From positions 62,001-126,000 of the forward strand of contig NW_011887301.1 of the NCBI RefSeq assembly GCF_000151315.2: a stretch of 64,000 bases of DNA, written 5' to 3'. The DNA is from Capsaspora owczarzaki ATCC 30864 (Eukaryota > Opisthokonta > Filasterea). Every line of letters begins with the position of its first letter. Position 1 is the first letter of the stretch. The notes beneath the pieces are model-generated. The model was not told where the DNA came from and did no database searches. It saw only the letters and a program-made list of their open reading frames with translations. A program made the translations under genes and the position numbers. Shown here one piece after another: positions 1 through 64,000 of the stretch.

Positions 1-3000
1 AAGTTCTGGGAGACGCTGTTCGACGCCAAGTCCAAGTTGATTCTCACGGACAAGCTGATTGCCGCCACTCCCGACAAGGACTTGGCAGCAGAGGTGGATC
101 TGGCTGCCCAGCTGCTCCGTGCTCACGAAGCTCGCTTGAATGAGGCGGATGCCACTGCCCTCAGCCTTGCTGTTGTTCAGCTCCTCGGCGCCTCCAGCTG
201 GTCTGTCCGCAAGCATGCGCGCGAGCTCTTCTCGGCCGTGCTCTCGTTTGTCAACGCCAAGGCCACCCTGACGCGCCTGTTGGACGCACTGCGCGTGAGC
301 GCCTTCAAGTTCGCGGGACTCCCCACCGTCTTCTCCAACGCCCTGTTCACTGTCACCGCGCTGTCCGCGACTGCCTCAGGTGCTGACAAGGAAGCCGCGG
401 CGCTCGGGTCGCTCATGCTCGCCCATCACCCCACCTTGCCAGTCGTCTCTGCCGCCCACCCGTCCGTGTGGATTTCCATCCTTACCCGCAACAAGGTCGA
501 CGCCGCCGAGTTTGTCGTGCCGCGCGTTGAGCGCTTGCTCGATCTTGTCCAGGGCCCCGAGGGCTTGGGCAACGCCGACGCTGCGACCCAACAGGCCGCC
601 TCCCGCGCTCTTGCCTCGCTCATTCGCATCAGCCCGAATCCAGTCCTCTCTGCGCTCATTCGTCGCATCACGTCTGGCGCCGACAGCGCTCTCGTTGCCG
701 GCGTGGGTGAGGAGGACGTTGCCATCTGGAAGACTCCCGAAGGCACCCTGCACAACCGCGACCTCATCAAGGAGGCGACCGAGAACGCCGCCTCAACCTC
801 GGGTCTGTCCAAGACGGCCGCCTGGGATGCCAAGGTCAAGGCTGAGATTGCGGCCAAGAAGGCTGCCGCCTCTGGCCAAGCCGGTGCTCCCAAGGTCGAG
901 CTGTCCAAAAAGCAGCAAGAAATGGTGGCCAAGCAACTGCAAGCCGAGTCCGAGACTCGCGCCAAGGTGAACTGCGTCTCGACCTCTGTCTCCACTGCGC
1001 TGACCCTCGCCCGCACCATGATCCACACTTGCAGCCCACGCACCACGAGTGGTCTGCTTCCAGTCCTGGAGGTCCACGAGCATTTGCCGGCCATTGTCTC
1101 CACACTGCTGCCGCTCTTTTCCTCGCCACTCGTTTCAGAGGAAGCCGTCACCACCTTCCTGACGCTTGAGGAGCCCCTCCATGTGCAAGCCCAGCTGCCC
1201 TTGCCTGCTCATGCGCACGCTGATGCCACCGCCCACGTTGCTGGCCGGCTAAGTCGCGTCGCCCGCTCTCTGCTCTACGCCACGCTGCGCAGCATCCAGC
1301 CTCGCGTGTACGCGCCACTGCCGCAAGCTTGGACCCAGGAGCCCCTCGCCCATCTGGTTGCTCGCGTCGTTGGCCGCATTTCCGTGTTTGTCGACGCTCG
1401 ACTGCTCCCTGCCGGCGAGTTTGCCATCTGCTTGCCCTTGCTGCGATCGGTTCTGCTCGACCCCAAGGCCACCCTCCAGCTGGCGCACCAGGCCTTCCGC
1501 GCCGCAGCGCTCCACGTCGATCTGGGCAACCAGCGCGAGCTGCCTCGCTTGGATTTGATCAAGCTGCTTCTCGTGGTGATTGTTCGCCACAACCGCCTCG
1601 AAAAGGAGGCTTCTGGCGCGCTGGTCAAGCTGGCGCAGTCCATGGGCGACTCTGCCACCCCCGTCGAAGTCCAGGCGCTCCTCGACGCCGTTCTCTCGGC
1701 CTCTCCCACCGTCCGCGAGTCCTCCCTCGAAGCTCTGGCCCATGTCCCCATCAACAAGGACTCGGCGCCCGCGCTCGTCCTCATCTGGCTCGCGCAGTCG
1801 GACTCGGAGGAGAAGAACATGGGCTTTGCCAAGCACCTGTGGGACTCGCGTCATCTGCAGCTCCAACCTGCGCACTGCGATCTCTTTGTTGACAGTGTTC
1901 TGAGCAGCGAAGAGCATGTGCGCGTTGCCGCCGCCCGCGCCATTGCCAACGCCGTTGGCCTGTTTGTGGGCTCTGGCAGCGAAAACGCCGTCCCTCGCAT
2001 CACCTCGCGCCTCATTGCGCTGTACGCCGAGTTGCTGCGTGCGCCCGAGCCCGAGCGCGACATGCTCGGCAACCTGGTCAACCGCGAGTGGCAAGAGCCG
2101 TGGTGGTCCCGCAGCGGCATTGCGCTGGCGCTCGCCGCCATGTCGCCGCATTTCGGTGACGCGCAGGTGCTCGAGTTTTTCCAATTCCTCGTCAACGGCG
2201 ACGCCCTCGGTGACTCGTCCGAGGACGTCCGCCAGCGCATGCTCGATGCTGGCCAGACGGCTCTCGACGCCCACGGCAAGCAGCACATTCGCCACATTCT
2301 GCCCGTCTTTGAGCAGTACCTCGATTCCGCCGCGCCGCCGTCCGAAAAGCACGACCGCATCCGCGAATCCGTCGTCGTGCTGTTGGGCTCGCTCGCCCGC
2401 CATCTTGACGCCAGCGACCCAAAGATTCCGCCAATCTTTGCCAAGCTCGTCTCGGCGCTCGAGACGCCCTCGCAGCAAGTGCAGGAGGCCGTTTCCAAGT
2501 GCCTGCCCCCGCTCGTGCCTGCCATTGCTGGCGACATTCAGTCGTACGTCCAGTCCATGCTCCACAGCTTGCTCGAAGGCGAGCGCTACGCCATTCGCCG
2601 TGGTGCGGCCTATGGTCTCGGCGGCATTGTGAAGGGCAAGGGCATTGGCGCTCTCAAGGACTTTAACATTATGCCCACCCTGCAGGACGCCATCCAGGAC
2701 AAGAAGGTGCCGCGCCATCGCGAAGGTGCCCTTCTCGCCTTTGAGATTCTGTGCAACACGCTCGGCCGCCTGTTTGAGCCGTACATTATCCACATTCTGC
2801 CGCACTTGCTCGTTTGCTTTGGCGACGGCAACAAGGACGTCCGCGCCGCCACCCAGGACACGTCCAAGGCCATCATGACCAACCTCAGTGCGTATGGTGT
2901 CAAGCTTGTCCTCCCGTCGCTGCTGAATGCGCTGGAAGACAACGCCTGGCGCACCAAGCAGGGCTCGGTCGAGCTCTTGGGCGCCATGTCGTACTGCGCG

Positions 3001-6000
3001 CCCAAGCAGCTCTCGTCCTGCCTGCCCATGATTGTGCCCAAGCTGACAGAGGTCTTGACCGACTCGCACGCCAAGGTCCAGGAGGCTGGCGAGGACGCCC
3101 TGCGTCTCATCGGCTCTGTCATCCGCAACCCGGAAATCCAGGGCATGGTGCAAAAGCTGCTCGATGCGCTCCGCGACCCCAACGCCAAGACCCAGGCAGC
3201 CCTGTCCACGCTGCTCGAGACTGCCTTTGTGCACTTTATCGACGCCCCGTCCCTCGCGCTCATCATGCCCATTCTGCAGCGCGCCCTCAGGGAACGCGCC
3301 ACCGAGACCAAGAAGATGGCGGCCCAGATTATCGGCAACATGAGCTCGCTCGCAGACCACAAGGATTTGCTCCCCTACCTCTCCAGCCTGCTGCCCGGTC
3401 TCAAGCAAGTCTTGCTCGATCCCATTCCCGAGGTCCGCGGCATTGCTGCGCGCGCTCTCGGCACCCTCGTCAAGGGCATTGGTGAAGACAAGTTTGCCGA
3501 GCTGCTCCCGTGGCTCTTGGACACGATTCGCTCCGAGACCAGCGCCGTCGACCGCGCTGGTGCCGCGCAGGGTCTCAGTGAGGTGCTCGCTGCCCTGGGT
3601 GTTGAGCGCCTTGAGGCCCTCATTCCTGACATTCTCCAGAACGCGACCAGTGGCAAGACTGTGGTGCGCGAAGGCTACCTCATGCTCTTTGTCTTCCTTC
3701 CGGGCACGTTTGGCGAGTCCTTCAAGCCCTTCATCAACACGGTGCTCCCTCCTGTGCTCAAGGGCTTGGCCGACGAGAGCGAGGCTGTGCGCGACGCTGC
3801 GCTCCGTGGCGGTCAGATGATTATCAACTACTTTGCCCAGACCTCCGTCACGCTCTTGCTGCCCGAGCTCGAGCGCGGTCTGTTTGACGACAACTGGCGT
3901 ATTCGTCAGTGCTCCGTTCAGCTTCTCGGTGACTTGCTGTATCGCATCTCTGGTCTGTCTGGCAAGAAGACCACGGTCAGTGATGAAGACGACACGTTCG
4001 GCACCGAAGACGCTCGTCTGGCCATTCTCGCCTCGCTGGGCGAGGAGCGCCGCAACCGCGTGCTTGCTGGCTTGTACATGGCTCGCTCCGACGTTGCGCT
4101 CATCGTCCGCCAGGCTTCGCTGCACGTCTGGAAGACCATCGTGACCAACACGCCTCGCACGCTCCGCGAGGTGCTCACCACGCTCATGACGCTGCTGCTG
4201 GGCTTCCTGGCCAGCAAGAGCTACGACCAGCGCACAGTCGCTGCTCGCACTCTTGGCGATCTCGTGCGCAAGCTCGGCGATCGTGTGCTCCCCGAGATTA
4301 TTCCCATGATTGAGCAAGGCCTCGAGTCCGAAGACTCTGCTCGCCGCCAGGGTGTCTGCGTCGGCTTGAGCGAAATCATGTCGACCACCAGCAAGGATCA
4401 CATCCTGGTCTATGTCGGCCAGCTCATTCCGGCGGTTCGCAAGGCCCTGTGCGACCCGCTCCCCGAGGTGCGCGAGTCTGCCGCCCAGACGTTCGACCAT
4501 CTCTTCCGCGTTGTGGGCAACTCGACCATCGACGACATTGTCCCCGCGCTGCTCGAGTCTCTCCAAGACCCGAACGTGGCGCCTTTCGCCCTGGATGGTT
4601 TGCGCCAAATCATGGCTGTCAAGAGCCACGTTGTGTTGCCCTTCCTCGTGCCCAAGCTGCTCGTTCTGCCCATCACCGCCAGCCACGCGCGTGCGCTCGC
4701 CGCACTGACCTCCGTCGCCGGCTCGGCGCTGAACAAGCATTTGAGCGCCATTCTGCCAGCGCTGCTGGACGCCATCTGCAGCGGTGCTTCGTCCGATTCG
4801 ATGCACGACATTGAGGACGCCGCCAAGGCGCTTGTGCTCGGCGTCGACAACGAGGCTGGTATGCGCCTCCTCGTCGCCGACCTGCTGGACGCCCTCAAGC
4901 ACCCGCAACAGGCTTCGCGTCGCCTTGCCGCGGCCAACCTCCTGCTCGCGCTTTGCGACGAGTCCGAGTTTGACTGGTCGCCCCACCTCACGCCCATCAT
5001 GGATGCGCTGCTCCGCCGCTTTGTCGACGCCGACGACCGCGTCGTGCTCGCCGCATGGAATGCCCTCGCTGCCGCGACCAAGAGCATTGACAAGGACGAG
5101 ATGACGCAGCACATTCCGAACGTGCGCCGCACCATCAAGCACATGACGGAGAACGGCGTTGGCGGGCCCGTGTCCCAGGTCAAGGGCTTTGCCGTGCAAA
5201 AGGGCATTGGCTCCATCCTCCCCATGTTCCTGCACGGACTCATCTACGGCTCTCCCGAAACCAAGGAGCAGGCTGCTGCCGGCCTTGGTGACCTCATCCG
5301 CCTGACCGACCCTGCCGCGCTCAAGCCGTACGTCATCCAGATCACCGGCCCGCTGATTCGCGTTGTGGGCGACAAGTTCTCGTGGCAAGTCAAGGCTGCC
5401 ATCTTGGACACGCTCACGCTTCTCATCGCGCGCGTTGGCATCATGCTCAAGCCGTTCCTGCCGCAGCTGCAGACGACCTTTATCAAGGCTCTGCACGACC
5501 CTACCAAGGTGGTGCGTGTCCGCGCTTCGAACGCTCTCACGCAGTTGATTTCCCTGCACACGCGCGTTGATCCTCTGCTCATCGAGCTGCACACAAACGT
5601 CAAGGCTGTGTCTGGCACGGTGCAAGAGTCCATGCTCCGAGCGCTGTTTGGCGCCATCTCGCAAGCCGGCGCCAGCATGGGAGAGCCGGTCAAGAAGACT
5701 CTGCTCGACACCATGTTCCCCTTGCTGGGCGACAACGACGACTCGGTCCGCTTTGCCGCTGCCCAGGTTATTGGCGCCGTGTCCAAGTTCCTGAACGACG
5801 ACGAGTTTGAGGCCTACTCCCGCCCGCTGCTGCAGGACAACGCCAGCGCCGACGACGACTGGCTGCGACGACATGGTCTTGCCGTCACCCTTTCTGCAAT
5901 CCTGCGCGAGGGTGCCGAGCGCGTCTTTGGTCTTGGCCATGGCGACGCTGCCATCAGCGAGTCCATTCGCCAGCTGCACGATGACAAGGTTCCCATTTCC

Positions 6001-6555
6001 ACCGCTGCCGTCCACTCGATTGCTGCCATCCTGCAGCACTTTGCCGCCATCAACCAAAGCGTCGTGCCTGCTGGTTTGATCGAGGCTCTCGGCCTCGCGC
6101 TGAAGCAGGGCTCGAGCGACGTCAAGTTGGTCGCCATCCGCGCCGTCAAGGTTCTCGCCAAGACGCCCAGCACGCGCGGCTCTGTCGCCAACCAGGTCAA
6201 GATCCTCGTCCCTCCCATGGTCGATGCTGTTCGTGAGAAGAACACTGCCGTGCGCCTGGCTGCCGAGAGTGCTCTCATCTACCTCATTGATGCCAAGAAC
6301 GGCGAGGAGAAGATGATGGTGAGTGTCGTGTCTGTTGTTGGTTGTTTGGTGTTATCGTTGATCTTTATTGACTCGTGGTATTTTGCTTGCTTGTTTGTTC
6401 CACAGAGCGTTGCCAAGCTCCTGTCCACGGATCACTCGCGTGCGCTGATCGACTACACTCGTCGCGTGCTGATTCCGCGCGCTCAAGGCTCTGCCGAGAG
6501 CGATGACGACGATTCCCTGAAGCCTTTCTCGGATGAAATCACCTCGAACGAGTAA
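1..6555 (+). CDS. GCN1: GCN1, activator of the eIF2-alpha kinase GCN2 (5' end outside window)
   Basis: GCN1 is a giant HEAT-repeat protein that binds stalled or collided ribosomes and passes the uncharged-tRNA signal to the kinase GCN2. The frame is open from base 1, so the start lies upstream; about 2155 residues are encoded here against roughly 2670 in the yeast and human proteins, so some 500 N-terminal residues are missing. HEAT repeats run through nearly the whole chain. The middle (about 2600-3500) has the eEF3-like HEAT block, with the segment DNAWRTKQGSVELLG typical of the family; the part after about 4900 corresponds to the GCN2 RWD-binding region. Exons are 1-6318 and 6406-6555. The 87-base intron 6319-6405 (GTGAGT...CACAG) is phase 0 and stop-free, so it reads through as 29 extra codons if not removed. 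The stop is TAA at 6553. Family assignment is secure. Confidence 0.95.
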   Translation, partial: KFWETLFDAKSKLILTDKLIAATPDKDLAAEVDLAAQLLRAHEARLNEADATALSLAVVQLLGASSWSVRKHARELFSAVLSFVNAKATLTRLLDALRVSAFKFAGLPTVFSNALFTVTALSATASGADKEAAALGSLMLAHHPTLPVVSAAHPSVWISILTRNKVDAAEFVVPRVERLLDLVQGPEGLGNADAATQQAASRALASLIRISPNPVLSALIRRITSGADSALVAGVGEEDVAIWKTPEGTLHNRDLIKEATENAASTSGLSKTAAWDAKVKAEIAAKKAAASGQAGAPKVELSKKQQEMVAKQLQAESETRAKVNCVSTSVSTALTLARTMIHTCSPRTTSGLLPVLEVHEHLPAIVSTLLPLFSSPLVSEEAVTTFLTLEEPLHVQAQLPLPAHAHADATAHVAGRLSRVARSLLYATLRSIQPRVYAPLPQAWTQEPLAHLVARVVGRISVFVDARLLPAGEFAICLPLLRSVLLDPKATLQLAHQAFRAAALHVDLGNQRELPRLDLIKLLLVVIVRHNRLEKEASGALVKLAQSMGDSATPVEVQALLDAVLSASPTVRESSLEALAHVPINKDSAPALVLIWLAQSDSEEKNMGFAKHLWDSRHLQLQPAHCDLFVDSVLSSEEHVRVAAARAIANAVGLFVGSGSENAVPRITSRLIALYAELLRAPEPERDMLGNLVNREWQEPWWSRSGIALALAAMSPHFGDAQVLEFFQFLVNGDALGDSSEDVRQRMLDAGQTALDAHGKQHIRHILPVFEQYLDSAAPPSEKHDRIRESVVVLLGSLARHLDASDPKIPPIFAKLVSALETPSQQVQEAVSKCLPPLVPAIAGDIQSYVQSMLHSLLEGERYAIRRGAAYGLGGIVKGKGIGALKDFNIMPTLQDAIQDKKVPRHREGALLAFEILCNTLGRLFEPYIIHILPHLLVCFGDGNKDVRAATQDTSKAIMTNLSAYGVKLVLPSLLNALEDNAWRTKQGSVELLGAMSYCAPKQLSSCLPMIVPKLTEVLTDSHAKVQEAGEDALRLIGSVIRNPEIQGMVQKLLDALRDPNAKTQAALSTLLETAFVHFIDAPSLALIMPILQRALRERATETKKMAAQIIGNMSSLADHKDLLPYLSSLLPGLKQVLLDPIPEVRGIAARALGTLVKGIGEDKFAELLPWLLDTIRSETSAVDRAGAAQGLSEVLAALGVERLEALIPDILQNATSGKTVVREGYLMLFVFLPGTFGESFKPFINTVLPPVLKGLADESEAVRDAALRGGQMIINYFAQTSVTLLLPELERGLFDDNWRIRQCSVQLLGDLLYRISGLSGKKTTVSDEDDTFGTEDARLAILASLGEERRNRVLAGLYMARSDVALIVRQASLHVWKTIVTNTPRTLREVLTTLMTLLLGFLASKSYDQRTVAARTLGDLVRKLGDRVLPEIIPMIEQGLESEDSARRQGVCVGLSEIMSTTSKDHILVYVGQLIPAVRKALCDPLPEVRESAAQTFDHLFRVVGNSTIDDIVPALLESLQDPNVAPFALDGLRQIMAVKSHVVLPFLVPKLLVLPITASHARALAALTSVAGSALNKHLSAILPALLDAICSGASSDSMHDIEDAAKALVLGVDNEAGMRLLVADLLDALKHPQQASRRLAAANLLLALCDESEFDWSPHLTPIMDALLRRFVDADDRVVLAAWNALAAATKSIDKDEMTQHIPNVRRTIKHMTENGVGGPVSQVKGFAVQKGIGSILPMFLHGLIYGSPETKEQAAAGLGDLIRLTDPAALKPYVIQITGPLIRVVGDKFSWQVKAAILDTLTLLIARVGIMLKPFLPQLQTTFIKALHDPTKVVRVRASNALTQLISLHTRVDPLLIELHTNVKAVSGTVQESMLRALFGAISQAGASMGEPVKKTLLDTMFPLLGDNDDSVRFAAAQVIGAVSKFLNDDEFEAYSRPLLQDNASADDDWLRRHGLAVTLSAILREGAERVFGLGHGDAAISESIRQLHDDKVPISTAAVHSIAAILQHFAAINQSVVPAGLIEALGLALKQGSSDVKLVAIRAVKVLAKTPSTRGSVANQVKILVPPMVDAVREKNTAVRLAAESALIYLIDAKNGEEKMMVSVVSVVGCLVLSLIFIDSWYFACLFVPQSVAKLLSTDHSRALIDYTRRVLIPRAQGSAESDDDDSLKPFSDEITSNE

Positions 6556-7504
6556 AAGAATGCGGTTTTTGTTTGTTTGTTTGTTTCAGTTCCTTGGTCC
6601 TTTGTCCCTTTTTTCCCCTTAAGCCCTCTCTGTTTGTTTTGTTCCTTTTGCTTGTTTTCTTTGACATGGTGAGTTTGTTTGGGGTTTTCTCGACCTTTGT
6701 CTTTTGGTTTGTGATGTTTGCTGTACATTATCAAAATGAATCAAATTTTGCTGCTTGTTCTTGTTTCTTGTTTCTTCTTTTTCCCCCTGCTTACTCTGTT
6801 CGTCCCATCCCCCTTGTTCCTTCTATCCATTCACCTGCACCATCCCCTTCGAGCGGAAACAGCAAACCCAAAAAGTTTCAGTCTTTTTGTCCCATTCATT
6901 CGTCTACGCAAAAGGTACTTGCTCATTGTTCCCCCCACATGTCCATCGCCCATCCCACCACCTCGGGCTCAGTTTTGATGTGCGAGGCACCGTTGCAAGG
7001 GGTTGCTGGACGGATGGCGGGCCACGGCGCTCCAAGCTGGAGACCCATTGGCAAATACGTGTGTGTGTGTGGTGCGTCTGGACTGCCGCTTGGCTTGGAG
7101 CTTCCTCCCGGGCTATCGGCTCGCCTCCACCTCCCTCGCGTGTGCTGTGGCCCATAGAATCCAGTTCAGTGAGCGGCGGCGACATAGCCCGGCAGCACGC
7201 TCCACCACGCTCGTTCGCCATCCAGAAGGCCTTCCTTCTTTCTACTTTTTTTTTCTTTTTTTTTTTCTCTTCCTTCGATCGGTTTTTCCTTCACTTATGA
7301 CTTGTTTTTCAAAGCAACATCAATGATTAAGATTTTCATGCTTTTGTCTCATTGTTGGATCACTTTTGTGAAACTTCACTCTTTTCCTTCACTTTTTTTT
7401 TTTCTCTTCTTTTTCCTTTGTTTCAGTCAAAATCTCAATTCAGTTCGTTCACTTTGGATTTCAACATTGCGTTGCGTTGCATTTGTATTTAGGTTTTTGC
7501 TGAG
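6556..7504. other. Intergenic, GCN1 3' side and PHF12-like 5' side
   Basis: This 949-base interval is T-rich with GTTT repeats just after the GCN1 stop and long T/C runs before the next ATG (about 7245-7275 and 7375-7430). No coding segment with recognisable protein content was found on either strand. It probably holds the GCN1 3' UTR and the promoter and 5' UTR of the next gene. Confidence 0.6.
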
Positions 7505-10500
7505 ATGGCGGACGCTGCTTCGATCGGGAGTGAAGCGGAAGCACCTCAACGGACTGAATCTCAGTCAAACAGACCTGAGCTTGAGCTCCTCCTTCCGGGG
7601 GGTCCAGTTGGCCAAGTGCCTGCGTTCGATCTGTTCTCGGCTGCAAGTCAATCCAGCGACTCTGCTGCACTGACTGACGCTGCGGCTGATGCTGATGCGG
7701 CTGATGCTGGGTCGGCCGTCCCAATGGACACTTCCACAGCAGCAGCAGCGGCAACAAGCGAGCCAAAGCAAGAGCCAGAGCCAGAGCCAAGCACAACCGA
7801 CGACGCAGCCACTACGACGACGACGACGACGACGGATGCCGAGGTCCAGCCCTTCACCGCTGCTGCGACAGCCATGGCGACGTCGCCAACGGGTCGTGCG
7901 CCATCTGCACGGGCGGCCGCTCGCGCACAGGCTGCTGCTGCTGCTGCTGCTGCCGCCGCTGCTGCTACTACGACTACTGCTGCCACTTCTTCGAACGATG
8001 ACGATGCCGCTGCCGCCGACGACGCGGATGAGCAGGAAGACATGGACGAGGGCGACACAACAAGCAACAGGGCCGACCGCTCGTGGCGATCATCAGCCTC
8101 GCGTCGTCGCAGAGGTGCCAATTCCAATGCACCAGCTGCTGCTACTACTACTACTACTGCTGCTGCCGCTGTTTCTCGTCAGCGTGGCCGCGCTAGCCCT
8201 GCTGCTGCAGCAGCTTCGGACGCACCGGCGGCTGCACCTGCCGCAGAGTCCGCCGTCCCCTCTGCAGAGTCTGCAGCTCCTGTCGACCCCGCCGAAGGCA
8301 CACCTACCAATGCCTCAACTGGTGCATCCAATACCGAAGAAACGGGCCCGGAAGGCGACAGCGAGTCCACGACCACCACCGCCGATGCCGTCGCGACCAA
8401 GAAACCTCGCAAACGCCGTACCCGTGATCCGATCGCTGCGCAGGCTTTGCTGAACTCTCAAAACGAGGGCAACGAAGAGGACTGGCGACTGCGACCACGA
8501 GCGGCCGCTGTGCGGGCAGCGGTTGTGACGAGCGCAATGACAGCGTCGAGCTCTATGTCCGAAGCTGCGCTCAATGCTGCAGCTCTAGCGAATGCCTCTG
8601 CTGCCACAACTGCTTCTTCTTCTTCTTCTTCTTCTGCTGGACCCAGTGGTGGTTCGGCAGCTCTGCAGGTTGCAGCTTCGGCAGTATCGGCGGCTGGCCT
8701 GCGAGAGTTTCCGACCGAGGAATCCTTCCAAGAATTTGAGGCCCAAGTGCACGGTGAAACATTGAGCAAACTGCCACAGGCGCAGACCGCCAACACGGCT
8801 GCTCGGAATAGAAACACTGCCATCCGCTTTGAATTCGATGAGCCGTTTTCGGCACTCGTCAACGCAAGCACCCGCAACGCCGAGCGCACGGTGGCGGAAG
8901 CCGATGCCGCTGCCAATGGAGGGGGTGCGGCAACTCCCAGCCTCGACCCACACGACCCCCATGCCGAGCGAAAGCGCCGCTTGCAGGCGCAAATGATCTT
9001 GAGCACGCAACACCACGCCGAGCTGGCTGCAGACCTGCCGATCGTTGAACGAGAGCATCCAAATGCCAACGACGAAGTGTGCGAGACGTGCGGGACGGCT
9101 GGCGAGCTCTTGTGCTGCGACAGGTGTCCCTGCGTGTTCCATTTTTATTGCGCCGACCCACCTGCCGATCCGGATTACATGGGGCAAGTGTGGCTCTGCG
9201 GCAAGTGCATCGCGCAAGCAGAGGCATCGCCTCCGCCCAAGGTAGAAAATCGCTTCTTTGGCAGCGCGCTGCGAAGACTCAAATCCCTCCATCCGCAAGC
9301 ATTCGTCCTCGACGCCGAAGTGTACACGTCTGTGGCCAAGCGATCGCGACAGCTGGCTGCCGCTGCTGCACAGGTGTCTGTTGCCAGCGCCAAAGCCACC
9401 ATGCTCAAACGGATCAACCGCATGCTCGACAGCTGCGGTCTTGGTGAAGACGGCATTGAGGACGACGAGGACGAAGCAAGGCTTCAGGACCTGCAAGACG
9501 GAGGCGCCTTGTTTGCGCTGGACATTGATCGGATCAAGAGTATGCCTCCAAAGGAAATTTTCGACGCCAACGCGGCCAACACGTTCTTGGCGGTGAAGAG
9601 CGTGCTTCCCGATCTGATTGTGACCAAAAAGCTCTCGACCCCGCAGCAAGAGGGCGTCAAGAAGGATCCCGGTGCACTCTTTGCGTTTGGCGCCACGTCC
9701 AATGCTGTCACGCACCTCAAAAATTACGTCAATCCCGAGTACGCTGCGCGTCATTCGTCACAGATGTACGACGTCGGCAACGCGACTCCGCAGTACAGGT
9801 ACCAAGACGACGTCGACATTCCCGCGGCGGAACCTGGCGATTTCCTACCTCGCTTTTGCCATGTCTGTTCGCAAGGCCTTTCCGTTGCGCCGCTCATTTT
9901 CTGCGCCGAATGTCCGCTCCTCTATCATCTCGAGTGTCTCGATCCCCCGTTGACGGCAGTGCCCAAGCGCGGCTGGCTCTGCCCGGCACATATGCAGCAT
10001 CCACTGGTAGGGTTTTCGAGTTGTGTTTTTGTTCGTGGTGTTGTAGCGGCTGCTTGTCAACGGAGTGAAAAGGTCTTTTTAGGTTTTTTGGTGATTGTGC
10101 TTCTCTCACTGTGCTTGAATTTTTGCAGAACGAGACCGAAAGCTTCACCGAGCGACAGTTCCAGCTCATGCTGTCGCAGCTCGTGCCGCAAAGTGCGTCC
10201 AAGATCAACTTTATCTCACGTGTCCGTCAAGACCGAGCGTTTTTGCGACGTGCAGAAGTAAAGCGACAGCAAGTTCTTGAGAGCGAGCCGGCTTGTACCT
10301 ATAATGATGTGTGCTCACAACGTCGCTGGCTGGTTTGACTACAGGCGCTCTCTCAACCGTTTGCAATGTTAAACACCCTGGATCCGAGTTTGGTTCGATT
10401 CCTGGCTTGGGAGCGATTGTGCCAGCTGGGCGAGCAAGCCCGAGCGTCCGCTGGCACCGCAAGCACCTCGACAATTCCTGTGAATGGTGATGCGCATGTC

Positions 10501-11105
10501 GAACCTGATTCTGCTGCAGAGACGACACATTCGTCCTCGCGAAAGCGTCGTGCCGACAACAGCGCCAGCGACAAGGACGCCACCCATGTGTCCAAGAAGT
10601 TGCGAGTGGACGATAGCAGCGATGATACCGCCGCTTCAGAAGCTGCCCCGTCTGTGATGATTGGTCGTGTTGTCGACGACAAGGACGCTTCGATTCGTTA
10701 TGATATTGGTCCGAATGGCATGGCGGATGTCGGCGGTTGGGATGGTTAGTTTTTTCCTTGATGTTTTTTTCCTTCTTTTCTTTCGATCTGCGATGACGGA
10801 GATCTTGAATCTGCGCTCACTCTTGTGCTGGATTTTGAAACTCTCTCACTCTGGTAGCTGAACGGAACGAAGGCTTGACAAGGTTTTGCGTTTTCCATGA
10901 CGCAGAACAGGACGTTTTCCGCGTGGTATCTTGCAACTTTTCCAACGCTCAGGCCGATCGAGTGCTGGTGGACGGCGCACCTGCTGACGCGGAGGCGTGT
11001 GGTGCCATCCTGCGCCCTCGCAGCCAGATTGTCGTTGGCTCGCGGAAATTCACCTTCCAATTGTTGCCTTCATCTTCTTCGGCTGATGTTGTCGTGGGAT
11101 CTTGA
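7505..11105 (+). CDS. PHF12: PHF12-like PHD-PHD-FHA chromatin protein
   Basis: In animals PHF12 (Pf1) links SIN3/HDAC and MRG15 complexes to chromatin; a nuclear corepressor role here is inferred. Exons are 7505-10006, 10129-10257, 10345-10744 and 10858-11105, giving about 1092 residues. The first ~320 residues are low complexity (Ala, Thr, Ser, acidic) with poly-Ala and poly-Thr runs. PHD finger 1 (about residues 522-570) begins EVCETCGTAGELLCCDRCPC and ends WLCGKC; PHD finger 2 (about 782-830) has FCHVCSQG...FCAECPLLYHLECLDPPL and ends GWLCP. The last exon gives RFCVFHDAEQDVFRVV...VLVDG...VVGSRKFTFQL, matching the C-terminal FHA domain of PHF12 in order and position. Both PHD fingers have their C4HC3 ligands. 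The two-PHD plus C-terminal FHA order is what separates PHF12 from other PHD proteins. The ATG at 7505 is the first in frame and follows a T-rich leader. Confidence 0.85.
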
Positions 11106-11313
11106 GGTTCGTCGAATTCCTATCTGGAGCTGTGAATTGGTTGGACCGTCTTGGATCACGGCAAATGGAATCTCCCGGTTGTTTTTGCTTGGATTGTATT
11201 ACTCTTTAGTGTCTGTGCGTTTCTTTCGTGTTCTTCTTGTTTCACATATCATTACAACACAAGGCTTGCTCAAAAAAACATGTCAAAGTTGTGTTTGTCC
11301 AGCGCATTCAGAT

Positions 11314-12123
11314 TTACTTGGACTCGGATGGAGGCGCCTGTGCGTCGCCGTCGGATCGGGGCAATCGCTTGTTCTCCCAGTGCTCAATGTCCATACCTTG
11401 GACCATTCGCTGCAACAGGTTGGGGGTGACAAGGAGCAAGTTCAAGCAAAACCGAAACGTCAAAAGTGAATTTTCCAATTCATTCCAAAGGTTTTCGTTC
11501 GAATGAGGGTGCTTTGAGAGCTCACCATGAATTCGTCTTCGATTGAGAATGGTCGCTTCTTGATATTGTGAAAGGCGAGTGCTTCATCGCGGTCCATCTA
11601 CAAGCAGCAGCATCGATGAGAAGTGAGCGTTGGAGTTGGTCTGCATGTTGAATCGTGCCATTGACTCTGAAGGTGTTCAAACTCGTTCTATGAGCGGTAT
11701 GAGATGTCTGTTGCTCTAGCGTAGGGCATGTTGTTGTCTCTTGTCTGAGAATGTGTCTGAGAACGTGTCTCTGAGATGTGAGCCAAGTCCTCTTACGCGG
11801 TGGTTCTTGTAGTCGCGGTACTCGACGGCTGCGTCTGCAATGTACGACATGCCGACTGAGCTGCCGACGACGAGCAGCAGGAAGGGCGCGCCAATGCGAA
11901 TGTACGTTGCATTGCGCCGTGCAAAGCCGGAAACCGCGCCAAACCACGACGACGACGACGACGACGACGAGGAGGATGCTGATGCTGATGCTGCTGAGCC
12001 AGTGACTCTGCTGCCAGTGTTGGCAGTCGTGCGTGGTGGTGGTCGCTGGAGTGGCGGCGGCGGTGACGCGGATGCCGCCACTGTCGCAGCGCGTGTGCTC
12101 AGCCATCGCAATCGCGGCTCCAT
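11314..12123 (-). CDS. COX16: COX16, cytochrome c oxidase assembly factor
   Basis: COX16 is an inner-membrane protein of mitochondria needed for maturation of COX2 in complex IV assembly. Three exons, 11797-12123, 11526-11597 and 11314-11409, give 164 residues. The first ~70 residues are Ser/Ala/Arg-rich with few acids, as in a mitochondrial presequence. One membrane span follows (about residues 75-96, RIGAPFLLLVVGSSVGMSYI). The matrix/IMS part has the family pattern: a basic stretch, then FSIEDEFM and finally DIEHWENKRLPR, equivalent to the conserved W-x-N-x-R-x-PR ending of COX16. Junctions are GTAAGA/TGTAG and GTGAGC/TTGCAG and keep the frame. The start was placed at the ATG whose peptide begins MEPRLRW; the reading frame is open further upstream but without better family support. 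Confidence 0.85.
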
Positions 12124-12591
12124 CTTGAATGGGTGAAGAACGAAGAAGACTGACTGAATCGGAAGAACGAAACGGCTGAAGTCTACCCTCAGTGAATAGA
12201 TGACTTTCAACAAACTCGAGTTGATAGAGAAAGAGAGAAAAGGGGGAAGGGTTGTCAAGAGCTCTGAGCAGCATTCCCCGCTCAGAAAGCGCTGTTGGAC
12301 TTGTTTTGCGCTTCTCGTTCCCGCCTCCTCGCTTCTTGTAATATTGCAAAAAAGCAGTGTTTTCCTTTTGGCATTCTACCTCTGACCACTCTGAGCTTCA
12401 CTTTGACTCTGATCTTTGAACTCTGAACTTTTTGCATTGTGAATTTTTTTTTTATTTCATTCTTTTTTTTTTTTTTTTTTTTTTTGGTTGAATAAGCGAC
12501 GTCTCGTTCTCTCTTTCTCTCTTTCTCTCGCACGGTCGCTCGCTCTTCTTCTTCTTCTTCGTCTTGTTGGTGTTGCTGTTGTTGTTGTTGA
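12124..12591. other. Divergent promoter region of COX16 and Slingshot
   Basis: The 467 bases between the two start codons carry a long T run (about 12450-12485) followed by CT-rich and CTT-repeat sequence (12500-12560) directly upstream of the Slingshot ATG. No gene is seen. The two genes diverge, so the interval probably drives both. Confidence 0.5.
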
Positions 12592-12789
12592 ATGAGCGAC
12601 ATTGCTGCTGGTGGTGGTTGTGGTGCTGCTGCTGGTGGCAGTGCAGCGGCGCCGTCCTCGAATTCGACTGCTCTTCCTGATGCTCCTGCTACTGATGGTT
12701 TGTATCTCTTTCCCCTCTGACTCGTACTCTGATTCTCACTCTTACTCTCACTCTCACTCTCACTCTTACTCTCACTGTCTCCGTCTCTG

Positions 12790-12823
<34 letters not shown>

Positions 12824-15800
12824 TGTCTCTGACTACTTTTCGCACCAAAACCACTCGCAATTCAATTCCTCTGTTGGTCAAATTTTCCCTTTCCTTCATT
12901 TTTTTCCATTCAATCTCACTCACTCATCTCATCTCATCTCATCTCACTCATCTCCCCGTGTCCTCATTCACTCGTTCCTCCCAACCAGCGGCTGAACAAC
13001 TCTCTCTCTCTCTCTCTCTCTCTCGTTGCTCACTTTGGTTTCGTCAGTCACTTCAACTCTCTCAATCCAAAAAGCAGCCAAACGCGGCAACTTTTTATTT
13101 TATTTTTTTTTTATTTTATTTTTATTTTTTTTTATTTTTTTTTTTTTTTTTTTTTTGAGGATTCGACTCGGGTTTGTGCATTCGCTGGACATCATTCCCC
13201 CAGCGGACTGCATTTGCGCGTTTCCTGTGTTACTCACTCACTCACTCCTTAGCTTCAAACTGAGGCTTGCCCATGTTGCCGTCCAAAACGAACGAATCAC
13301 TCTCATTCAATCGAAATTCGAAACGGATTTTTTTAAGTTTTTGGATGATTTTTTTTCCTTCGTTGCTCAGACTTTTGGGCGAGTTATATTTCATTTATTA
13401 TATCCTCTGACTTTGCTTGACACCTGAAAGATGAGCGAAAGCCGAACACTCAACTCTTAACGGAAGCAGCAAACAACATTCGCATCGCAACCAACAAGTC
13501 TCAGAAATTGATAAACAATCCAGAACAACAGCTAACTCGTGTTGTTGCGTTTTCTGCTTTGGTGTTCTGGCTTGCTTGATCCTTGCTTGCTAACAGGTGC
13601 ACTGCCAGTTCCAGTGGTGCGCGAAGAGCTCGTCCGAAGCGAGGCGGCGTCGCCTGCACCACCAACGCATGATCCGAGTGCTGCAGGCAATATGCTTGGG
13701 TTGTCCGCCACGCATGCTGCCACGATCTTCTCGCCAAGAGGTCACCCACGGTCTGCAACAGCCATCCCCATGCCCTCATTCCGGGTGCGACCGCTTTCGG
13801 CGCCGTCCTCCGTCCCGTCGTCCAACTCTGCATCTGCTGCGTGCTCCACTCCAACTTCGCCCAAAGCGATGGACTTTGACAATGTCCAGGAGCCTCTGGG
13901 AGATCATGCTTCGGAAAGCGCGTCAGACTCCCAGCCTCAACCGGCATCCACGACTGACACTGTTGGTGCAGACGTAGGAGACGGCGAACCTAGCTCACGG
14001 GATGGACTGGAGTCGAGTACATCCATCCCATCCATTGGCGGTGACACGCCAGAGCTCCAGGCCGAGAGAATCCGCATGTTTCACCAGATGCGTGCCAGCA
14101 GCAGCAACTCTTCCTTTGACGAGTCGTTTGACACCCCTGGCTCATCACAAGCGCGCCATGCACTGATCGCGGCCGCCGCCGTCGAAGCCATTCGGGCCGA
14201 GCAAGCAGCCAGGAAGCACAGCAACGCAGATTACTTTGCCTATTTGGCCAGCCCGAGCGCTTCGTTCGATGCAAATAAAGCGGCGCTTCCTGGCAGCCCT
14301 CGGTACCGCCAATCCTCGCTTTCCAGCGCGAGCGAGTCGACCAGCCACACCCCCAAGCCCACCAGTCGACAAAGTACACTTCGGTCTCCTGATCGCACCG
14401 CATCTCCCTCGGGTGAACACGCCGACGGGAGCAGCCTTCTCGGTGCCGATGACGTGGAGAAGAGTCGTTCTGGGCCGCCAGCCGATGAGGAGCAAACAGC
14501 AAGCTCGGTCGCTCACTCGCCAGCCGAGTCCATCCCTCATCATGAGCAGAGCTCTGCATTGCCCCAGTCCCCAGCTGCAGAACGGTCGGATGAAGAGCAA
14601 AATGTTTCGCACGACGAATTGCCGGATTTGCCTTCCCCTGCAATGCCTTCCGAACCTCCTGTGCGGCTACTGCTTCATCGCCGCTCCTCGTTTATAGCTG
14701 CGCCTCACATGATGCAAGAAATTGAACTGGATGAGGAGAATTTAGCGGCCCTAGCGGGCTCGGATGCATTGCACGACAATGGTATGGGGCGTGCATTTGC
14801 CTTCATTTGCCTGGTGGTGGTCGTTGGAATTGTTGCCGTGTGTTATTTTTTGCTTACGCCCAAGGTTTTTTTTTTTGTTTGTTTGTTTGTTTGTTTGTCG
14901 CAGACCGAACACTTTTATTCCTTGCGCTGCACGCGCTCGCCAAGCTGCTGCCACCAACAGACGCCTGCCGAATGCTGGTCGAGTTGAAATCCGACTTTAA
15001 GCACGGCGGCCAGTTCTTGGCACTCGTATCGGAACGCAAAAATCCAGACCGACAGGCACTCTTGTGCGTCGATTTGCACGACCCGGACCACCACCACGTG
15101 CGTGTGGACCGACGGCCGTTCATGCCACCGCTCGCCACCAACTCGAGCAGCAGCTTGAGCGCCAATGACCAGCGGCTCTCCCGTCCAGAGCAAGTCGAGC
15201 TGCAGCGCAAACTGGAGCGTGAGGCCGAGCAGCGACGCCAGGAGCACGAACGCCTCGCCCAGGATCAGTCTGGGCGCCCTCCGTGGCAGCAATGGCATCA
15301 AATCCAGCAGCAGCATCTGACAGAGCAACAGCAAAAGGAGCAGTTCCAGCAACTCAAGATGCAGCGGCACAAGCACTATGAGCAAAAGTTTGCCATGTCG
15401 GGTGCAAACACTCCTCGAGAACCTGGAAGCCCCAAATCGACGTCGTCCATGGCCCTGTTTGGTGGGTCGTCCTCGGGCAAGGGACGCCGCGACCAACGGC
15501 CGGGTGCGGAAGATGGCTCCGAGCCAAGTGGTGGTTACACTCGATCCACGTCCGAGTCTGGATTTAGCGCGGATTTGCCAGACCAGGCGGACGAACACTT
15601 GGTTGTGGCTGCTGTCAGTCGCAGTGCCAGTGCCGCTAGCTCGTTGCAAAGCTTACGAGGTGGCGCCTCGCAAGGCCGATGGCGACCTCTCTCGGTGGGC
15701 GCACAGCACGCACCCGCTCATCTGGTTGGTGCTGGTCTGGCGTCGTCGTCGTCATCGTCTGCGTCGCCTGCCCCTCCCAGCCACTCCTCGACCGGGACCC

Positions 15801-17263
15801 CCGAGCCAGCATCTGCTGCGTCTTCATCGCTCGACACATCCACGCCCATGCAAACCATGGCGACCTCGCCCATCTTTTTCCCGCCTGCGCTGCCCGGCGA
15901 TGCCGCCTCGAAATCTACTGGCGAGGGCCTTGCTGCATCCTCAGCGCCCCGGCCGATGGGGGTTGGCCGCCCAGTCAGCATGTCCAGCATGGCTGAAAGT
16001 GCGGCATTTTCGCCTCCCGCGGCTCGCCCGTTCCCCGCAGGCATCACTGCATCCCTTTTCCCTGCGCAGCGCAGCGTGCCGGATATCCGTCTGTCCACGT
16101 CGGCGCCGTCCGCCTCCTCCTCGCCCATGCCTATGCGACTCGATGGCGTGGCAGAGGACGACGGTCGATCCGACACTCCGCCCTCCTTGTCCTCGGCTGG
16201 TGATTCTGTTGCGACTCCGATGGTGACGGACGACTCGGCAACGTCGGCATCGTCGGGAGCAGCGGGAGCGGCGGGATCTGTGATTGCACCCCATGGTGTG
16301 GCCGTCCCGAAGGCTGCCATCCAGGCCGTCGAGTGCTTTATTGGCCTGAGTGTTCCGGTCGTTCGCCAGATGACTGTGCTGCTGAGCGGCAACGGCGCGT
16401 TTGTTGTGCGCCTTGGTCACCGAGCCTACTCTTTCCACACGGCCTCCGTTCGCTCCCTGTGGTCGACCATCTCGGCGCTCCGCCAGGCTGCCGAGTCGGC
16501 ACCAGAGTCACACGCAGTCGAAAAGGACGAGGACTTCCAGGCTTGGATTGCTCCCTACCATGCGCTCGTCCAGCGCGCCCAAAAGTCGCCCAACCACCGA
16601 CTGTACCGCAACATTGGCGATTTGGAGATTCGCCGGCGGTCGTCCATCGGCTCGCCCCAAGATCTCGACCACAAGCTGGACGCGCCACTCAACGTCGTCT
16701 ATCAAGGCGGCGAGGGACGCCCTGCAGAGCTCGATGTCATCAACAAGCTGCGCGAGTTTATGATGTGCAGCGATCTCGACTCTGTGACGCCCAAAGAGAT
16801 GCGCACTGCCTTGGAATCGCACTTTAACATTGACATGAACTATTGCAAGAAATTTATCGACGAAAAGATTCTCGTCATCATGGGCCAGCTGGAACCTCCC
16901 TCCAAGATTCTCGAGTATCTCTACCTCGGCACCGAGTGGAATGCCAGCAACAAGGAGGAGCTGCAGCGCCTCGGTGTCGGCTACGTCTTGAACATGGCCT
17001 GGGAAATTGACAACTTTTTCCCTCTCCTCATCCAATACCACCACTGCCTCATCCATGATGAAAACTGGGAATCGATCTTGCCGCACTTTGACAACACATA
17101 CCGGTTTATCAAGAAGGCGGTCGACAACAATTCAAAGGTGCTGGTGCACTGCAAGATGGGCGTCAGTCGCTCGGCCTCAGCCGTCATCGCCTATATTATG
17201 GTGAGCATATCGACGACAGCAATTCTGTTGCTGTGGCTGTTATCATGCATCCTTTTTTTTTGG

Positions 17264-17299
<36 letters not shown>

Positions 17300-17684
17300 C
17301 CTAACGAAACGGTTGTTCGCTTTTGTTTGACAGAAATCGCTCGGCTGGCCTTTGAAGAAATCGCTCGAGTTTGTCAAGTCACAGCGTAGAATCATTCGCC
17401 CAAACCCGGGCTTCACAAAGCAGCTGGAAGAGTACGAAGGCATTTTAGCGGCCAGCAAGTTGTACTCTGAGCGCGTGGTGGCGGTTGCTGCTGAGGCTGG
17501 AAACGTGCCAACCCCTCCGCCTCCGAGCATCACGCCGTCCATGTCGTCCAGTTCGCTCAGCGAAATTGCTTCCATCAAGGCGACTGGGACGTCTGTGAAG
17601 CAGCTGACACGCACTTTGCTGAGCGGCAACGTCTCCCCGCCTGCCGCTGACTCTTCGAACGCAGCTGTGCGGCAATTTTCCTAG
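12592..17684 (+). CDS. SSH: Slingshot-type cofilin phosphatase (SSH)
   Basis: Slingshot phosphatases remove the inhibitory phosphate from cofilin/ADF and so raise actin turnover. Exons 12592-12697, 13597-14781, 14904-17200 and 17334-17684 give about 1312 residues. The catalytic core (about 1095-1235) has the cysteine loop HCKMGVSR at residues 1179-1186, identical to animal SSH, plus the SSH-type LG(T)EWNASN and EIDNFFP segments. A DEK-C domain precedes it (about 1042-1090, TPKEMRTALESHFNIDMNYC). The SSH-N domain is present in two blocks, about 431-500 and 900-970, separated by a Ser/Pro/Gln-rich insert of about 400 residues. The first ~430 residues are also low complexity. The 35-codon first exon is supported only by frame and splice sites across an 899-base intron, so the true start is less certain than the rest. 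Confidence 0.88.
12698..13596 (+). repeat. Simple-sequence-rich first intron of Slingshot
   Basis: The proposed intron holds CTCACT/TCTCTG repeats (about 12735-12830), a CT microsatellite (about 12999-13024) and an almost pure T tract with scattered A (about 13094-13156). Donor is GTTTGT, acceptor CTAACAG. No coding segment is seen inside. Confidence 0.6.
17264..17297 (+). repeat. GTT microsatellite in Slingshot intron 3
   Basis: About eleven GTT units form the T-rich part of the intron 17201-17333, upstream of the TTTGACAG acceptor. Confidence 0.8.
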
Positions 17685-17940
17685 TTGAGTTGACTTTTGT
17701 TTTGTTCTTTCCCCTTTTTTTTTCTTTTCTTTTTCGCTTTTACGTTTTTCATCTGTAGCCACTCGTTGTTTCTGTGTTTTTTGGTCTTGTTTGTTTGTTT
17801 GCGCTTTCTTGCAGTTTTGTTGTCATACGCGTTAAAATTCAGTAATTATCAAAAAAAAAAAGACCAAACTGAAACATTCCTACAACACCACAACAAACGA
17901 CCAACACACTCAAAAACAAAATGAAAAGGAATACATGAAC

Positions 17941-20437
17941 TTAGTCCAGGGACGCAGTGAGATCATTCAGCATGCCCTCGAGCTGATCGAAGGATGCGCC
18001 GACCTTGCTCACGCGGAACGAATCGGGACGAGGAGCTGCTGCGGCAGCTTGGGCGGCAGCAAGCGCACTTTGGTCCACTGGGGCAGCGGCAGCGACGGCA
18101 GGCGCTTCGATTTCTGCTGGCGCTTCCACGACGGGGTCCTGAGCCACAACGGGCGTCGGCTGGGGAGCGGGGACAGGAGCAGGAGCTGCTGCTGCTGCTG
18201 CTGCTGCGACAGGTGCCGGGGCAGCCCAGCTGGGCTCGCCTTGTGCAAGAATGTCCGAGAATGCGGAATCGGCAGCCACGGGCGTCAAGACAACCTCCGG
18301 CTCGTCGTCCATCTCAAACACGGCGACAGACACGCGCTTGTCATCCGCTGCAGCGGCGGCGGTAGCTGCAGGCGCAGGCGCAGCAGCGGGGGCGGGCTGG
18401 GCCTTGACGGGCAATTCAACACGGCCAGTCTGAGCAGAGTCGACCAGCTTGCCTTCTGCAGACGCGAGCGGCTTGGCCTTGATGGTCTCTTGCTGGATGG
18501 AACGCTCACGGTGGACGAGGCGCTTGGCAGCATCCTTGATGGCCTCAACCCAGTCCAGAATGTTCTGGCTCTCGTTGGCAGCCAGACGCCAGGTGCGGTC
18601 GGGCAGCACAATCTCGAAAAAGTATGAGCCCTTCGGACGCAACGAGGACGAGCCTTTGAGCGTGGCGAAAATGTTCTTCTTGCCGGGCTTGGCATCTTCG
18701 AACGGATGCTCGATCGTGCGCACCTCAGCCTTGTCGATATCGGCAATCTGACCAAGCGGCTTGGAATCCTTCTGGTCCTTGTAGTAGAAGAGGCTGGTGC
18801 CCTTCAGCACAAACCAGCGCGTCTTCCACGATTTGACGTTAAAGCCCTCCTTTTCGAGCCAGCCCTCCTTGTCGGCGCCAAGATTGGAGCTCAAGTCTGC
18901 CTTGGTCTGGTACTGGAAGAAGGATGGGTCGGTGGTTTCCCACGCGTCGCGCAATTGCAGCAAGTTTTCTGTGGCCTCGAGTTCGCGATTGGCGATGCCT
19001 GCAGAGAAGAAAGGCAGAGAGATGAGAACACGACACAAGAATCTCCGTAGGAATCCACACCTCAACAAAGACGACAAAAGATGGAGGTTGAGGTTGCATG
19101 CATACCATCAGCCTTTTCGGCACCAAAAATGCCAAACTTGGTGGGATCGGTCTCCTTCAGCTTGAGACGCTTGAAGACCAAGGCGGACGCATCAGCAATG
19201 GTCATGAGTGGGGTGATGTACAGACGGAAGTGCGTCTCGCTGACACCCTGAGACATGCGGAAGAACGTGTTAAAATTGATGGTGATGGCGTGGTCGGTGT
19301 TGACGAGCTTGAAGAAGAAGGAGCGGCGCACTTGCACGAGCTGGACCTTGCCTTCTTCCATCAAGTGGCTCCAGCGCGATTGCACTGCCGACAGGCGTTC
19401 GGTCGGCTGGAGCAGGGTTTCCTTGGAAGGAGCTGTCAAGAAAATTAAGGATCAAGATGTGAAATGAGCAGAGTTTTCGGCTTGACATGTCGGGTCGAGC
19501 TGCACTGAGCTGGCATGTGAATGAAATTGAGTGAAAGCCTGTGTTCGCTGGACGTTTACTGAGCCGCATAGGAATCTGTGGTGAGACGGTGAAGGACTCC
19601 TGACTCATTGTCGCGACCGCCGCTTCAGCCCAAGTTGTGTTTTTTTTCTGTCGTGCTTGTCTGTGCCTTCTTTGGGGTTTCTTGCCTGTCAGGTGCTCGC
19701 GGTGCCTTCGCCCATCAACAAACTCATAGTCGTGTCGGATGGATGAAAATGGAAGGTTGGGTGAAATTTTTTTTTTTCGTTTGATTTTTTTGTTTGATTT
19801 TTTTTTTTTTTTTTTTTTGGTTTTGGCTGAGTTTTGCATTAGACGTTCGTCTTCGCTCTTCTCTGCTCTGCTTTCGACGCCGCCCTGCACAGGCGCTCTC
19901 CTCCGACCACGCATTAAGACAGCTGTAACACTGTCTCATCCCGACGACCGATTCGAGCGGGACGAGCCAACCACGTCCGTTGGAATCCCCCATTTGTGGT
20001 TTCCACAAGCCATGATAAAGACAGACGTACCATCGGACGAGACTGCGAGCTCGTGGAGGGCAAACTTGGACTTGAGGCTAAAGATGCCGTCTGGCGCGCC
20101 GGGTGGAGCAGTCCAGACGTTGAGCAGGGCAGTCACGGCAGCCGGGTAGTTGTGCAGGAGCGAGTTGAGCAGGTCGTCGATGGTCGTGGTCGACGCGGCG
20201 GGCGGTCGCACCATCACCGTCGTCACCTCATCGGGCAGCATCACCGCAATCTCAGCCTACACGCGGAGGGGGGCGGACGAGGTGGAGCGCGGGTGCAGCA
20301 GCCAAACCCATCAACAAACCAAAATGAATCAAACAAAAATGATTAAAAAATTAAAAAAAAAAAAAAAAAAGTCAGCGTCTTTTACATTGACATTGGAAAT
20401 TTCGTGGTTTCACCCCCAACAGCAATGTACTCACCAT
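17941..20437 (-). CDS. Tandem RA-like plus PH domain adaptor with a RIAM-like C-terminal helix
   Basis: Probable Ras-family-GTPase and phosphoinositide binding adaptor. Exons in transcript order are 20435-20437 (ATG only), 20031-20256, 19106-19432 and 17941-18998; all junctions keep frame and give 537 residues. The N-terminal half has two ubiquitin-fold (RA/FERM-F1-like) segments: AEIAVMLPDEVTTVMVRPP...KFALHEL (about 2-120) and PLMTIADASALVFKRLKL...KFGIFG (about 150-225). A clear PH domain follows (about 228-345; KEGWLEKEG, WKTRWFVLKG, final WVEAIKDAAKRL). An Ala/Pro-rich linker of about 170 residues leads to the extreme C-terminus FDQLEGMLNDLTASLD, which resembles the talin-binding helix of RIAM/lamellipodin. 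RA-PH order is that of MRL and Grb7/10/14 proteins; no SH2 domain is present. An in-frame ATG at 20731 is an alternative start, but its peptide is hydrophobic and repetitive. Confidence 0.75.
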
Positions 20438-21356
20438 GGTTGGTGATTGTGAGAGAAGAAGAAGAAGCAGGAGTGAACAAGAATAGAAAATATAAGAAGA
20501 GAAAGGTGGAGCCAAGAACAAGAACAAATCCACACGAAACGATTTCAGAATGACTTTTACAAATGCCTGCTTGCCGACGCGCAGACCGCCTGAATACGCA
20601 GCCGGCAATCCACCCATCACAATGACAAAAGCTTGAAAATATAAATAAGCACCGAAATAACAAAGCGGCGTGAAGGCTTGGACGGCCGAAGCCGGTCGAA
20701 TCGAGTTGCCGATGAGCGTGCGTGCATCCATCTCGCTCCATGCCCAACTTACTCACTCCCTTCACGCCCAAATCGCACTGTGTGGTGTATGCGCATTCTG
20801 GTTTGTGTTTTTCTTGTAGTGGAGCGACGGGGACGATCTTTGGTACCGGCCGGTCTTCATGTCTGGTATTGCTGCGTTTTTTTAGTTGCTGGTTTTTTAT
20901 TTTCCGTTCTTCAACGAGTGGTACGACACTCACGCGCCACAAATGCTCTATTCAACAACAAACCATTACAACACATGATTAGACAACACACTACACCAAA
21001 AACCGGAGTCGTGCGAGTTGCGACCCTCGAAATTAAGCGGCCCAAACTTGTGTTCGCCAAACACTCTGCATCTTTGGCTTGACAACCGTAGTACAACTCT
21101 CGAATCTAACGTAATCGTGGGATATGCAAATTATTACACAACTTTGAGCAGGAGGAGTGGGCAATGCGTTCCCCTGTTTTCTTGGGCGCGCGAGCAAAGT
21201 TGGTACTTTGATTAGAGAATTCAATTTTCTTTGAGAGTTGACAACACGCGCAACCTTCATCCTCGAAACATTCACCACAAACAGATCGTAACAAGTCATC
21301 CACAACCGTATCAAGATATCCATCAACGAAGCGAGAATCAGAGTCCGCAGGGGCTT
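20438..21356. other. Intergenic, 5' side of the RA-PH gene and 3' side of the ABCG gene
   Basis: This 918-base stretch has no recognised gene. On the minus strand a frame stays open from an ATG at 20731 into the RA-PH start codon; it encodes a hydrophobic, Ser/Leu-rich peptide that looks like translated UTR. The rest (20740-21356) shows only short unsupported reading frames. Confidence 0.5.
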
Positions 21357-24300
21357 TCAGTGGACACCCTTCGGCTTGTAGTGGCGGAGTGCCAAGAAGC
21401 AGACGGTGCGTGCCGCCACAATCAGAGCCACCAAAATGATAATGTTCTCGCCAATCTTGGTGTCAGCGGCGCCGAGGTTCTGCAAGGCCTGCGCACCGGT
21501 TGTGATGGGGCAAGTGTGGTTGGGAGCAAATTCCGAAGGTTCGCAATAGTACGAGCCGCCAGAGAACTCGTTTTGCAGCAGCAATCCAAAGCTGTAGTAC
21601 ATGAAGGAGATGTACTTGATCCATCGAAGCCAAACTGCAGAAAAAACAAAAAGGTTTTGGGGAGGGGGGACCGCAATGAGCAACTGGCCACACCAAACAC
21701 AACCCAAAAAACCCCCAACCAAAAAGCTCGACTAAACTTACTGGGAATGAGGTCGTTGAGCACAAAGAAGCCCTGCACAACATGACAAAGAACAAAGCCC
21801 AGTGAGCGCACTTTTGTTTCAGCAGCGATACTAACAAAACATCATGCAAGACGCTACTCACGGAGAAGAGAATCAGGAACATCATCATGAGCGAGGCAAA
21901 GATCGTGGCAACTTGGAACGACGGGGTCGAGGCAGCGAGCATAAGACCGAACGAGGAGCCGCAGAGGGACGTGAGCATCATGATGCCAATCATGCCAAAG
22001 AAGCGTTCGGCGCTGTCGTTGAGGCCCATCAGCCAGTACGCAATCACAGTGAAGAGCAGGGGCTCAAGCAGCTGGAAGGGCAGTTCGGTGATGGATTTGG
22101 CAGCATAGTAGGCAAAGCAAGTGTACCTAGTTTGATCAGGAATGAAGTAGGAAGAGTTGCAAGATTAGCTCGACAAAAAAACCCATCTCTACAAAATCTA
22201 TCTGGCAAACCAGGCTTACCATTTGCCGTCACGTTCATGAGTGATGACTTCGCGCTCAGCGTGGAAGACGTGAAGAATGTTCATCATGGGCGCTGAACAA
22301 TGACGCAGATAAGATAGAAAAGACAAAGGAAGCAGCAGTCAGCGTCCTGCCTCTACCCAAAAAAACAAAAAAAAAACCGCAACAACAAGCAAAACACAAC
22401 AACAAGCAAATCACTTACAAATACCAGCTTGCATCATCAAGAAGAAGATGCCGCCAGAGCGAGCAGAAACACCGGCCTGAGAGTAGGGCAGGCGAAGGAA
22501 AATGATGCCGATGAGGACGGACATGATAATGACCTGCATGATACGAGCGCGGAAGTAGCGCTTGTCACGGATGAAGGACATGAAGGATCGACGGGCCAGC
22601 ACTTGGAACTGGTACCACGTTGGCTGAGCATACGTCTCGTTGCTGGTGAGGTTGGCAAGAACCTCGGGCGCCAGCTCCGCCAGCGCGTTCTGCTGAGCAG
22701 CAGCAGCAGCAGCAGCACCAGCATGGCCGTTCGTTTTGCCGTTCGCATGGCCGTTGCCCTTCTCCATGGCTTCGGCTTGGAGATCCTCCATCTCGACTTG
22801 CTGGACGGCGACGGTTGCAGACGAGTTTGCCCGGCTGTTGGCAAAGCCAAAGCGAGACCGCTTGCGCACAGTCAGACCGCGAGCCTCCATCTCGGCCTGA
22901 ATCACCTGTTGCTCGGCGAGGCATCGGACGCGCGCCTCTTCAATGGACTTGAGGGTGTAGTCCTGGCGCGTCTTCTCGTACAGGCTCACCAGGAGATCCC
23001 AGTTGAGCGTCGGCAGAGGTTGGCCGTTCTCGTCGGTGGTCGGGTAGCCGAGCTCCTGCGACATGTGCGGGTGCAAGCGGATGGAGGCCACGTCGAGGAA
23101 GTATTCTGCCGGGTTGGAGTAGACGGGGCACTGGAGGCGGCACGTCTTGGAAAAGTACGTGATGGCGTCGGCGACGGGGCCAAAGTAAAAGACGCGACCT
23201 TCCGAGAGCAAGAGGAGGAGATCGAACGTGCTAAAGAGCTTGGACGAAGGCTGGTGGATGGTGGTGACAACGGTGCGCTTGGAGGACTTTTTGAGCTCGT
23301 CGAGATGCTCGAACAGCGTGTAGGCCATGTGCGAGTCGAGGCCCGAGGTGGGCTCGTCCAAGAAGAGCAGCGAGGGCGAGGTGATGAGCTCGACGCCGAC
23401 CGAGAGACGCTTCTTCTCACCGCCCGAAATGCCACGGATGAGATTGCCGCCGACGATCGTGTCTGCGCACTTTCGGAGGCCGAGCTCGTCAATGATGGCC
23501 TCGACGCGCTGATGGCGGTCTGCAACGCTCAGCTCCGTGGGCAGGCGAATGTTGGCCGAGAAGGACAGGATTTCACGGCATGTCAGGTTGTTAAAGTGCA
23601 CATCCGACTGGCGCACATAGCCAATAACACGGCGATGGCGCTTTTCCATCGGCGAGCCATTGATGAGAATGTCACCCTCGACGCGCATCTTGTCGTCGCT
23701 GCGGCCCGACAGAATGTTGAGCAGGGTGGTCTTTCCGGAGCCCGACGGGCCCATGATGGCGAGCAGCTGTCCCGGTTGCGCCTGCAAGAGGGTGAAAAAC
23801 ACATGTACAAGATGAGTTATCGACGGCGGATTATCAGTCGCGAGATACAGATGTATCAGCATCTCAATCGTTGTTGTTGTTGCAATGTGTGGGCGTGGGC
23901 GTGGGCGTTCTCTGAGCACAAGTTTCCCACCGCTGTCCTTTTTTTGGGTTTTTCCCCTTTTTTCCCGCCCACCTTCTTCTTCGTTCCCACCTTCTTCTCC
24001 CCCACGTTCTCCACCACCCCTCCTCCCCACCAAACCCCTCGTCTCGCACTCAATATGCTTCATGCCTGATGACTGAGATCATGATCTGATTGTGGTGGTG
24101 GTGGTGGTTGCAACTTTGAAACCGAAACCACAAAACAAGGCATCGGCTCGGCTCGGCTTCGAAATCGGCAGTTTGTTGTTGTTATTTTTTTCCCATCAAT
24201 GCCAAATGACATTTGAGCCGTGATTGTGATTGTGTGTGGAAGGCCAAAGCGAGAGAGCGAGAGCGAGTCGTAGAGCAGCAGAGTGTTGCCAGTTGATGCG

Positions 24301-24998
24301 GAAGGGACCAACGAGAGTGCGGATGAGAGCGACGAAAAGGGGGAGGGAGAGAGGGAGGAAGAGGGAGGAAGAGGGGAGTTCGGGGGCGGATTCGATTCGG
24401 GGTTTCGGCTTCCAACCCGTTCAACTCTCGCTTCCCTCTACTCTGATGCACCACCACCACCAGCACACTTTGCTCAATGCCCAGTCGAAACAGAGCACGC
24501 CAGTCCGTCAATCTCCAGAGAGAAAGCGAGAGAGCGAGACAGAGCGAGAGAGGGAGGAGAGCAGCAGTTGATGAGTGTGCCACCAACAAAAACGAAACAC
24601 ACACGCGACCGCCATTCGTCGTGGCACCAAAGCATGACATCGAATCAACCCACCTCCCCGCTTCTTGTAGAGTGCAACATCATCATCATCATCAATCATC
24701 AATCATCAATCATCACGACGCTAGCACTCACCATGCCAGAGACGTCCTGGAGAATGCGCTTGGAGGTCGGGGCGCCGGCCGCAGCTGCCTGGCGCTTGAC
24801 CTTGAGCGGAACGTTGACGCCCAGATTGCGCCATGCCAGCGTCACTTGGCGCGCATTGCCTGCGTTTGCATGGGCAGTCACTCCAGCAGCAGCAGCAGAG
24901 GAGGACGATGCTGGTGGGACATCGATGGCGGCGCTGTAGCTGGGCGTGAGCGATGAGGCAGATTCGCCGCCAACCGCTGGGCTCAGTTCGTCAGCCAT
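21357..24998 (-). CDS. ABCG-family (White/WBC type) half-transporter
   Basis: ATP-driven half-transporter that should act as a dimer; the substrate cannot be read from sequence. Exons in order: 24732-24998, 22419-23781, 22220-22292, 21862-22126, 21742-21772, 21357-21634; 758 residues. The ATP-binding domain comes first, as in ABCG: Walker A GPSGSGKTT (from residue 100), signature ISGGEKKRLSVG, Walker B LLFLDEPTSGLD, H-loop TTIHQPSS. A linker of about 90 residues contains poly-Ala and Asn/Gly/His repeats. The membrane domain starts near residue 490 (WYQFQVLARRSFMSFIRDK) and has the typical re-entrant segment with HAEREVITHERDGKWY and about six spans. It ends with the extracellular CEPSEFAPNHTCP cysteine loop before the last span. 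The 31-base exon (GFFVLNDLIP) is unusually short but restores a conserved segment. The 950-base first intron is rich in simple sequence. Confidence 0.92.
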
Positions 24999-25225
24999 TG
25001 TCAAATTTGAAAACAAAAGAAGGAATGGCTTAGGCTTCGGTTCACTCTGGATGACAATTGCGCTTCTGCGATTACAAAGTAACATGAATACCCACTTGAC
25101 ACAATATTTGCATTGAACAAACGACAAAAAAAATTGGACATCAACTTGGTTTGGCAAACAAACAAAATCAAACAAACGAAAGGGGGGGGGGGCGCTTCAG
25201 CAAACGAAAAGAGCTGCGCTGCCTT

Positions 25226-28200
25226 CTACTTCTTTTGCGCAAGCGTAGCACGGAAGTTGTCAATGGCGACGACAACTTGCTGACGGTTCTTGGCGAGGCC
25301 ACGGATTTGCTGCAGCGCAGCGTCGTCCTTTTGCTGGAACGCAGCTTCGGCGGCTTCCGCAAGTGCTCTGCAAAGAATCAAAAAGTGAGAAAACAAAACA
25401 AAAAAACCCATGCAGCCGGCCAACACGAACAAGCGGAGAGGCCCTTACCCAACACGAATGTACGCGGCAACTCTCTCTTCAGGAGCCAAGCGATCAATGT
25501 ACTTCTTGGCCTCGCCAGGATTGCCCTTCTCCATGCAGACATCAATAAACGGCTGCCAAACAGCGAGAGACATGTCAGTTTCGGATGTTTGGGAACCTGC
25601 ATCCACGCATTAAACCAAAGCCTTGCGCAAACGTACTCCGTAACCGATGGGCGACTTTTTGGACTTGGCAAACTTTTCCAGCTCAATCCAGTTGCCAGTG
25701 TCGGCAGTAGCACGAATCTTAATCCACCAGAATCTGGCAATGCACAACACGAGAGAAGATCATGGTTGGAAAAAAATCAAGAAAACACGCTGCATCATCC
25801 ATCGGCAACAAGCCTTACCGGCGATCAGGGACCTTAAACAGGCTCTGCACGTCCGACGCCTTCTTGGGATAGCCCGACGTCAAGCACTTGTAAATTGTGT
25901 CGGAAACAGACAAATCAGCCCACGGCACTTTGGAAACCTGCTCCAGCTCGTTTTGGAGTTTGTACAGCTCCATTTGCTCGCTGATGGCCTACGAACAGCA
26001 ACCAACGAGAATGTTAGAATTGAAGAATACGAATGGGGGGGGGGTAGGTGGTTGTGGAAATCGAACTCACCCTTGCGACAAACGGAGGCTCCTTGCTTGC
26101 GGCGAACGGCTCCACGGCCGACTTGAGGACAGTGAAGCGCTCTTGCAAGCCCTGGAGGAGAGCAAGAAGAGCAAAAACGCCAACAAATCGAGAATGAGAA
26201 TGTCAGCAAGAAGCAAGGAAGAATGCAGTCCACTCGGCCCAACAATCCACTTACCGTGCACTTGTAGGCCGCGGCCGCGTCCATGTACGCAAGCTCCACC
26301 TTGCCATCGTCAGTAATGTACAGGTTGCGGAGCAGGGCCGGGTCTTGCTGCTTGGCATACGTGGCAAACAAGTCCAGAGCCGCGGGCTTGGATTGCATAA
26401 AGCGCAAAAAGTCGTACTCTTCCATCTTTTGCTTGAGTCGCATGATGACAAAGTAAACTGCGGGCAAGATAATGGCACGCGTCCAACACATAATCTGGGT
26501 AAGATCACCGCTTGGGGAGGCAGCATGCGACAAAAACCAAACGACACATACCCAATTCGGTATCACCGCTCTCGATCGCCTTCGTCAATGCCATTTCGTC
26601 TTGATCCATGGTCATGAGCAGTGGCACTTGCACGCCGGCTTTCGGCTCGTAATCCAGCAGCTGCTCAAATCGTTCAACAATGACTGTGAGCTCACGCACA
26701 ATGTGACCTTGTGACACCAGCACAAAACGAAATCTCACCATGGTAGCCAGCTCAGGACCACTGTGACGGAAGGCAACCTTGGCAATCTCAGTGTAGGAAA
26801 TGCCACGAACATTTGCCAGCTTTTCAACGACCGCCTGGCAAACCACTGCAGGGTCTTCCGCAGGTTGTCGAATCTGCATTTCCCAAATCAATCAGTCAAC
26901 ACTGTTCTTGCCATCATCAACTTTGACAAGCACCAAAGAGAGAGAGAGCCAAACCTTTGCGCATGCCCAGTTGATCAACACGCGGTCTTGAGGAAGCTTC
27001 AAATACTCGCAGACGCGGAAGGCAAGGAAGTGCTGACGCCTCAACACGAGTCGGTCAATCAAACCAGTGGGGGTGATAACCGAGTACTCAGAGTAGGTGA
27101 CGGGCATGCCGATCTCGTAAAAGCGTGCGGCGTTCAACACGCGCAGCGTTTGGCACATTGTCACAAACTTTTCCGAGTCGTAGTATTCCAGGAAGCCCTT
27201 GCCGAACGACGCAGCCTACCAAGAGTAGCAAGGAGATGGGCAGGTGAATACGATGAACACGTCACAATGTCAACGAGACAATAAGCGCGAACCTGCAGCA
27301 GCTGGCGTTGGAGTTTGTGCGAGTGTTCGTGCGCGGCGGCTTCGATGCAAGTGTCCACAGCCTCGGTCAGTTGGTTGTCGGTCTTGATGGTGCGAATGTA
27401 CTCGTCCGCCTTCGGGCTCCGTTTCTATCAACCGACAACGATATCAGTCAGCGAATGCCAAATACAACCGTCAAAAAGAGAGCCAAAAGCAAAAAGCAGG
27501 CAGCCCACAAACCTCGTATTGCAAGTATGCTTCGTAAAGCTTGGCGCCAGCATGCAGAGAGCCAATCTTGAACACGTTTTCCACAGAGACTTTTTTGTTG
27601 TTCAAGTCCAAAACGAATCATGAGTCGATTGTTTTCTCGCGCAACTCGAGATTCACGACCAGACTCATTTACCTGGAACCTTTTGCATAAATTCGTGCTT
27701 CTCCTTGCTAATAATTCGGACACCGTCCACTTCAGACACGAGGAAGATTGGGTGGTCGTAGGGATGCTTGACCCAGTCGCCGTTGGGACCCACCATGAGG
27801 AGAATATTGCTCCAGTAGGCAACGACAGAGTCTTGTCCGCACCTGCACCACAACACAAACATTGGCCATTCAGTGATTGCGCAGACATCAGCCAGCAGAC
27901 AACGACGACAACAGACACCAAAGCGCATACCAGACAAGCTGCTGCGGCTTGGCACGACTCTTGGTGTGCATTTCAGTGAGATTTTGCTGGAAATCCGTCG
28001 AGACAACCCACAGCACGCCCGTCTCTGAGAACATTGCCAGCAGTCGACCATTGGGCGAGACCGTCAGCGCCGTGTATGGGCCGTCGGTCAGCATCTGGAA
28101 GGAGGGGAGAACGATGCGTGGGCAAGAGATGAGATGGCAGGTGCATCATTTTGGATTTTCAAGTATGCGCTGTTACCTGGTCTTGTGCATCTGCAGCATC

Positions 28201-29629
28201 AACGACGTAGATGGTGTTGCCAACAGCAGCAAGCACTTCAACGCCATGATTGATGGAGAATTGCGGTTCAATGACAACCCAGCTGGTTGGTGCGGCCGTC
28301 ATTTCTGCAAATGCAAACAAGAAGTCGGGGGCACGGCGGTGAGAATCACCTTGAATCAAGAGCGATACAAGCGGGCGAGCGCCATACCTGGAATCTCGGC
28401 CAATCGCCGCGGCTGCGGGGCTTCTTCGGAAAAGGTCGTGATGGCATAAAACACGAAAGCGCCCGTCAAGATGACGACGCCAGAGCCATAAAACTTGCAC
28501 TCAATGACGGTCTGGTCCTTGACTTCCTGCAGGATTGCCAAGTTACAAGAAGGGGAGTGAGTCGGAGCTGTTTTGAGGGGTGTTCTGTGAAGGTGTTGCT
28601 CTCAAAAAAACGTACATGTCCGAAAGTAAAGGTGCGGATGGGTTCGCCTTGAACGTCAAAAATGCGAACAGTGCCGTCTTCGAGCACGCAGATGAGCTCT
28701 TCTTGTTCCGACCACCCAAGACCGACAATGCGAGCACCGTCCCACTGAGAACACGAGACGAGTAGTGAGCAATTATTTGTGCGAAAAACCAATTGCGCGT
28801 GTTCTGTTGGCACTTACCGGGATTTGCGCAAACGGGGTGCCGGCAGCATTGTAAATGAAGATATCACGCTTGGTGCGTTGAGCGCGAATGATTTTGCTAT
28901 TGTCGCGCATCAGAGCTGTAGATTCAGAACACAACAGAGTGAGTGAGTTGTTGAAACACAAACGAGCATCTGAAGAAAGTGAGTGCGACGGCGTGCGCTT
29001 TTTTTCAGCGTTTTCGTGTCTTTTGCAAATTCAACACGAGTACTGATCGAGTTGCTCGAGGCTCCGACGTTGGACACCAATGGTTGCTGGTTGACTGCAA
29101 TTTGCTTGAGATTGCCATTGAAAATTTGCTGCTCTGCTTCCAAGAACCAACCGCGCCCCAACCAACCGCGCCTCCCAACGCCACACTGCCAACGCCATTG
29201 ACATGAGCACACCCACACACACACAGAGTGCGTCTCTGGAGCAAAACCGGGGCTGAATGGCTGCAATGGAAGGCCGAGATCTCAATTCTCAGTGCACTTG
29301 GATCAGGCGCCTCCCTCCAACAGTCCCCATAAGCGCCGAGGCTCCCCCTTTGTAAAGCAAAGCATAGCACAGCACAACGCGATTTCCAGCGGAGGACATA
29401 CGACTCACCGATGGGACCTCCGAACGGGGCGGCCGAGATGACATACATGGCGAGGTCGATGGAGCGCCAGGCGAGGTCGATGGAGCGCCAGGCCATGTCG
29501 TACATCTCGAGCTTCCTGCAAAAGAGCATCAAGCGCAAGACCACGTCAGCAGGAGGAAGAGGGGAAGGGGGGGGGAATGGCGAGTATTGGAGTGGAGATT
29601 GAAGTTTGTATGTATTTGCATTGGGGAAC

Positions 29630-29663
<34 letters not shown>

Positions 29664-29810
29664 GTGACCACTCCATCATCATCCATTCGACAATCTCGAG
29701 TATCAGACTCCAACTTGTAAAAGTTTGTTGTGTCTCTCTGTGACGCACCGGTAGAAGCGGTCCTGCAGCGGCGACCAGCTCGCTGCCGGGTTGATCTCCT
29801 CCAGCTCCAT
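25226..29810 (-). CDS. VPS16: VPS16, core subunit of HOPS and CORVET tethering complexes
   Basis: VPS16 is a beta-propeller plus alpha-solenoid subunit of the class C core that tethers endosomes and lysosomes for fusion. Nineteen exons were built (in order 29749-29810, 29409-29515, 28818-28915, 28616-28744, 28388-28526, 28177-28304, 27931-28094, 27673-27842, 27513-27589, 27293-27424, 26955-27215, 26739-26873, 26552-26660, 26255-26457, 26071-26151, 25819-25988, 25637-25733, 25449-25552, 25226-25367). They give 835 residues against 839 in human. Diagnostic segments: [111 protein letters not shown]. Near the N-terminus a seven-residue unit (AWRSIDL) is doubled by an exact 21-base tandem duplication. 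The start ATG at 29810 lies 108 bases from the start of the divergent SMP gene. Confidence 0.95.
29450..29491 (-). repeat. Exact 21-bp tandem duplication inside VPS16 exon 2
   Basis: Two adjacent copies, 29450-29470 and 29471-29491, are identical, add seven residues (AWRSIDL repeated) and keep the frame. Other VPS16 proteins have a single equivalent segment after FYRK-E-Y-x-M. Perfect identity suggests a recent slip or an assembly artefact. Confidence 0.8.
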
Positions 29811-29918
29811 TGCGTGATGGTGAATATGAACTGAGCTCATGCATGATGAAGAATATAATAAGGAAGGTCAGTTTATTTATTATTGCTGTCTCAGACAAGC
29901 ACACAAACACACAGAAAC
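29811..29918. promoter_or_regulatory. Compact head-to-head promoter of VPS16 and the SMP gene
   Basis: Only 108 bases separate the two start codons, so both 5' UTRs and core promoters must overlap here unless one start is wrong. No TATA-like box stands out in a convincing position; the stretch is moderately AT-rich. Confidence 0.5.
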
Positions 29919-32558
29919 ATGCATTGGAAGGTCGCTGTATTGGCGCTCATTGCAATGGCAGCGATTGTCAATGCAGAGCACCAACTCACGCAACCAGAGC
30001 CACCTGCAATAACATCAGCAGTCATCCATGATAGTATCAGTAGTAGTAGTAGCAGTTGCACTGGCAGTCGTCACAGTGATGCACTCGTCCCGTCGCGAAC
30101 GGAACAACTCGAAGCAGCTAGTAGTGCTCAGATTGCGGCAGTCAGTCAGCCAAGTGCGCTCCTGCAGCTGCTTCATGCGCATGGCGTTACACACGCAACA
30201 CTGCAAGACGCCGAGGTGAGTGAGTGGGTGGAGGAGAGAGGAGGAGCAAATATCACTGTGGGTCATTCTGACTTGCTTTGTGCCATCAGTCATTGCTAGC
30301 AGGTCAATCCATCAGTCACGGGCGCTCTGAGCATGCTTCGTCAAGTAGCAGCGACCATCATGCTGAAGTGCATCATCACCAACCAAGCTCACCGGGCGTG
30401 TATCGTCCACTCTTACTCCTGTTGCAATCGGTAACCAGAGATTCTGAGATTCTGAGTTGACTTTGCTGAATGACGCTTGCTCGTGCCATTACTCACCACA
30501 ACGGACATACGACCAAAAACAGCTGGAAACTCTCCGCGAAACGGCTGGGACGAGCGCAGGCGTCCTCTTTGGCATTCTCATTGCCATCGTCCCGCAAGTC
30601 TTTGTTGTCCTGCTCCTGATTGTCTTCCCGACACTCACTCGCCAGATGCCGTACCTGCTCAAGAAACCTCAAGTCCTTGTGGTAGGTCCCTCAAAGCCCT
30701 TTTGAAAACACCAGACTGAGATTTTGAAAGTTTGCACTCAGCTTCTCTCCTCTCGACGCCTTCCAGAAACCTCCGGCGGAACACGCTCGCATCACACAAC
30801 TCCTGGAGCGAGCACCGACCAAAGAATCTTGCATCTGGCTGAATGCGCTCGCCTCGCGTCTCTGGATTGAGTTGCACCAGACCAAAATCAAGCCGCTGTT
30901 CACCAAGCTCGTTCAGGACGAATTGGATGACTTGTTCAAGCTCCCCGCTGGTGGATTTCTGGTGCGGCGAGCAACCCTTTCTGATGGTATTCCCTGTCGT
31001 TCGACTGCCTTGCTAAGGTATCTCATTTTTTGGTATCACAGATCTCGGCCACCGTCGTCGAGTGCAACGGCCCGCCAAGCGCTCCTTCCTTCAGCAACAT
31101 GAGCATCATCCACCCCCAAGGCGAAGTTCCGTCAGTGGTACGTGACTCGTTGTTTTCCCCCTGACCCGATTCCGAGTGACTCATCGTTTGTTTTATTTGA
31201 TAGATGCTGGCTGCCGACATTTCTGCACTGTCCGGATTTCAATTTGCCGTCAAACTGGCGGTGCGCTACCTCGAAGCGCCAATCTATGTGGCTTTGCAGT
31301 GTGAAAAGTTCGAGGCGCAGGTGAGGAGGAAACTGCACGGTTGTAGATGTTGTGTTTGGAGTCTTTTGTGATTCATTCTGAACCTCTCCTTGTCTTTTTT
31401 GAAACAGCTGCTGATTGAGATATTCAAGCGCCCGGAATCGATGATATCCTATGGATTCTCCAGAATGCCGCACCTCGATCTCAAAATCAACTCGTTCGTG
31501 CTGCATCAACACACAGACAGCCTCCGGCGGCTCATCTTTTCGCTAGTGAAGAAGATGTTGACCAAGAAGTTTGTGCTTCCCAATCTGAAAACACGGTGGA
31601 TGAATCCGCAGGTAGGAGTTGTCACTGAAAGGTTCCGGTGTTGGATGATTGTTTCACTTGTTACTTCTGCTTTTCTTCAGGCGCCTCCGTTTAGGCAAGG
31701 ATATTTGATGCACTTTATTCGCAAGAGCGATCCAACTACAGAGAAAATTCTTCCTGCAACCTGGAAGCGGGGCTGGTAGGTAGCAGCCATGACCAGGATG
31801 ATGCGGGGCGAGCTTTTGTTTTGGCTGACTGGCTGTCGTCTTGCTTTTGTTCCAGGGTGGTTTTGAAATCCAAGTCGTTAACTATTTTTGAAAATCACTT
31901 GGTATGATCTCTTCTGCGCGAGTATTACAGTGTGGTTGTATGTCGCTCATCTTGTACCTTGGTTTGGTTTTTTTGTAGGTTCCGCGACCCTTCCTGACCG
32001 TTCCACTCGAATGCATCAGCTCCAATGAAGTTGCTCTTTCAGATTCACAAAGATACTGCATGGCTCTTGAAGGTACTGCTTGCAACCCCTCGTGCTATGC
32101 TGTCGGATTTGGCTCACTTTGATATTCCCCCCCCCATCTCCCTCTCAGCTGGTCCAATTGGGTCTCTCTTTCTTGCATCGCGCACTCCTGTGCTTGGCTG
32201 GCAAATGGCCATCAATGATGCTGTCAGCCGACTTCGTCAACATGTACGTCGTTTTTTTTTTTTTCTTTTGCCGTGTAATGTTAATGTACTCAATCGCTTC
32301 CCTCGCCTTTGTTTTCTCACCCAATTGCAGCCGGTCAAGGTTCCCACTGCAGAAGAAATAGTAGTAGAACTGCCACCAAAGACTGCAACCCTGTCCACTT
32401 CAACAGCCGTCGTGACTGGTTATCCCACTCCCCCGCCTATGGTGTCCACTGCGCACCCCAAATTGGCAGCAACACCAAGTATGATGTCACAAGCGCGCGG
32501 TGCCAAGTCCGGACTGGGCACTGGCGCACATCCACCGTCGATATTGAAGCACACATGA
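29919..32558 (+). CDS. SMP-domain (TULIP) lipid-transfer protein with C-terminal PH-like domain, PDZD8/TEX2-like
   Basis: SMP proteins move lipids at contacts between the ER and other membranes. Twelve exons (29919-30215, 30290-30430, 30523-30681, 30767-30961, 31042-31137, 31204-31320, 31408-31611, 31681-31775, 31856-31901, 31979-32072, 32149-32243, 32331-32558) give 588 residues. A signal-like N-terminus (KVAVLALIAMAAIVNA) and a Ser/His-rich stretch precede a long membrane span (about 158-184, GVLFGILIAIVPQVFVVLLL). The SMP domain follows (about 208-403): WLNALASRLWIELHQTKIKP at its start and NSFVLHQHTDSLRRLIFSL, FVLPNLKTRW at its end, closest in pattern to PDZD8. Next comes a PH-like module (about 425-510): WKRGWVVLKSKSLTIFENHL, P-L-ECI, GWQMAINDAVSRL. 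No PDZ or C1 domain is present. The order SMP then PH differs from TEX2/Nvj2, where PH comes first. The tail is Pro/Thr-rich. Confidence 0.82.
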
Positions 32559-32690
32559 TCCTCTGTGTTTGTGTTTTTCGTTAACACGACTTTTAAACAA
32601 TACACCGTGCCAAGCATACTGTATCTACGTTGTCTACTCGAAAGGCCAAAAAGTACAGCTCACAATGTACAACACAAATGGCTCCAGGTG

Positions 32691-35600
32691 TTAGCAGAAC
32701 ATGTGGGTGCTCTTGTCCGAAGCAATCATTCGCTCGGCACGTGCCGTGCCCACGACGCGTGCAAGTCGGTTGGCGTCGAGTTGCGTGTAGAGCACCGTGA
32801 GGCGAGGATCAGCGGTGGAGGAGACGGCGCCAGTCACGTCCACATAGTTGACGAGCTCGGGGTAGAATTGCGCGTTGTCGGGCAGGGCGTACATGACCAG
32901 CGTGCGAATGCCGCGGAGCCGATAGCGGTGGAAAAAGTAAAAGCGCTCGGTAAAGACCAGGAGCTTGGAATGGCCGTGGAAGAACTCTGTGCGTGCTCGA
33001 GCCACTTTACTGCCGGACGAGTACTCGCTGATTTGGCTAAAGTCAATCTCCTCCTTTTTCAAAAAGTTTCGGACGCGCACAAAGTCAAAGTACGATGGAA
33101 TCATGAGCGCCGTGTGTGATGAAGCCGCCGAGCTGCTGAGTGCCGGAACGATCTGTGTTCAGCGTCAAAGTGTCAAACGACGAGAGAAATACAAGTGAGC
33201 GTCAATGTTCTGTGGAGAAAACAGTGGATGAAACAGCAATGATAACCTGTCGCACCTTTTCGCGGAAGAAGGCGAAACGAGCGTCCGGCATGTTCGAGTA
33301 CGAGTCGCACTCAAAGCGGTGGAAAACCTGAGGAACTTGGTTGACGATGCGCGAAATGCATCCCGGATACGTGGGCTGCACGATCAGCCGTCCCGAAAAG
33401 TTGCTTGAAATGCGACGCATCAGGGCCAAAATCTCTGGGCTGAGATGCGCCGAAAGGATGATTGTTTGGCGATAGAACTTGCTCCTGAAGAATGCGTGTT
33501 GATGATAGGCAGGTGAGAGCTCCCAATCGCGACAATCACAGAACAACAATGAAACGCAACTCCATCTCACCAGTCGTTCAAATTCCATTCGCGAACACGA
33601 GAAAAGTCAGTGTCGCGCGTGTTTTTCGGAAGACGGTTGAGGTGCGACAAAACATCAATGACGTGGTCCCAGTTTTGCATGGAGAAGACCTCCGTTTGGT
33701 CCAACGCGAGGATTTCAATCGAGGACAAGAAATCAAAGTCGCGCTTCTTATCGCTACAGAAGGGAGATGGAAAAAAAAACCACCACCGGACAAAAGTGAG
33801 AACTTTACGACCAGTTTCCCCATCCTTCAGCACAACACAACCAACAAGAGCGTTACCCTTCAGATCCAATGATGAGCTTCAGGCCAAGAGGCGAGGCGAC
33901 AATAATGTCGGCAGAGTAAAAATCAGAGAACAGCTTGACGTTTTTGCGCGAAATCTTGATGCCAATTTTGAAACAATCGTCAATGTTGCCGCTAAACGTC
34001 GCCTTGAAGTCGTCAGGGCGTTCCTTGCTCTCATCGGCTGCCGCCGTTTCAGCATCCACACCGTATTCCATGTTGAACCGCTTTCGGTTGCCGACCTGCA
34101 ACTCGTTGCCGAGGTGGGCAAGAATGCCATGCACAATCCTCAAGGCAGAGCTGCGGAATGGTGCAAGAATGAGGACGCGAGGCCTTGTGAAGCCTTGGTC
34201 GCGATATTCCCCAGGCTCGACACCCTCGGCGTGTGCTGTTGAGATTTTCTGATTGTCCTTCACGACACGCGCTCGCGTCCGCTTGGCATGTCGCGCAACG
34301 TGTGCACACAAGGCATCGAGCACCTGGTGATGATTTGTGACGGGGAAGGTTGGCAAATCGCCGCCTTTTCGCGGAGGTTTGACGGGTTGACCTGCGAGCA
34401 ATCGAATGCTGGCAGGAGTGGCATTGTCGGACGACGTGGCAGAGGCGAACGGCGTGGCATCCGTCAGCGAAGCATCCATGCAGGTCGGGTACAGGACGTC
34501 AGAGTATGCATTGATTGCGGCGATAGCCCGATCCAACGCGACCGTGGCGAGATTGCCAGCGACGGTAGTCGAAGTCTTGGTGGCGGAACTAGTGAGAAGG
34601 ATTTCGGCGGCAGTCGTGGCATCGGACGCAGTGAGGGAGGTCTGGACAATGCCTTGACGTTGGGTCAACTGCTTTAGTTCGGCGGGTTGGATGGCGTGCT
34701 TGAAATGGGCGGCAAAGAAGTCTCCTGCGTTCGCTTTTTTGGCAGAGATCCGCGGTTTGAGCGTCGCAAGACCGTGAGATCCTTGCGTGTCCTTCTCCTC
34801 CTCCTCGTCTTCTTCGTCACTGCTGGCGTCGAAGCCTTCCTCGTTCTCGCTGTCCGTGTCGTTGGAGTTGTCGATGGCGTCCTTCTCGGCGGGAGCAGCG
34901 TCGTCGTCGTCGTCGTCGTCGCCGTCTTCTTCCTCCTCGTCCTCTTCTGCATTGTTCTCCTCATCACTGACGAGCTCTTCGCCGTTCTCATCGAGGTTGT
35001 CGTCGCCGTCTTCGTCGGCAGCGTCGTCGTCTTCGTCGTCAACTTCCTCGTCAACTTCCTCGTCAAAGTCCTCTTCCTGGTTCTCGTCCTCGTCATCCAG
35101 CTGTTCTTCATCTTCGTCCTGATTGTCTTCATCGTCGTCTTGATCGACTTCGAGACCTTCTTCCTCCAGGCGTTGGCGTTTCAGCAGCAGGGCAGCATTC
35201 CCAGTCAGCCGGAGCGATCCGAGCAGCGCGTCGTACGAGCTTGGCTTGTTTGCGTCCGCCTCGTCGTCGTACTCTGCATACTCTTCCTCTTCGTCATGAG
35301 CTTGCGCTTGCGACGACGTGTCTTGGTCGGGATCGGATGGACCTCCGACGTCGCGCCAGTTCCTGCGACGCTTGTCATTCCCGCGACCTCCTCGCCCGCG
35401 GCCTCGGCCACCATCCTCACTACCACGGCTGGCCATGGATTCGTCCACGACAATCCTTGTGCGACGATCTGCCAGTAGGTCCAGATCTCTGTCCAAAAAT
35501 GTCACCAATGCGCCACAGTGAGCTTGGTTTTCTGTTTTCAAGGCCAACACTGGCCAGCTCTCCTCAGGGTCCAATGTCCAATGACCGTTGAGGCTAGTCG

Positions 35601-35886
35601 CGTGGCTTGTGCGATGGTCGGTGCTTTATGACCAGGAGGATGCTTACGCTTGCTCACTGGTGTGGCTGCGCCGTCCTCCATGTGCGCCATGTGGCTGCTG
35701 CTGGCCGGACTGCTGCTCGTGCATGCGCTGCTTCTCGATATCCACAGGGTGCAGCTGGCCAAACTCGAGCAGCTGCTCCTTGTCGGCGCGCGACAGACCA
35801 CCGCGGGCAGGGCGACCGCTGCTGGTGGCCGACGATCCCGCAGCAGAGTTGGCTGAGGCGCCATTGGATTTGCGCCCCTTGGCCAT
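32691..35886 (-). CDS. UTP25: UTP25 (digestive organ expansion factor family), small-subunit processome factor
   Basis: UTP25 is a nucleolar DEAD-helicase-like protein without catalytic motifs, needed for 18S rRNA maturation. Exons in order: 35648-35886, 33857-35488, 33571-33753, 33256-33484, 32691-33152; 914 residues. The first exon encodes LSRADKEQLLEFGQLHPVDI, which matches the conserved N-terminal FG-x-x-HP motif of the family and so supports joining it to the large second exon. Residues about 110-400 are strongly acidic (Asp/Glu runs). The core has FRDQG-like DQGFTRPRVLILAPFRSSAL, NIDDCFKIGI, DIIVASPLGL, KRDFDFLSSIEILALDQ, MQNWDHVIDVLSHLN and SKFYRQTIILSAHL, and ends with IPSYFDFVRVRNFLKKE and LLVFTERFYFFHRYR. 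It is longer than human UTP25 (756) mainly through acidic and low-complexity inserts. Confidence 0.93.
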
Positions 35887-36425
35887 TGTTGCGCTCAAAG
35901 CAAAGTGTGGGTGTGATGGAAATGAAAGACTGGGCCAAGCACAAGGAATTCTACATCACAACGAGGTTGTTATTGAATTTCATTCAGAGGGAGGTGGAGT
36001 TTGGATGATTGTTGAGCAAGTTAGCGTCAAGTTAGCGCAAGTTGGCTGCAGAGAGCGCTCCAACAACCAAAAGTGCTCTGAACAAGACGGTGATCGGAAC
36101 TTGTCGGCATCGAGTACACTGCGATTGAGGCTGAAGAGAAAACTTGCATTCGAGGAAACAAAATGGCAGCGAAAAAGGCACGAAAATTCACAAAAGCTGA
36201 CGACTCGAACACTCTCCGTGCGGACAGAGATAGACAGACATGTACAACAACAAAAACAACTGAAAGCTGGAGCAGAGACGACTCCAGCTCTTTACGAATT
36301 CGCAGCGTCGACATTCACAACCTGTCAACAAAGGGAGAAACAAGCGTTTGAGAATTGTGCTTTTCAGCAGATTGAGGCAAACTCTGAGGTGTCGCTCAAT
36401 ATCCAAAAGCAACCAAACAGCAATG
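35887..36425. other. Intergenic between UTP25 start and BRK1 stop
   Basis: No recognisable coding segment in either strand. It should hold the UTP25 promoter and 5' UTR and the BRK1 3' UTR. Confidence 0.5.
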
Positions 36426-37184
36426 CTACTTTCGTACCCGTGCATCCAGGTAGTCGACTTGGCGCTCGAGCTGCGAGAGCTTCTCGTTCAGTGCTGCCAA
36501 CCGGTATCGAGTGGACGAATCTGTGAAAATGGGTCAACCCAAAAGGCATTTTTCAGTGAGATTTCCACAATTCGATGGTTACAAGTATGTCGAGCTCTAG
36601 AATAACTCGGGCGAATGAATAAGTCTGAGTATGTTCGAAGTCACAGTGGACTGACGCTGGATACGGGATTCAATCCCACCACCACCACTTTCTCCACCAC
36701 CATCAACTGCACCATCAACAGCAGCACCAACAGCAGCAGTAGTGGCAGCAGGTGGGTCGGAGTCGGTGAACCAATCTCAGTGCAGTACCATTGCAAAGAG
36801 GAACATACTGCCCAACCAAGCAGGCCCAGGGTCTTCGCGCTCCCCAAGTCGTACTCTAAAATCACCCATCTCATCTCCCCCATTCAATGTGCCTGCCGAG
36901 CTCACTCGTCGTCGCGGTCAGCATCAGCATCAAAGTGAGACGCGGCTGAATGTTTTGAATCTGCCGTTGGACTCGCGCTCTCCCGTCGTCCGCTCTCCCC
37001 ATCTACACATCGCGGCCATGCTGAGCTGGAGAAAGGCAGAGCTTCAATAGAGAGTGAGGTGATGTGAGGCGGGAGTACCAAAGGTGGTCAGGAAGCTCGC
37101 AATCCGCTTGACGGCCGAGCTGATCTCCTCGACAAGCTCGCGGTTTTCCCAGTCGCGCTGCACGAACGTTGCTTGTGCTGACAT
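36426..37184 (-). CDS. BRK1: BRK1 (HSPC300), smallest WAVE regulatory complex subunit
   Basis: BRK1 is a short helical protein that forms a trimeric coiled coil with WAVE and ABI in the WAVE complex, which controls Arp2/3. Two exons, 37079-37184 and 36426-36520, give 66 residues (75 in human). The first exon reads VQRDWENRELVEEISSAVKR, equivalent to the [20 protein letters not shown] start of human BRK1; the second continues STRYRLAALNEKLSQLERQV and DYLDARV, matching [23 protein letters not shown]. The 558-base intron 36521-37078 starts GTACTCC and ends TTCACAG. The protein is too short to be found by length-based gene calling. Family assignment is secure from collinear identity. Confidence 0.93.
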
Positions 37185-37963
37185 TGTGATTGCGTAGTGT
37201 TGTTATTAGGGTTCTGATGGACTGGTGGAGAATGGGGGAAACGACAGAAAAAGCCGGTAATGCTGCTCCCTGCTGGAATAACAATGCTGGACTGAGCTGT
37301 GTCTATGTATGTCGTCCTAATGCTCAATGCGAAATTCAATGGAAAGCGAGGGAGAGGATGGAGCATGAAGCTAGAGTCGCTGACCAAGCATCCAAGTTCG
37401 GGGACGGCCGCTTGAAGCAGCAAAAGCTGTCTGTCTGTCTGTCTCTTCCATCGATGGTCGTATCACCTTCGCACTGAGCCATTAGTGGATCTTCTTTTGT
37501 TTTTGTAGCCGTACTTTATTAAAGCAACATTTGCATCAGATTAGTGGAACGCACGTGGCCCCTTGAGGGAAAAACAAACAAAACACAACAAACAAACAAA
37601 AACAAAAACAACATTGGTCAGCAACAGAAGCGCCGACACCCGGAATGGAGAAATAAGTGCAGAAGCGAGCGCGGATGAGGATGAAGTTGCAATGATCGCC
37701 GTTTGCGGAGGTTGTCGCACTTGGCTGACATCAAGTCTGCAGCTCGCAACCTTTCACCAGAACAAAACAGGAACCAAGCTCGTCTTGCACATTGTCCCAC
37801 ATATCCGCAATACGAGTACCATACGACACGCCATCTGCAGACGAGCGGTGAACGGCAAACGCAGGTTCAAGACCTTGAGCTGCTGCTGCAGCAGGGTCCC
37901 CGGTGAGGGTTGGGCCGGTACCTCTCCGACTGCGCAAAAGCTGCTGCCCTTCCCAGACGTAAT
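37185..37963. other. Intergenic, BRK1 5' side
   Basis: No gene recognised in these 779 bases. The part near 37570-37615 is A-rich with AAACAAACAAA repeats. Short open frames on both strands lack family features. Confidence 0.5.
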
Positions 37964-38740
37964 TTAGACCACAACACCCAGAGTGCCAATGCGAAGTGGC
38001 ATGCCACTGGTCATCCCTTGCTCGACCATTGCCGAAGGCGTGGCCGAGATCTGGAAAAGGGAACCAGGTAGGACATCCACATAACCGCGTTCGAGTAACT
38101 CTTGGTCGACTTGCTGCAGCATAGCCTGCGCTGCCTCAACGCACTCGCGTTGCACCTTAAGCGAAATCAATTCGCTGGGTGGCAGAGGCGCGGAGAGACA
38201 ATAGTCCAGAGATCCGCTCGAACGGCCGAGCGCGACCGCGAAATAGGTAATGTCGTCACGGAGCCTCGGAGTGAAGATGGACTGGAACACGTCGACAACT
38301 TCAAACACATCGGACGGCCAGAGATTTGCAAGGATTTCCGAATTCAATGTGCTCGGTGGGTCTCGAGGTGGAGTTGCCATCGTGACCTGCGGCTGAAGGG
38401 CGCGGATAATGCCACGGAGCTGCAACTGCGAGGTTCCAGTTTCCAACATTTTCCTAAGGTTTTGCACATACTCGCGGGCTCTTTGTCGGTGCAAGTGCTT
38501 GATGAAGGGTTGGTGTGACACCGGCTCACCGAGGTTGAGAGCGACAAGGTCCCTTGGGAGCTCAACGACGTCGTGGAGAGTAATAAGAACATCTCGAACT
38601 CCTCGAGACCAGTATTGCCGCGCGACTTCGGTGTCAAGGGTGGTCAACTGCCGGATTGCGCGCTGAGTGTTCTGGGCCACCCACTCAGGCGGCGGCGCAG
38701 CGCCCATGGTTGGAGGAGGCGAAGTTGGAGGCAAACTCAT
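37964..38740 (-). CDS. Unrecognised 258-residue protein, single exon
   Basis: One uninterrupted frame from an ATG at 38740 to a TAA at 37964 encodes 258 residues. It opens with a Pro-rich stretch (MSLPPTSPPPT) and then a mostly helical, soluble-looking chain with many Leu, Val and Arg residues, e.g. WSRGVRDVLITLHDVVELPR and QRAREYVQNLRKMLETGTSQ. There is no signal peptide, membrane span or motif I can name. Codon use and GC level match the neighbouring genes, and the absence of stops over 777 bases in GC-rich sequence supports it being real. An in-frame ATG at 38848 would add 36 residues of less gene-like composition. A subunit of a larger complex is possible, but nothing in the sequence fixes a function. 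Confidence 0.6.
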   Translation of the reverse strand: MSLPPTSPPPTMGAAPPPEWVAQNTQRAIRQLTTLDTEVARQYWSRGVRDVLITLHDVVELPRDLVALNLGEPVSHQPFIKHLHRQRAREYVQNLRKMLETGTSQLQLRGIIRALQPQVTMATPPRDPPSTLNSEILANLWPSDVFEVVDVFQSIFTPRLRDDITYFAVALGRSSGSLDYCLSAPLPPSELISLKVQRECVEAAQAMLQQVDQELLERGYVDVLPGSLFQISATPSAMVEQGMTSGMPLRIGTLGVVV

Positions 38741-39116
38741 CAAAGCGATGTTTGAATGTTTTGTTCTCAACAATTTAGAATGACATTTTTGCTTTGAGTT
38801 GCCAAATCGCAACGCGTGCAATGTGTAAAATGACATACACTGATGCATTCTGCATAAGCGAATAATACAGTAAATACGAGCAAATTTCCTGGATTGGACT
38901 GTTTGCGAACTGCGAGAGAGACACGAACAGATCGTCTACCAGTCGCGCAGCGATTGGAGCAAAAGCTGCCCGTCTGTCTGTCTCTTCCATTGATCATCCA
39001 TCGTGTTCGATGCTCGTTATTGTTTTCTTGTGATGACTTCAGAATCCGCCTTTGTCTCAGCTTGCTCAGATTCTCTCAGTCGCATCATCACTCTTCCTTT
39101 TCTCACTCACACACAA
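38741..39116. other. Divergent promoter region, unknown gene and BCAT
   Basis: These 376 bases separate two divergent start codons. T/C-rich sequence precedes the BCAT ATG. No gene seen. Confidence 0.45.
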
Positions 39117-41880
39117 ATGCTTCCTGCTACCCTGCGTTCCGTGCGCTCGTTCTCGACGTCCGTGCGCGCCGCGGCTTCCGACATTTCGGTATGGTTCTTT
39201 TTTTCTCTTCCTTGACGCTGAAATGAGGATGGGAGTCGTGAGGGGGGGGGATTGGAAGGAGCTTCTTAATGCAAGCTTCTTGACCTTTCTTTCCTTTTCC
39301 CCCCCCTCTCTGCGCTGGTCCTGCCACTGAGGGTTGACGTTGCGTTGCGCAGACCACGCGGCAGCACTCTTCACCATCCACTTCATCCACTCGCTTCCTC
39401 TCAATCTCGCTCTTGGGATGGAAGTCTTCCTCCCTGGTCTTCCCTCGTGCCATAGGACGAGAATCATCAAAAAAAAAAAAAAAAAAAAAAAAAAAGATGT
39501 TGTATGGAAGTGCATTGGGTCGTGACTTTTGGTTTTTTGTTTTTTGGTCTGTTTCCTATGTTTTTGTTGCTTTTGAGCAAAGTGTGCAACAAGCGAAACC
39601 CGAGTTGCGTCAGAGTGAGGAACAACAGCACTTTTGAACTCGGATTTGCACAAACGCACCGAGTGAGTGAGCGTTATGAGACAAGAGAGAGAGAGAGACG
39701 AAGGAAGGGAAACCGCGATCATGATGAAACGAGGCAGTTTGGGCATTGCCACCACCACTCCAACTCAAGCAAAACACAAAATGAAGAGACATCAGCGCGT
39801 TGACTGAGAGAAGGAGAGAGGGAGAGAGAGAGAGAGAGAGAGAGGGAGACAGAGCGAGATCCATCACACTGAGCGAGCGACACTCACTGTGTCCCCCTCC
39901 CCCTCATGCCACTGACACCCATGCCACTGACGCCCCGTGTCGTATTCAGTCATCGCTATCGATCCATACAACTCACCATCGAAATGCAACGCAATGCAAT
40001 CAGCCTGCGCAGAAATGTTTGCGACGTTACTCACTGTTCCAATCTCCCTTCTTGTTGCCAGTTTGCCAACCTCAAGGTGCAGAAGGCCGCCCCCGAGGCA
40101 CGCAAGACCAAGCCCGCCAACAAGGACTTGGTCTTTGGCGCTTCCTTCTCGGATCACATGCTCGAGGTGCCGTGGAACAAGCAGTCGGGCTGGGCTGCTC
40201 CGATCATCTCCCCTTACCACCGCCTCTCCATCGACCCCGCGTCGAACGTGCTCCACTACGGCATTGAGGTAAAATGGAATTGTAGCATCGACACGAGAGG
40301 ATCACCCACCAAAGAGTGCTCAATTCATTGTGTGGTTCTTTGTGTTTGGTAACAGTGCTTTGAGGGCATGAAGGCCTACAAGGACAAGCACAACCAAATC
40401 CGCTTGTTCCGCCCTGACAAGAACATGGCTCGCCTCAAGTCTTCCTGCGAGCGCATTGCTCTTCCAGTATGGGTGATGCAGTCGAGAGCAGTCGCGTCGT
40501 CAATGACTTGCATCCTTTTCGTTTTCGTTTTTCGTTTGTTTCCTCCCTCCACAGTCGTTCAACACAAACGAGTTCCTGAACTGCATCAAGGAGCTGGTCA
40601 AGCTCGATGCCGACTGGATTCCCAAGGAGAAGGGCTACTCTCTGTACATTCGCCCGACTGCCATCGGCACTCAGGTTTGTCGGAAATGTTGACGCACCAA
40701 TGTCACCCTTTTCAATCTGTTTGCTCACCCCATCCACGCTCCATCTATATCACAGGAATCGCTCGGTGTCGGCGCTTCGAACAGCTCTTTGCTCTTCGTC
40801 ATCAACTCGCCCGTCGGCCCGTACTACAAGACCGGATTCGCTCCAGTCAAGCTGCTCGCCGACACCAACAACGTTCGCGCGTGGCCCGGCGGCACGGGTG
40901 GCTACAAGCTCGGCCTGTAAGTTTGGGGGGGGGGAGGAGAGGGCGTTACCTCTTGCTGCCTGACTCGGATTCGCAAGGTTCATCAAACTGACTTATCTTG
41001 TTTTCTTCCAGCAACTATGCGCCCACGATTCTTCCCCAGCTCAAGGCCATGGAGGACGGCTGCCAGCAAGTTCTCTGGCTGTTTGGCCCCGAGCTTGAAA
41101 TCACCGAAGTCGGCACGATGAACTTCTTTATGTTCTGGAAGAACCAGAACGGAGGTGTGTATTTCCCTCTTCTTGCAGCAGCAGCGGCCCCCAGCTCTGA
41201 TGCCAGTGTTGATGTGCGATTCAGTCCGTGTTCTCACTTTCTCCCCTCCACACTTGACGTGCAGAAACCGAGCTCGTCACCCCGCCGCTCAAGGACATCA
41301 TCTTGCCCGGTGTGACGCGCGACTCTATTCTGTCCCTCGCTCGCTCCTGGGGCGAGTTCAAGGTTTCCGAGCGCAACTTTACCATCCACGATGTTGTTCG
41401 TGGCATCAAGGAGAAGCGGGTATGTCAACGCACGCTGAGTTTGTTGCGTGAATTCTCTGTGTCTCGAGTTTCCAACCCGCTACCTCGACCCCTTGCTTTT
41501 GCAGGTTATTGAGCTGTTTGGCGCTGGCACGGCGGCCATCGTTTCGCCCATCGGCTGCATCAAGTTCGAGGGCCAGGTGAGGAGTTTTTTTGCGCTGTTT
41601 TTCAGCGCCTCTTTTTGGTTTCAAAGAACCCACACTCAACTCTGCATTCGTCACCATCACAGGACTACCCAATTCCGCTTGAGCTTGGCGGCAGCGGCAA
41701 GCTCACCAAGCGTTTCTTCGACACCATGATGAGCATTCAGGTAACACACTCAAACTCGTTGATGCGATTGGCAACATAAAGATTCCTGCATCGTTCGCAC
41801 TCACTTGGATGCTGAAATTTGTCAACTCTTTTGTACAGTATGGCGAGTTGGAGCACGAGTGGTCGGTCATCGTCAAGTAA
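39117..41880 (+). CDS. BCAT: Branched-chain amino acid aminotransferase, probably mitochondrial
   Basis: Pyridoxal-phosphate enzyme that transaminates leucine, isoleucine and valine with 2-oxoglutarate. Ten exons (39117-39188, 40062-40268, 40356-40466, 40555-40674, 40756-40916, 41012-41154, 41265-41419, 41505-41576, 41663-41740, 41839-41880) give 386 residues, the usual length. The first exon is a typical mitochondrial presequence ([20 protein letters not shown]). Class IV aminotransferase marks follow: [74 protein letters not shown] and [14 protein letters not shown]; the PLP lysine is in GGYKLG. Intron 1 is long (873 bases) and holds a 27-base A run and a GA repeat; the other introns are short. 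The last exon has only 14 codons including the stop. Confidence 0.95.
39469..39495 (+). repeat. 27-base A run in BCAT intron 1
   Basis: An uninterrupted A tract, without duplicated flanks that I can see, so not clearly a retroposed tail. A GA-rich microsatellite follows in the same intron at about 39815-39850. Confidence 0.8.
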
Positions 41881-42077
41881 ATTTTCTGCAACAGAGTTGG
41901 GATTCTGGTGCTGGATGTGTTGTCGTGACACGAATACTAGTAGCTTCTGCCACGTCCTTGTGCTACGCCAATTCATGTTGGGTACATTTTCAAAAACATT
42001 GATCTTTTGTTATTTTCACTGTACAACGATGCTGAGCAGGCAACATCGCATCAAAACGACAATCTTGTGTAACGTTT

Positions 42078-42746
42078 TCATCCTTTAAACTGCTGAAGCA
42101 CACTCTGTAAGCCGTCCCCGCCCCCAAATTAGATTGGTTCAACCACAATGAGTGCAAATAGCTTCTACATACTACCCCAACATGCCCCTTCCTGTCGAAA
42201 ACGCACCTGAAGCACTTGCTCGACGTGCTGTGGCGCGAGTGTTCGTGCGCGGCCATTCTCCTCGAGCGCGGCCAGCGTTGCCTCCTGCGCCAGTCGCTTG
42301 ATGAATAGGATTAAATCGAGGTAGATCTGTAAATGCAGAGGAGCGAATGCATTGGTTGAGTTTGGGGTGGCTTCAAAGCGAGACAATATGAAAGACTGAG
42401 TGACGACGATGACGATGCAGCGCGCCCACAGACAGACAGTCTCCGCATTGCATTGCCAGTCGAGGCAAGCCAATGATGATGATTGCCTCTGTGTATGGGC
42501 TGGTCTGATGTCGTTGGCTGGTTCGTCGACTTGGCCATTGTTGGATTTTGGCGCCAAAAAACAGTTTGAAACCGCGCCTTCCTCTCCATTCGACTGGCGG
42601 ACAGCGACCACGCAAAATGTGAAAAGTGGGTGAATGAAATTACTTCTTACGAGGATGTCTGCGTTTGGGCTGATGCGCATGCGGTCGTCGTGGCCGTGCC
42701 TGCGAACGAGCTGCCGAAGCGCATTGCGCGAGAATCGCTTCTTCAT
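42078..42746 (-). CDS. CENPW: CENP-W-like histone-fold kinetochore protein
   Basis: CENP-W pairs with CENP-T to form a histone-fold dimer at the inner kinetochore. Three exons, 42651-42746, 42207-42326 and 42078-42104, give 80 residues (88 in human). The basic N-terminus (KKRFSRNALRQLVRRHGHDD) is followed by RISPNADILIYLDLILFIKR, LAQEATLAALEENGRARTL and APQHVEQVLQSVLQQFKG. This aligns with human CENP-W: DLLVHLNCLLFVHRLAEESR and INKEHVLAAAKVILKKSRG. The last exon has just eight codons plus the stop, yet it supplies the final helix in the right place, which supports the model. Other short histone-fold proteins (CENP-X, CENP-S, NF-Y subunits) match less well because the loop and the ending differ. 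Confidence 0.8.
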
Positions 42747-43087
42747 TGCTGTGAGTGTGTGGACAATTGAAGAAGGACTGAAAGCATAAGTGTGTACTTT
42801 ACTTGTAAATATAGCAGTAAACGGAGCCAGGATGAAAATGAAGAGGAAGGGAGTGAATGAAAGAAAACGGTGAAGGTTTCAATCTCAGACTTGAGAACAA
42901 GGCTGAGCCTGTCGGTTTCGGGGTCCTCGCACTCGGGCCAACAGCAACACCAGCAAATCGGATCAGCAGCAGAATTCTGTGGGTTATCAGTGGGGTCGAC
43001 ACAGAACCCCTGCGCAATCAATCCCTCTGCCTTGGATTTCAGACTCGAGAGCAAGTTCTTGGTGCAGGCGGCTACAGAACGATGTGA
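42743..43087 (-). CDS. Doubtful Cys-rich reading frame upstream of the CENP-W gene
   Basis: A minus-strand frame of about 115 codons (from an ATG near 43102 or earlier) runs to a stop that overlaps the CENP-W start codon. It contains an unusual cluster, ICWCCCWPECEDPETD. The second half looks like translated UTR (Leu/Ser-rich). It may be a short protein, part of a longer spliced one, or an open stretch of the CENP-W leader. I could not assign it. Confidence 0.2.
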   Translation of the reverse strand, partial: SHRSVAACTKNLLSSLKSKAEGLIAQGFCVDPTDNPQNSAADPICWCCCWPECEDPETDRLSLVLKSEIETFTVFFHSLPSSSFSSWLRLLLYLQVKYTLMLSVLLQLSTHSQQ

Positions 43088-43521
43088 ACGAAGACCGCCC
43101 ATTCGAAAGAAACGCAAAAAACACCATCCATCAGCAATCGCTCAGAGAAACTGCAGTGGAAAGGTAAAGGCGGTGATCAAGAATTTGTGCTGAACATCTG
43201 CCTTGTGACTGAGCTTTGCTTCTTTCGCTCAGAGAGTGAGTGCTTTGAATTCTGAACACCCAACTTTTGCTGGTGTTTCAAATGCCGCCCCTTTCCTTGA
43301 CATTGAAAGATTCTACACAACCATAAGAGACAGCTGCGAGACGGAGGGGCCGATTCACACTCAAAATGTACTGCTCGAAAGCTCAATGCCTTGTGAACAC
43401 GCGCTCGCAGTAAGATGCAAAGCAAATAGACCTCTATTGAACAAATCCACACAACTCCACAAACCACAGACACACACCTTCTTTCACTTAGAATTACAGC
43501 GAATGACCTTCACGTCCTTCG
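42747..43521. other. Region between CENP-W and BOLA1
   Basis: Apart from the doubtful Cys-rich frame noted at 42743-43087, nothing recognisable. 43130-43520 shows no supported coding sequence and probably contains the BOLA1 3' UTR. Confidence 0.4.
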
Positions 43522-44046
43522 TTACTTTTGCTGCGATGCCGCGCGCTTGTCGCCACCGAGGCAGTTTGGTGTTCCTGCGACGGTGCAGTTCGCTGCCTGC
43601 CATTGCTCGGGTGTCTGTGCCTGGATGGAGAGCGCGTGGACGCCCGCCTTGAGCTCGTCCTTGAGCAGCGCGTTGACTTGTCTGTGGCGGTCGATCAGCG
43701 AGCGGCCCTTGAACGCGTCCGACACGACGACAACGTTGAAGTGCGTCTCAGACCCTCGTGGAACAGCGTGCTTGTACGAGTCGTTCAGCACTTGGATGTG
43801 CGTCGCAGTCGGAAACGTCGAGGCGAGCTTGGCCTCAATGACCTGCTGCACGGGCCCCGCGGAGGCACCCGCGGCACCGGTCGATGATGCGCCGGTCGAC
43901 ATGAATGCAGCAGAGACGGCGCGAGTGAACAAGGTGGTCTGGACGGCGATGGCAGCGAGGGGTCGTCGGGGAAGCACGACTGCGCGTCTCAGTGACAAGA
44001 AGGCGCTGAGCATACAAGAAAGACTGAGCCGCTTAGAACCATTCAT
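43522..44046 (-). CDS. BOLA1: BOLA1-type BolA protein, mitochondrial
   Basis: BolA proteins work with monothiol glutaredoxins in iron-sulfur cluster handling; BOLA1 is mitochondrial. A single exon encodes 174 residues from the first in-frame ATG (44046); a second ATG at 44013 gives 163. The N-terminus is a presequence (MLSAFLSLRRAVVLPRRPLA). The BolA domain spans about residues 65-150: GPVQQVIEAKLASTF, then HAVPRGSETHFNVVVVSDAF, the LIDRHRQVNALLKDEL helix-turn-helix-like part with the conserved His, and VHALSIQAQTPEQW. The ending NCLGGDKR matches PPCLGGNKK of animal BOLA1, which separates it from BOLA2 and BOLA3. Its 5' end lies only about 120 bases from the stop of the next gene upstream. 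Confidence 0.92.
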   Translation of the reverse strand: MNGSKRLSLSCMLSAFLSLRRAVVLPRRPLAAIAVQTTLFTRAVSAAFMSTGASSTGAAGASAGPVQQVIEAKLASTFPTATHIQVLNDSYKHAVPRGSETHFNVVVVSDAFKGRSLIDRHRQVNALLKDELKAGVHALSIQAQTPEQWQAANCTVAGTPNCLGGDKRAASQQK

Positions 44047-44167
44047 TGGACTGTAGATGTGCAGGAATTCAGATCATCAGCAGAAGCGTTTGTGGATATC
44101 ATGACATTGATCAGAAAGCGAGAAAAACGCAAAACAAACAATCGCAAACAGAATGTACACTTCAAAC

Positions 44168-46441
44168 TCAATCCCCGATTTCGTGGGAAGCAGCACTGGT
44201 CGTCGTGGCGGTGGTGCCAGACGGGACTCCACTGCTGGGCGCACGCCAACGGTACCACCGACGACGCCGGGTAAAGTGCTTGCCAGCCGCGAGGTTTCGC
44301 CACTCTTGCCAACGCGTTGTACCGTACTGCCAGCCCTCGCGGTCAGACTCGCCGTCGATGAGAACTTGCCAACTTGGCGAAACCCACTCCCAGCCGCGCG
44401 GAAGGACGATATTTTCGCGGGTGCGGTCGATGGTACCGTCGGCGTCGGAAAAGTTGGGCCGCTCGCCGGGCATCAAGCGGTCTGTCCAGCCCATGGCCAG
44501 CCACCATCGCTGATTCTCGAAAACGAGCTCGCAGCGCGCGTCAGGCACGGGCGCAAGGGACGGGTCAATCCTGCTGCGCATCGAGTAGTTGACGGGACTG
44601 AAGTTTCGGAGAAAGGAAGTGCGCGTGGAAACATGGCGCACCAAGACCCGTCCGAGCGCACGACAGGGTGTCGTGTTGCCCAGCAGCACCAGGACACCGC
44701 TCGCGGCCAGCAGAAAGTTCAAGGAAAAGATGCACTGCAGCACCAAGATGAAAACCGAGTACGCGATGGCTCCATACACGAGAATAATGGTTGCAAAGTC
44801 GTCCGTCCAGTCCAGCAGTTGCTGACAGGCAAGACCTGCTCGGTACATGTCGCCATGCTGGCCCATCATGTTTTGAATGCGCTGCAGGTTGTGGCGATAG
44901 TCGGCATTGCGGAAGAGTTCCTTGTTGAACAGAAACCCCATGACGCCTTCGCGAGACAGCAACGGGGCTGGTGGGACTTTGTAGGATGATGTGCCTGGTG
45001 AGGAGGAGGTGGCTGCGGAGGTATTGGTTGTTGAAGTGGCGGCGGAGGAGGTGGTGGCAGTTGGTGCCGAAAAACTGGGAGAACGCGCGGCTGCCGCAGG
45101 CGTAGAAGGTGCTATCGAAGAGCGAGGTGATACGTCTGAAGTGACGTTGGAGCCAACGGCGGCAGCGGCGGCGGCGGTCGTGGCAAAGGTCGGCGAGGAC
45201 GCATCCGCCATGTTCATCACCTCAAATTCGTCAAAGCTCATCTCGTTGTACTGGGGAGATCCGCTGCCTGGCTCGATGCCGTCCGGACTCGGTGCGGGCT
45301 CGCTACTAGCAATGGCATCACCAGCGGAATGACGGTGACGGTGGAGCAGGCGATGATGATGTTCGTCCTGGGCAGACTCGCTCGTTGTGCGGCGATGCGA
45401 GCCTGACGCAACAGCTTCCACGTTGCGCCGCTCGCGGACTCTGGCAGCATGCGACGAGCCAGTGTAGCCGAGAAGTGCCATGGCGGGAACGAGCGGCAAG
45501 AGTCCGGGAAACATGCAGAGAAGGACCCAAGCCAGCATGACCATCAGCGTGGTGACTGGATGCTGCCAGTAGTACACATCCCGCGCAGCTTCGATGGCCG
45601 AGAACACGGGGTTGGTCTCCGCGACAAACCGACTAAAGTTGCTCGTCAATGTTCGCATGTGCAGCGGCGGCTCGAACAGCTCGAGCTCGCGGTGCTGCGT
45701 GACGGCTTCCGTCTCTGCCGTGAGATCACGCACGAACTCGAGGCTTGCGAGGTAGTTGAGCGTGTCTCGGAAGGAGGAGGTGGAGAAGGAGGGTGTGGCG
45801 CTTGGCGTCTGAGCGCTTGCTCGCTGTGAGGGTGTGGCGGAGGAGGTTCCCGAGCCAGCCGCCGCAGCCGCCGTCGATTGCGCAAGCTGCCCACTGCTCC
45901 TCGGTGCGTTTGGAGCGACTGGCGGCAGTGGTGGCAGCGGCGGCAATGGCGGTGGAACGACCCCGCTCGCACTGACGTGGCGCGTGTTTGCCTCGCCGTC
46001 GCTCGCACGGGCGGCCCGCTTGCCAGCAGCAGTAGAAGAGCGCGACGGGGCGTCGTTTGGACCTGGGTCGGGGTTGTCGTCGTCGGGGTCGTCTGGGTCG
46101 TCGTCCTGGTGGGTCAAATCGGGTGACGCAGCGTCAGATTGCGCACGACTGCCCAGACTGGCCTCGCTCGGGCTCTGCGCCGGCTGGCTCTGGTGAGTCT
46201 GTTGTGTGTGCGTGTGACTGCGCCATGCGTCGCAGGTCAGCAGCGCGGCGGACACAGCGGGAGAGCCCACCTGGGCCAGCTCAGCGAGCTCGGCAGCGCA
46301 GGCGTCGTGCGCATTCAGCTGGCAGGACGTGCACTGCAGGCCCTGGCGAACGAGGCCCCACAGGAACTTGCTGCACACATCGCAGAACGTCGGCCGGTGG
46401 AAGGTGTGCGGCGCAAACAAGTGCAGCCCAGCAGCACTCAT
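44168..46441 (-). CDS. C1 zinc finger fused to a Pex30-like reticulon/dysferlin-domain membrane protein
   Basis: A single exon of 757 residues. Residues about 12-48 form a C1 domain: H-T-F-x-x-PTFCDVCSKFLWGLVRQG followed by C-x2-C-x4-H-x2-C, the diacylglycerol-type spacing, although the usual last cysteine is not obvious. After a 200-residue Ser/Pro/Asp-rich linker come two hydrophobic hairpins of about 40 residues each, near residues 295-335 (TTLMVMLAWVLLCMFPGLLP) and about 560-610 (IILVYGAIAYSVFILVLQCI, NFLLAASGVLVLLGN), a reticulon-like layout. The C-terminus is a complete dysferlin (DysF) domain: CELVFENQRWWLAMGWTDRL, GWEWVSPSWQV, DREGWQYG and RRRRWYRWR. Hairpins plus DysF are the Pex28-Pex32 architecture (ER sites for peroxisome and lipid-droplet biogenesis in fungi); the N-terminal C1 is an addition. 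Role at an ER subdomain is inferred. A splice-acceptor-like CACTCAG just before the ATG suggests a 5' UTR intron. Confidence 0.8.
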   Translation of the reverse strand: MSAAGLHLFAPHTFHRPTFCDVCSKFLWGLVRQGLQCTSCQLNAHDACAAELAELAQVGSPAVSAALLTCDAWRSHTHTQQTHQSQPAQSPSEASLGSRAQSDAASPDLTHQDDDPDDPDDDNPDPGPNDAPSRSSTAAGKRAARASDGEANTRHVSASGVVPPPLPPLPPLPPVAPNAPRSSGQLAQSTAAAAAGSGTSSATPSQRASAQTPSATPSFSTSSFRDTLNYLASLEFVRDLTAETEAVTQHRELELFEPPLHMRTLTSNFSRFVAETNPVFSAIEAARDVYYWQHPVTTLMVMLAWVLLCMFPGLLPLVPAMALLGYTGSSHAARVRERRNVEAVASGSHRRTTSESAQDEHHHRLLHRHRHSAGDAIASSEPAPSPDGIEPGSGSPQYNEMSFDEFEVMNMADASSPTFATTAAAAAAVGSNVTSDVSPRSSIAPSTPAAAARSPSFSAPTATTSSAATSTTNTSAATSSSPGTSSYKVPPAPLLSREGVMGFLFNKELFRNADYRHNLQRIQNMMGQHGDMYRAGLACQQLLDWTDDFATIILVYGAIAYSVFILVLQCIFSLNFLLAASGVLVLLGNTTPCRALGRVLVRHVSTRTSFLRNFSPVNYSMRSRIDPSLAPVPDARCELVFENQRWWLAMGWTDRLMPGERPNFSDADGTIDRTRENIVLPRGWEWVSPSWQVLIDGESDREGWQYGTTRWQEWRNLAAGKHFTRRRRWYRWRAPSSGVPSGTTATTTSAASHEIGD

Positions 46442-47790
<1,349 letters not shown>

Positions 47791-50700
47791 CTACGGACGT
47801 TGTTGGGAGGCACATCTTTTCAAAAACGTTCGATCGGGCCGGTCCAGGTCGCGCAGGTCGGGCTCAAAAGGCTCGCTGTCGTCGTCGCTGTCCGTGTCGC
47901 TCAAATCGCCATCATCACTGTCAGGCTCGCGGTTGCCAAACACGTGTTGCCGAGATCGACTGGGGCGAGTATTGGCAGGTAAACCAGCGTTGTCTTGATA
48001 GAGGTGATCGAACCAATGTTTCGAGGCGGCGTCAAGACGAGCGCGCTTGCGTGAGCTCTCCTCGGACGAGTTGGTGCCCGCATCAAGCGATAGAGCTCTG
48101 CGCCGCCGTGTACCAGCAGTCTCCGTCAAACCATCTGCTGGAGCACTTTGACTGGAGCTGTTGGCAACGGAGTTGACGGGCATTTGCGCAGAACGACGGC
48201 GCTGATCTTCCGACCTTTCAAACGCTTCCACATCGCCAGCGACGATGTACGCAGCGCTGGCGCGCAGTGAGGACTTTGGTGGCCTGACAGCGGGTCTGAA
48301 GCTCGGCTTGACGCCCGGCACTTTGCGAGCAGCGTACTCTGTGTGCTTTGCGTACGCTGCAGCTCGCTTCGCTCTGATAGTCGCTGCCCGGGTCTTTTGA
48401 GCCTGCCGCTTTGTTTGATTAAAAGTTTTATCAGTAAACAGGGTGCGCATTGCTCGCTGTCGAGAGACTGAACTCAGGGAGCGGGTAGCGAACGTTCGAA
48501 CTGCCTTCACGACGGTTGCGAGCGCTTTGACTGGCAAAGATAATTTTTGCAAATCATCAAACACTGGCTGCAGTCGAAGCGAGATCTCGTGGACGACTTT
48601 CTGTGCCTGGGACGAGTGCCTCAAAGGTGGTGAGTCGCTGTCGTCGGAGTCGGAGTCGTCGTCTTGAAACAGGCTCGTAGCCTGCATAGCTGTGCGTATT
48701 GACGGTAGTGTGATCGAAGGTGCAACTGAGGGTGCAACTGAGGGTGCGACCGAGGGTGGTGCGACCGAGGGTGTAACCTCTTCCGCTGCCGTAGACGAAG
48801 TCGAAACAGTCGAAGAAGTCGGTTCAAACATTTCTGCTTCCCTGACATGCATGCCATCGCCAGTGCCGTGCTCATAACTTGGTTCACTCGAGTTCTGGTC
48901 TTGCGGAACATCTGCACCAACTGAGACAGGCGTCTCAGGGTCTGCAGTTGTGCGGACAGGACTTGGAGCCTCACGATCTTGAATGAGCGCGTCCAACGCG
49001 ATACCAAACACTTCCAGTCCACCAAGCAGGCGGGCAGCAGCTCTAATGTGCGTGCACACGAGGGAGCAGTCGTGGAAGTCGGTGCAAAAACGGGACTTGA
49101 CGACGACGATGGTAACACTCTTCTTGTATCCCCGATAAATATCGTCGCGCAATTTGTGCCAGTAGTCCTGTGGTACCAACGTAAAGTCTCCGATATTGGT
49201 GCTTTGACCATGTCCATGGGCGATCATGTGGTCGGCTGAAAATTGCAACAAGTTTGCGCTTTGTGGAATTGCTGATTTCGAGATCACCATGCCAACACCA
49301 GCGTTGCTGTCGAGTATCAAGACACGGTCGCACAGCACTCTGGCCTTGGCTGTCGACTCGTAGTTCCAGATACGCTCGCGATACTTGGGGAGGCAGGCGA
49401 GATTTGGAACGTTGACGAGGAGCCATTGACGTTTCAAGCAAAACTTCTCATTGACATCCCAAATGAGCTTGGTCGCCAGCGTTGGCAAATCCGAGTTCGA
49501 GTTGGAGTTGAGATGCGTCATTTTGATTGACTTGAAGAGTCTACGTGCGAGACAACAACGAAGGCAAGCAATGTAAGCAAAGTGCGGGACGCCAGTTTAA
49601 GTACAAAGCCTCTCCAAACCGATCGGTCACTCACCTCTCAATCAAATTGTTGGTAGAACCCTGGTCCAACGCTGTCGGGATGGTTCCGATATGCGGAAGC
49701 GTCCAGGTTTCGATTTGGCCCTTGGCAAACCATTCTTTCTCCAGGTACGCCAAGTCCTTCTCGCTCAGTCCGGCCTCTCTGACGCTCTTCACGCGGCTTT
49801 CAAGCTCCTCCAGGGACCTGGAACGCCGAACTTTCTTGAGGATCTTCTCAATGTCGGGATGAGAAATATTGCGCAGGACGGCCTGCTTGACATGAAACCA
49901 GCAAGTGGAAATCTGAACATTGACGGCCTCCCTGATGGCAGCTGCCTCGGCTTTGCACTTGTCAATCACAAAACGCAGAGGCTGGAAGCAAGAGCCGAGC
50001 GCCTCCTTGAGCACCGACAAGAATTTTGCGTACACTGCCGCGGTATCGTTGGAGGCTATCATGAACGCGAGGGGAACGGCCGAACCGCACTCGTCTGCTG
50101 CAACAAGCGCTGTCAAGCCCCAGCGTAGCTTGGTCACCTTGTAGGTGGTGTCGAGGAACAGGACTTGAGGGCGCAGCGAGCTCCACATCGCCCGTTGGCA
50201 CGGCGTGACCAGAACAAGAATGCCTGGCGAATCACGGCAATTAGGATCCTGGGCCTGATGAAAGAGTACGTCTGGATACTGTTGATATGACTTGATGCCA
50301 GGACAAACTCCACACCGACCCACGGGATGCGGGTGCGCCAGCGCACGCGAGGTTGGGCTGGTTAACAAGTCTTCCATGCGCATTGCCTCGGAACCAGCCG
50401 TCTCGGGGTTGAAAGCCTTGACCATCATGCGTAAAGCGTCATGCGAAGGATACCAACGACCAGACGTCAGTGGAACGTTCCAAGACGGGTGTGGGACGGG
50501 TGGCGGGTTTGAGGCGCTGCCTTGAAACTGTTGGACGATCGATGTGACGTCGCAGCGCTTGGATGCGAGATCAAATGCCCATGTTTGGATGCTCGGATGC
50601 GCTAACTGCTTGTGAGCAAAGACGCCCTCCGTGCACCGAGCATCGTGCTGGCCGGCGAGAGAAACTCTCCAACCAACAACCTGCAGCGTGTTGCCGTCTA

Positions 50701-51697
50701 CTTGAACCAGGTCGGATTTCGAAATGGCAAAGGTAGACGAGCCTTGCCCTAATCCTGGCTGCACACGGAAGTCGTTGTCGAGTCGATGCGTATGCATGGG
50801 GTGTGTGAAGTCCAATGATTCGAGAAATCGGTCTTGAATCATCGACGAAGCTGGAGACGGCTCCTTGCTGCTTGTTGACCGGTGATTGAAGCACCAGAAG
50901 CGCTGTGTCCTTGAGCACAGCACGGGCCGGTTGTCGAACCAGAGGTCGAGTTGGTTACGCTCATCTTGCGTGAGGTAAACCGGCGACGTGCCTGGTTGCG
51001 AGTTGACATGACCCTCAGCAATAGACTCGGAAACCTCGTCTGCGTGGGTGAGCTGAGCTGCTTCCGGAGCCGAAGACACGGTTGACGCAGCAAGGTCGAC
51101 TTCAGCAAGGTCGTCTTCAGCAAGGTCGTCTTCAGCATCATGTGGAGGAGCATGTGGAGCGTGGGCAGAGAGAACTGGCGAAGCCGAATCCACTTCATCT
51201 CTGACCTGAGACCTGCGTGACTGACCAGGACAGTAGTCGTGCTTCAAACGCAAGTCGATTGTACTTTGTTGGCGTTCCCAGAAGTCCTCCAGGCTCTGCG
51301 GATCGTTGAACATCAGGCGGGTGTGGGCAAGCTCACCGAGCCTCGTTGTCGGAGCGTTTCTGGCTGGCTCCTCGGCTGGCTCGCTCGCTTGCTGATCTTT
51401 CAACGCAATCTTCTTGGCAGTAGCTTTTTTACGATATCTGGCGTTGCGATCAGTGCACGACTTGCATGTCTTTCGTCCCTCAAAGAACTGGTATGAACGG
51501 CAGGCATGCTCGCGCTTGTTACACCTGAAGGAAACAATCGCCATGAGCTCCGACGTCTGAACGGCTGTGTTGTCATGTTGCACTCGCATGATGTTATCTT
51601 GGTCGAACGTGACTAGCTGGATGATGGGGGTTTCGGGCGAGGTCAAGAGTTCGCGCGGGATGAAGCCTGGGAGCGCCGCCGTAACATGGCGGACCAT
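47791..51697 (-). mobile_element. Mutator-like (MULE) DNA transposon, transposase gene apparently intact
   Basis: Transposase of a Mutator-like element. Exons 49635-51697 and 47791-49540 are joined by a 94-base intron (GTGAGT...CACGTAG) and give about 1270 residues without a stop. An N-terminal Cys-rich finger (FRCNKREHACRSYQFFEGRK then TCKSC, about residues 57-85) may bind the ends. The MULE catalytic core has LDTTYKVTKLRWGLTALVA (first Asp about 517), PLRFVIDKCKAEAAAIREAV (second Asp about 575), CWFHVKQAVLR, and NNLIERLFKSIK with the expected Glu, the last completed across the splice. A SWIM zinc finger follows (about 830-850, CTDFHDCSLVCTHIRAA). The C-terminal 400 residues are basic/acidic low complexity with a VAPS tandem repeat (12-base units at about 48717-48768). 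Terminal inverted repeats were not found by eye, so the element ends are unknown and the coordinates are those of the gene. Confidence 0.85.
48717..48768 (-). repeat. 12-bp tandem repeat coding (VAPS)n in the transposase tail
   Basis: Four to five units of GGTGCAACTGAG type, slightly diverged, encode SVAPSVAPSVAPSV. Frame is kept. Confidence 0.8.
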
Positions 51698-51857
51698 GAG
51701 CCGGTCCGTTCGCGGGGGGAGCTCAAGTTGAAGTGTTTGATCGGCTGGGCTGGGCCACGAAGGTGACGGTGAGTATTGCCGACCAGGTTGTGGGTTCGAA
51801 CCTGTTTGGTTGCGCTTTCTGTTTGTTATTTTTTATTTTTTAAGTTATTTTGTATTT

Positions 51858-51925
51858 AGATCTATCGATATCGAAAAGTATTTTCTGACTTCCCGCCGAA
51901 AGTACACCTGTTCTGTCAACCCCTT
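51858..51925 (+). repeat. Partial third copy of the fold-back arm
   Basis: The sequence around TCGAAAAGTATTTTCTGACT and CCCGCCGAAAGTAC...CTGTTCTGTCAA repeats the outer part of the palindrome arms in the orientation of the left arm. It is closer to the right arm over the CTGTTCTGTCAA part, so it is not a simple local duplication of the left arm. Confidence 0.75.
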
Positions 51926-52075
51926 GCCTCCGCCTAGGGCCCCTGTACTCACCCTAACCCCTTCCCCTTGCACTACATGGACTCACATAGTAATTTGAGC
52001 ATAGTGTGGTCGGTGGGAGAAGGGTAGGTGATAGGTTGGGTTGGCCCCTATGGAGACCATTGTGGGCTGGGTTGG

Positions 52076-52612
52076 TCTATGGACTTGCATTGTGCACATT
52101 TTGGACACGAAATGTATCGATCTCGAAAAGTATGTTCTGACTTCCCGCCAAAATGACCCCCAACGGGTGGCTGGCAGGTCATTCCGGCCTCACTTCTCAC
52201 CCCTTCCCTACCCCAAGCTTCGATAGCTATATATTTATGTAGTGTATCGCTGTGTATTTGAGGGTTGTAGGATGAATAGAAAGGAAGATATCAAAGAAAT
52301 ACTATAAAAAAATAAAAAAAAAACTCCAGGCCATAGGGGGGGGGGGGTCCCAAGTTTTTTTTTTTATTTTTATTTTTTATTTTTTGTTTTTTACTCTTAA
52401 ACATCTTCCTTTCTACTAATCCTACAACCATCAAACTCATTGCAATACACTACATGAATATATAGCTATCGAAGCTTGGGGGTAGGGAAAGGGTAGCCAA
52501 GAGAGGCTGGAATGACCTACCTTGACAGAACAGGGGTACTTTTGGCGGGAAGTCAGAAAATACTTTTCAAGATCGATACATTTCGTGTCAAAAATGTGCG
52601 TAATGCAAACCC
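52076..52612. repeat. Large imperfect palindrome (fold-back or MITE-like element)
   Basis: Arms of about 210 bases, 52076-52287 and 52404-52612, are inverted copies at roughly 80 percent identity judged by eye. Matching blocks in order from outside in: GCATTgtGCACATTTTggACACGAAATG, ATCGATCTcGAAAAGTA, CTGACTTCCCGCCAAAA, GGTCATTCC, CAAGCTTCGATAGCTATATA, TGTAGTGTAT and GTTGTAGGATgaATAGAAAGGAAG. The centre has an A tract, a G run and then a T tract, which can also pair. No coding capacity. It lies next to the Mutator-like gene but its relation to that element is not proven. Confidence 0.85.
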
Positions 52613-52761
52613 ATACACCCACCCAAAAAAATATATGGATGAAACCCCCTCCAGCCATGCAATTTAATGAAAACACTACCAAGAGGGTATTTGGCTTCAA
52701 TGTAAAAGTAAATGCATTCGAACTAACAAACTATAAACCAAATAAACGAGTAAAACTGTGG

Positions 52762-54138
52762 CTATGCATTGAGCTCTTGGATTAAACGCGCATGAGGCTC
52801 CAACCCGCGTTTGTGAGGCTCTGATGGTTGCTGTGGAAGCCAGGAGAATAAGGATTCGTAAGCGGACAATGGCTCATTGTACCCAGACAGCCTTCTGTTG
52901 TGCACGAGTTGAATCATTTCAACTTGTGGATTTGTAGTAAGGACAGCCACCGTCCATTCCTTGAGCCATTCAAGACCTTGATCGAGAATCCAACCGAGAA
53001 TACCGCAGGCACAAGTGCTGATGGCTGTAAGACCAATCAGCCGCAAGTCGGCTTCTTGGAGAGGTGCCACCGCTTGATGGCAGGAAGTGCGCCATCCCTC
53101 AAACTTACTCGCAGTAAATCCGAGCGAAGCGGTTTCATGTCGACGGGCCAATGGTCGACGATCAGCTGGTAATCGCCTTGCCTAAGAGCGCTGGTGAAAA
53201 CAAGTCTCATCACATTCGAGTCTGGACCTGGAACCGGGTCTGTTTGCAACTGTGCAAAGTGGTCTCAAGATTAAGTCGGAATAGCGCAAAACCCTGAAGG
53301 GAAGAGAGCACTTGCGCAATTCTTGCATGGCCATGACAAACCCAACGTCGAGATCGTCACTCAAGCGCCCGAATCCGAGAACGGACTTGCAACCCCCGCC
53401 GCGACTTGCGACCTGGTGAAGGACGTCTGCATCGTCGATGAGGTGCTGGAGTGATGCCTTTGGGGATGAATTAAGCCATTCATCAATCAGGTCGAGCATC
53501 CAGGTGAGCACGTTCGTCTTGTCGGCAAGCAAGCCGGTGTACAGGACGTGGAGCGCCCAGTCCGAGAGCGGATAAGAGTCGAAGAGTTGCTCTAAACATT
53601 CCGTATGGCCGCCGGCAACAAACCCGTATGTGATGTCGAGGCAAGGCGAGACGTTGAGCGAGAGCGTCGACGCATTGTCGCAGTACCGGTCCACGAAATC
53701 AGCGTTATTCAACTTTGCAGCGTAAAATGGAACACAAGCAAGCACTGTCTGTGGAACATGCCCCAGTAGCTCGAGGTTGTTGAATTTGACGGCCGCCTCC
53801 AAGTGATAGTGGTTGTAACCGACGTTCATTCTGATTAGCAGGCAAATGATCTGCAGGTTATTGCGCACAGCGGCCAGGTCCATCGCCATATTGCGGTAAT
53901 CTTCATCCTGCTGAGTGAGGGTGGCAGCTGCCGCTCGGGCTACGTCAGCATCGTCGAGTGAAATAAGTTTGTCATGGTACACGGCGCCGTACAGCCACGG
54001 GCCGGATAGCCGCTTGTAAGCGACGATTGTGTCGTCCCACGACCGGGTGATGGCAGCTGTTTGATCGCTTTGCGCGCGCAGCTGGATGTAATGGCTTGCG
54101 TTCAGCAAAACCTGTGGTAGGAGGTTTGTGCGTGACAT
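52762..54138 (-). pseudogene. Ankyrin-like protein gene, probably broken
   Basis: From an ATG at 54138 a frame encodes 318 residues (to 53182) of a degenerate ankyrin-type repeat protein. Units such as LEAAVKFNNLELLGHVPQTV, CVPFYAAKLNNADFVDRYCD and ITYGFVAGGHTECLEQLFDS repeat with about 30-residue spacing. Similar repeat sequence continues downstream in two other frames: LVFTSALRQGDYQLIVDHWP (about 53040-53220) and RLIGLTAISTCACGILGWIL (52762-53060). I found no GT-AG introns that would join these three pieces, so two frame changes are the simplest explanation, and the gene looks like a decaying member of an ankyrin family. A GTAAGT at about 53106 could instead be a real donor, which would make the first break an unsolved splice. 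Function unknown. Confidence 0.55.
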
Positions 54139-54651
54139 CAGGTCAGTTGGATGTCAGGTGAGGGGGCGGGCGGTAAAGTATTGCAAGTTGAATGCGCAAA
54201 GAAAATGAACAAACAAAAAAAAAGCAAGACTGCTCATTATCATCGACTGTGCAGAAGATAGATGAGGAAGAGGGGGTGAGGCCTAAACAAGCGACTCTTT
54301 GTCACAAAACTGGATCTGCCGGGCGGTAATCCACCTGTCTCCAACCGAAAACGCCGACCTTTCCCCTCCCCTCTCTCGCAAACGAATTGAGCTTGTCACT
54401 GTGAATGCACGGACCCAGAGGGCCAAAATTGCTCCATGGCTGGCGATCGGACAACGCTACAGCCTTGTTGAACACTGCCTGGGCACGCGCTGCGCTTGTA
54501 GACAACGGGGTGGTGCGTTGGTCGACTCGCTGAGATGCTCGCTGTTTTTCCCCCCTCCTCTCTCTCGCCCTCCCTCCATCCCTCTCCTTTTCAATTTGAC
54601 AGTATTGTTGGCAGAACAAAAAGTATCACTGTATATTCAGGAGACAAGTGT
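54139..54651. other. Intergenic, ankyrin-like to Nudix-like
   Basis: No gene is supported in these 513 bases. A pyrimidine-rich patch lies at about 54545-54595. Confidence 0.45.
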
Positions 54652-55608
54652 TCATGCAAGAGCGGACTCAGCAGGAGCGGCCTCCTTAAGAGCGGCAATA
54701 CAAAGCTTAGCAAATGTATCGGTTTCCAAAATCTCACGCACCCAGGTCTTGATCCGCAAACGGAATCCATCGGGGATGACCAAACCGTTTGCGTTTGGAG
54801 GGCGCTGGAATGGAACAGCCTGTGCGGCGACAGCGTAGCGACCAGAAGCTTGAACAAGTTCGTCAAAAAGTGTCGGCTCATGAACAACGTAGAGCACACC
54901 TTTTTTTTCTTTAGTAACGAGCATTGTGAGATGATTCTTGAGTTCACGGTGTATACGCTCCTCCAGGTCGTATAGTTCCTGATCCGTGCTCAGGCCTAAG
55001 GCAAGGCCGGCCTCTTCGCCAAACTCGCGCGCGGCAGTTCGGCTCGGTTCCTCCCATTTGCTCGAAACCGGAACACGCCATTTGCCACCAAACATTTCCC
55101 ATCCCAGCTTGGATGGAATGGGCTCGTTTTTGTTGAACAGGAGGAGAGAGCCATGCTTGACCAAAACCACAAAAGCTGACTTGTGGTCTTGACGCCTGAC
55201 CGTGAAGTGGCGCTTGTTCCAGTCAGGATCATCGCGCAATCTGAATCGCTCTGCCTCTGCCTCTTTGCAAGTTTGATCAAACTTGACCCATGCAGATAGA
55301 ATCTTCGGTTCAAAAAAGGCCCATGCAGCCGGGATCAGCTGCCTGTCGTCACTTCGAGGAGGGCTGCCGTCACGATGAGGAGGGCTGCCGTCAAGACGGG
55401 GAGGGCTGGTGTCAGGACGAGGAGGGCTGCCGTCATGGGGAGAAGGAGGCCGAGCACTGCTGCCAGTAAACTGAAGCGAGCCGCTGGCTTCATCGCGCTG
55501 AGGCAGGCCGTTGCCACCGCTTGGAGGCGCCCGGCTGTTGCCACGGCCACGAGGCGCACCGCTGCTGCTACCGCCATGAGACGACTGGCTGCCACCGCGT
55601 TGAGACAT
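54652..55608 (-). CDS. Nudix-like protein with Pro/Ser/Asp-rich repeat N-terminus
   Basis: Single exon, 318 residues, from the ATG at 55608. The first ~120 residues are disordered: Gly/Ser/Arg-rich (GGSSSGAPRGRGNSR), then a tandem DGSPPR-type repeat at about residues 58-88 coded by 55360-55450. The C-terminal ~200 residues contain a Nudix-type box, KWEEPSRTAAREFGEEAGLA, with the E-x7-REFGEEAGL core that binds Mg2+; the Gly that normally opens the motif is Pro here. A hydrophobic strand before it (FVVLVKHGSLLLFNKNEPIP, then FGGKW) fits the fold. Nudix enzymes cleave nucleoside diphosphates linked to another group; the substrate cannot be predicted, and the altered motif leaves activity uncertain. 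An RG/RGG-like N-terminus may indicate RNA contact. It sits in the accessory region with a clean reading frame. Confidence 0.65.
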   Translation of the reverse strand: MSQRGGSQSSHGGSSSGAPRGRGNSRAPPSGGNGLPQRDEASGSLQFTGSSARPPSPHDGSPPRPDTSPPRLDGSPPHRDGSPPRSDDRQLIPAAWAFFEPKILSAWVKFDQTCKEAEAERFRLRDDPDWNKRHFTVRRQDHKSAFVVLVKHGSLLLFNKNEPIPSKLGWEMFGGKWRVPVSSKWEEPSRTAAREFGEEAGLALGLSTDQELYDLEERIHRELKNHLTMLVTKEKKGVLYVVHEPTLFDELVQASGRYAVAAQAVPFQRPPNANGLVIPDGFRLRIKTWVREILETDTFAKLCIAALKEAAPAESALA

Positions 55609-55952
55609 GGTGGTGACAAAAAAATGAGTGACCTTCCCATTCCCAAAGTCCCAAACCGCTTTTGTTCTATCGACTCGACCGATCAAACAGCAGGAGCGTT
55701 GCTGGAGTTCCGGTCTGAGCTTAAGTTTATAGGTGAGTTGGCTCGGTGGAGGGCATGGCATGAGGCGGGCTGCTGTGGGCGACCACGTTGAAAACTGAAA
55801 AAAAAAAAAAATGCACAATCATCAATAAAAAGCCTTTGAGCATACACATTACAACTGTGATTTGGAAGTTCCATTGCCCCCCCCCCCCAACACACACGCA
55901 CCTCCTTCACCTCCTCCTCCGACCACGAAACAGCAGTTGCGCATTTAAAATT
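55609..55952. other. Divergent interval, Nudix-like and BRO1-like genes
   Basis: The 344 bases between two divergent starts include an A run (about 55798-55811) and a C run with CACACACGC (about 55877-55900). No gene seen. Confidence 0.45.
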
Positions 55953-56498
55953 ATGGTGATTTCTACACCAGAACAAGATGAAGCCTTCTATCGAGAGCTT
56001 CATGAATTGCACACGTTGTGTGATGAAGCATACGACTGTGGACCTGCGATGGAAAAGTACCTGAAGCTGGTCGCGCACTTTGTCACTAAGGATAGGTACC
56101 TTTGGTTTATCGGAAGCGGAAATCGATACGCCTTTCCACCCAAGGCGGACTGGCGCTGGAAAAAATCATTCGGATGCGATAGCACTTGTGCCGTGTACTG
56201 GGCGGACGAGTTGTTCCTTGTGGCATGTGCGCTTCTTGTGCGCTGGAACGCCGCGATTTCGATAGGCGACCTAGATCGGATTGCATATCTTTCCAAGCCT
56301 CTGTCTGTATGCCGTGAAATCTTTGGGAGACTGCTTTCCCAAGCATACGCGGACTTTGAGCTCGTCGGGTTTCCCATTTCACAAGACGGCCTCAAGCTTG
56401 TATTTTACCACACGTGTCATGCAGTGTGCTTCCGATATTCTTCCAAAGAAAAGCCGCAAACAGAGCCTCAAGGGAGAGGGGCCCAAGCGAGTGGATGA
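55953..56498 (+). CDS. Orphan 181-residue protein with possible BRO1-like helical core
   Basis: A single frame from the ATG at 55953 encodes 181 residues. The chain is helical: FYRELHELHTLCDEAYDCG, AMEKYLKLVAHFVTKDRY, ADELFLVACALLVRWNAAIS, and LSKPLSVCREIFGRLLSQAY. The order (helix, short Trp/Phe-rich segment KADWRWKKSFG, then a long hydrophobic helix and a second helix ending in a possible substrate of the AAGVF type) recalls the centre of BRO1 domains of ALIX and BROX, but the protein is half the usual length and I would not rely on it. The last ~25 residues (after HAVCFRYSSKE) look less protein-like, so the real gene may splice near 56420 into something further on. Confidence 0.45.
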   Translation: MVISTPEQDEAFYRELHELHTLCDEAYDCGPAMEKYLKLVAHFVTKDRYLWFIGSGNRYAFPPKADWRWKKSFGCDSTCAVYWADELFLVACALLVRWNAAISIGDLDRIAYLSKPLSVCREIFGRLLSQAYADFELVGFPISQDGLKLVFYHTCHAVCFRYSSKEKPQTEPQGRGAQASG

Positions 56499-56607
56499 TG
56501 TTCTGATCTTCGTTCAGTCCTCAATCGTCTTGTTTCGCTTTCAGCTTGTTTCTCCTCTGGATTTGATCCTTGTGTTTGAGGGAAAGGACAAGTGTTGTAT
56601 AAATCAA

Positions 56608-57187
56608 ATGGCGTCGTCAACAGCCACAGTCACAGGTAACAATGGAAAACTACTCTGAGCGCTTTTCTCAGCAGTTACGCTTTGTGGGATTGGCTCTGAG
56701 CAGCACCTTCACTTCCGACCGTCCAACGCCTCCCTCCGTTCAATGTGCATTCACATGTGTGTGTGTGCGCGCGCTCACATCTGAATGCGCATTGCAGGAT
56801 CCGCTGCCGACTCTGCGGACGTGGTCGTGGATGCTCGCCTGGCGCTGCTGCTCGAGCGCTCCAAGGTGAGCATTGAGGCGTGCATTGCGCCGGTCGAGCT
56901 CGAGCTCAACGCAATCGAAGCAGCGCGCGCTGACAAGGAAGCATTCGTACTGACGAGCGTGGCAGACGCGGTCGCTGCGGCCGAAGCAGGTGAGCTTTGT
57001 GTTCTTCAATGGATTTGGAACCAGTTTCAACTGTGAAACTCGATTTCTGAGCACTCATTTCTACGACATGTCAAAAATGTCAAAATGGATGACAGATCTG
57101 CAAACAGCAAGGAAACAATCATTGAGGGACTTGTCAAAGACAGCAGACGACGCTGCGTGGCAGCAAAAGCCATTCTTGTACCTTTAA
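56608..57187 (+). CDS. Small predicted coiled-coil protein, unknown family
   Basis: Three exons, 56608-56635, 56798-56989 and 57096-57187, give 103 residues. Junctions (CACAG/GTAAC, TTGCAG, GCAG/GTGAGC, GACAG) keep frame and join one continuous helical pattern: ARLALLLERSKVSIEACIAP, VELELNAIEAARADKEAFVL, VADAVAAAEADLQTARKQSL, then RDLSKTADDAAWQQ. Heptad-like spacing of Leu/Ala/Val suggests a coiled coil, as in small subunits of BLOC/BORC, kinetochore or mitochondrial complexes; none can be chosen from sequence alone. Its stop lies 151 bases from the stop of PRMT3, so the two genes converge. GC content and codon use match the conserved neighbours, which supports the model. Confidence 0.6.
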
Positions 57188-57338
57188 TCCTGTTAACATT
57201 GTCATTCAACCATTCTCGCTCTTTGATCAACAAGTGCGATGCAAAATACACGATTTCTTATGAACGCAAGAACAGCCCAATGACAAGACACAAAAAACGG
57301 CAAGCCTCATGCAAGCAGAACAAAACCGTTTTTTTTTT

Positions 57339-59018
57339 CTAGTCCATCAAAAACAGCTGATCCACTTTCACGGGAGTCGAGTCGACGCCTTCGCGATGTA
57401 CGCGCTCCACAATGAACGACAGTGTCATGCGCAGAGCGCGGTGGTTTTCTCGTGAGCGTTGAAGCACGATTTCGCCGCTAAGAAGGTCGCCTACAAAAAC
57501 GGGTTTATCGCGTTAGTGATTTTTTTTGCGATTGTGGCCAACCCCGCAATGCAACAGCAATTACTAGCACAACCGCAGCTACGACACAGAAAACCGCAGC
57601 AACACAACCCATCCCCATCACTCACCTGCATGCACGGGAAACTCTTGGTTCAGATAAAAGATTGTTTGCTTCCAGTGCGTGTCGGGCGATTGAGGGCCGG
57701 TGCTGAAATAGACCATCTCTGAGCATTGGTGCTCGAAGGAGGTGTCGAAATACGAAGCGAGCGCATGGCATGTGCCGTCGCGGGTGAAGGTGAGGTGGAT
57801 GGGCGCGGTGAACTCGAGGTCCTCCAACCGAACCGTGTGCATGTCCAGCCCCTTGAACAGGCATGGCGCAGTGATAATGGTGGCGGGATCGACAAAGTCC
57901 ACGCCAGGCTCGACCATCGTTGTTGGGCGCATGGCCGTCATCTTGAAGCCGTAGACGTCGTCCCAAAAGTTGATTCGGCTGTTCTTCCAGTCCTGGTCGT
58001 CCAAGGCAACCATGTACATGGCAAACTTGTCTGGGTAGACTCCGCCGGTCGAGGGAATAACAGTGGTTGTGGCAGGGTCGCTCACACCGCGCACAATGCG
58101 CGAGTTGGCGCTGCTGTAGCCGCGCAGCCACTTGTCGCGCGCGTACAGCACAGTGTCGAGCATGGACTCGTACAAGAGCATGTAGCCCATCCACTCGGAG
58201 ATGATGATATCAACGCCATCCACCGGCAGCGTCACGTCCTCTACTTTGCCTCGAATGAGGGTGATGATGTGGTCCAACCCGTTCTCCTTGACATTCAGCA
58301 AGGCCTGGTCGATAATGTTGGAGCGATCAATGCCAATGACCTTGGTCGCGCCAGCGCGAGCGGCAAACATGCACAGAATGCCCGTGCCGCAGCCGACATC
58401 GAGAACGGTTTTGCCGCGCAGCAGGTCCTTGTTCTTGTACATGAAATCGCGGTATCCCTCAGTGCGCACCTTGTCCTTGAGCATTTCCTCGTGAATGCCA
58501 GAGCGTGAATACGAGGCAAAGTAGTAATCGAGCTTGTCGGCCGAGCTGTTGTCCATTTCAGCAGAGCCGTGCGAAGAGACGGAATCGCGGCGGCGAGCGC
58601 TGCTGTTGTCCGCTGCTGCCGATGTAGACGCCTCTCCGCCAGTGCCAATCGTGGCAAGCATGGCGCGGTACTCGGGGTCGAGCTCGGCCATGGCCTGGAG
58701 GCGAGGGTCGACTGGTAGCGCCGCATCGCCGTCGAGCAGTTCCGGCGGAGCATCGTCGTCGTCGTCGTCCTTGTTGTCCGCTGAAGCAGCAGCCTTACCA
58801 GCAGAAGTCTTTGCAGCGTGTCCTTGAGCTTGTTGGCTGTCTGCCTTGACCGTGTCTTCGCCGTTGTCGTCCTCGTTCGCTGCTGGGCACTCGTCGAACG
58901 GGTACTGCAGCACCGCGTCGTCCTGCATGACTGGAGCTAGCCAGGCGTCGTCCGCCAGCAACGCCACCAGCTCGCTTGGCTTGATGACGTCCTCGAACTG
59001 CAGCAATGCCTTGGTGGT

Positions 59019-59051
<33 letters not shown>

Positions 59052-59405
59052 GGTCGCAATGGAGCTCACTGAGCCAGCCACACGTGTGCGCACGAGGTTG
59101 ACGAGCTTGATGCAGCCGTACTCGTCCAGCGCATGGGCGCGACGCACCGTGTCCAGGTCGAATGCGTGCGACTGTGCGCAGTGCATGAACACGTCGCTGG
59201 CAGACGCGAGGACCTCGGGGCAGAACAAGCACGTCGCGGGCTCGTCTGCGAGCAGCTCGTCGTCGTCCTCCCAGTCGCCGTCCTCGTCGTCCTCGACGTC
59301 GTCCTCATCGCCATCGTGGTCATTGGCGTTGCCGGCGTTGTTGTAGCGGGCGGCCTGCTTGGCTTGCTCGGCCTGAGCGCGCTGTTCCTGCTGCAAAGCG
59401 CTCAT
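57339..59405 (-). CDS. PRMT3: PRMT3, ribosome-associated protein arginine methyltransferase
   Basis: PRMT3 makes asymmetric dimethylarginine, mainly on ribosomal protein uS5 (RPS2). Exons 57626-59405 and 57339-57490 give 643 residues. The N-terminal part is acidic and has the C2H2 zinc finger that defines PRMT3: CLFCPEVLASASDVFMHCAQ followed by SHAFD (about residues 59-85). A QAQAQ run near 120 comes from a 6-base tandem repeat. The catalytic core has the AdoMet motif VLDVGCGTGILCMFAARAGA, post-I IGIDRS, double-E loop SEWMGYMLLYESMLDTVLYA with both glutamates, and the THW loop DTHWKQTIFYL. The barrel finishes in the second exon (SREN-HRALRMTLSF). About 100 residues longer than animal PRMT3, from the acidic and low-complexity linker between finger and core. 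Confidence 0.95.
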
Positions 59406-59725
59406 CTCGGATTTTGCTGCTGGTAGAAAAGAGAAATGAACTGGGTGTTTCTGCAGTGTGAAAGAGATGTTATATGACAGGTATTCATGACCAGTTGGAA
59501 CGACCGACGCGCGAGGGAGCGGAACGGAACGGTAACTGCGGCAGCAAGCAGAAATACGCGCTTCTGTTGTTCTTTCAACATCCAAAGACACCACCAGCTG
59601 CATCCACACAAACCAACATTAACAGACACTGTGTATTGGAACAAATGGACAAAAACAATGGATTGGGGGAGGAGGCCCCCACCGTCGCAAACAGAACGCG
59701 GCGAAACCGTTCAAAACCTCCAAGT

Positions 59726-62118
59726 CTAGTCCTTGTACTTGGCCATGAATTCGTTGTGGAACCGAACAATCGCATCGGTGAAGGCAGGGAAGGTGTCTTG
59801 TGGGGGCAGGAACGTGCAGCGGAAGTGGTAGGTGCCCTCGCGTTGCTTGAATCCAGTGCCAGGAACGACAGACTGTTCACAACAGAATAGCAAAGATGAG
59901 AACAACGACAACAACCACCACCACCACCTTTCAACTCTACACAACAAGCACTTTCACTCACCACACCAGTCGCCTCAAGCAGTGCCATGCAGTAGAACGA
60001 GTCGGGAGCCTTGCCCGCAGCCTTGGCAGCTTCGACAGCCTTCTTGGGCAGACGGATTTGAGGGAAGGTGTACATGGCGCCCTGAGCCGGCTGGCAGGTG
60101 ACGCCCTCCATCTTGTTGAAGGTATCGACGAGGAAGAGCGAGCGGTCCTTGAGCGAGCCGAGAATCTGGTCGCGCTCGCGGGCATAGAGCTCGTACGAGG
60201 GCTCGCCTTCCTTGGGCGGGTTGACCATCAGGTCGACAATCACTTGACCTTGCACGTTGGGGCAGAGCGAGATGGAGGCCACCTTGTAGATTTGCTCGCG
60301 AACGTAGGCATCAATGCCAATCATTTCCATGTAGCCGCCACGCTTGCCGCACTCGCCGATAAAGCCCTTGGAGACACTGTGGAAGGAGATGAGCTCGACA
60401 TTGCTAAACTCGGGGCCCATGGACTTGAGCACCTTGCGGAAGGAGACGAACGGGCGCTGGTCTTGGTAGACGTTGGTCTGGTAGACTTCGTCGGCCAGCA
60501 AAACCAAGTGCTCACGGTGGCACAATTCCACAATGCCACGCATGCTCTCCATGGACAGCACACCGCCAGTGGGGTTGCCTGGGTTGATGACGACCAGCGC
60601 GCGGACATCCACGTTCTGAGCGCGGGCCTCCGCAATGCTGCGGCTGAGCTCGTCAATCTGCGATGATTGTGCAGACACCGCAAGAAACCAAGTGAGTGAA
60701 ATGGAGGCTCGGCACAATTCAATCTCTCTCGCTTTACATGACGCAACACCAACAACAACAACAACAACAAAAAAAACACTCACGGAAAGATCCCAGCCCT
60801 TCTCCTCGTCGAGATAGTAGGGAACGGGCGTGCCGTCGAGCAGGGATAGGGTGGCCGAATAAAGGGGATACTGGGGAATGGGGATCATGATGCCAGAGTT
60901 GCGGTTTTGAATGAGCATCTGCATGGCCGTCTTGACACCGTCGCTGGCACCGTTGGTGAGGAAAATGTCGTTGGGGTCTGCCGGCCCGACGTTGTCGCGC
61001 GCGGTGATAAAGTTGGCGACGTTGTCGCGGATGAATTTGAGGCCCTGCGAGTGGGTGTAGGCGCCCATGCTGGCAATGTTGGCGCGCATGCTTCGCGCGC
61101 GGGCGATCGCATCTGCGGGGAAGAGGGACGCGACGTGGGCGTGGTTGCGCTCGTGCAAGAGATCGTCGTACTCGAGCAGTGCGCAGATCTGGCGGAAGAA
61201 GGTCAGCGGCTTTTGCTGGAGCTCCTGGGGGTTGCCAATGTTGCAGCGGGTGATTTGCTTGAAGGGCAGCGACGCTGCGTTCTGCTTGAGCTCTGTGGCG
61301 AGCTGCTCTGCGCGGATGGGGATTTCGCCACGCACGGCGTACTCTGCGGCATTGACTTGGCGGTTGATTGTTGCGCTATTGAGCTTCTTGCCCTTGTGGT
61401 GACCTGTTTGTGAAAGTGACATTGAAGTGAGCATTGCCGTCTCGTTCTCCAAATCCCTGCTTCGTTCTCGTCCGCTGTTTTTGAGTTTTAAGTTTTGTTG
61501 ATGCTACAAAGCTCCAAGTTGAGCTTTTGGCAGTGTTTGGTCTGATCTGGTCTGGTCTGGTCTGGTCGTGTTCAGTGAGCTGGTCTCGCCACTCCAATGC
61601 TCATTCACTTCTGTCCTCCTCCTCCGCTCTTCCGGCTTCGGTTTTGGTCGTGATTGTCGCAAGCATTGAAATTGAGAAATTCGAGTTTGATGATGTTGGT
61701 GGTTTGAGTGTTAGGGATTGAATGTGGTGTGTGTTGAGGAAGAGAGAGAGAGAGGGGGCCACGCGGAGGAAACGAGACTGTGGCAAGAGGACCGTGACCA
61801 AGAGGACAGAGGGACAAGAGAGAGAGAGAGAGAGAGAGAGGGAGAAGGGGGTGGGGACTAAAAGAGAAGGAGGAGGGTTTATTCAACGAGTAAAAGTGAT
61901 GGGGTTGGAAGAAGTGGAGAGAGAGTGGAGAGTGGAGAGTGGAGAGAGTGGAGAGCAGGGACGTAGCGAGTTGAGGCATCCACAGTCGGATGGCAGATAC
62001 TCGGTCGGGTCGCGGGGAGTAAGTCCCATAAAGCATTATCACAGTGAACGCAGATTGAACGCAGCAGGGAATGGACATCAGTGGGGGGGGGGATTTGAGG
62101 TGGAGGCTTACCTGACAT
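59726..62118 (-). CDS. GPT: Alanine aminotransferase
   Basis: Class I PLP enzyme that interconverts alanine plus 2-oxoglutarate and pyruvate plus glutamate. Exons in order: 62112-62118, 60784-61403, 59962-60657, 59726-59872; 489 residues, the usual size. The first exon is only 7 bases (ATG TCA G); it joins after a 708-base intron to GHHKGKKLNSATINRQVNAA. Family marks: EYAVRGEIPIRAEQL, TRCNIGNPQ, FLTNGASDGV, IPIPQYPLYSAT, VVINPGNPTGGVL, LADEVYQTNVY, and the PLP-lysine segment SFHSVSKGFIGECGKRGGY. The last exon carries VPGTGFKQREGTYHFR with the carboxylate-binding Arg. No mitochondrial presequence is seen, so a cytosolic form is likely, though the in-frame ATG inside exon 2's upstream flank would give a different N-terminus. 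Confidence 0.94.
61404..62111 (-). repeat. Simple-sequence-rich first intron of alanine aminotransferase
   Basis: This intron holds TCTGG repeats (about 61539-61567), GA-rich tracts (about 61741-61755 and 61818-61840) and GTGGAGA repeats (about 61918-61953). No coding content. It directly follows the 7-base first exon. Confidence 0.65.
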
Positions 62119-63032
62119 TGCTGCTGAAGAGGAAGAGGAAGAGGAAGAAGAGTGCTTGGTGCGAATCTGGAAAATGTATCAAGAAGAAATAGAGAGTGAT
62201 GATCAGAACATCAGAACATCAGAATGATCTGAGAAAATGGGGGGAACTTGAATGAGAAGTGAAATAGTGAAGAAAGAGTAAGAAAAACGGCAAAGGGAAA
62301 AAGGTAGCGCGCCGCCGCTGAAATAGTGAGAAAAGAGTATCGAAAAATAACCACTTAAAATCCACCGACGGAACCGACACACCAATCCATCCCCTTTCGC
62401 ACACAGCCGTCGCCAGGCAGTCCGACGATTGCGTAGCCAGCGCAGTCGAGTCAAACCAACTCTACAAAGCGCAAGGAATGCTACGATTGCGCAAACGGGA
62501 CAGGGGAGCGTTCGTTCTCAGTGATTGAGTGGAGGGGGTTGAAGTGCGTTTGTGTTACGGGAGCGATGCTGGCGACGAGGCAGGCGCGTGCAGCGGAGGG
62601 CGCAGAGGCAGATGACAATCGAGCAACGGAGGCAGCGACGGAAGCAGCAGCGGAGGCAGCGGAAGTGGCGGAGGTCGCCGTGGCGCGGAGTGAGGCGAGC
62701 ATTGGAGGGAAGGGGGAAAGTACGACTGGTCCTGTCTTAGGAAGTGAGGTAAAAGTGAGATGATAGGATGAATCAACAAACAAACGAACAAGCAACCAAA
62801 CGCGATGGGGGAAGGGGAACACAGGGAACGGAAGCGTGGAAACGCCGCTGAAATTGTGATGACCTTTTTATTTGGATCTGAAACTTGAAAAATCTCAGAC
62901 CAACGACCGGTACCAACGCTCCAAAGTCACTCGAAATTGAAGTTCATGCTTGTATTCGGATTTTGGGGAGTGTTTGTGGCTGGAGTCGGCGCTTAGTCTC
63001 CATTTTTGGTCTGGGTGTGAACATTGACAGCG
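62119..63032. other. Divergent region, alanine aminotransferase and UPF0390 gene
   Basis: No firmly supported gene in 914 bases. On the minus strand an ATG at 62702 opens a 73-codon frame to 62481 (MLASLRATATSATSAASAAA and onward) that resembles a mitochondrial presequence. It arises from GCA/GCG-like repeats that are open in several frames, so I did not call it as a gene. Confidence 0.4.
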
Positions 63033-63836
63033 ATGGTTCAGGGCAAGGTCAAGACGACGGCGTCGGGCGGCATCACCAAGGCCAAGAACCGCCCAGTCAA
63101 GGCAGTCATGAAGAAGGGTGGTACGTGAGCACGATGAGCACGCAGCCATTGGTGAAGGAGGCACTTGAGGGCTCTTGAATGCTGAATGGCGGGAGAGTGG
63201 GACATGTGGGAAGGTCGTCCACCCCGAACGCTGTCGCTGCTCCGGTCGACGCTGGAGGAGCAATGAGCAGAGTGATGGGGCAACAGTGATTTGTCCTGGA
63301 TGTGGCTGCTCGTCGAGCAGAGTGGTCGCCGCGGGTCGAGGTTGCTTTCCCGGTTCACTCACACATGGAACGCCCGGCCGACGTAGCTCACCAAAAGTCC
63401 AACGGGATGCTCACTCAATATGCATTGAATGATTTGCATGTGTGTGTTTTTGACTTTGTCTGCTTTGTTTGTTTGTTTGGTGCTGGCAGCACGGAACATT
63501 CCCCCAAAGAAGACAACGTTGGTCCAATTGCAGACAATGAAGAAGGTAATCCTGGCTTGTTCAGTCACTGCGTCTTCAAGTTCGTCATCCGACGGAATAC
63601 ACAATGTAGATGCAATTGTTTGACCTCTTTTTGCATTGGGTTGGCAGAAACTGGAGAGCGGCATCAAGCACAATATTGAGCAGACAATGATCCACCGCGC
63701 TGCAACACAGTCCGGTCACCTCAGTCTCGTCAAGCGCGAGGCCGGATTCAAGCTGCCCGCAAAGAAGGACAAGGCTGCCGCTGCCGCACAAAACAAGACA
63801 GCCGCGGCCGCAGCATTGCACCCCGCCTCAAAATAG
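63033..63836 (+). CDS. UPF0390 family small basic protein (C19orf53-like)
   Basis: Small, highly basic protein of a family conserved in eukaryotes (human C19orf53, Leydig cell tumor 10 kDa protein homolog; nucleolar localisation has been reported, function not settled). Exons 63033-63120, 63490-63545 and 63648-63836 give 110 residues. Sequence begins MVQGKVKTTASGGITKAKNR, then RNIPPKKTTLVQLQTMKKKL and ESGIKHNIEQTMIHRA, aligning with MAQGQRKFQ..., [20 protein letters not shown] and IRKKIEHDVVMKA of the human protein. The tail is Lys/Ala-rich (PAKKDKAAAAAQNKTAAAAA). Start, splice sites (GGTG/GTACGT, GGCAG, AAG/GTAATC, GGCAG) and the family ending agree. It would be missed by simple open-frame searches because exons 1 and 2 are short. 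Confidence 0.88.
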
Positions 63837-64000
63837 TCGCCGCTAGTTTTTGTTTTTGTTTTTGTTTTTTTGGTCGGTGAAATGAAACATTTCTGAGCGT
63901 CAAACGAGCACGGATCGTTTAGATCGCCACACTCACGTGCTGTAGAACAGTCAACACAAAATAAGCAAAGGGGAAGTGGAGTCGGAAAGGCGGATGCAGA
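63837..64000. other. 3' flank of the UPF0390 gene
   Basis: TTTTTG repeats follow the stop codon within 20 bases. Nothing else can be recognised before the window ends. Confidence 0.5.

Follow-up and report, generated by a model that had tools for sequence, protein, structure and literature searches.

Does Capsaspora owczarzaki carry at this locus a unicellular forerunner of the RIAM/lamellipodin adaptors, which in animals connect small GTPases to talin? Capsaspora integrin tails recruit talin, but how they are controlled from within the cell has still to be worked out (PMC6450878), and whether small GTPases had a route to talin before animals arose is an open question. A sequence-only reading of the window (the whole stretch of 64,000 nucleotides that was analysed) had proposed here a protein with two ubiquitin-fold segments, a PH domain, an Ala/Pro linker and a helix resembling the talin-binding helix of RIAM and lamellipodin, placed at the extreme C-terminus. 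It had added that the organism group has integrins, and integrin beta is indeed encoded at four places of the genome (six matches).

The limits that had been proposed for the gene coincide exactly with those of the spliced gene (Table 1). Splice sites and the open frame define four exons on the minus strand, which encode 537 aa without an internal stop. The three introns are all GT-AG and measure 178, 598 and 107 bases. As exon 1 consists of the start codon alone, the N-terminus could instead be Met7, encoded in exon 2; the C-terminus is not in doubt. A search of the genome with the gene gave 49 matches at E<=1, three of which are its own exons. Since the rest cover the PH region, there is no second copy and the gene is single-copy in the genome.

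Table 1. Features of the RA-PH gene and its product (positions are those of the window)
Feature	Position	Strand	Residues	Remarks
Whole gene	17941..20437	-	537 aa	4 exons; splice sites, open frame
Exon 1	20435..20437	-		start codon alone
Exon 2	20031..20256	-	2-76	
Exon 3	19106..19432	-	77-185	
Exon 4	17941..18998	-	186-537	and stop codon
N-terminal region	19227..20256	-	about 2-145	unassigned, interrupted by intron 2; residues 1-139 match no Pfam family at E<=1
RA domain match (marginal)	18916..19211	-	151-213	spans intron 3; PF00788
PH domain, Grp1-like	18526..18870	-	229-343	PF00169, PDB matches
Ala/Pro-rich linker	17992..18465	-	about 364-521	read from translation
C-terminal LD/TBS1-like helix	17944..17991	-	522-537	FDQLEGMLNDLTASLD

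The predicted architecture was recovered in part. The PH domain is clear (E 5.7e-17, 62.6 bits against a Pfam gathering cut-off of 25.1), and both the Ala/Pro linker and the C-terminal tail, directly before the stop codon, are present. The two ubiquitin-fold segments fared differently. The second corresponds to a putative RA domain, which is marginal (E 4.6e-4, 21.2 bits against a gathering cut-off of 21) and covers positions 25-87 of the 93 in the profile, its first strand being unrecognised. The first segment was not recovered: besides the lack of a Pfam family (Table 1), residues 1-229 gave no PDB sequence match at E<=10, and AlphaFold, run without an alignment, returned a poor model for exon 3 (108 aa, mean pLDDT 42.9). 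For part of exon 4 (184 aa) the mean pLDDT was 49.6. Residues 1-145 showed the highest of six local alignment comparisons with the F0-F1 region of talin from the same genome (z 3.2), a weak hint of a talin-like N-terminus that should be taken as a lead only. In the same region, N-terminal of RA, a looser LD pattern finds the stretch IDDLLNSLL (residues 27-35, exon 2), whose agreement with the LD consensus is similar to that of the tail.

The PH domain has its nearest PDB relative in cytohesin-3/Grp1 (E 6.6e-10; best 60 of 88 matches) and keeps the basic and Tyr residues aligned with that protein, which form the 3-phosphoinositide signature. Among the PDB matches listed, the PH domains of cytohesin/Grp1, DAPP1 and PEPP-type proteins are the closest; unlike these, the window protein has an RA domain, and neither SH2 nor Sec7 is among its Pfam matches (E<=10). 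A SIN1-like CRIM-RBD-PH layout was also considered and was dropped, as no such family appeared among the Pfam matches.

The order of RA followed by PH, a low-complexity region and a talin-binding-like helix are shared with the MRL proteins (RIAM, lamellipodin, Pico and MIG-10, as well as Dictyostelium Daydreamer), but the RA-PH unit of the window protein is of a different sequence type and its RIAM-like helix is C-terminal. A profile was built by aligning the RA-PH sequences that the PDB gives for RIAM, lamellipodin, Grb10 and Grb14; against it, hhalign gave 49.5% on 101 columns of PH and left RA unmatched. With the same profile, hmmsearch over the ORFs of the studied loci gave the window protein 9.0 bits, versus 162.4 bits for a gene at C3 that is described below; several of the genome's ordinary PH proteins scored higher than the best PH domain of the window protein (8.8 to 11.2 bits by ORF), which was absent from the RA-profile match list at E<=10. 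The BLASTP alignment with RIAM spanned 17 PH-domain residues, and the window gene was not one of the seven matches at E<=10, among the best candidates scored, that the RA-PH unit of RIAM found in the genome. RIAM, lamellipodin and Grb7-family chains were likewise absent among the best 60 of 88 PDB matches. Profile, hmmsearch, BLASTP and genome search thus led us to reject MRL membership, and judged by its sequence the window gene is outside this family. Membership of the Grb7/10/14 family, which shares the RA-PH order, was rejected as well, the match to the Grb10- and Grb14-holding profile being a generic PH match and SH2 being absent from the Pfam matches. The profile search that had been suggested as a check therefore places the window RA-PH with neither family.

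The two best of the seven RIAM matches adjoin each other, at C3:1,097,116-1,097,385 (RA, E 1.6e-12) and C3:1,096,490-1,096,720 (PH, E 2.1e-6). They belong to a gene on the minus strand (L047, L048) that extends from C3:1,099,651 at least to a Pro-rich exon beginning at 1,096,275 and can be spliced at GT-AG sites without an internal stop. The order of its parts is as follows: SAM (E 1.1e-17), a Pro/Ala region with LD-like stretches (one of them LDALLEDLD), a helix-like stretch, RA (PF21989, E 1.2e-20; PF00788, E 1e-15), PH (23.7 bits, just below the cut-off of 25.1), a Pro-rich part and perhaps a CH domain, whose match (15.6 bits, below the cut-off of 26) was obtained on pieces joined by hand. 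The RA-PH unit matches the MRL/Grb profile at 99.9% (E 1.3e-37, 232 columns; hhalign), and in the PDB it finds lamellipodin (6.2e-39) and RIAM (1.6e-36) above Grb14 (3.3e-28), the alignment with lamellipodin including the stretch before RA.

In our reading the C3 gene is a homologue of the MRL proteins whose parts stand in the animal order, the helices preceding RA as in RIAM. In the accessible text of the open-licence literature we found no description of an MRL protein from Capsaspora or another unicellular holozoan; Dictyostelium has a single MRL protein, reported in PMC4861126 to bind Ras rather than Rap1. Of the two genes, the one at C3 is the stronger candidate for an ancestral Rap1-RIAM-talin link, since its LD-like helices, helix, RA and PH follow one another as in animals; it is also the best candidate for the ancestor of RIAM and lamellipodin.

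This bears directly on the proposal that the window gene is itself the forerunner of RIAM and lamellipodin, with its talin-binding helix moved to the C-terminus and a domain rearrangement to account for it. That a single protein has RA before PH and also carries a RIAM-like helix speaks for the proposal, but the RA-PH unit is not of MRL type, the gene is not among the genome matches of RIAM at E<=10, and the C3 gene already combines an MRL-type RA-PH with N-terminal LD-like helices. We therefore consider it very improbable; and because the C3 gene has its LD-like helices before RA, no rearrangement need be invoked.

What, then, is the C-terminal tail? Each 20-mer was scored by its mean BLOSUM62 score against the talin-binding helices of RIAM and lamellipodin, whose letters were taken from the methods part of PMC8287531. 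The tail is the best RIAM-like 20-mer of the window protein; in the C3 gene such stretches, i.e. the LD-like helices and the pre-RA helix, lie N-terminal of RA. It scores 25 and is identical to the RIAM helix at 7 and to the lamellipodin helix at 8 of 20 positions. In a background of six-frame ORFs from the window and from a non-random set of loci enriched in genes for PH, RA and talin, and not from an annotated proteome, this score was reached by 2 of the 102,397 distinct 20-mers, namely the tail, which ranks second, and a motif of the C3 gene (LDDMLGNMLEDLDALQSDVE, the best of its LD-like stretches, score 32). When frame ends were compared in ORFs of 100 aa or longer, the tail came first of 833 (next best 11.5), and 16 of 100,000 shuffles reached its score, the tail having been chosen by eye before this chance test. 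At the level of letters, its likeness to the RIAM/lamellipodin helix exceeds chance, and the earlier description of it holds, as a statement of likeness only. A search of the genome with the tail found no match besides itself; one with a 27-residue lamellipodin peptide, which had no positive control, found nothing at E<=10 and is insensitive, since it missed the similar motif on C3.

The pattern of the tail is also that of an LD-type helix. Residues F522, L525, L529, L532 and L536 follow a 3-4-3-4 spacing, as does the DLC1 helix on talin R8 (derived from the residues that PMC4938799 lists), and D523 stands at the position of the LD-motif Asp. Hydrophobic residues at 0, 3, 7, 10 and 14 with an acid at 1 were found in 25 of 108,793 15-mers and at 2 of 862 frame ends, including the tail; the hydrophobic moment of the tail is 0.394, which 2.7% of shuffles reach. 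Two registers align the tail with RIAM: register A retains F..L.G....LT.SL at the cost of the LD box, whereas register B preserves that box (FDQL for IDQM) together with the heptad. In the register of best fit, I8, D9 and M11 of the N-terminal LD box of RIAM correspond to V, G and S in the tail. Compared with the LDxLLxxL consensus, FDQLEGML fits in its Asp, L+3, L+7 and heptad spacing, and departs in its first residue (Phe) and its fifth (Glu, E526). With the LD-motif proteins paxillin, DLC1 and KANK the window protein thus shares a short amphipathic helix, a low-complexity region and an Asp after the first hydrophobic residue, but it differs from them in the Phe, the Glu and the extreme C-terminal position. 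LD-like patterns are common, since a simple one retrieves more than 6000 human sequences, as stated in PMC7703752.

It is conceivable, then, that the tail is an amphipathic helix of some other use (a nuclear export signal, an autoinhibitory contact or a helix without function) and that its likeness to RIAM is due to chance. The tail was picked by eye and has 7-8 identities in 20, and nuclear export signals have been proposed in PMC7703752 as a source of LD motifs. The rank of the tail among the 20-mers, the shuffles, the heptad spacing and the Asp position typical of LD helices speak against it, and we regard this explanation as somewhat unlikely.

If the helix does dock, the genome offers two kinds of candidate partner. 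Talin gave one genome match. The talin gene (L036, C1:3569375 onwards) occupies a single, very long open frame of 3220 aa; as 1479 of the 3108 codons analysed read N, a one-exon structure is uncertain. The visible part of R7-R8 matches human talin with E 1.1e-45. With the residue numbers of PMC4938799, transferred by counting along the alignment, L1492 is conserved, position 1510 remains basic and V1526 is Ile. Gln replaces K1530 of R8, a residue that makes a charge contact with DLC1, and the part of R8 around K1544 is masked. For ligands of talin R8, PMC4938799 reports Kd values of 3.5 (RIAM), 48 (DLC1) and 168 uM (paxillin).

The other kind of partner would be an LD-binding bundle distinct from talin, such as that of a FAT domain, vinculin or parvin, which is a sub-case of the explanation that we prefer. 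One FAT-domain gene is present in the genome (39.7 bits versus a cut-off of 23.3), and D523 fits the LD consensus. Nonetheless, E526 departs from that consensus and the tail is nearer to the RIAM and lamellipodin helices than are the paxillin LD motifs, which score from -5 to 20 on the scale used for the tail (the second RIAM helix scores 10.5). A partner of this kind seems to us quite unlikely.

Our preferred explanation, which carries about half of our confidence, is that the window gene encodes an RA-PH adaptor outside the MRL family that is recruited to membranes and docks through its C-terminal LD-type helix on a helical bundle. The Grp1-like PH domain, binding 3-phosphoinositides, perhaps together with a small GTPase on RA, would bring the protein to the membrane; the long Ala/Pro arm, presumably flexible, would present the amphipathic helix, which may pack on a helical-bundle domain, with the talin rod (R8-like) as the first candidate and the FAT domain as the second. 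The gene, the PH domain, the tail with its likeness, the placement outside the MRL family and the presence of candidate partners are shown by the data; the membrane half of the scheme draws on the identity of the domains, and we infer the binding of lipid and GTPase as well as the docking and its partner. Speaking against the scheme are the departures of the tail from the LD box of RIAM and from the LD consensus, the Gln at K1530, the commonness of LD-like patterns and the marginal RA match. Since the RA-PH unit of the window protein does not cluster with that of RIAM, the likeness between their helices would perhaps be convergent.

The most far-reaching version of this explanation is that the organism has two separate links from membrane to talin: (i) the C3 MRL protein and (ii) an unrelated adaptor, encoded in the window, which gained a RIAM-like helix at its C-terminus, so that the RIAM arrangement would have evolved convergently outside animals and the second one would be gated by 3-phosphoinositides. 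We put this forward tentatively and think it unlikely. Proteins with LD motifs are already known from unicellular eukaryotes, 1 to 20 non-paxillin ones per species with 39 of 53 being species-specific, according to PMC7703752. Should the window protein indeed dock in this way, its talin- or FAT-docking helix would be a transferable module that a different RA-PH adaptor can acquire. For the question of how small GTPases reached talin before animals, the window and C3 genes provide two concrete genes in one organism.

A further protein of the genome (L035, C9:593525-596761) has RA followed by PH in a single ORF of 1079 aa. It shares this order with the window gene and fits neither it nor the MRL profile: it was rejected as an MRL protein (hhalign 25.9%, hmmsearch 8.9 bits against the profile), and its RA does not clearly resemble that of the window protein (z 1.1). 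Two myosins (L038, L039) carry several PH domains and appear MyTH4-FERM-like by eye, and their C-terminal parts weakly match the RA model. Within the window, a Slingshot-type phosphatase gene (14735-17684, plus strand) converges on the RA-PH gene; its ORF at 14735-17386 encodes SSH PH-like, DEK_C and DSPc domains, and a further exon, to 17684, was recognised by eye. On the minus strand, 44168-46528 joins a C1 domain to a Pex24p-type region, and an ORF at 49631-51832 contains a MULE transposase domain.
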